From a virus: 30,472 bases of DNA. How positions within the stretch are numbered: the first letter of the stretch is position 1; the number at the start of each line of letters is the position of its first letter. The stretch is from positions 1-30,472 of IMG/VR virus record IMGVR_UViG_3300020470_000135; one strand, given 5' to 3'. Positions 1 through 30,472 of the stretch are shown piece by piece. Under the pieces are notes generated by a model. It made no database searches, had not been told where the DNA came from, and saw nothing but the letters and a program-made list of their open reading frames with translations. The translations under genes were made by a program, and so were the position numbers.

Positions 1-12
1 ATCGTTTTAATC

Positions 13-29
13 CGGATATTCTAGATCCG
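13..29. repeat. Short inverted repeat at window start
   Basis: CGGAT at 13-17 and ATCCG at 25-29 can pair around a 7-base loop. It stands alone in very AT-rich sequence and may be the end of an upstream transcript. There is no T-run after it, so terminator function is not supported. Confidence 0.3.
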
Positions 30-140
30 AATATATATAGAAATGTATGGAGATATAGGTATAGGAAAATGTGTAAATATATATAAAAATATAAAAAAGT
101 ATGTAACCTTTTTCAAATATGTAAGTCTAAATAATGTGGC

Positions 141-169
141 GAAAATATATAGAAAATCTATATTTTTTC
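141..169 (+). other. AT-rich hairpin with T-rich 3' arm
   Basis: The arms 141-153 and 157-169 pair over 12 of 13 positions with one T-T mismatch and a 3-base AAA loop. Apart from two G-C pairs everything is A-T. The 3' arm ends in a T-run, so it could stop transcription from upstream, but the stem is weak. It lies 30 bases before the TATAAT of the first promoter. Confidence 0.4.
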
Positions 170-175
170 AAAATA

Positions 176-211
176 CTAAGCATATATATATAATTCATAT
201 ATAATACTTAG
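176..211 (+). promoter_or_regulatory. Promoter (-10 TATAAT) within an inverted repeat
   Basis: TATAAT at 200-205 would start transcription near 212, 18 bases before the ATG at 230. No convincing -35 box is present. The -10 sits inside a repeat whose ends are CTAAG (176-180) and CTTAG (207-211), with alternating AT between. The repeat could be an operator or simply help melting. A Shine-Dalgarno AAGGAG follows at about 220-225. Confidence 0.5.
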
Positions 212-229
212 ATAAACAAAAGGAGAACT

Positions 230-616
230 ATGACAGATAATAACGAAAGTTATTCAAATCCGAGTCAATGGTCCAATTATATGGCCAGTGGCTCTGGAAC
301 TAGAACACCTGACTTCAATCCTTTCATATTAGATGATGATATGATGTGGGCTAAAAAGAAGAAAGGTGCAGGAAGAGCTTCTATCTATTTCACAGAAAAG
401 GTACAGCAATTCATGAGAGCTAATCCTAATAAATGGATCTGCGTTTATGAAGAAAAAGGTCTTCCTATGGAATCTGCTAGAAAACTAGCAAATACTTTAA
501 GATCATCTGCTGCTTATTTTGGGAGTAAAAACTCAAGATTTAAGTTTAAAGTTGTTACTAAAGGTATGGGCAATGTTTTACTAGCTGCAGGACTGTTTGA
601 TACCGATGACGAGTAA
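230..616 (+). CDS. Hypothetical protein, first gene of the upstream operon
   Basis: A 128-residue protein I do not recognise. The N-terminal third (about residues 1-40) is rich in Ser, Asn and Asp and probably disordered. It is followed by a KKKK patch (about 42-46) and a compact, basic, mixed helix/strand part (about 50-125) with regularly spaced Arg and Lys. Such a layout would suit nucleic-acid binding, but no named motif supports it. The ATG has an AAGGAG ribosome site four bases upstream and is the first start after the promoter at 200-205. It opens a run of eight genes that nearly all overlap. The next gene's better start lies downstream of this stop. Confidence 0.75.
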   Translation: MTDNNESYSNPSQWSNYMASGSGTRTPDFNPFILDDDMMWAKKKKGAGRASIYFTEKVQQFMRANPNKWICVYEEKGLPMESARKLANTLRSSAAYFGSKNSRFKFKVVTKGMGNVLLAAGLFDTDDE

Positions 617-647
617 TGACTTAACTCCAATAGGAGATTCGGCAAAC

Positions 648-1322
648 ATGTCATTAGAGGAATTGGCACAACATCAGCCAAAACCTGTATCAGATGAGGA
701 AAGAAAAACATTAGTAGGTATGTCTAAGGCCGATTGGTATGAAATCGTTCAATGGCTACAACTAAGAATGTCTGATGCGACTAAATGGGATGAGGTTTAT
801 ATTGATGTTTGGTATTCAGACCTTAAAAATTACACTAAAGCAGATGTTTTTAATGCTGTTCGTTCTTTATATGAGGACGGAAGGGTAAAAGCACCAGAAG
901 GTTCATTGATTGTGGCAAGGCTTAAGGAACTAAATGTTCCAAAAGTGAACAGACCTGAACAATCACAACAACCTTTAGGAGACTTTAGTGGTGGTGCATG
1001 TAAATCAGATAATGTTGCTTGTAGCTTTTTAGATAAAAGGTGGGTTCCTGATGAGTATGGTAACCATTCATTCTATGAAGCTTGTATGACAGAAACCAAA
1101 AATGGTGATTTGTGCGAGGAACTTAGGAAATGTGTACCTAACGAAAGTGAATTAAGAATGAAACCAACTAAATCTACTAAAGGAGAGCTTTATCCTACAT
1201 TAGTAAGAATGGGTTTAAGCGATTCTATGAAGAAAGCTGTATGGAAACGATATAAAAAGTATCCAGAAGGCAATTTAGAAGAAATGTTAAAAGTACACGG
1301 AAAGGCAGATTGGTATGAGTAA
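648..1322 (+). CDS. Hypothetical protein, possible helicase-loader-like N-terminal domain
   Basis: About 224 residues from ATG 648, which has AGGAG 11 bases upstream. In-frame TTG 597 and ATG 606 lie inside the previous gene and lack a clear ribosome site. The N-terminal half has the pattern W..VY.D.WY.DL..Y...DVF.AV..LYEDG....P followed by a short helix, loosely recalling the helical domain of phage helicase loaders of the G39P type. That is inference from pattern only. The C-terminal half has several Cys (about 107-155 from this start) and a basic helical end. The hexapeptide KADWYE occurs near the start and again as the last six residues. The stop overlaps the next ATG by eight bases. Confidence 0.7.
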   Translation: MSLEELAQHQPKPVSDEERKTLVGMSKADWYEIVQWLQLRMSDATKWDEVYIDVWYSDLKNYTKADVFNAVRSLYEDGRVKAPEGSLIVARLKELNVPKVNRPEQSQQPLGDFSGGACKSDNVACSFLDKRWVPDEYGNHSFYEACMTETKNGDLCEELRKCVPNESELRMKPTKSTKGELYPTLVRMGLSDSMKKAVWKRYKKYPEGNLEEMLKVHGKADWYE

Positions 1323-2340
1323 CAATTGGTCTTGGGAGGATGACTTCCAAGAAGAGCTTGATAGCGGTGCAGATGAAGTAGAACATTTTGCAAATGCAAA
1401 ACTTGTTGTACATGGACCCGTATTGGCAGGCCATATAGAGAAAATATACAACTCTTCATTTGGATTGGCTGAGTTTATTAAAGACAACCCTGATGAAGTT
1501 GCAGATTGGAATACAGAAGACATGGACCATGTTGAAATAATCAACGAAGGTTTTATGAATGCTTCTATACCAACTACATTTTTGTTTGGTCAATTTAGTG
1601 ATGAAACAAATTTTGGTAAGTTAGTGATTTCTAATTTTATGACAGGAGATGTAGATGAAGATTTAAGATCTAATGTTAAAAAAGTTGGAACACACTTAGC
1701 TAGATTTTCACAATTGGTAGATAAAAGCAAAATAGATTTTTGTATTGTATCTTATCCTGTGGTCTTTGATGCAGATAAAGATTGGGGAGAAGGATATAGA
1801 CCAGATAAAGTACATTTGTTAAGTATTATCTTTACGCCTGATGGATCTGTGGGGAGAGCTTTCTCTTCTAGAAGAGACTTAACTCAAGAAGAGATAGATT
1901 GTGACCACGAGCATAAGCCTGTGCAAATTCAATATGAATTACCAGGCAAAGACAAAATGGTTATTACTTACAGAGAATTAATGAAAATGTGGAGGAAACT
2001 TAATAGTGACAACGAAGCTATGTATTATACAAAATTAGTACAAGGATTTTTTGGTACACCAAGTTTCTACACCAAAGAGGTTATGCAAAATGATTTGAAT
2101 CATCTTGTTGACGAAATGGGTAAAACCAAATCTTTGTTTGTAGGTAGTAGAAATATCTTTAATAAAGAAATACAAGAAGATATCATATCTGTCCCTAGTG
2201 ATGGATTTGTAATTCTTGAAGATGATGTTAAAGATTTCTTTATCGACCAAATGAAAGTTATGCTTGAAGATGGTGAGATTGACGATGCCAACTTTGATAA
2301 CATGACAAGGATTCTTAAAGGAATTGAGGAAGAGGAGTAA
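1315..2340 (+). CDS. Hypothetical protein, 341 residues
   Basis: I do not recognise this acidic protein. It begins with a Trp/Asp/Glu-rich stretch and ends with a highly acidic tail (final residues GIEEEE). The middle part (about 75-200) has alternating hydrophobic strands and a charged DHEHK segment near residue 200. No signal peptide, membrane span or nucleotide-binding motif is visible. The start overlaps the preceding gene by eight bases. The stop TAA overlaps the next ATG (TAATG), and the purine-rich GAGGAAGAGGAG at the 3' end is the ribosome site for that next ORF. Position among small unknown genes before the terminase does not settle a function. Confidence 0.75.
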   Translation: MSNNWSWEDDFQEELDSGADEVEHFANAKLVVHGPVLAGHIEKIYNSSFGLAEFIKDNPDEVADWNTEDMDHVEIINEGFMNASIPTTFLFGQFSDETNFGKLVISNFMTGDVDEDLRSNVKKVGTHLARFSQLVDKSKIDFCIVSYPVVFDADKDWGEGYRPDKVHLLSIIFTPDGSVGRAFSSRRDLTQEEIDCDHEHKPVQIQYELPGKDKMVITYRELMKMWRKLNSDNEAMYYTKLVQGFFGTPSFYTKEVMQNDLNHLVDEMGKTKSLFVGSRNIFNKEIQEDIISVPSDGFVILEDDVKDFFIDQMKVMLEDGEIDDANFDNMTRILKGIEEEE

Positions 2341-2414
2341 TGAGAAAGTATACATTTTATTTTATAATCGCAATATTGCTTTATAAATTATTTGATTTGA
2401 TTGTAAACTTATGA
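2340..2414 (+). CDS. Predicted 24-residue single-span membrane peptide
   Basis: This short ORF reads MRKYT followed by an almost wholly hydrophobic run of Phe, Ile, Leu, Tyr and Val to the end (residues 6-24), interrupted by Lys 16 and Asp 19. Two basic residues at the N-terminus would keep that end cytoplasmic. It is joined to both neighbours by overlaps: TAATG with the 341-residue gene and ATGA with the 80-residue gene. A strong GAGGAAGAGGAG precedes the ATG. Length is marginal, so chance cannot be excluded, but both overlaps match the style of the whole operon. It could be a small membrane-active phage peptide. Function unknown. Confidence 0.55.
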   Translation: MRKYTFYFIIAILLYKLFDLIVNL

Positions 2415-2653
2415 AAATCTACAAAGCTTCTATAGCTGTAGAAGCTGAAACTTTAGAAGATGCACAAGGAATGTTAGGGCAGATGATAATGGAAGTTCCA
2501 AATCAAATTGCTGATCATTTAATTCAAACAATGGAAGTGTTTGAATTTGTACAAAAACCTAGTGCTATCTTTGGAGATAGACATTTTGATTTGAATAGTA
2601 ATGAAACAGTTTATGATGAAGAAATTGCAGAGTTCTATGGAGAAGAAGAATGA
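2411..2653 (+). CDS. Hypothetical acidic protein, 80 residues
   Basis: Unknown small protein. It starts MKIYKASIAVEAETLEDAQGML, a strand followed by a helix, as in small ferredoxin-like folds, then a second helix. The C-terminal 25 residues are acidic and end in GEEE. The ATG overlaps the preceding 24-residue ORF by four bases (ATGA), and its own stop overlaps the next ATG in the same way, so translation is probably coupled. No catalytic motif is seen. Confidence 0.7.
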   Translation: MKIYKASIAVEAETLEDAQGMLGQMIMEVPNQIADHLIQTMEVFEFVQKPSAIFGDRHFDLNSNETVYDEEIAEFYGEEE

Positions 2654-2781
2654 AAGAAGCTATGTTAAGAAAAGCTTTCAGGCATTTATCTATTGCAGCA
2701 AAAATAATTGTAGCTTGGGATTTAGATGGGAACTTTGTTTCCCATCTTATGTCTGAATTAAACAAAACGGAGGAAAAGTGA
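2650..2781 (+). CDS. Hypothetical 43-residue protein
   Basis: The ORF starts MKEAMLRKAFRHLSIAAK and ends in NKTEEK. A basic amphipathic N-terminal helix is followed by a short hydrophobic segment (IIVAWDLDG). It has ATGA overlap with the preceding gene and GTGA overlap with the next, so it fills the gap between two coding genes exactly. GAAGAAGAA upstream is a usable ribosome site. No family recognised. Confidence 0.6.
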   Translation: MKEAMLRKAFRHLSIAAKIIVAWDLDGNFVSHLMSELNKTEEK

Positions 2782-2996
2782 GTAGTAGAGTATCACAAGG
2801 AGTGATGAAACTTGTCGATGAACTTGCCGAATGGTTCGGTGAAGAAATGATGAGGCTAGAAGAAAGAGATGTTCCTAATCCTGCCGGAAGAGAGCAGAGA
2901 TTAAGAGAGCATACAGTCATTGCAAAATCAAATATTGCAATGCTTTTAGATGATATAAGAAGAGAGAGACAGAGTGGAAAAAAAAGACATAGATAA
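2778..2996 (+). CDS. Hypothetical helical protein, 72 residues
   Basis: Starts at GTG 2778 with an excellent CGGAGGAAAA ribosome site and a four-base GTGA overlap with the ORF before it. The protein is helical and strongly charged, with a Glu-rich first half and a basic Arg/Lys end (RRERQSGKKRHR). A conserved-looking NPAGREQRL turn separates the halves. The basic tail and position just before terL allow a DNA-binding or small-terminase role, but there is no recognisable helix-turn-helix. Function unknown. Confidence 0.65.
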   Translation: MSSRVSQGVMKLVDELAEWFGEEMMRLEERDVPNPAGREQRLREHTVIAKSNIAMLLDDIRRERQSGKKRHR

Positions 2997-3210
2997 ACTG
3001 TATGAAGAAACAGGAATTTATGCGTGGCATACAAACGAATTAAAACAAGACTATGCAGATATGACTGTTGAGTTTGGTTTTCCACCTATGACTGATGTTG
3101 AAGATGCTATTAAGCAGATTAACGAAGCATTGGAGAAAAGTAGTTTGGATTATCAAATGACTACTTGGACTATGCCACACATAGATAACTATGACGACAT
3201 AGAGGGTTAA
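2974..3210 (+). CDS. Hypothetical protein, 78 residues
   Basis: Starts at GTG 2974, overlapping the preceding gene by 23 bases. The purine-rich AGAGAGAGACAGAG in front is the likely ribosome site. The protein is acidic with two helices (about 1-30 and 38-58) and a Trp/Tyr-rich end. No family recognised. It is the last gene of the upstream operon. Its stop is followed at once by the folded non-coding segment before terL. Confidence 0.65.
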   Translation: MEKKDIDKLYEETGIYAWHTNELKQDYADMTVEFGFPPMTDVEDAIKQINEALEKSSLDYQMTTWTMPHIDNYDDIEG

Positions 3211-3304
3211 GTTGAAATCTTGTAGTAAGGAAGTGTAGACTAAAATAGTCGGCTTCCTTGCTGACAAGCCCTCCCATCAACGCCTATCTCTTCGGAGATA
3301 GGTG
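3211..3304 (+). ncRNA. Structured RNA element between the upstream operon and terL
   Basis: Four nested helices can be read by eye: GTTGA 3211-3215 with TCAAC 3277-3281; CTTGT 3219-3223 with ACAAG 3264-3268; AAGGAAG 3227-3233 with CTTCCTT 3253-3259; and GACT 3238-3241 with AGTC 3247-3250 around AAAAT. A separate perfect hairpin follows: CCTATCTC (3283-3290), the loop TTCG, and GAGATAGG (3295-3302), extendable outward. The cUUCGg loop is an exceptionally stable RNA tetraloop. No T-run follows, so this is not a classic intrinsic terminator. It starts at the base after the previous stop codon. It may be a regulatory RNA, a processing site or a packaging-related site. The fold is seen; the function is not known. 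Confidence 0.5.
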
Positions 3305-3321
3305 TATATAATAGGAATATG
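3301..3321 (+). promoter_or_regulatory. Promoter for terL, apparently leaderless
   Basis: TATAAT at 3307-3312 ends seven bases before the A of the terL ATG (3319), so transcription should begin at or next to the start codon. The preceding GGTGT (3301-3305) overlaps the 3' arm of the UUCG hairpin. AGGA is present but only two bases from the ATG, too close for normal Shine-Dalgarno use. The same order, GGTGT-TATAAT-ATG, recurs at 14804-14822. Confidence 0.5.
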
Positions 3322-4584
3322 GAAGAGCCGAAGTTCAGCAAGTTGCTTGAAGAAGAGAAGCAAAAGACAAAAATTATAAAATTACCTCCTTTGCACGAGA
3401 ATCAACAAACAGTTTCAGATTCAGAAGCCCGTTGGAAAATTCTTTGTGCAGGTAGGCGTTTTGGGAAAACAAGGCTCGGGGTTCAACTCTGTATAGAAAC
3501 AGCAATGAAGGGAAAACGAGCCTGGTGGGTGGCACCTACTTTTTCTATTGCTCGTGTTGGTTGGCGAGACATAATGGCAGCAGGGTATGATCTTGGCGAA
3601 TCGATGGGTGTTGATGTCAAAATGGGAGATATGACAGTTACATTCCCTAATGGTGGATTTATTGCTGTAAAATCTGCCGATAATCCTCAAAGATTAAGAG
3701 GTGAAGGCCTTGATTTCCTTGTTATGGATGAGGCTGCCTTTATTAAAGAAGAAACATGGACAGAAGTTCTTCGTCCAACCCTTACAGAAAGAAAAGGATC
3801 TGCATTATTTATTTCTACACCTCGTGGTATGAACAATTGGTTCTATCGTTTATGGCAAGATGCAGACGAAAGAGAAGATTGGGACAAATTTAAGTTCTCA
3901 ACTGTAGATAATCCAAGTATTGACCCCGCAGAATTAGAATCTGCAAAGCAAGAAATCGGTTCATTAACTTATGCTCAAGAATATGAAGCAGAATTCGTTA
4001 ATGAAGGTACCCAAATGTTCAAATCAGATTGGTTTAATTACTATCAACCTGCTGTTCGTGGAGCAAAAATAGATGGATTTACTTATGAATTCGATAATAT
4101 GCCAAAATATGCGACTGTGGACCTGGCGACATCAACAAAACAAACTGCTGACTACACAGTTATGACAGCTTTTGCTCATGATTCAAGTGAAAATAAATTA
4201 TTCGTTATAGATATGCTTAGAAAAAGAATGGAAGCACCGGATATCATTCCTTCTATGAAAAAATTTTATAAAAAAAACAATCTCGATTGGATTGGGATAG
4301 AAAGAGCAGGGTTCCAATTATCAATAATTCAATTTGCAAAGAGAGAAGGCCTTGTTGTTAGAGAATTAAAAGCAGATAAGGATAAACGCTCCAGAGCGAC
4401 ACCTTTGTCTGCTAAAATGGAAAGTGGTCAAGTGTTTTTCCCTGATGACCCAATGTGTGATTGGGTACATGAAGCAGAAAGAGAACTTTTAACTTTTCCT
4501 TTGGGAGCACATGACGACATAGTTGATACCCTTGCTTATGGAGTATTAAACTTAAATAAAAGAATAGGTTGGAAAGCGTTTTAA
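3319..4584 (+). CDS. terL: Phage terminase large subunit
   Basis: This is the ATP-driven motor that pumps DNA into the prohead and cuts it into genome lengths. The N-terminal ATPase has Walker A GRRFGKTR (residues 45-52), Walker B LDFLVMDEAAF (from about 131) and the coupling segment LFISTPRGMNNWFY (about 166-180). The C-terminal RNase H-like nuclease has the acidic motif VDLATSTKQTADYTV (from about 266), an IERAG segment (about 334) and the final acidic cluster HDDIVDTLAYG (about 398-408). Length (421) is normal for a complete protein. The start is ATG 3319, directly after the promoter. No obvious small terminase gene precedes it. The portal ATG follows the stop with no gap. Confidence 0.96.
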   Translation: MEEPKFSKLLEEEKQKTKIIKLPPLHENQQTVSDSEARWKILCAGRRFGKTRLGVQLCIETAMKGKRAWWVAPTFSIARVGWRDIMAAGYDLGESMGVDVKMGDMTVTFPNGGFIAVKSADNPQRLRGEGLDFLVMDEAAFIKEETWTEVLRPTLTERKGSALFISTPRGMNNWFYRLWQDADEREDWDKFKFSTVDNPSIDPAELESAKQEIGSLTYAQEYEAEFVNEGTQMFKSDWFNYYQPAVRGAKIDGFTYEFDNMPKYATVDLATSTKQTADYTVMTAFAHDSSENKLFVIDMLRKRMEAPDIIPSMKKFYKKNNLDWIGIERAGFQLSIIQFAKREGLVVRELKADKDKRSRATPLSAKMESGQVFFPDDPMCDWVHEAERELLTFPLGAHDDIVDTLAYGVLNLNKRIGWKAF

Positions 4585-6138
4585 ATGGCAGAAAATAAGT
4601 CGGTATACAGACGAGCTGTTGAATATTTACAGAGACCGCCCCAAAGAGTAATACAAGGTAGAAAAAGTTTAACTTTTAACCAGACATCAGGATTAGACGG
4701 CACTGTATTTGGATACAACACAGGCTCAGGATTTGTTCCTGAGAAAATGCTCAAAGAAATCGGAGACGGAACAGGAAACTCCGCAGTAGTTTCTTGTTTA
4801 AATGTTCTAGCTACCTCATTCGCAGAACCAAAAATCAAAGTTTGCAAATATGTAAAAGGTGATGTTGAAATTTTAGAAAATCACCCTGTACAAGAATTAA
4901 TGGCAAGGCCTAATCCATACACATCAGGTTCCTTACTTGCTCATTACATTATCACAGCACTAAATGCTGAAGGTGATGCTTATTTATTTAAGAACAGGTC
5001 CAAGAATGGAAGAGTAGTTGAACTTATTCCTCTTATTCCAATGTATGTGAAGCCAAGAGGAAATGAAAAACAACTCATTACTCATTATGAATATTATGTA
5101 AAAGACAGCAACAAGGTAGATGGCAACGAATTCAAAGTAATACCTGCATCAGAGGTAGTTCACATAAGACAAGGAGTAGATCCTAATAATCACAGAAAAG
5201 GTTTTGCCCCATTAAAAGCTGTACTTAGAGAGATTTTAGGAGACGAAGCTGCAGGACAATATGCTGCCGCACTATTGCACAATATGGCAGTTCCAGGAGT
5301 TATTCTTTCTCCTAAAGATGACAGTATGGGTGGACCAAGCCAAGAAGAAGCTGAAGCAATTGCTCAGATTTATAAACAAAAATTTGGCGGGTCTAATAGA
5401 GGAGCACCAATGATACTTTCAGGTTCTATGGATGTGAAAGTTGTATCTTGGTCTCCTGAACAATTAAACCTTAATCAACTTAGGAGATTGCCAGAGGAAA
5501 GAGTTTCTGCTGTATTAGGTGTTCCTGCTATATTGGCAGGTTTAGGTGCAGGTCTAGAAGCTGCTACTTATAACAATACAAGAGAATTAAGAGAATTTTT
5601 TACAGAGCAAAAGCTCATTCCTTTATGGCAAACAGTTGCTAACGAGATTACTCATCAATTACTGTTATCAGATTTTACAGCCGATAAAAATATTCACTGC
5701 AAATACGATCTAGACGAAGTTAGAGCTTTAGATGTAGATAAAGGTGAACAATATAAGCGTATGCAAACAGGAGTTTCAGGTGGCTGGATTACAGTTGCTG
5801 AAGCAAGAAAAGCTGTTGGATTAGAAGTAGGACCTGAACACGAAGTGTTCTTAAGGCCTTTGAACTTAGAACCAACAAAACCTAAAGAGTACATGAACTT
5901 TGTTGATGATAGTGAAGAGACTGAAGAAGTTGTAGAAGAACTTGTTGATGAACCTTTGCTTACATACAGCACAGATGAAACAGTAGAAGAAAAAGATACT
6001 CTTACTACTGAATCTTATAATGTTGAGGTTACAAGAGAGGGGAACATAAAGCCAACCCCAACTCGTCTTGATAGACAAAGTAACAAAAAAGAGGATACTT
6101 CCGTACACAAAGAGGAAATTGAACATCTCGAAGATTAA
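4585..6138 (+). CDS. Portal protein (HK97 type)
   Basis: Forms the dodecameric ring at the packaging vertex through which DNA enters and leaves. The 517 residues show the usual portal order: an N-terminal arm, the conserved NSAVVSCLNVLATSFAEP helix (about 63-80), ENHPVQELMARPNPYTSGS (about 93-112), and the stem/clip region with LPEERVSAVLGVPAILAGLG (about 300-320) followed by NNTRELREFF. The final 90 residues are acidic and low in complexity and probably disordered. The ATG follows the terL stop directly, with GGAAAG a few bases upstream. The distance between the genes argues for coupled translation. Confidence 0.95.
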   Translation: MAENKSVYRRAVEYLQRPPQRVIQGRKSLTFNQTSGLDGTVFGYNTGSGFVPEKMLKEIGDGTGNSAVVSCLNVLATSFAEPKIKVCKYVKGDVEILENHPVQELMARPNPYTSGSLLAHYIITALNAEGDAYLFKNRSKNGRVVELIPLIPMYVKPRGNEKQLITHYEYYVKDSNKVDGNEFKVIPASEVVHIRQGVDPNNHRKGFAPLKAVLREILGDEAAGQYAAALLHNMAVPGVILSPKDDSMGGPSQEEAEAIAQIYKQKFGGSNRGAPMILSGSMDVKVVSWSPEQLNLNQLRRLPEERVSAVLGVPAILAGLGAGLEAATYNNTRELREFFTEQKLIPLWQTVANEITHQLLLSDFTADKNIHCKYDLDEVRALDVDKGEQYKRMQTGVSGGWITVAEARKAVGLEVGPEHEVFLRPLNLEPTKPKEYMNFVDDSEETEEVVEELVDEPLLTYSTDETVEEKDTLTTESYNVEVTREGNIKPTPTRLDRQSNKKEDTSVHKEEIEHLED

Positions 6139-6178
6139 GATGTTAAAATAAATAGTACAGACAACTAAGTTGATATGC

Positions 6179-6202
6179 AATACTACAGCGTATTAATATA
6201 GT
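6179..6202 (+). promoter_or_regulatory. Weak hairpin followed by a possible -10 box
   Basis: AATAC (6179-6183) can pair with GTATT (6190-6194). It is followed by TATAGT (6197-6202), a one-mismatch -10. This sits in the 90-base gap between portal and protease, one of the few real gaps in this operon. It has the same hairpin-then-TATAAT order as the clearer sites at 3283-3312, 8770-8814 and 14764-14814. The evidence is weak on its own. Confidence 0.25.
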
Positions 6203-6228
6203 AAGAGGTAATACAAGGAAAAAGGTGT

Positions 6229-7443
6229 ATGGATAATAAAGAGATAAAAAGTTTTGAGCTCAATATCAAAGAAGAGGGCGATGACAAAGGAGCAGTCGAA
6301 GCTGTATTTTCAGTTTTCGGAAATGTAGATAGCGACGGGGATGTAGTTGTTCCTGGAGCTGTAAAATCAGGTTTTAAAGATACGCAAGTACCAATGGTGT
6401 TTGCTCATAAATGGGATCAGCCAATAGGTAAAGGTTCTATCATACAAGATGATGAGAAAGCTGTTTTCAAAGGTTCTTTCTTTATGGAGACAGAAGCAGG
6501 AAAAGAAGCATATAACTTAGTTAAATCAATGGGAGACTTACAACAATGGTCTTTTGGTTTTAGAGTTGATGATTCAGAAGTTGCACCTTTCAAGAAATCA
6601 GATGAGCCAGGCGACGAATATGATGTTCGCTACTTAAAAGAATTAACAGTTTACGAAGTATCCCCTGTGCTAGTTGGTGCAAACCAAGAAACATACACAC
6701 TAGCTATCAAATCAGGCGAAGATACTATTTATGAGAAAACAGAAGAAAAGAAGTATGGCTCTTGTAATCATGAAGAAGATGGTTCATGTTATAAAGAAAG
6801 CAAAAAAGATTTAAAATCAGACCCTGAAGATGAAGAATGCTGCGGTGGAGATAGCTGTGGCGAAAAAGGATCTGATGAAGAGGTTTCCAATGAAAACGAA
6901 TCCAGCGTGTCAGGAAGGCGTTTTTCGGAAGAAGTCAAAGATGTACTTGTTGCATTAGATGACTTAGTTGAAAGAGCAAAGGCTATAGGGTCTTTGCGTT
7001 CACAGGATGGTAGGAAATTGTCGGAGAAAGCTACGGAAGCTTTAAGAGCAGTTCAAGAAGACTTGAATGAGGCTTGGAACGAAATTGACGAAGTCATTGT
7101 CGAAGTTGGAACAATAACTGAGGCAGAAGAAGAAACTCCTGATACCGAAGAAGAAGTAGAAGTTGCAGAAACAGAAGAAGAAGTTGAAGCTCCTGAAGAA
7201 GTCGTTGAAGAAAGTACTGAGGTGGAAACACCTGAGGTTTCTGAAGACGAAGTCGTCGTGGAAGAAGAAGCTCCTTCTGAAGAAGAAGTAACAGAAGTTG
7301 AAACAGAAGTAGTAGAAGAAGAATCTTCTGAAGAAGAAGTTGTTGAAGACGAAGAGAATGATGAAATTGATGAAGTTATACTCGAGGCTCAACACATAGT
7401 CACTGAATCTCTTATAGCTGAAACCGAATTAGACGAAATATAA
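6229..7443 (+). CDS. Prohead protease (HK97/S78 family) with long acidic C-terminal extension
   Basis: Cleaves the scaffold part of the capsid precursor during head maturation. Residues 1-165 are a typical S78 domain: EAVFSVFGNVDSDGDVVVPGAV (about 25-46), VFAHKWDQPIG with the likely catalytic His (about 59-69), LQQWSFGFRV with the likely catalytic Ser (about 105-114), and the ELTVYEVSPVLVGAN segment (about 142-156). After this comes a Cys-rich stretch (about 178-215) with CNHEEDGSC and ECCGGDSC, a helical segment (about 230-290) and about 110 residues made mostly of Glu, Val, Thr and Ser. The acidic tail likely acts as a fused scaffold. The Cys-rich insert is unusual. The AAGGAAAAAGG before ATG 6229 is the ribosome site. 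Confidence 0.93.
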   Translation: MDNKEIKSFELNIKEEGDDKGAVEAVFSVFGNVDSDGDVVVPGAVKSGFKDTQVPMVFAHKWDQPIGKGSIIQDDEKAVFKGSFFMETEAGKEAYNLVKSMGDLQQWSFGFRVDDSEVAPFKKSDEPGDEYDVRYLKELTVYEVSPVLVGANQETYTLAIKSGEDTIYEKTEEKKYGSCNHEEDGSCYKESKKDLKSDPEDEECCGGDSCGEKGSDEEVSNENESSVSGRRFSEEVKDVLVALDDLVERAKAIGSLRSQDGRKLSEKATEALRAVQEDLNEAWNEIDEVIVEVGTITEAEEETPDTEEEVEVAETEEEVEAPEEVVEESTEVETPEVSEDEVVVEEEAPSEEEVTEVETEVVEEESSEEEVVEDEENDEIDEVILEAQHIVTESLIAETELDEI

Positions 7444-7449
7444 GCTACA

Positions 7450-7468
7450 GGTTTAGAAATTCTAAACC
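7450..7468 (+). other. Hairpin just upstream of the major capsid gene
   Basis: GGTTTAG (7450-7456) pairs perfectly with CTAAACC (7462-7468) around AAATT. It starts seven bases after the protease stop and ends before the AGGAGA ribosome site of the capsid gene. With no T-run it is not a terminator. It could protect or generate the 5' end of a separate capsid mRNA. Confidence 0.45.
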
Positions 7469-7489
7469 AGAAATAGGAGACAAATTAAA

Positions 7490-8746
7490 ATGTCATCAGA
7501 CATCAAAGACCTCCGTGAAAAGTTAGCTTCTAAAAGAGTTGAATTAAAAGAACTCTTTGAGTCAGTTGAAGACGGTAAATATACTGCTGAACAAAAGCAG
7601 GCTATTGCTGACAGAAACGAAGAACTCGCTGGATTAGTAGAGGAAGTACATTTAGCTTCCGCTAAAGCTAAGAATGAAAAAGCTATTGAAGCAGATTCAG
7701 CACCAGCAGAAGCATCTTTCCAATCGGAGAAAGTTCAACCACAATCAATTGGTGAGCAATTTGTTAACACAGACGCTTATAAGAACTATAAAAATAGTGG
7801 AGTTAAAGGCATTGACGGTAAAGTAAACTTTAGCCCGAATGAATTTAAAACTTCATTAACAACCACAGGTTATCCACCTGAGGTTTTGAGAGAGCCTGGC
7901 ATATTAGAAACAGCTCTTAGAGATCCAAATGCAGTTATTGGACTATTCGACCAAATCGAATCAGACCAAAACGCTTATGCTTATCTCGAAGAAACAACCT
8001 TCACAAATAACGCAGCTGAAGCTGCTGAAGGTGCTGCTGTAGGCGAAGCTGCTCTTGCATTCACAGAAAGAACAGAAGCAATCAGAAAGATTGGTGTATT
8101 TTTACCAGTCACAGACGAATTGCTTGCTGATGTATCTGGTGTTCAAGGGTATGTTAACTCAAGACTTCAAACAATGCTTAAACTAAGATTAGATGGGCAA
8201 TTAATTTCCGGTGACGGAACTGCTCCTAACTTAGAAGGTTTATTGGATGCTGGTAAGAGCTCAGTAGGTTCTTCAGACTTCAACAGTTACTCTGGTAACT
8301 TAGGAAGAATTGGAGCTATCTATAACGCAATTACTGACATCAGGGTAAACGCATTCACAGAGCCTGATACTATTGTTATGCACCCTAACGACTGGAATCA
8401 AGTCGTTACATCTGTAGGCGCAGACTTTGCTGGAACTTCTTCAGCAGGTTATGCAGAAAAGTCACCACTTTTCGTAGCCGCAGGCGGAATGGGCGCAGGA
8501 CCAATGGCTCAAATCTGGGGTCTAAAAGTAGTTCCAACCACTGCAATCTCAAATAACACAGCGTTAGTTGGTAGATTCGGTGGTGGCGAATGTGCTCATG
8601 TTGTAATGAGACAAGGTATTGATCTTGCAATCACAGATAGTCATAGCGACTACTTTGTAAAGAATCAACTTGCTATCAGAGCAACAATGAGAGTTGGTTT
8701 CCCTGTTTATAGACAAGCAGGATTCCACAAAATAACAAATATGTAA
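7490..8746 (+). CDS. Major capsid protein (HK97 fold)
   Basis: The main shell protein. Residues 1-75 form a charged coiled coil (LREKLASKRVELKELF and on), the expected scaffold-like delta domain removed by the protease. The mature domain starts around residue 95-115. Family features are PPEVLREPGILETAL (E-loop entry, about 127-141), the Ala/Glu-rich loop (about 175-190), RKIGVFLPVTDELLADV (about 202-218), DTIVMHPNDWNQVV (about 296-309) and the C-terminal WGLKVVPTTAI with LAIRATMRVGFPVYRQAGF. Length 418 is normal. A good AGGAGA ribosome site precedes ATG 7490, and hairpins flank the gene on both sides, as expected for a highly expressed gene. Confidence 0.96.
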   Translation: MSSDIKDLREKLASKRVELKELFESVEDGKYTAEQKQAIADRNEELAGLVEEVHLASAKAKNEKAIEADSAPAEASFQSEKVQPQSIGEQFVNTDAYKNYKNSGVKGIDGKVNFSPNEFKTSLTTTGYPPEVLREPGILETALRDPNAVIGLFDQIESDQNAYAYLEETTFTNNAAEAAEGAAVGEAALAFTERTEAIRKIGVFLPVTDELLADVSGVQGYVNSRLQTMLKLRLDGQLISGDGTAPNLEGLLDAGKSSVGSSDFNSYSGNLGRIGAIYNAITDIRVNAFTEPDTIVMHPNDWNQVVTSVGADFAGTSSAGYAEKSPLFVAAGGMGAGPMAQIWGLKVVPTTAISNNTALVGRFGGGECAHVVMRQGIDLAITDSHSDYFVKNQLAIRATMRVGFPVYRQAGFHKITNM

Positions 8747-8769
8747 TCCATATATTGTTTGTATTTTTT

Positions 8770-8796
8770 GTGAGGGGTAGTAAACCTGCCCCTTAC
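8770..8796 (+). terminator. Hairpin after the major capsid gene, possible partial terminator
   Basis: GTGAGGGG (8770-8777) pairs with CCCCTTAC (8789-8796) over eight positions including one G-U. The loop is 11 bases. The T-run lies before rather than after the stem, so this is not a textbook rho-independent terminator. It probably separates the packaging/shell transcript from the connector transcript or protects the capsid mRNA 3' end. Confidence 0.45.
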
Positions 8797-8808
8797 AAAT
8801 TTAAGTAG

Positions 8809-8814
8809 TATAAT
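8809..8814 (+). promoter_or_regulatory. Promoter (-10 TATAAT) for the connector genes
   Basis: A perfect TATAAT, 12 bases after the GGGG/CCCC hairpin. There is no -35 at the expected distance. Predicted start is near 8821, giving a 28-base leader with AAGAGGAA ahead of ATG 8849. Confidence 0.45.
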
Positions 8815-8848
8815 TAGAATTAATTAAAGATTAAGAGGAAAAAATTTC

Positions 8849-9088
8849 ATGGCAGAATTTACAAAAGTAGAAAAATCTATTTGGAAGTTAGCTGACGGTA
8901 AGATCTGGGAAGGTCCTATGTCAGAATTACCAAAGAGTAATGCTATTAACATTGCAAAAGCTGGAAAAGAATACCCTACAGCCTGGTTAAAAGAACAAGG
9001 TTGGGGAAAGAAAGCTCCTGCAAAGAAAAAAGCAGCTACAAAAAAAGCACCAGAAACTAAAGCAAAAAAACCAGCTGAAGATAAGTAG
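8849..9088 (+). CDS. Small protein with Lys/Ala-rich histone-like tail
   Basis: A 79-residue protein following the major capsid gene. Residues 1-50 are a compact, Trp-containing part (SIWKLADGKIWEGPMSEL, then a helix and a second Trp region). Residues 51-79 are a tail of Lys, Ala and Pro (KKAPAKKKAATKKAPETK and on), similar in composition to histone H1-like tails. The position just after the capsid gene suggests a head component, and the tail could contact packaged DNA, but neither is shown. Strong AAGAGGAA site before the ATG. Confidence 0.75.
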   Translation: MAEFTKVEKSIWKLADGKIWEGPMSELPKSNAINIAKAGKEYPTAWLKEQGWGKKAPAKKKAATKKAPETKAKKPAEDK

Positions 9089-9095
9089 GTCCTAA

Positions 9096-9782
9096 ATGGC
9101 ACTCGCTACTTATAGTGATGTAGAAAGCGTGCTTGGTGTTGATCTAAGCACAACAGACCAAACAACTTGTACGAATTTATTAATTCCTACAGTCGAAGAT
9201 GCTGTTGCTAACTATATTGGCTATAACCCTAATTATTCAGCATCTATAACAGAAAAGTTTGACGGAGATAAGACTGAAGATATTTTCTTGAGGCGTTCTC
9301 CTATTATTTCAATCACTTCAGTTACTGAAGATGGTAATGCTCTAACCGAAGGCAATAGTAACGATTATGTTTCTTATGCTAGTCTTGGACGACTCCGTAA
9401 AGTAGGTAGAGAAAAATGGTCTGCAGCTAAATTACAAAACATTACAGTTGTTTATAAAGCAGGATATTCAGACAGTGAAGGAACAGCAGAGGATGTTCCT
9501 AAAGATATGAAATATGTTGTAGCTAGAGCTGCAGGAAGACTTATGACTGCAGCATTATCATTAGGTTCACAACAAAGCACAGGTTCTGTAGGAACACATA
9601 GTGCAGATAGTACTAATGACTCACAATTTCAAATGGTTAAAAATGAATCTATCGGAGATTACCAAGTTTCTTATGAATCAGTACTAGAACAATTAAATGC
9701 TGATGTTTTGATACCTTCAGACCTTAAAATATTAAGTAAATACAAGAGACAATACTTCACTTCAGCAGGTATACTAGATTAA
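9096..9782 (+). CDS. Head-tail connector / adaptor protein
   Basis: Probably the ring that docks under the portal (gp6/gp15-like connector group). The N-terminus MALATYSDVESVLGVDLS is followed by a helix (LLIPTVEDAVANYIGY, about 29-44) typical of these adaptors. A strand region follows with the recurrent RRSPIISITSVTEDG...DYVSYASLGRL pattern (about 68-102), then a long helix (about 130-150). The family pattern of a helix, then SPI..I..V..G is well known in connector proteins. At 228 residues it is slightly long. The ATG has only a weak ribosome site, so translation may depend on the upstream gene seven bases away. Confidence 0.82.
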   Translation: MALATYSDVESVLGVDLSTTDQTTCTNLLIPTVEDAVANYIGYNPNYSASITEKFDGDKTEDIFLRRSPIISITSVTEDGNALTEGNSNDYVSYASLGRLRKVGREKWSAAKLQNITVVYKAGYSDSEGTAEDVPKDMKYVVARAAGRLMTAALSLGSQQSTGSVGTHSADSTNDSQFQMVKNESIGDYQVSYESVLEQLNADVLIPSDLKILSKYKRQYFTSAGILD

Positions 9783-9783
9783 T

Positions 9784-9987
9784 ATGACAGAATTTAATTT
9801 CCCAGAGGGTACAAAAAGAGAAGATGCAGTTAACGAACTTATCGATGACGAGCAATTTAAAGAGATGGTTCTTAAACAATTCAACTATATGAGAATTAAG
9901 AAAATCAATCTTGTTCAGGATGCTGATGATATGGTTAATCTTTATCTTAAAATTTGTAAAGCCTTTGAAGAAGGTTCAGAAGACTAA
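9784..9987 (+). CDS. Hypothetical acidic protein, 67 residues
   Basis: Unknown small helical protein (two or three helices, net acidic) starting one base after the adaptor stop. No ribosome site other than coupling with the upstream gene is obvious. There is no motif to suggest function; its place is in the head-connector module. Confidence 0.65.
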   Translation: MTEFNFPEGTKREDAVNELIDDEQFKEMVLKQFNYMRIKKINLVQDADDMVNLYLKICKAFEEGSED

Positions 9988-9990
9988 AAA

Positions 9991-10236
9991 ATGGCTCTTT
10001 ATGAGTACAAATGTTCTAAACCTAAATGCGAACATTTGTTCGAAGTAAGACATTCAATACACGAAGACCCAATAATTAAGTGTGAAAAATGTGGTGCAAA
10101 ATCACAAAGACAGATATCTTCTAGAATTTATATGTTTGGAACAGTAGGAGTTGATTGGAATACAGATCCATCCAAAGTTTCAGATTCTATGAAGGCTAAA
10201 GCTAAGAAAGCATCCAAGAAAAAAGTTCAGTTTTAA
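9991..10236 (+). CDS. FmdB-like zinc-ribbon protein
   Basis: The first 45 residues match the FmdB-type regulatory zinc ribbon: MALYEYKC at the start, a CSKPKC knuckle, F and V in the strand, then IIKCEKCGAKSQRQIS as the second CxxC knuckle. This family is small and its molecular role is uncertain. Residues 46-81 are a basic tail (SMKAKAKKASKKKVQF). It is the last plus-strand gene before the antisense cassette. Its stop TAA (10234-10236) overlaps the stop of the convergent minus-strand gene at the palindrome TTAA, with no terminator between. Confidence 0.8.
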   Translation: MALYEYKCSKPKCEHLFEVRHSIHEDPIIKCEKCGAKSQRQISSRIYMFGTVGVDWNTDPSKVSDSMKAKAKKASKKKVQF

Positions 10237-10388
10237 TTTTCGTATTCTTCTAAAGATTTAAGTAACTTATCAGACAAAACAACTTCAGGTTCTGCAACCC
10301 AAAGTGGCTCTTTTCTTTTTTGTTTTCCGTATGATCTAATTTCCATCCAATAAGAAAATCTATCTTTCAAGTGTTCAATTATTTTCAT
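10233..10388 (-). CDS. Hypothetical 51-residue protein, last gene of the antisense cassette
   Basis: Read from ATG 10388 (MKIIEHLKDRFSYWMEIR...). Upstream in-frame starts at 10397 and 10469 lie deeper in the methyltransferase gene. It overlaps the 3' end of the cytosine methyltransferase gene by 14 bases. The protein is helical with a basic middle and an acidic end (LLKSLEEYEN). I do not recognise it. Its place after the methyltransferase makes an accessory role possible. It converges with the FmdB-like gene, sharing overlapping stop codons. Confidence 0.55.
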   Translation of the reverse strand: MKIIEHLKDRFSYWMEIRSYGKQKRKEPLWVAEPEVVLSDKLLKSLEEYEN

Positions 10389-12135
10389 ATCTACCATCAA
10401 ATACAAATGTTCCATACTTAAGAGAATTTGAAATACATATTCCAACAAATTCTGCACAAGCAGGTACAACTGCGTTTCCTAATGCTTTTATTTTATTTAC
10501 CCTGTCAGGTTCATCTTCTATTGTTCTAGGTTCTGTTTCCCACGGTTCTATTACATAATCATCTTTATAAACATAAGGATTTTCTGCAAGATTACCTTTA
10601 GGATTTATTCCTTCTGCAATTCTTTTTGTACTAGGCCTGCTACTTGTTACAAGAGGTGTCTGCCAATTTTGTCTTTGCCATTCAAAACTTTCTACTGTTG
10701 TCATTTCTTTATCAAACTTTAATTCTTTTAAAAAAGGTTTTATAGCTTCCCAATCTTCTATGGTCGGATAAGAGAAACCACCTTTGTCATATCTAAACCA
10801 ATGCTCAATAGTTGTTTTCTTAACATCTATATTTTCTGATAATTCTTTAACTGATGTTTGGGACCTAAGATAATCTACAAATTTCTTTTGTGTTGGTAGG
10901 TCAGGTCTTTTTAATATTTCGTGGTCTTTATAAATTTCAAATAGTTCAGGATTTTTATGTATTTCATCAATAGCAATTTGGTCTGCCAAAGTTATTTGTA
11001 CAGGTTGACCTGAAGCTCTTTTTGTTTTTCCTTGAAGTAATTTAGTTGCATACTTCAGAGCATCTTCTCCTGCTTTACCATCCATAGTTGTAGGTGTTCT
11101 CCATTTTTGTGATAAATGAACTCTATCTTGTAAATTCAGACTGTGAGAATTTTTTCCATCTTTACTTAGTCTCCTACCTTTTTCATTAAGTTCCATATTT
11201 TCGTGAAGAACTTCTTGTGTTGTAGGAGTAGGCCAATGTAAAACATCAGCATTGTATGTCCAATAGTTAGGTAAACCTAATTTTCCTGCCAACCCGACGG
11301 GAACCCCATAAGTAGGGACACCCACTTGCTGTTCAATCTTTTCCCAATAAGTTTGGGGTTTCTCTCCCCCATGTCCATTTCTAGAGTCGACCCGTGCTTT
11401 CCTGCTTTCACTGACGGAGCTTGTTTGTTCACTGGTTTCGAGGCTTGACTCGCTCTCGGAGTCGACCATAGTTTCGGATTCTCTCTCAAGTTCCCGGTAC
11501 TTTTCCTCTTGCTCTTTTTGGATTTGTCCCCACGGTAAAGAGCGTTCTCCAAAGCTTCCCCTGTTCTCGGATTCAAGTGATCTAAAGTGTTCGGAGTTTC
11601 CCACGATGAATATTCTTTCTCTAAGGTGCGGGGCATTAACCGAGGCTGCTGATACAATTTGCCATTCAACACTATACCCGCTACTGGAAAGGAAAGAAAT
11701 AACTCTTCCGATTGCTCCTCCTTTGTTCCCTTCGTCGTCTTTGGCTGTGAGGAGTCCTCTGACATTTTCTGCAACAACCCATTTTGGTTTAAGAACGCTA
11801 ATGGCTCTTTCGAACTGATACCATAATATTCCTCGTTCATCTTCTTCACTCATTCCTTTCCTGTTACCTGCGTAACTAAATGATTGACAAGGGAATCCCC
11901 CTATCAACATATCTATAGGTTCTAGTTTACTAAAATCAACATTGTTAATATCATCATTAATAACTTTTGATTTAGGCCATCTCTTTTTTAATACACTTGC
12001 ACAGTAAGGGTCAACTTCTATTTGCCATACTGTTTCTGCATTAAAATCTTTTAATCCTCTTTCAATTCCTAAATCTAAACCACCGATTCCAGAAAATAGA
12101 CTACCAATCTTCAATTCGCTCCTTTGCTCCTTCAT
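10375..12135 (-). CDS. dcm: DNA (cytosine-5-)-methyltransferase with long insert containing an HTH-like segment
   Basis: Transfers a methyl group from S-adenosylmethionine to carbon 5 of cytosine in DNA. Motif I LFSGIGGLDLG (13-23), motif IV GFPCQSFS with catalytic Cys 83, motif VI ENV (123-125), motif VIII LRERIFIV (171-178) and motif X ALGNAVVP (551-558) are all present. At 586 residues it is far longer than a typical 330-400. The extra length lies between VIII and X: a Ser/Glu/Arg-rich stretch (about 185-260), three W-x-TP repeats (301, 345, 491) and a helix-turn-helix-like segment (about 413-470: SVKELSENIDVKKTTIEHWF). It overlaps the upstream methyltransferase gene by 35 bases from ATG 12135. 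TTG 12114, with AAAGGAG four bases ahead, may be the real start. Confidence 0.93.
   Translation of the reverse strand: MKEQRSELKIGSLFSGIGGLDLGIERGLKDFNAETVWQIEVDPYCASVLKKRWPKSKVINDDINNVDFSKLEPIDMLIGGFPCQSFSYAGNRKGMSEEDERGILWYQFERAISVLKPKWVVAENVRGLLTAKDDEGNKGGAIGRVISFLSSSGYSVEWQIVSAASVNAPHLRERIFIVGNSEHFRSLESENRGSFGERSLPWGQIQKEQEEKYRELERESETMVDSESESSLETSEQTSSVSESRKARVDSRNGHGGEKPQTYWEKIEQQVGVPTYGVPVGLAGKLGLPNYWTYNADVLHWPTPTTQEVLHENMELNEKGRRLSKDGKNSHSLNLQDRVHLSQKWRTPTTMDGKAGEDALKYATKLLQGKTKRASGQPVQITLADQIAIDEIHKNPELFEIYKDHEILKRPDLPTQKKFVDYLRSQTSVKELSENIDVKKTTIEHWFRYDKGGFSYPTIEDWEAIKPFLKELKFDKEMTTVESFEWQRQNWQTPLVTSSRPSTKRIAEGINPKGNLAENPYVYKDDYVIEPWETEPRTIEDEPDRVNKIKALGNAVVPACAEFVGICISNSLKYGTFVFDGRYENN
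11277..11840 (-). CDS. Overprinted reading frame inside the dcm gene
   Basis: A second frame on the same strand, open for 190 codons from GTG 11849 or 187 from ATG 11840, lies wholly inside dcm. Its product has a FPVAGIVLNGKLYQ segment (54-66), WETPNTLDH (83-91), WSTPRAS (128-134) and the ending LNSKWVSLLMGFPSGW (172-187). I recall this order, ending in W-LMGFP-GW, from phage proteins encoded with cytosine methyltransferases. The dcm product here is a Ser/Glu/Arg-rich linker, unlike a folded domain. G+C is clearly higher: 53% in 11401-11460 against 25% in 10801-10860, counted by hand. GAAGAAG or AAAGGA may serve as ribosome site. Alternatively it is the relic of a frame change. Confidence 0.45.
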   Translation of the reverse strand: MNEEYYGISSKEPLAFLNQNGLLQKMSEDSSQPKTTKGTKEEQSEELFLSFPVAGIVLNGKLYQQPRLMPRTLEKEYSSWETPNTLDHLNPRTGEALENALYRGDKSKKSKRKSTGNLRENPKLWSTPRASQASKPVNKQAPSVKAGKHGSTLEMDMGERNPKLIGKRLNSKWVSLLMGFPSGWQEN

Positions 12136-12769
12136 AATATTCAGGTACTAATTCTATTCCTATAAAATCTCTACCGTATTTTTTACAGCTTATTCCTGTT
12201 GTTCCACTTCCCATAAATGGATCTAAAACAATATCATTCGGTTGTGTAAAATGATCAATTATAAAATCTGCTACATCTGGGTGCATAACAGCATTAAATT
12301 TACCTCTGTTTTTATGATAACCAGGAACATCTATATGATTTTTCGTAAAAATCTCATTAGACCTTATGTATTTTGAGTTTGTAATTCCAAGAATGTATTC
12401 ATAAACATTAGAAATGTAATAATGTTGACTGCTTGGTATATAATTTACAGGTTTATGCCAAATAATGTTTTGTTGTATCTTGTTAGCGTAATGACCAATT
12501 AACTTATGCACATCTTTTTTGTTGTAGTAATTTGCTTGAATATTCCAAAACACATGAGTTTTACTAACTCTTAAGAGCTGGTCTATTACTTCTATAGACC
12601 ATTCCAAGTAATTAACTTTATTGTCCTCAAACTTATCAAAATCGTATTTATGGTATTTATTACCTTTAGTTCTTTTTATATTGTAAGGAGGACTTGTAAA
12701 AACACAATCAACTGAATTGTCCTCAAAAGTTTTTAAGACTTCTAAGCAATCTCCATTAAACAGGTCCAT
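12101..12769 (-). CDS. DNA amino-methyltransferase (SPPY type, N4-cytosine or N6-adenine)
   Basis: Methylates an exocyclic amino group in DNA using S-adenosylmethionine. Catalytic motif IV TSPPYN is at residues 25-30 and the SAM-binding motif DPFMGSGTTG at 183-192, so motif IV precedes motif I as in the beta class. The recognition region lies between them (about 60-175). The SPPY form is common in N4-cytosine enzymes but also occurs in N6-adenine enzymes, so the base cannot be fixed. Length 222 is normal for a small complete enzyme. No restriction endonuclease is next to it, so it is probably protective or regulatory. It overlaps the 40-residue ORF upstream by 14 bases and dcm downstream by up to 35. 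Confidence 0.93.
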   Translation of the reverse strand: MDLFNGDCLEVLKTFEDNSVDCVFTSPPYNIKRTKGNKYHKYDFDKFEDNKVNYLEWSIEVIDQLLRVSKTHVFWNIQANYYNKKDVHKLIGHYANKIQQNIIWHKPVNYIPSSQHYYISNVYEYILGITNSKYIRSNEIFTKNHIDVPGYHKNRGKFNAVMHPDVADFIIDHFTQPNDIVLDPFMGSGTTGISCKKYGRDFIGIELVPEYYEGAKERIEDW

Positions 12770-12878
12770 CGATACCTAACTTAATGTATATTTCTTTTAA
12801 TTCTTTTTCTAGTTTTTCTTTTTTGTTAATAAGTTTTATTGTTTCTTTAGGCAAATAAGATTCATTTCTATAAAACAT
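12756..12878 (-). CDS. Hypothetical 40-residue coiled-coil-like protein
   Basis: A short ORF from ATG 12878, beginning MFYRNESYLPKETIKLINKK, with a Lys/Glu helix in the middle (KEKLEKELKEIYIKLG). It exactly fills the space between the transglycosylase and the methyltransferase, overlapping the latter's start by 14 bases. No good ribosome site is visible, so it would depend on coupling with the gene 16 bases upstream. Position and heptad-like pattern favour a real gene. Confidence 0.45.
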   Translation of the reverse strand: MFYRNESYLPKETIKLINKKEKLEKELKEIYIKLGIDGPV

Positions 12879-12894
12879 AACTAAATATTAACAT

Positions 12895-13437
12895 TTAATT
12901 TTGTTTCCGCCACATTCGCTCCCATTTTTCTGCATCTCCCCAACACCACTCGCTAGAACTCCAATCTACCCATCTTGTTCCTGAATATGTATCTTCAGCT
13001 AAAAGAGAAGCTGCATATATATTCCAATAAGGTGAGTATTGTACAGGTTGAAATTCAAATCCTAGATCTGTTCTAGAAGTTGTTTCAGAAGACCAAGGTA
13101 AGCCCCATCTAGTTATCACCCAAGTGTTCCATTCTGGTATTCCGTGTAATTCAACCATCCACTTCCAAGTATTTGGTATAAATTGCATTACTCCTGAATC
13201 GTTATCTTCTGCTCTGAAAGCATTAGATTTACCACGACTTTCACACCATCCAATTCTAAAGGCGGTGTAAAGATTTTCTTCGTCAAAGTGCATAATGTAG
13301 TATTGGGCGTGTTCTGCCATGTTCGCAGGCATATTGTCCATACACTGTTTTACTTCATAAATGTCTTCTATAGTGGGTTGATTGTGGATAACGGGTTGTT
13401 GAAAACTTGCTAAGACTAGCAAACATTCAGCTATCAT
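12895..13437 (-). CDS. Lytic transglycosylase / lysozyme-like endolysin or virion wall hydrolase
   Basis: Predicted to cut the glycan strands of peptidoglycan. The core has the lysozyme-like pattern GWCESRG with probable catalytic Glu 66 (63-69), then SGVMQFIPNTWKWM (81-94). Near the end comes YWNIYAASLL (about 137-146) and WVDWSSSEWCWG, the usual finish of phage lysozyme-like domains. The first 15 residues (MIAECLLVLASFQQP) are hydrophobic but lack an N-terminal basic residue, so a signal peptide is possible but weak. An excellent GAGGAG site lies seven bases before the ATG. No holin is recognisable in the cassette. Confidence 0.85.
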   Translation of the reverse strand: MIAECLLVLASFQQPVIHNQPTIEDIYEVKQCMDNMPANMAEHAQYYIMHFDEENLYTAFRIGWCESRGKSNAFRAEDNDSGVMQFIPNTWKWMVELHGIPEWNTWVITRWGLPWSSETTSRTDLGFEFQPVQYSPYWNIYAASLLAEDTYSGTRWVDWSSSEWCWGDAEKWERMWRKQN

Positions 13438-13464
13438 TGTTAATCTCCTCTGTTCTCGATAGTT

Positions 13465-13695
13465 TTAATCTATTATTAGTTTTTCTGCGTCGGATATAGC
13501 TAATGACTTAGACTTACCTGCTGTAACACCAATGTGTTTATAAACAGGTTTTGTCCCCATTGTCTTCACTCTAAAGACATCTGCCTCGTGGCAGACTGTG
13601 TAAGGGTTCCACCTCACATGTATCATATAGTCGCCTTTATGGATGACTTCATCCTCAAAGACAGGTGCTGTATCCACAAATGGTAATTCTACCAA
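13465..13695 (-). CDS. Hypothetical protein, 76 residues, first gene of the antisense cassette
   Basis: Starts at TTG 13695 with AGGAAAGGA six bases upstream, a strong site that decides this unusual start. The short leader follows a good minus-strand promoter. The protein has mixed strands (about 19-30, 38-46) and a C-terminal helix (GKSKSLAISDAEKLIID), a small alpha/beta fold of unknown function. It reads into the transglycosylase gene 27 bases later. Confidence 0.65.
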   Translation of the reverse strand: MVELPFVDTAPVFEDEVIHKGDYMIHVRWNPYTVCHEADVFRVKTMGTKPVYKHIGVTAGKSKSLAISDAEKLIID

Positions 13696-13722
13696 TTACA
13701 GTCCTTTCCTATCAATAATTTA

Positions 13723-13751
13723 ATTCTAGTGATATTCTTGCATTAAGACAA
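13723..13751 (-). promoter_or_regulatory. Minus-strand promoter of the antisense cassette
   Basis: On the minus strand, TTGTCT (13751-13746) and TAGAAT (13728-13723) are separated by 17 bases, a standard sigma70-type layout. The predicted start near 13716 gives a leader of about 20 bases holding the AGGAAAGGA site of the first gene. Confidence 0.5.
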
Positions 13752-13765
13752 GTTTATGCTAAGAT
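13738..13765 (+). promoter_or_regulatory. Plus-strand promoter of the HTH/zinc-ribbon gene
   Basis: TTGCAT (13738-13743) and TAAGAT (13760-13765) are 16 bases apart, and TGC just before the -10 makes it an extended -10. Predicted start is near 13772. It overlaps the divergent minus-strand promoter, so the two probably compete. It is the only plus-strand promoter here with a recognisable -35. Confidence 0.5.
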
Positions 13766-13792
13766 TTTTATATGTTAATAGAGGAGAACAAT

Positions 13793-14740
13793 ATGAACAA
13801 GTATGAAGATAGGAAAGAAGACGAAGAATCACCATCAGAAAGGATGTTTGGGTTGGAAAATAGAGGTCCAGATCGTGTAGTAAAAACACCTTACATTTTA
13901 GGAGATATTGAAGATTTAAACGAGTTACCTACATTATTAGGTCCTAAAACATACACAAAAGCTAAATTGACAAGAGAAGACATTGTTCAAAAAATAGAAT
14001 CAGATCCTAGGAAAACAAATGTTCAGTGGGCTGAAGAATGGGGATGTTCAAGAGAAAGAGTAAGACAACTTAGGGAACAGTTTGGATTAAATAGCGTAAG
14101 AGAATTTAATTTAGAATTATTTAATTTAGCTTTAGAAGCTATAGGAAAAGGAACAGGATTTATTACACCACATAGCTTCAAAGATATACCTAACTTTAGT
14201 GTTAGTAGATTCAAATCATGGCTTGAAGATAAACCTTATCTCAAACAACAAGTAGAGCAAGTAAGACAAGAGCGTTACAATCAAATATATCATCCTACTC
14301 ATAAACTATGTAAATTTTGTGACAAGACAAAATCAATAGATAATTTTTATGTTTCTAAATCAGGAAAAGATAAAAGGATGAACAAATGTAACGATTGCAA
14401 CATTAAGATTGTGAAACATTATTACGACAAGCGACATGTCCCTAATCCTACAGTAACAGAAAAAACTTGTGCAAGTGTAAGAGAGCTAGGACCACTTCCT
14501 GCTTCTTTTTTCCATAGGTCACAAAAAGCATCTTCTGGTTTGCAATATAGTTCTAAAAGATATATGGAATGTTATTCCAAAAACAAAGCAAAGTATAAAA
14601 AAATTATGAAGATTGAAGATGATACTACTAGAAATAATGAATTGCGTTTGCTAGGCGATTGGCAACAAAGAGCAAAAAACGAAGCTAAGGAACTTCTCAT
14701 CAAAGATTTGGAAGAATACAATATGCTAAACTTAGAATAA
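13793..14740 (+). CDS. HTH and zinc-ribbon protein, probable DNA-binding regulator
   Basis: About 315 residues from ATG 13793, which has GAGGAG upstream. ATG 13772 is in frame but coincides with the predicted transcription start. A helix-turn-helix of the sigma-region-4 style (VQWAEEWGCSRERVRQLREQFG) lies at about residues 75-96. A zinc ribbon follows at about 170-205: CKFCDKTKSIDNF, then NKCNDCNIKIV. The C-terminal part (about 225-275) resembles a second, decayed copy (TCASV, FFHRSQKASSGLQYS, YMECYSKN) with only part of the Cys set. It may regulate the divergent cassette or late transcription. A nuclease is less likely because no HNH residues are seen. Confidence 0.75.
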   Translation: MNKYEDRKEDEESPSERMFGLENRGPDRVVKTPYILGDIEDLNELPTLLGPKTYTKAKLTREDIVQKIESDPRKTNVQWAEEWGCSRERVRQLREQFGLNSVREFNLELFNLALEAIGKGTGFITPHSFKDIPNFSVSRFKSWLEDKPYLKQQVEQVRQERYNQIYHPTHKLCKFCDKTKSIDNFYVSKSGKDKRMNKCNDCNIKIVKHYYDKRHVPNPTVTEKTCASVRELGPLPASFFHRSQKASSGLQYSSKRYMECYSKNKAKYKKIMKIEDDTTRNNELRLLGDWQQRAKNEAKELLIKDLEEYNMLNLE

Positions 14741-14763
14741 TTGCGACCCAAAATTAAACGGAG

Positions 14764-14801
14764 TCCCCTGCTGCTACACCGGTAGGGGATTTCGTGTTTT
14801 T
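14764..14801 (+). terminator. Rho-independent terminator
   Basis: TCCCCT (14764-14769) pairs with AGGGGA (14784-14789). CTAC/GTAG in the loop can form an alternative inner stem. The T-rich tail TTTCGTGTTTTT follows. It ends the regulator transcript 24 bases after the stop and stands directly before the next promoter. Confidence 0.65.
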
Positions 14802-14803
14802 CG

Positions 14804-14822
14804 GGTGTTATAATTGGGTATG
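14804..14822 (+). promoter_or_regulatory. Promoter for the head-closure/tail operon, apparently leaderless
   Basis: GGTGT (14804-14808) is followed directly by TATAAT (14809-14814), also readable as an extended -10. The A of ATG 14820 is six bases after the -10, so the mRNA should begin at the start codon. No Shine-Dalgarno fits. It has the same order as before terL (3301-3321). Confidence 0.5.
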
Positions 14823-15167
14823 CCTTCAATTACAACAGCATTATTAAATGAATCTATTGATATAGAAAGACTATCAGGTTCAACATCTCTAGATGATAGA
14901 GGTAACGAAGTCACAGCTTGGTCGTCTAGTTCTTCCAGTGTTCAAGCAAGAGTTATCCACACAAAAGAAACAACAGAAGATACAGATGACCAATTGGAAT
15001 CAAATCTTTTGAAACTTCGTGTTATGGTTCCTTCTACTACAGATGTAGATGTCAAAGATAGGGTTTCCTATGATTCTAAAAAATGGAATGTAAAAGGTGT
15101 AAAAACAGTTAAAGATAGATTTGGTAATATTTTTTATAAACAAATAATCATGGAGAGCGGTTACTAA
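14820..15167 (+). CDS. Head closure / head-tail joining protein
   Basis: A 115-residue protein of the head-tail joining (stopper) type that closes the connector channel and receives the tail. It has the usual all-beta pattern: IDIERLSGSTSLDDRGNEVTAW near the N-terminus, VQARVIHTKE, and the ending KDRVSYDSKKWNVKGVKTVKD. Families of this kind end in a similar G-W-V-G-V strand. ATG 14820 is chosen over TTG 14814 because TTG overlaps the -10 box. The stop overlaps the next ATG (TAATG). Confidence 0.75.
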   Translation: MPSITTALLNESIDIERLSGSTSLDDRGNEVTAWSSSSSSVQARVIHTKETTEDTDDQLESNLLKLRVMVPSTTDVDVKDRVSYDSKKWNVKGVKTVKDRFGNIFYKQIIMESGY

Positions 15168-16270
15168 TGTCAAAGTCCAAAGGTAAAGTTAAACAAAGAC
15201 TTATAGGGCGATCTAGAAGAAGTATGAGAATGACAAAGACTGCTAGAGCAGGACAGCGTTATCTCATTTTCGCTGAAAAAGACGACAACACTGGATTAGA
15301 ATTTCCTCAATCTGTTAACGATTTAAGAAGTTATATTTATACATATTCAATTATTTCTAACGATGTTACTAACCTTGTACCTTCAAAAGCTTTAAGAAGC
15401 ATTAACTCAATGAACTTAAGACTTGGTCGTGCTGTTGGTGACTATAACGCTATTAAAAATACAATTCTAGGTGTTTCTTCAGAAGCTGAAGTATCTGGTA
15501 TTGGTCGTCGTTTTTTAAGAAGGGCTGGAGGTCGTGCTACAGGTGCAGCTATGAGAGTTGTCCCAACAGGAAATAGTGTTTTTAGTAGAGCAGCATTTCG
15601 TGGAATTAGATCTGTAGCAGGTGCTAACTTAACAATGGTTACAGATAACATGATGAATAGTTTAAAACCAGGAGAAGCTTCAAGTAGGCTAGTTACTGAC
15701 CGTGCATTCAGAAAAATGGCAAAATATGGCCAACTTAATGTTGATTACTTATCAGACTATTTAGAAAGAAAATTAAGAGAAAATACACCTGTTGCTTCTG
15801 GTGCTTTAATGGAATCAATACAAAACAGAAAAGGAAGAGGATATGGAAAAGATTTATCAGGCGGAAGCAACGCTGCTCAAAAAATAATTAAGATTGGTAA
15901 TGTCCCTAATATGCCTGACCCAAGAGTCCCGTATCCTTGGGTTGTTGAGTTTGGTATTAACAAAGGTTTTGATAAAGGTACACAGACGCTAAACACACGA
16001 CTTGGTGGAATACCAAAAAGATTCAAATTTTTAGCAAATGTTACAGGACCAAGACCTGAAGGAGATACTTTTTTTGGTGGTTTTTATAACAACGACAATA
16101 GAGGTCCTTATGATAGGTCTGCTAAAAATCAAGGACAAGGTGCCATGGTTAGAAGAGCACTCAATAAAGTCCTAGACGATTTTGGTAGAGGCAGTCGTGG
16201 AGCAGCTATGGTTACACAAAGAAGATGGCCTACATTTGATGAAGTGTGGGAAAAAGGAAAAAAACTATAA
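15167..16270 (+). CDS. Neck protein, HK97 gp10-like C-terminal part with long N-terminal extension
   Basis: A 367-residue basic protein. Residues from about 195 carry TPVASGALMESIQNRK and VPYPWVVEFGINKG, close in pattern to HK97 gp10-type neck/tail-completion proteins (TG.L..SI and Y...VEFG). Those proteins are usually 110-170 residues, so the first 180 are an extension. That part is rich in Arg, Ala and Gly, including FLRRAGGRATGAAMRVV (about 117-133). The TAATG overlap with the previous gene and TAATG to the next keep it in the connector operon. The role fits its position between stopper and tail terminator. Confidence 0.7.
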   Translation: MSKSKGKVKQRLIGRSRRSMRMTKTARAGQRYLIFAEKDDNTGLEFPQSVNDLRSYIYTYSIISNDVTNLVPSKALRSINSMNLRLGRAVGDYNAIKNTILGVSSEAEVSGIGRRFLRRAGGRATGAAMRVVPTGNSVFSRAAFRGIRSVAGANLTMVTDNMMNSLKPGEASSRLVTDRAFRKMAKYGQLNVDYLSDYLERKLRENTPVASGALMESIQNRKGRGYGKDLSGGSNAAQKIIKIGNVPNMPDPRVPYPWVVEFGINKGFDKGTQTLNTRLGGIPKRFKFLANVTGPRPEGDTFFGGFYNNDNRGPYDRSAKNQGQGAMVRRALNKVLDDFGRGSRGAAMVTQRRWPTFDEVWEKGKKL

Positions 16271-16722
16271 TGGCTATTAATTTACCAGATTCAGAAATTT
16301 TATTTAGAACTTGGGCTACGAGTCAAAGCGTTATTACAGACATTGTTAGCACGAGAATTGCTACAAGACTTCCTTCTAATGCTACTTTACCTTTCGCAGT
16401 AGTAGATTTAGTTGATTCAGGACCTGAAAATTTGGATAGTGCAGGTATTTGGGTGGCATTTTTTAATATAAATTGTTTTGCTGGTAAATACGGATCTGAC
16501 GGAAATAAAGCAACTCCTGATTTCGCCAATGCTTTTGCACTTGCTAATGCTTTTGTAAGATGTGCTTTTGACCAAACACCTAAAAAATACACAATTACAG
16601 GTACAGACGGAATAATATACGGATTTAATCCTGTTAGTGGTCCATCTAGAATGGAAGATACAGACAGGAATTTAGCACGCTATACTGTAAATGTAGGAAT
16701 GTATTATGGAGAAGCAACATGA
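16270..16722 (+). CDS. Tail terminator protein
   Basis: A 150-residue protein likely to form the ring that caps the tail tube and joins it to the head. Its pattern fits the group: an N-terminal helix (DSEILFRTWATSQSVITDIV), TRIATRLPSNATLPFAVVDLVDSG, a strand with FNINCFAG, a helix (ALANAFVRCAF) and a final strand (RYTVNVGMYY). ATG 16270 overlaps the preceding stop by one base. It lies two genes before the tail tube gene, the normal place. Confidence 0.75.
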   Translation: MAINLPDSEILFRTWATSQSVITDIVSTRIATRLPSNATLPFAVVDLVDSGPENLDSAGIWVAFFNINCFAGKYGSDGNKATPDFANAFALANAFVRCAFDQTPKKYTITGTDGIIYGFNPVSGPSRMEDTDRNLARYTVNVGMYYGEAT

Positions 16723-17009
16723 AAAATGTTAAAGTAAATCCTTTTATCAGGGTTTTTGATGCCATTAGGGATGAAAAACTCGATATCATTTTTGACAACA
16801 AACAATGGATAGAAGTAAAAGAGTCTGATTGGACGAGATTAAAAGAATCTCAAACCAAACAAGGCGATGTTTTAGTTCCGACATTTGTTGCTGAAGGTGA
16901 GGGTATGGGAGATATAAACAACCTCGTTAGCGAGAAAATCGTAGACGAAGTTGCAGATGAAGAGTGGCATGAAACCGAGGAAGAAGACATAGTAGAAGAA
17001 GAAGAGTGA
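16719..17009 (+). CDS. Hypothetical acidic protein before the tail tube gene
   Basis: A 96-residue protein with a compact strand/helix N-terminal half (VNPFIRVFDAIRDEKLDIIF and on) and an acidic tail (residues 75-96 mostly Glu, Asp and Val). It is coupled to the tail terminator by an ATGA overlap. The GAAGAG at its end is one arm of a hairpin upstream of the tail tube gene. Function unknown. Small proteins at this place are often tail or connector accessories. Confidence 0.65.
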   Translation: MKNVKVNPFIRVFDAIRDEKLDIIFDNKQWIEVKESDWTRLKESQTKQGDVLVPTFVAEGEGMGDINNLVSEKIVDEVADEEWHETEEEDIVEEEE

Positions 17010-17019
17010 CGAGCTCTTC
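17001..17019 (+). other. Hairpin just upstream of the tail tube gene
   Basis: GAAGAG (17001-17006) pairs with CTCTTC (17014-17019) around a 7-base loop that contains the preceding stop codon. No T-run follows. Like the hairpin at 7450-7468 it lies in the short gap before a major structural gene. Confidence 0.4.
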
Positions 17020-17044
17020 CAAGTAGAAAAAGTAGGTAAAAGTA

Positions 17045-17650
17045 ATGGCACAAAGTATTACAGAAGTAATCTTGGGAACAGGAAACCTTTTTGTAGCGTC
17101 TGAAAGTGATTTGAATGGTGGAAGTCCTAACACGACTTTCCCAACTAATCCGGCAGCTACACCAGCGTCATCCTATTGGGATAACATTGGATATTCAGAA
17201 GGTGGATTTTCCTTAGAGTATGATAAGACTTTTGATGACATCATGGTCGCAGAAGAAGTAGATCCAATTAAGACTATTAAAACTGCACAAGAAGTCAGAA
17301 TTACAGGCGAGCTAGCTCAAGCATCATTAAGAAACTTGAAGTTTGCTATGGCTGGTGGTACAACAACAGCAAGCACTCCAGGCTCTGGATACACAACTTT
17401 AACTCCTCCAACAACTGATTCTTTCGAAGAAAAATCATTGTTATTAAGAGTTAATGCTCCAGGTACAGATGATGGTGGAACTGCAAAATTGAGAGACATT
17501 CAAGTCCCTCGTGCAGTCAATGTTGGAGCTTTCTCAATGGTTCACGCAAAAGCACCACAAAAGGTAACAATCACAGTTGAGTACAAAGTACTTAAACCAA
17601 ATAGTGATGCACCTTTTGCTAATATATTTAAAGTTATTGACACAGATTAA
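17045..17650 (+). CDS. Major tail tube protein
   Basis: The 201-residue subunit of the long tail tube. Supporting features are the N-terminal MAQSITEVILGTGNLFVAS strand, the segment YSEGGFSLEYDKTFDDIMVAEEVDPIKTIKTAQEVRITGELAQASLRNLKFAM (about 57-110), typical of siphovirus tube proteins, and the final beta strand KVTITVEYKVL. Length is normal. AGGTAAAAGTA precedes ATG 17045, and the gene stands between terminator and tail chaperones as expected. Confidence 0.9.
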   Translation: MAQSITEVILGTGNLFVASESDLNGGSPNTTFPTNPAATPASSYWDNIGYSEGGFSLEYDKTFDDIMVAEEVDPIKTIKTAQEVRITGELAQASLRNLKFAMAGGTTTASTPGSGYTTLTPPTTDSFEEKSLLLRVNAPGTDDGGTAKLRDIQVPRAVNVGAFSMVHAKAPQKVTITVEYKVLKPNSDAPFANIFKVIDTD

Positions 17651-17680
17651 TAACTAAGAAAAGTAAAAGATAGGAGAGTA

Positions 17681-18028
17681 ATGTCAGAGTTTAAGGACTT
17701 CGATAAAGCTTATGAAGAGCTTACACAACATACGCTAGATTTTAAGGTAGCTGGAAAGAAATACAGTATTCCTGGACAGCTACCAGCTAGTGTAGTTTTA
17801 GGTCAACTATCTGTTCTAAACGAGAGCGGATTAGTAGATCCAAAACAAATAAGTAAATTCTTAGAGCAATTGTTAGGTGCGGAAGTACTAGAAGATATGA
17901 TGGCGAATAAAGTATCTTGGAAACAGTTGGAAGAATTATTAAATTGGTTGCTAATACAGTACGAGGTTATTCCAGACCCCGATGCTGAAGTAACTGAAGA
18001 TGAGGGAGACGAAGACTCCCCAAAATAA
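17681..18028 (+). CDS. Tail assembly chaperone, short form (gpG-like)
   Basis: A 115-residue protein that binds the tape measure during tail assembly. The sequence has a strand-rich start (HTLDFKVAGKKYSIPG), a helical body with FLEQLLGAEVLEDMM and WKQLEELLNWLLIQYEV, and an acidic end (DPDAEVTEDEGDEDSPK). The TAA directly follows the slippery heptamer CCCAAAA. Most ribosomes should stop here and make this form. A clear AGGAGAG ribosome site precedes ATG 17681. Confidence 0.88.
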   Translation: MSEFKDFDKAYEELTQHTLDFKVAGKKYSIPGQLPASVVLGQLSVLNESGLVDPKQISKFLEQLLGAEVLEDMMANKVSWKQLEELLNWLLIQYEVIPDPDAEVTEDEGDEDSPK

Positions 18029-18306
18029 GTATCTCTACTGATGATATTTTAGAAAGATATTCAACAGTGGAGGCTGACTTCCATCGTTTCTATAATCTTG
18101 ACCCCATGAAAATATCTTGGAGAAAATTCAAAGTACTTTTGTTTTCTTTAGTTTCTCAGGAATCTGCTTTTTACGCACCGTTCCATGCGGAGATATACGA
18201 GGAAATGAAAGAAAGAAATTCAAAAGAATCCGACTTTACGAGAAATAAAGAAAAAACACGAGTTTCTCTTGATGTAGCTATGCAAGAAATAGGAGTAGAC
18301 AAGTAA
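17681..18306 (+). CDS. Tail assembly chaperone, frameshifted long form (gpGT-like)
   Basis: A -1 slip at CCCAAAA (18019-18025) just before the short form's stop joins it to the frame that continues from ATA 18025 to the stop at 18304-18306. The fusion is about 208 residues: 115 of the short form and 93 more, starting ISISTDDILERYSTVEADFHRFYNL. In the T part are helices with WRKFKVLLFSL and SLDVAMQEIGVD. The T part has no start with a good ribosome site of its own (GTG 18067 is the first candidate), so the fusion is the expected product. The tape measure gene follows at once. Confidence 0.85.
18019..18025 (+). promoter_or_regulatory. Programmed -1 ribosomal frameshift site
   Basis: CCCAAAA is read C-CCA-AAA in the gpG frame, which is the X-XXY-YYZ slippery form, and is followed by TAA. 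The -1 frame is closed by TGA at 18001-18003 but open from there on, so the slip must occur in this short stretch. A downstream structure is not obvious; the stop codon itself may stall the ribosome. Confidence 0.85.
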
Positions 18307-21300
18307 ATGGCTGATTTTAATATAACTATGAGCCTTCGTGCCATGGTCGATGGCGCAGCTAAACAACTTGATGGATTTATGGCCAAAGCTGGTCAGCAAA
18401 TAACAAAAGTTGCTTCTGCTGCTGCTAATGCTGTAAGCGCAGCTACAGTTGGTTTATTTGCAGGTCTTGCTTTTGCAATGGGAGCTGGTGCAGCTTCAGC
18501 AGTAAAATTTCAAAATGAATTTGCAAATGTTAAGAAAACTATGTCCGATGTTCAGGACCCTTTAGTTTTCAAAGAAATACAAGAAGATTTAGTTAAATTA
18601 GCAACCCAAATACCTATAACAGCAGGTGAACTAGCAAAAATAGCATCTGTTGGTGGTCAGTTAGGTATAGGTGCTGAAGATATATCAGAATTTACAGAGA
18701 TTGTAGCTAAATTAGGTGGAGCTACAAATATGAGTTCCGAACAAGCAGCTACTTCTATGGCTAGGTTCTTAAATGTTACAAATGAGGGTATCGACACAAT
18801 TGGTAAGTATTCCTCTGTTCTTGTTGAACTAGGTAACAATGTTGCTGCTCAAGAAGGGGAGATAATACTTCTAGCACAGAATTTCGGTGCTTCAGGTGAT
18901 CTTGCAGGATTAGCAACAGAAGAAATATTAGCTTTCTCAGCAGCTATGAAAGAAACAGGTCAGCAATCTCAGGCTGGTGCAACAGCTCTTTCTAAATTAT
19001 TCCTTAACATAACAGATGCAGCGAAACTAGGTGGCGATGAAATGGCTACCTTCGCACAAGTTGCAGGTAGAGATGTTGATGAATTTAGAAGATTAATAGA
19101 AACAGATGTTGGACAAGCTGTACAGATATTATTATCTGGTTTGAACAAGATGGGCGAAGAGGGTAGGTCTACTACCGCAGTATTAGACGAAATGGGCTTA
19201 GGTACTGTTCGTGTAAGAAAAGCAATCTTATCTTTAGCTAACAACGAAGAAGGTTTAGCCGAAGCTATGAGGAGAGCTAAAGATGAAGTAATTGACCAAA
19301 ATGCTTTGAATGAAGAGGCAGCAGAAAAATTCGGTACAGTTGCTATGCAAATGCAACAATTCAAATCGACTATGGGTGCAGCTTCAATCACTTTAGGTCA
19401 AATATTTCTACCTGTTCTGGAAAAATTAGCAGGTATATTAGTTGCTGTAGCCGATGCTTTCTTTGGACTCGCAGAATTTTTTAGAGATTTTCCTGCTGCG
19501 TGGTGGACAACTTTATCAGTGTCTTTTGTTGCTATGGCAATGGGTGTAGCACATTTAGGAAAAAGTATAAGCACTGTTCTTGGACCACTTGCAAAATTTT
19601 TAAAGATAGGTGGTGGAGTTGGTTTAGTTATTACAGGTATAGTCATAGCTCTTGGAGCAGCAGCTAAAGCTTATGGGAAATACAAAAAAGAATTAGAAGG
19701 TGTTTCTGATATGCAAGAGAATGTTGTTGAAACTTTAGACAAGATGAAAGTCAGTATTGGAGAAGGTTTTGCAGCAGAACCAATATCAAAAGAGACTTGG
19801 GAAGACTTCCTTGCTAATTTACCTGAAGCAACAAGAGAAGCGATTGTTAAAGGAATAGAAGACGGTTCTGTTGGTGAGGATATGTTTAATAACTTAGTAA
19901 CTCATGCAGAAGCACTAGGACCTGAATTCGGTGTAGCAATAATGGATGCTCTAGATATTGGAGAAGGTTTCTGGAACTCTGATGATTTTGTAGCAGACCA
20001 AGGGACTATACAGCAACTTATTACAAATCTAAAAGGAGCGGGATTAGAAGAACCTATGGCTGAGACCATCGCATTATTAGAAGAGTACAAAGCAATTCTT
20101 CCTAGCCTACTTGATAAAGATGTTGAAAGAAAAAAAGTAATTGAAGAAATATTAAAAGTTCAAATGGGTATTGTTGATGGAGCTTTAGCAAAGAATGCTC
20201 AATTAAATTCAGATATAGCTGAAGCATTGCACGAACATTATGGTACAGCTCTTATAACAGACAGAAGACTTGCAAGTATGATGAAAACTGAAGCAGGCAG
20301 ATTGAAACTCGCTAAAGATTTAGCAAAAGAAGGAAATAAATTTCATAAGTTAATCTTTGGTACACAAGAAGTAACTGAAGATATCGTAGAGGATACAGAA
20401 GATATAGAATCTAATCTTGATTCTTTATTAAGAATTACTAGAGACTTCAGAACAAAAATTGATAATTTATTTAATCCAATAAAAGAACAATTTGAAATGC
20501 AAAAAAATGAAAGAGACTTACAAAAAGCTCATCAAGAACATGCAGATTTACACCAAGAACAACTTGATCTAACAAACGAAGATGTTGAATTACAGCAACA
20601 GTTAGTTGACCTAGGTTCACAAGAAGTAACTAATGCAGAAGAAAAACTTGAGATGCAAGAGTTGGAAAATGAAGCATTAGAAATTGAAGAACGAATTAGA
20701 ACAGGGATGGCGTTAACTGCTAACGAACAACTTCGAAAAGAAAAACTTAAGAAGGATTTGGTTAGAGTTAATGCAGCTGCTGCTCATGGTTCTTTAGAGT
20801 TTGCTGAACTAGAAGCAAAAGCTATTCAAGAACAAATTGATGAAATAGATAGTAAAGCAGTTACTCAAGCAGATGCTGATGAACTTAGAGCTCAAGCTCT
20901 TGATATTGCAGAAAACGCACAGCTAAGAAGACAGGAAGAAATTGCTGAAATAGAGGAAAGAAGAATAGACATTGGTGAAAGACTCAAAGAAATTCCTGAT
21001 GAAATATTAGATGCACATGAAGACATTCATGAATTACAAAGAGATTTAGTTAATAACACACTCGACATGATTGAAGCACAAGCTAAATTCAACACAGTAA
21101 AAGAACAAGAACTAAAAATGACTGCTGAACTTCTTGGACTAGATAATCAAAGAATAGATGGTTTGATGACTTTGATGAATCATGCAAGAGTTGAATCAGG
21201 ACCTATGGGACAGGGTTGGGTAGACAAAGCAATAGCTAATCTTCCTTTCTTACAAGCACTGCTTGGATATACACCAACAAACTCTGCAACAGGAGGACAA

Positions 21301-21621
21301 GCAAGTGATTTATATACTGATTGGAAATCTTCTGGGGGTTATGCAAATATGAAACCTACTTACAGACACATGGGAGGTAACTTCAAACCAGGTCAAAACT
21401 ATGTTGTAGGTGAATACGGACCTGAAATGATGAAAGCATTTCCTGGTGGTGGTGGAATGATTACCCCTATGGGAGATGCAAGAGGTGACACAACTAATTA
21501 TGTTACACTTAATGTAACAGGCCTTCCTTCAGATCCTATAGCAGCTAGAAGAACAGCTCAAACAATTCAAAAAGAATTAAACAAATTAAAAACTGATGGA
21601 AGAAGTGGAGTAGTAAGATGA
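18307..21621 (+). CDS. Tail tape measure protein
   Basis: Sets tail length and is ejected with the DNA. It is the longest protein of the tail core, 1104 residues, and follows the chaperones. Residues about 60-360 match the TP901-type core: AVKFQNEFANVKKTMSDV, ITAGELAKIASVGGQLGIG, ATSMARFLNVT and FSAAMKETGQQSQAGATALSKLF. Two hydrophobic segments, about 399-418 and 438-457, may span a membrane during ejection. Residues about 715-940 form a long Glu/Gln/Lys coiled coil. The C-terminus has FKPGQNYVVGEYGPEMM (about 1024-1040), a common motif at tape measure ends. ATG 18307 is the base after the chaperone stop. By the rule of about 1.5 angstrom per residue, a tail near 160 nm would be expected. Confidence 0.94.
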   Translation: MADFNITMSLRAMVDGAAKQLDGFMAKAGQQITKVASAAANAVSAATVGLFAGLAFAMGAGAASAVKFQNEFANVKKTMSDVQDPLVFKEIQEDLVKLATQIPITAGELAKIASVGGQLGIGAEDISEFTEIVAKLGGATNMSSEQAATSMARFLNVTNEGIDTIGKYSSVLVELGNNVAAQEGEIILLAQNFGASGDLAGLATEEILAFSAAMKETGQQSQAGATALSKLFLNITDAAKLGGDEMATFAQVAGRDVDEFRRLIETDVGQAVQILLSGLNKMGEEGRSTTAVLDEMGLGTVRVRKAILSLANNEEGLAEAMRRAKDEVIDQNALNEEAAEKFGTVAMQMQQFKSTMGAASITLGQIFLPVLEKLAGILVAVADAFFGLAEFFRDFPAAWWTTLSVSFVAMAMGVAHLGKSISTVLGPLAKFLKIGGGVGLVITGIVIALGAAAKAYGKYKKELEGVSDMQENVVETLDKMKVSIGEGFAAEPISKETWEDFLANLPEATREAIVKGIEDGSVGEDMFNNLVTHAEALGPEFGVAIMDALDIGEGFWNSDDFVADQGTIQQLITNLKGAGLEEPMAETIALLEEYKAILPSLLDKDVERKKVIEEILKVQMGIVDGALAKNAQLNSDIAEALHEHYGTALITDRRLASMMKTEAGRLKLAKDLAKEGNKFHKLIFGTQEVTEDIVEDTEDIESNLDSLLRITRDFRTKIDNLFNPIKEQFEMQKNERDLQKAHQEHADLHQEQLDLTNEDVELQQQLVDLGSQEVTNAEEKLEMQELENEALEIEERIRTGMALTANEQLRKEKLKKDLVRVNAAAAHGSLEFAELEAKAIQEQIDEIDSKAVTQADADELRAQALDIAENAQLRRQEEIAEIEERRIDIGERLKEIPDEILDAHEDIHELQRDLVNNTLDMIEAQAKFNTVKEQELKMTAELLGLDNQRIDGLMTLMNHARVESGPMGQGWVDKAIANLPFLQALLGYTPTNSATGGQASDLYTDWKSSGGYANMKPTYRHMGGNFKPGQNYVVGEYGPEMMKAFPGGGGMITPMGDARGDTTNYVTLNVTGLPSDPIAARRTAQTIQKELNKLKTDGRSGVVR

Positions 21622-21779
21622 CAGGTTTTAACAAACAACCAACAACAATGAGAGAATTAAAAAGAGCAGTATGGGCTCGTATGAGAGCAGGAGATAGTTT
21701 TGAGTATATGGTTGCTCCGTACCCAAGAGAAGTACAAGTTGAAGTGGCAGAATGGATTAAGAAAAAAGTAGATGGCTAA
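21618..21779 (+). CDS. Hypothetical 53-residue basic protein after the tape measure
   Basis: An ORF starting MTGFNKQPTTMRELKRAVWA and ending EWIKKKVDG. It has a four-base ATGA overlap with the tape measure stop and an eight-base overlap with the next gene, so it fills the gap exactly. It is helical and basic with aromatic residues near the middle (FEYMVAPYPR). No family recognised. A small tail-assembly role is a guess from position. Confidence 0.65.
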   Translation: MTGFNKQPTTMRELKRAVWARMRAGDSFEYMVAPYPREVQVEVAEWIKKKVDG

Positions 21780-23028
21780 TACAATGACAATCGGGAGAGT
21801 GACTTTCACTTCTCCAAAAGACATAAAAGAAAGTTCTGTTCAATCTGGTAATTTAAACAACCTCGAAAGAAGTTTTAGTTTTAGTGGTTCTATTTGTGAA
21901 GATACTATTGCTGCTACAAAAAAATTAAGAGATGAATTAATCTCTTTAGGAAACTCAGACTTAATTTTGCCAATTACTTACGAGGGAGATACAACTTTAT
22001 CAGGTTATGGAAAAATAACTTCTATGGATGTATCTCCCATTAAGTTAGCTACAGGATATTTTTCATACAGCATAGGTTTTGATATGAAGGGTAGACCTTC
22101 AGAAATGATTTTTGAATCTAATATGAGTGGTGCTCTACTTACTAACTCACATTCAGTGGCTACAGGTGATACTACTTATGCTCCTTGGCACGCATTACCT
22201 GTCAATGCTTATAACTATAAAAATGATTCTTTACCTACACCTGTAGTTAGGTCTACTGAAAATGGTAATGTTGCTTTCTTCTATGACGCTGATTTAAGAA
22301 CATACGCTTCAAATTGGATTGTTGACCCTGATGATTTTTATAAAGGCGCAGCAAAAATAACTATCGATTCTACTGTAAAAGCAGGTTATTTAACATCCAA
22401 CACTCCAACAGGAGTAGAAATATCTAACGGAATTATAAAAATTACTTCAGGAAGTACTACAGACGAATCAAGATTTGATTTATCTTTTTATGACAACGGT
22501 AGTTGGACAAGCGATAGAGAAATAGAAATATCTAGTGGCTCTTCACAAACACAGTGGAATGTTTGGAAAACAGTTCAAATATTAAGAAATGAGCCTCAAG
22601 AATGCGTCGTAAGATTTGTTACTTATTCAGATGATACTCATGGTGATGGCAGATTAACTGTTGATGTAAGTGTTAAAAGAGGTGCTCATCACGCTTCTTT
22701 AGTTATATCAGAAGCAGGAACTGCTACACGAAGTGCTGATACTAGAAAAAATTTAAGAATGGTTACATCAAATGCTATGTCAGCAGGAACAGGTTACATT
22801 GTAGAGTCAAGTGCAGATGCTTCTGGACAGAAGTTCATGATAGGTAGCCCTCAAGGTTTTACAGCTGTTGCTTCAAGTAGGCTCATACATCTAGCTAGCA
22901 GCCAAGTTAAGACCTTTGTAGGCTATGTTTACAACGCTTCTAGCCCTGCTGCCCACAATGCAGGAGATGCTATTAGAAACCAATACTTGGAAGGACTATA
23001 CGAAAATATTAGATTAGTGAGGGCATAA
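21772..23028 (+). CDS. Minor tail protein, Dit-like position
   Basis: A 418-residue protein between tape measure and tip, where the distal tail protein normally lies. It starts MANTMTIGRVTFTSPKDIKESSV, and about residues 30-110 read as strands with LILPITYEGDTTLSGYGKITSMDVSPIKLATGYFSYSIGF, a pattern common in distal tail beta-sandwiches. The following 300 residues are beta-rich and may hold a carbohydrate-binding-like insert. The stop overlaps the next ATG (TAATG). Assignment rests on position and general pattern. Confidence 0.65.
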   Translation: MANTMTIGRVTFTSPKDIKESSVQSGNLNNLERSFSFSGSICEDTIAATKKLRDELISLGNSDLILPITYEGDTTLSGYGKITSMDVSPIKLATGYFSYSIGFDMKGRPSEMIFESNMSGALLTNSHSVATGDTTYAPWHALPVNAYNYKNDSLPTPVVRSTENGNVAFFYDADLRTYASNWIVDPDDFYKGAAKITIDSTVKAGYLTSNTPTGVEISNGIIKITSGSTTDESRFDLSFYDNGSWTSDREIEISSGSSQTQWNVWKTVQILRNEPQECVVRFVTYSDDTHGDGRLTVDVSVKRGAHHASLVISEAGTATRSADTRKNLRMVTSNAMSAGTGYIVESSADASGQKFMIGSPQGFTAVASSRLIHLASSQVKTFVGYVYNASSPAAHNAGDAIRNQYLEGLYENIRLVRA

Positions 23029-26000
23029 TGGCAGTTACAGAAAGATTGATGGGTGCAGGTAACTTTGATGTATCTTTTTCACAATCTGAAACCCCAACTG
23101 AAATAGTAGAAACCATAAAAGAGTGGGGACATATAGTTCTAACTCCTAACCAAGTAGATATAAACACTTTATCAGATGCACAAATCCTTTCTTCTGCAAG
23201 ATATACAGGAATTGTATTAAATAGATCGTTAGAAGAAAATGTTGTTTCTATTACGGGACAAGGCCTGCAACTTTATCTTGGCGATGGTCAATCAAAAGGT
23301 ATGGTTATTGCCGAAAGTAAAAATATTGGAAAAGTTAGAAACTATGTTGGAACAACATTAGCTGAAACATTATTTAACTCTACAGCTCAAACAAATAAGC
23401 CTTTAGGAATAATGAGAACAGAAGCAGGTAATTCTCAAGCTATTACTCAAGGAACAATAACTAACCCAGCAGGAACTTATACAGGCTCACACTTTGTTCA
23501 AACTGCATTAAGTGCATTAAAAGAAATATCGGAACAATTAAATACAGAATATAAACTTAATCCAAATGGAACTATTGATGCAGGTCCTCCAGCTAATTTA
23601 TTTCAAGGTGTCAATTCTGACCCTACAACAATTGTCGTTAAAACAGGTTATGGAGATGACCCTGAGTTTGAGGGTGTTGTACCTCAAGGTTTAAGAACAG
23701 AATTTGATGGTACTGATTGGGTTAGTAGAGTAGATTTTATAGGAGAAGTAGGCTATTTTGATACAGCTACTGATGTAGCAGGAGAAGCTAACCTATCTTC
23801 TAACCCACACAAAGATTTACACGGCAATGCTTTAACAAGAGTTGCTCTAGTCCAAGAACCAGACATTCCAATAGCTCAGTTAAATAACAGAGCTACTTTG
23901 ATGCTTAATGAATTATCGAGAATTAAAAAAGTTCTTAACTTAGACCTTCAACAATATGAAGTTGAAGGAGATATGAAAGCAGGAGATTATATATTTGCTT
24001 TCGACCCTGATATAGGTTTTAAAGATACCGCAACTGATGCTGCTGCTGAATCAAGAAGTATGTATGAAGCAGTATTCAGAGGTCAGACAATAACACCTGC
24101 TAAAGTTCGTGTTCAAGGTTTAACTTGGCCTATCAAATCAGGAATGGGTGTTTACTTTAGAGATAAAGATGGAAACTATACAGATTTAACACAATATGTA
24201 ACTTTTGAATCAGGATCTGCTCAGGTTGAGTTGGGAGATTTATTAAGGTTTATTGGTGATGACTTAAGGTTCAGTGAGTTTTCTCTAAATCAAGTTACTG
24301 CTGGTGTCTTTTCTATACCTGACTTACCAGCCACACCTACTTTACAATCAGGTAGTTATCAGGATTCAGTAGGAGCAGATAAAGGATTTATCAGAGTAGT
24401 TTTAGCAAAACCTACAAATGAAGATGGTTCACAAATTACAGATGGTAGTCACTATAGAGTAAGATATAAAAAAATTGGAGATGCACAATACTCTTATCAA
24501 GATTTTCCTTATACAGGTGCAAATTCAGAAAGTTTATTGATACAAGATTTAACAATTGGTTATACATATCAAGTAGGTGTTACTACTTACGATAAATCTG
24601 GTTTTCATAAAATGTCTGCTTATGATGGCACAGGGGAAGATTTATATACTGATAGTTCTAGTGTCAATGCAAGTTTCGCTACTAATGCAAGAGTAGAAAT
24701 TACAAAAGATGGTGTTGCACCTTCCAAGCCTCATACTGCAACTATTGCAGCTGGTGCTTTGAATGTTCAAATATCTCATTACTTGCGTAAAGCAGGAACT
24801 GATGGAGATGGTAACCCTTATGGAAACTTTACTTTAGAAGGAGATATAGATTATCTAGCTATACACGCTGTAACTGTATCAGGTAATTCACAAAACTTTA
24901 CTGTGGCTACTTCTAACAAGATTGGTGAAGTAAGAGTTACAGCAGGAAACTTATTACAACAAATACCTGTTGTAGCAACTATAGAATTAGCAGATTCAGA
25001 AAATTATTATTTTAGAATTGTTGCAGTAGATAAATCAGGTAATGCTTCTACTCCTTCAGATGGACAAACATCTGCTGCTACTTTAATAGCAGAATCACAT
25101 ATCACTGACGCAACAATTACTACAGCTAAGATTGGTGATGCTCAAATCACTAATGCAAAGATAGCTGATGCAACAATTACTAATGCAAAAATAGCTAACT
25201 TATCAGCAGATAAAATAAATGCTGGAACAATTAGTGCAGATAGAATAGGTGCAAATAGTATTACTGCTTCACATATTGCTTCTGGTACTATAACTTCAAC
25301 TCAATTAAATTTCACCCCAGTAGATTCTTCTAATATTGTTGCAAGTATTAATGCTTCTTCTGAGGGAATAACAATAGACGCAGATACTTTAAATTTGACA
25401 GGAACACTAAGTGTTGGAGATGCTTTAGATATTGGTGGATCTGATACTTCGAGTTTTCATGTAAATACAGATGGAGATATGTGGCTTGGTGCTGCAACTT
25501 ATGGTTCCGCACCATTCAAAGTTTCTAAAGCAGGCGCTTTAACCGCAACATCCGTTTCAGCTTCGGATGTATTTGTTAGTGGTGTAGCTATCACACCATC
25601 TCAAGTTGATGCAGCTATGAATATGGATGATGAATCTACATTAACATCTAACTTTACAGCATCAGGTAGCGGTACATTTAGAACTGCTAGCTCAGGTGCA
25701 AGAGTACAAATAAGTTCTGCTTCATCAACACCAATAATTGAGTTTTTTGATTCAGCAGGTTCAGTTACAGGTCAAATAGGTTATAACTCAACTGCTGACA
25801 AAATATATATGTCTGGTAGTTCTACACCTTTAAATTTTGTAACAAGCTCTTCTGAAACACCTGCCGTAGGAAATACTATAAGTAGGATTACTTTTTCTGC
25901 AAATGTTTTAGATTTTGAAAATGCAGTTGGTAACAGTAGGCCTTACATAAGAATTGGAGATACAACACAAACAAATAAATATTTGATAGTTGATACTGAT

Positions 26001-26906
26001 GGAAAATTAGATTATTCAAGTGCATCTGTTACAGGTGGTGTAACTTCTATAACTGCTGCAGGAGAATTATCTCTCACAGGTGCAGGAACAGGAGATGTAA
26101 CTATTACACATGCTGATTCTGACCACAGTGATTTATTTTATACAAAATCAGTTGCTGATTTATTATTAGCGGCTAAAGCTGACTCTTCTCATGGTACTCA
26201 TGTAAGTTCATCTTCAGCAGTGACAGCTCTCAACAGTGAACAAGGAGATGTAACTGTTACAGTAGACAGTACAGGAGGGAGTTTCGTTACTACCGTTACA
26301 ACAACTACAGATACAATAACATTTAATAAAAATGTAAATGGTTATTTAGGAGAAGCAACCCCGTATGGTTCTACTAAAAAAATTGGTATTTCAGCAAGCA
26401 ACAGGTATACGAGTATGTACGCATCAGGGTTTTATGGAACATTCTATGGTCAAAACATTAATGCTTCATCAAAACACATAAAAGAAAATATTGTAGATAC
26501 AGCTTTAGGTTTAGACTTTCTAAATGATTTAGAAGTTAAAGATTTCACAATGATTGATACAGATACTTTTGGAAGTCAAAAATATACAGGTTTTATAGCA
26601 GAAGATATACAAAAATATTTAGATGATAACGATTTAGATTACAAATTAACAGAAGATTATAGTGGTGATTACGAATACAAAGACAGTTGTTCGCATCCTA
26701 TAGTTCCAGGACCAGATGCTGAAGACCAAACTAGGACTTATATGCACGACACTGTAGAAGAGTGTGAAGCATATATGCCAGATGAGAATAGACATCCACA
26801 CTTATATTTCAATAACTTTATAGGTCCATTAGTAAAAGCAGTACAAGAGCTCTCAGCAAAAGTGGACTCTTTGACTGCTAGAATAGAAGTATTGGAAGGT
26901 GAATAA
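23028..26906 (+). CDS. Tail tip / receptor-binding fibre with FN3 domains and S74 chaperone
   Basis: A 1292-residue protein. Residues 1-430 are a tip/hub-like part with ERLMGAGNFDVSFS at the start. Residues about 449-530 and 560-685 look like fibronectin type III domains (YRVRYKKIGDAQYSYQDF; YYFRIVAVDKSGNAS). Residues 692-762 are short tandem repeats with the motif I-T-x-A-K-I (ITDATITTAKIGDAQITNAK and on), typical of trimeric fibre shafts. Further beta repeats lead to the S74 chaperone domain starting SSKHIKENI (about 1147), with the Ser-Lys pair used in self-cleavage, through YTGFIAEDIQKYL. The end (LSAKVDSLTARIEVLEGE) is a coiled coil. The chaperone folds the trimer and is usually cut off afterwards. 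Confidence 0.88.
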   Translation: MAVTERLMGAGNFDVSFSQSETPTEIVETIKEWGHIVLTPNQVDINTLSDAQILSSARYTGIVLNRSLEENVVSITGQGLQLYLGDGQSKGMVIAESKNIGKVRNYVGTTLAETLFNSTAQTNKPLGIMRTEAGNSQAITQGTITNPAGTYTGSHFVQTALSALKEISEQLNTEYKLNPNGTIDAGPPANLFQGVNSDPTTIVVKTGYGDDPEFEGVVPQGLRTEFDGTDWVSRVDFIGEVGYFDTATDVAGEANLSSNPHKDLHGNALTRVALVQEPDIPIAQLNNRATLMLNELSRIKKVLNLDLQQYEVEGDMKAGDYIFAFDPDIGFKDTATDAAAESRSMYEAVFRGQTITPAKVRVQGLTWPIKSGMGVYFRDKDGNYTDLTQYVTFESGSAQVELGDLLRFIGDDLRFSEFSLNQVTAGVFSIPDLPATPTLQSGSYQDSVGADKGFIRVVLAKPTNEDGSQITDGSHYRVRYKKIGDAQYSYQDFPYTGANSESLLIQDLTIGYTYQVGVTTYDKSGFHKMSAYDGTGEDLYTDSSSVNASFATNARVEITKDGVAPSKPHTATIAAGALNVQISHYLRKAGTDGDGNPYGNFTLEGDIDYLAIHAVTVSGNSQNFTVATSNKIGEVRVTAGNLLQQIPVVATIELADSENYYFRIVAVDKSGNASTPSDGQTSAATLIAESHITDATITTAKIGDAQITNAKIADATITNAKIANLSADKINAGTISADRIGANSITASHIASGTITSTQLNFTPVDSSNIVASINASSEGITIDADTLNLTGTLSVGDALDIGGSDTSSFHVNTDGDMWLGAATYGSAPFKVSKAGALTATSVSASDVFVSGVAITPSQVDAAMNMDDESTLTSNFTASGSGTFRTASSGARVQISSASSTPIIEFFDSAGSVTGQIGYNSTADKIYMSGSSTPLNFVTSSSETPAVGNTISRITFSANVLDFENAVGNSRPYIRIGDTTQTNKYLIVDTDGKLDYSSASVTGGVTSITAAGELSLTGAGTGDVTITHADSDHSDLFYTKSVADLLLAAKADSSHGTHVSSSSAVTALNSEQGDVTVTVDSTGGSFVTTVTTTTDTITFNKNVNGYLGEATPYGSTKKIGISASNRYTSMYASGFYGTFYGQNINASSKHIKENIVDTALGLDFLNDLEVKDFTMIDTDTFGSQKYTGFIAEDIQKYLDDNDLDYKLTEDYSGDYEYKDSCSHPIVPGPDAEDQTRTYMHDTVEECEAYMPDENRHPHLYFNNFIGPLVKAVQELSAKVDSLTARIEVLEGE
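25100..25310 (+). repeat. Tandem fibre-shaft repeats within the tip protein gene
   Basis: The coding sequence repeats units such as GCAACAATTACTAATGCAAA and near copies, giving I-T-(D/N)-A-(T/K)-I peptides at roughly 7-12 residue spacing. They are part of the 1292-residue fibre gene and are a likely site for recombination or slippage. Confidence 0.6.
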
Positions 26907-27115
26907 TGCCCGAATTAACTAATTCAGAACAAGAAGAATTATTATTAAGACAAATTAAAGAAGCTAGAGGTAATTTATTCTATCACGAGATGGATGAGAT
27001 TACAGAAGCTGATTATGACGCTGAAATGCGAACAAAATGGGAGAATAGAAAAACAGAACTTGAAGCTAGAGTGAATCGACTTGAAGCCAAATACGATTCA
27101 ATGTTTGGTGAATAA
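26906..27115 (+). CDS. Hypothetical coiled-coil protein, 69 residues
   Basis: Highly charged helical protein with heptad spacing near the end (RKTELEARVNRLEAKYDSMF). One-base overlaps on each side (TAATG) join it to the tip gene and the next fibre gene. The coiled coil resembles the C-terminus of the S74 protein, so it may bind or assist the fibre, or be a fibre-assembly factor. That is inference from context. Confidence 0.65.
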   Translation: MPELTNSEQEELLLRQIKEARGNLFYHEMDEITEADYDAEMRTKWENRKTELEARVNRLEAKYDSMFGE

Positions 27116-28353
27116 TGGCTGATGTAATTAACGAAGGTGATTCCAAGATAGAAGTAATCGACTCTGGTGTTCCAGGCGATGCGGAGATTACGGCGGTCTT
27201 AAATAATGTTGAAAGAGCAGAAATTACTTCTACTCTTATCAGTTTATACAACACAACAGATCAGATGGAAACAGGCAATGCCACTGATGACCAAAATGGT
27301 GCTGCTTCTACTTTCAATGGTTTTCAAGTCAATGATGCTACTTTAAGGCTTAAATCAGGCGATGGATCTAGCGTTCCTTATTCCAATCTATATTTTGACG
27401 GTAAATCAATAATATCCGATAAGACTTTATCTATAGGTACAACAGGCCAAAAAGAGTTACATTTTGGTACAAATGGTACTAAATGGGTAAAAATTACAGA
27501 AGGTGGTTTCTTAGATTTTGCAAAAATGACAATTGGTGGTTCTCAAGGTACTGCTGGTCAATATTTAAGAAATGCAGGAAATGGAACTATTGAATGGTCA
27601 ACAATTGATAGTAATAACGCTTTTGGCACTGTAACCGTTGGTGCAACTAACTTAAATGCAGGAAGTGTAGGAGATACATTTACAATAGCTGCAGGAAGTA
27701 ACATAACTTTAACTCCTAATAGTGGAAATAACACATTAACAATAGCTTCTACACAAACAAATTCTTTTGATAAGATAGCAGTCTCAGGACAGAGTAATGT
27801 CGTAGGAGATTCTGCAACAGATACATTAACTTTTGTTGCGGGCTCTGGTATGACAATAACAACTGATGCTTCTACAGATACAGTTACTTTTACCTCTAGT
27901 GCTACAGCAGGAAGTACGGAAGATGTATTCAAAAATATTGCAGTTGCAGGACAATCTACGCTTACAGCAGATTCAGCTACAGATACTTTAACTGCTGAAG
28001 CAGGAGAGGGTATAGAAATAACAACTGATGATGGAACAGGTAAATTATCTTTTAAAAACGAAGCTTTAAAAAGATTATCTAAGTATGGATATCTAACTTA
28101 TACCAAAGCAGATGGTACAAGTGAGAAAGTTCCACTAAAAAACTTTTTTATTAACCAAACAGTTTCGCAGGCTGTAAATGGTGGTGGCTCAAGTGCAGGT
28201 ATGTCCACGAGAGCTTTTCGCCTGCTACAATCAGATGGTAGCACTTTTTCATTTATGATAATGCCCGCTACTACAAGTGGGGATAGCCTCACTTTTACAT
28301 ACACCAAAGCAGATGGAAGCACAGTGACCAAAGACATAACAATGGCAGCATAA
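27115..28353 (+). CDS. Fibre or tail surface protein with 54-residue repeats
   Basis: A 412-residue beta-rich protein low in charged residues, of the kind found in phage fibres. Two tandem repeats of 54 residues start at Phe codons 27766 and 27928 (F-(D)K-I-A-V-x-GQS, then DSATDTLT, AG-G, ITTD). This GQS..DSATDTLT pattern is, as far as I recall, common in fibres of marine phages. A YTKADG-T motif occurs twice near the C-terminus. No catalytic motif is seen. TAATG with the preceding gene and one base to the next show one operon. Confidence 0.75.
   Translation: MADVINEGDSKIEVIDSGVPGDAEITAVLNNVERAEITSTLISLYNTTDQMETGNATDDQNGAASTFNGFQVNDATLRLKSGDGSSVPYSNLYFDGKSIISDKTLSIGTTGQKELHFGTNGTKWVKITEGGFLDFAKMTIGGSQGTAGQYLRNAGNGTIEWSTIDSNNAFGTVTVGATNLNAGSVGDTFTIAAGSNITLTPNSGNNTLTIASTQTNSFDKIAVSGQSNVVGDSATDTLTFVAGSGMTITTDASTDTVTFTSSATAGSTEDVFKNIAVAGQSTLTADSATDTLTAEAGEGIEITTDDGTGKLSFKNEALKRLSKYGYLTYTKADGTSEKVPLKNFFINQTVSQAVNGGGSSAGMSTRAFRLLQSDGSTFSFMIMPATTSGDSLTFTYTKADGSTVTKDITMAA
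27766..28080 (+). repeat. Two tandem 162-base coding repeats
   Basis: Repeats of 162 bases (54 codons) starting at 27766 and 27928 encode related units with GQS and DSATDTLT motifs. They are diverged at the base level but alike in protein, so selection seems to hold the fold rather than the bases. Confidence 0.6.
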
Positions 28354-28354
28354 T

Positions 28355-30472
28355 ATGGCAGTAAAAACACCCATAAGAGGAGAATTTAGCGGTAGTGACC
28401 TGACAGGTTTCGCCGAGTTTCAAGCATCAGATTATATAGGAATAGCAGATGGTGGTACAGGTGCTATAACTGCTTCTGGTGCGAGAACAGCATTAGGAAT
28501 AGCTATAGGTAGCGATGTCCAAGCTTATGATGCACAATTAACAGATGTAGCAGGATTAGCAGTTACTGACGGTGGATTTATAGTCGGTGATGGATCTAAC
28601 TTTGTTTTAGAAACAGGCAATACAGCAAGAGCTTCTTTAGGTTTAGGAACTTCTGATTCACCTACATTTAATGGTTTAACTCTTAGTGGAAACTTAATAG
28701 TCAATGGTACAACCACAACAATAAATAGCACAACAACAACTCTTGATGACCCAATAATGACATTGGGTGGAGATACAGCTCCAAGCTCAGATGACAACAA
28801 AGACAGAGGTATTGAATTCAGATGGCACAATGGTTCTGCTGCAAAACTTGGTTTCTTTGGATTCGATGATAGTTCAGGTAAGTTTACATTTATTCCTGAT
28901 GCAACAAACACTTCAGAAGTATTTAGTGGAACAGCAGGAACATTAGTTGCAAACTTAGAAGGTAATGTTACTGGTACAGTTTCAAGCTTATCTGGTTTAG
29001 ATACAGATGATTTAAGTGAAGGTTCTAGCAATCTATATTTTACTAACGAAAGAGTAGACGACAGAGTAGGTGCTTTACTTATTGATTCAGCAACATCTGG
29101 CATTGATATAAATTATGATGACAATAATAACCAGTTAACTTTATCTGTAGATTTATCTGAAATTACAGAAGCATTTACTGACAAAGTCGGTGGTATGGTT
29201 ACTGGTGGTACAGAATCATTTATAGATGTTTCATACGATGATACAAACGACAGACTTGACTTTTCAGTAGCAACTAAAGACGAAGATGATATGGCTTCAG
29301 ATTCTGCTACTCACCTTCCAACACAGCAATCTGTAAAAGCTTATGTAGATGCACAAATAGCTACAGAAGATACATTAGCTGAATTAAATGATACAAACAT
29401 TACCTCTCCAGCAGACGCTTCATTACTTTTTTATGATACTGGTACTTCAATGTGGATTGACAATGTTGTATCAGGTGATATAACTATTGCAGATACAGGT
29501 GTTGCAACAATAGCGGCAGGTGCAGTAGATTTTGCAATGATTTCAGACACTATTGATGAAGATAATATGGCATCAGATAGTGCAACTAAAGTACCAACAC
29601 AACAGTCTGTCAAAGCTTATGTTGATTCACAAGTTACTGCACAAGATTTAGATTTTCAAGCTGATAGTGGAGGTGCACTGTCAATTGATTTAGATAGTGA
29701 GACAATTACATTCACAGGTGGTACAGGTATTGATACTACTGGTAGTTCTAACGATGTTTCATTTGCAATAGACAGCACTGTAGCAACTCTTACAGGTTCT
29801 CAAACTTTAACAAATAAAACAATAAGTGGTGCAGATAATACTTTATCTAACATTGGTAACTCATCACTTTCTAACTCTACTGTATCATTTGGTGGTATCT
29901 CTTTAGCTTTAGGTGGATCTGATGCGACACCAGCGTTTGATTTAACTGATGCTACAAATTACCCAACATCATCATTAACAGGAACAATTACAAATGCACA
30001 ACTTGCTGGCTCAATAGCTAACAGTAAATTAGCAAATAGTTCTATAACTGTAACAGATGGTTCTAACTCAACAGCAACTGCTCTTGGTGGAACTATTACA
30101 TTCTCAGGAACTTCTAATGAAGTAGAGGTTGCTGAGAGTAGTGGAACAATAACAATAGGTTTACCTAACGATGTAACAATTGCAGGAGACTTAACAGTTA
30201 GTGGTACTACAACTACTGTAGATTCAACAACAGTAACTATTAATGACCCACTTGTAAGATATGCAGATAATAACTCTGGTAACTCTGTTGACTTCGGTTG
30301 GTATGGTAAGTATGTTCAATCTTCTACTACAAAATATGCAGGTTTAGTTTGGGATGCTAGTACTTCAGATAAATTTAGATTATTTTCTGGTAATCAATCA
30401 GAACCTACTACAACAGTAAATCTTTCTGGAACAGGCCATACAACAGGTACTTTAATAGCAAATATTGAAGGA
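28355..30472 (+). CDS. Large modular tail fibre protein, 3' end beyond the window
   Basis: Open from ATG 28355 for 706 codons to the window edge with no stop, so the protein is incomplete here. The N-terminus has EFQASDYIGIADGGTGAIT and DVQAYDAQLTDVAGL, a pattern I recall from marine phage fibres. A module of about 97 residues (GNLIVNGTTTT, DDP, to NLEG) occurs at residues about 109-204 and again at about 608-706. A shorter unit with DMASDSAT, PTQQSVKAYVD occurs at 309 and 401. The protein is Ser/Thr/Gly rich and beta-like. It is expected to be a receptor-binding or shaft protein. It starts one base after the previous stop. Confidence 0.85.
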   Translation, partial: MAVKTPIRGEFSGSDLTGFAEFQASDYIGIADGGTGAITASGARTALGIAIGSDVQAYDAQLTDVAGLAVTDGGFIVGDGSNFVLETGNTARASLGLGTSDSPTFNGLTLSGNLIVNGTTTTINSTTTTLDDPIMTLGGDTAPSSDDNKDRGIEFRWHNGSAAKLGFFGFDDSSGKFTFIPDATNTSEVFSGTAGTLVANLEGNVTGTVSSLSGLDTDDLSEGSSNLYFTNERVDDRVGALLIDSATSGIDINYDDNNNQLTLSVDLSEITEAFTDKVGGMVTGGTESFIDVSYDDTNDRLDFSVATKDEDDMASDSATHLPTQQSVKAYVDAQIATEDTLAELNDTNITSPADASLLFYDTGTSMWIDNVVSGDITIADTGVATIAAGAVDFAMISDTIDEDNMASDSATKVPTQQSVKAYVDSQVTAQDLDFQADSGGALSIDLDSETITFTGGTGIDTTGSSNDVSFAIDSTVATLTGSQTLTNKTISGADNTLSNIGNSSLSNSTVSFGGISLALGGSDATPAFDLTDATNYPTSSLTGTITNAQLAGSIANSKLANSSITVTDGSNSTATALGGTITFSGTSNEVEVAESSGTITIGLPNDVTIAGDLTVSGTTTTVDSTTVTINDPLVRYADNNSGNSVDFGWYGKYVQSSTTKYAGLVWDASTSDKFRLFSGNQSEPTTTVNLSGTGHTTGTLIANIEG
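28679..28968 (+). repeat. First copy of the ~97-residue fibre module
   Basis: Encodes TLSGNLIVNGTTTTINST to NLEG. The second copy at about 30176-30472 encodes TIAGDLTVSGTTTTVDST to NIEG. The copies differ in the middle but match at both ends, as expected for an old duplicated domain. Confidence 0.65.
29279..29650 (+). repeat. Direct repeat in the fibre gene (DMASDSAT...QQSVKAYVD)
   Basis: Two units start at 29279 and 29555 (92 codons apart) and encode DED(D/N)MASDSAT followed by PTQQSVKAYVD. The bases have diverged at third positions while the peptide is nearly unchanged. Confidence 0.7.
30176..30472 (+). repeat. Second copy of the ~97-residue fibre module
   Basis: Starts with TIAGDLTVSG and reaches TLIANIEG at the last base of the window. 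Its middle part differs from the first copy, so the ends are the conserved part of the module. Confidence 0.65.

Follow-up and report, generated by a model that had tools for sequence, protein, structure and literature searches.

What occupies the gap before the terminase large subunit gene (terL) of this phage: an RNA in its own right, the leader of the gene that follows, or a DNA site? The window, that is, the whole 30,472-base stretch analyzed, is the record of an uncultured virus (IMGVR_UViG_3300020470_000135) and holds a tailed-phage late region, with genes for the portal (4585), prohead protease (6229), major head protein (7490) and tape measure (18307). The plus-strand late region is interrupted at 10375-13437 by three minus-strand open reading frames, two of them DNA methyltransferase genes; an endonuclease-like or Lar-like gene follows at 13772. 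The original prediction described positions 3211-3304 as four nested helices and a separate 8-pair hairpin, proposed a regulatory RNA or a packaging start site, and called for shuffled folding controls and a search for compensatory changes in relatives. Two features bound the gap on its 3' side:

3319-4584, plus strand: terL, terminase large subunit (Pfam Terminase_6N and Terminase_6C), the neighbor of the RNA and not a part of it
3307-3312, plus strand: TATAAT, exactly 6 nt 5' of the terL ATG (3319), the likely -10 of a leaderless terL transcript

A TATA[A/C]T box 6-7 nt ahead of the terL start is kept in the window clade (hereafter clade A) and in the relative L041, and similar boxes occur in relatives whose TerL is 62-65% identical. 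Within the window, TATAAT stands 5-6 nt ahead of the starts of terL (3307-3318) and of the head-closure gene (14796-14815; gene at 14814), a spacing that fits leaderless transcripts, as expected. The head-closure box comes after a terminator, and boxes like it are present in relatives. About 100 nt before the head-closure gene, G002, G003, G004 and G008 carry a conserved structured stretch, AGTCGGTGG...CCATCGACTGTTTTCTTTT, which is probably a terminated hairpin RNA.

As plus-strand RNA, 3211-3304 folds at -40.5 kcal/mol compared to a mean of -18.7 (SD 2.9; z = -7.5) for shuffled sequences, none of 200 being as good, and the minus strand folds much less well (z = -3.5). The pairing beyond expectation that had been proposed was thus confirmed. 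The nested helices can be drawn as described (5 bp, 3211-3215/3277-3281; 16 bp with one bulge, 3219-3234/3252-3268; 5 bp, 3238-3242/3246-3250), but the cUUCGg hairpin has 9-11 pairs rather than 8. The outline of the element also stood: it starts straight after a TAA (3208-3210), lacks a T-run and ends at the TATAAT before terL. What did not survive comparison with relatives was the nested set as a functional unit. Its 5' half is a promoter region that varies among relatives, and invariance begins only at about 3246; helices 1-3 are paired in 72-90% of cases in relatives, without double changes, and were rejected as the mature structure.

This division emerged from 27 IMG/VR loci with terL relatives (84-100% protein identity), collected with their upstream DNA. 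In an alignment of 12 sequences, the longest invariant run spans 65 nt (window positions 3246-3310) and the next longest 11 nt; in the same sequences, 82% of the third positions in terL codons vary and 18% do not. Although the sequence upstream of the invariant run varies, TTGAWA-18-TANA[C/A]T keeps a constant register across the window clade, inside the nested helices of the original prediction. The parts of the RNA can therefore be set out as follows:

3212-3241, plus strand: predicted sigma70-type promoter of the RNA (-35 TTGAAA, 3212-3217; 18-nt spacer; -10 TAGACT, 3236-3241)
3224-3233, plus strand: upstream arm AGTAAGGAAG, complementary to 3253-3262, which would hide H1 in read-through transcripts
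3248-3304, plus strand: core of the small RNA, running from G3248 (predicted start) through H2, supported by the invariant run and covariance-model homologues
3248-3265, plus strand: H1, GUCGGC and GCUGAC around a UUCCUU loop, opening at the predicted first nucleotide
3266-3280, plus strand: open linker of 15 nt between H1 and H2
3269-3278, plus strand: invariant unpaired CCCUCCCAUC, a putative anti-Shine-Dalgarno-like seed, the same in all aligned rows
3281-3304, plus strand: H2, a 10-bp stem with a cUUCGg loop, all variable pairs kept

The start at G3248 is a prediction from the register of the -10, 7 nt upstream. RNA beginning there folds into H1, an open linker and H2 (z = -5.5), with a single structure making up 91% of the ensemble. 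Counting from the same G, 29 members drawn from three clades have a -10 box that spans -12 to -7 (T in 24 of 29, A in 28, any base, A in 28, any base, T in 27), which supports a promoter belonging to the RNA itself; the -35 is clear only in the window clade, and the region upstream of the RNA in L041 has no TTGA -35.

Evidence that the stems are selected as RNA comes from more distant relatives. In L041 and L055 (TerL 71% identical), AGTCGGCTTCCTTGCTGACAAGCCCTCCCATCAACG is exact and the UUCG stem is rewritten with every pair kept; three double changes in H2 relative to L041 were seen on a plain MAFFT alignment not fitted to structure. No closer intermediate clade was found in a search with the L041 TerL. 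Because H1 is invariant in the window clade, its support comes from other clades. A covariance model built from the window clade and L041 matched distant marine siphophages with TerL only 62-65% identical, namely clade B (45-53 bits) and clade C (about 25 bits). An IMG/VR pattern scan gave 31 stretches, of which 29 were kept as members; L208 and L209 fit the last pattern, but with unrelated flanks and only 27 bits were removed as chance matches. Among 22 distinct members, 98.8% of stem cells are paired, and eight pairs and 32 cells show double-sided changes, values reached by none of 500 shuffles; the alignment was fitted to the structure, which favors it, and sliding the structures by 1-3 columns lowers pairing to just 24-48%. 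H2 carries double changes in seven of its ten pairs across the family. Clades B and C share the H1 base stem, topped by an apical hairpin variable in sequence and length. CCCUCCCAUC is identical in 46 of 46 rows of the larger alignment, an invariance partly built in by the pattern scan, which demanded it, although covariance-model matches made without that demand keep it too. A conserved unpaired segment and covarying stems are expected of an intrinsically terminated trans-acting small RNA. Clade B has an A and at least eight U immediately behind H2, a standard intrinsic terminator; no U-run directly follows H2 in clade A, including the window, or in clade C.

A first alternative is that the RNA is a cis-acting leader of terL and the late operon, a 5' untranslated region governing translation or stability, for example through a 5'-terminal protective hairpin. 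The window clade would allow this, as the RNA lies directly before terL without a U-run, so that transcripts could continue, and the predicted first nucleotide is also the first of H1. In clades B and C, however, 0.9-2.9 kb separate the RNA from terL, which follows on the same strand. The next gene downstream is terL in clade A, a HesB/IscA-like open reading frame in L101 and small open reading frames in other clade C phages, and clade B has none for about 480-750 nt; because the downstream gene differs among clades, the RNA is no dedicated terL leader. The clade B terminator after H2 and the -10 box that terL apparently has 6 nt from its ATG also speak against a leader, which we regard as rather improbable. 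In L101 (928-1272), a HesB/IscA-like open reading frame, named by eye from its sequence, comes right after the RNA, with TATAAT 6 nt ahead of its ATG. A different candidate small RNA occurs about 60-230 nt before terL in L083, L084, L088 and L099, with TTGACG-17-TATAAT, a hairpin with a CCTCC loop, a second hairpin and an intrinsic terminator; the covariance model does not match it.

Antitermination offers a second alternative, in which the nascent RNA would bind RNA polymerase and permit read-through of late-region terminators. Like the phage RNA, the put RNAs of HK022 are about 60-70 nt with two stem-loops, and putL lies just 3' of a phage promoter (PMC9378689). Here too, judged by the fold from the predicted start and by the promoter register, a phage transcript would open with a pair of stem-loops immediately behind its promoter; they lie on the terL strand, 5' of the late genes, and sequence conservation is strict. 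In contrast to put, an open linker of 10-15 nt parts the stems, and in one clade, B, H2 itself belongs to an intrinsic terminator; genes farther on also appear to be served by a promoter of their own, located behind a terminator. We therefore consider a Put-like function unlikely.

Less probable still, indeed very unlikely, is an RNA that binds protein or serves in packaging, with a role like that of phi29 pRNA: every member shares the strand of terL and sits no more than about 3 kb ahead of it, and its unpaired bases are strictly conserved, but the downstream genes vary, no likeness in structure to phi29 pRNA was seen, and clade B resembles an ordinary terminated small RNA. A DNA site for packaging or recombination with incidental hairpins, which would include the packaging start site of the original prediction, is the least credible of all, for although the element adjoins terL and the nucleotide homology shared with G002, G003 and G008 sets in at a module boundary (3208-3209; upstream genes are not the same among relatives), the stem changes keep plus-strand RNA pairing including G-U, the distance to the -10 box is fixed in every clade, and contig ends cluster elsewhere. 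They gather at AACTATACCTA repeats 2.2-4.1 kb to the 5' side of the RNA: seven clade A contigs (G009, L022, L026, L027, L014, L012, L009) stop about 45 bases or less from the repeats, and four more (the window, G005, G006, L025) begin near the repeat region. Because other contigs cross the repeats, this evidence is only suggestive; a genome end, if nearby, would be at the repeat region and not at the RNA element, an indirect argument against a cos or pac site there. The AACTATACCTA repeats, where many independent contigs end, the L139-L157 contigs also among them, may mark a genome end or a replication origin.

Given homologues far from terL, a constant -10 and the clade B terminator, we favor an independent small RNA over a terL leader or packaging site. 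The regulatory RNA first proposed gains support from its predicted own promoter, an invariant unpaired segment and the compensatory stem changes, which were found in relatives as the proposal had suggested checking. The stretch before terL is apparently part of an undescribed small-RNA family of marine bacterial viruses. Over the window, no Rfam family reached its gathering score; with relaxed thresholds, clades A, B and C matched other families only, at chance level, and no tRNA or tmRNA was found. DNA searches of phage isolates with the window, clade B and clade C gave no match, and no earlier description of the RNA was found in the open-access literature. The exact core is absent from GTDB genomes; a relaxed core gave five matches without hairpins, judged to be chance (three of those genomes were rescanned with the covariance model). 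The two-gap pattern was absent from 398 genomes of one phylum, which may not be that of the host. The family is new, but as a phage-encoded small RNA it belongs to a kind already known.

How might such an RNA act? Small RNAs 6C and B11 of actinobacteria are similarly small, with hairpins and exposed C-rich sequence for G-rich ribosome-binding regions, and B11/6C use their C-rich loops to repress an mRNA whose 5' untranslated region contains a G-tract (PMC10470900). Unlike 6C/B11, which have two C-rich loops, the phage-encoded RNA has a single C-rich linker between hairpins; H1 is capped by UUCCUU (or by a variable apical hairpin) and H2 mostly by UUCG, and the Rfam scans gave no match to the 6C covariance model. 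The c4 antisense RNA of phages P1 and P7 is also small and structured, with loops that pair around a ribosome-binding site (PMC12197685), whereas here there is no Rfam match to antisense families and no ant-like target in the phage contigs.

The sole long unpaired segment that never changes, CCCUCCCAUC, is C-rich and complementary to G-rich ribosome-binding sequence. On balance, we lean toward a phage small RNA with its own sigma70-type promoter that would act in trans through this C-rich seed. Transcription would begin at about G3248; the first nucleotides would form H1, H2 would close the 3' side, and CCCUCCCAUC would stay single-stranded between them. The seed, perhaps with the UUCCUU loop, would then pair with G-rich ribosome-binding regions of messages and block their translation, probably that of host messages, where GAUGGGAGGG-like sequences would be candidate pairing sites. 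The sequence itself shows the fold and its covariation, the seed that never changes, the register of the promoter, members lying far from terL and the clade B terminator; we infer that the RNA is produced, that it pairs with mRNA and that host messages are its targets, and repression in trans is suggested by analogy with actinobacterial 6C/B11. No conserved target was found in the phage contigs, so the targets are probably in the host. For the portal, capsid and tape-measure proteins, matches among isolates frequently come from phages that infect actinobacteria or other Gram-positive bacteria; at only 25-36% identity, this is a weak lead to the host.

The promoter region may add a further layer. 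Pairing of H1 and the linker with the 37 nt that precede the start exceeds chance in eight of ten clade A variants tested (0-1 of 500 shuffles; 30 and 70 of 500 for the other two), and in L041 the upstream 37 nt pair with the RNA through a different arm (2 of 500). In clade C, sequence ahead of the start such as GACGAU-n4-GAGGGUAU is complementary to AUACCCUC-CC-AUCGUC within the RNA (0-21 of 300 shuffles); clade B has no self-complementary upstream arm. Such pairing could mask the RNA in read-through transcripts. We speculate, as a doubtful but conceivable extension, that this forms a start-site-dependent switch, in which H1 and the seed would be exposed only in transcripts from the RNA's own promoter, and promoter sequence would pair with H1 (clade A) or the seed (clade C) in read-through transcripts and silence the RNA. 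The clade-specific arms base-pair to different portions of the RNA, as though selection acted on masking rather than on sequence.

To our knowledge, few phage small RNAs are supported by comparative evidence. The RNA described here spans a group of uncultured marine siphophages and keeps a 10-nt segment in every aligned member, and its covariance model and seed make it testable in existing marine metatranscriptomes. It offers a tangible starting point for understanding how these phages may regulate messages during infection.
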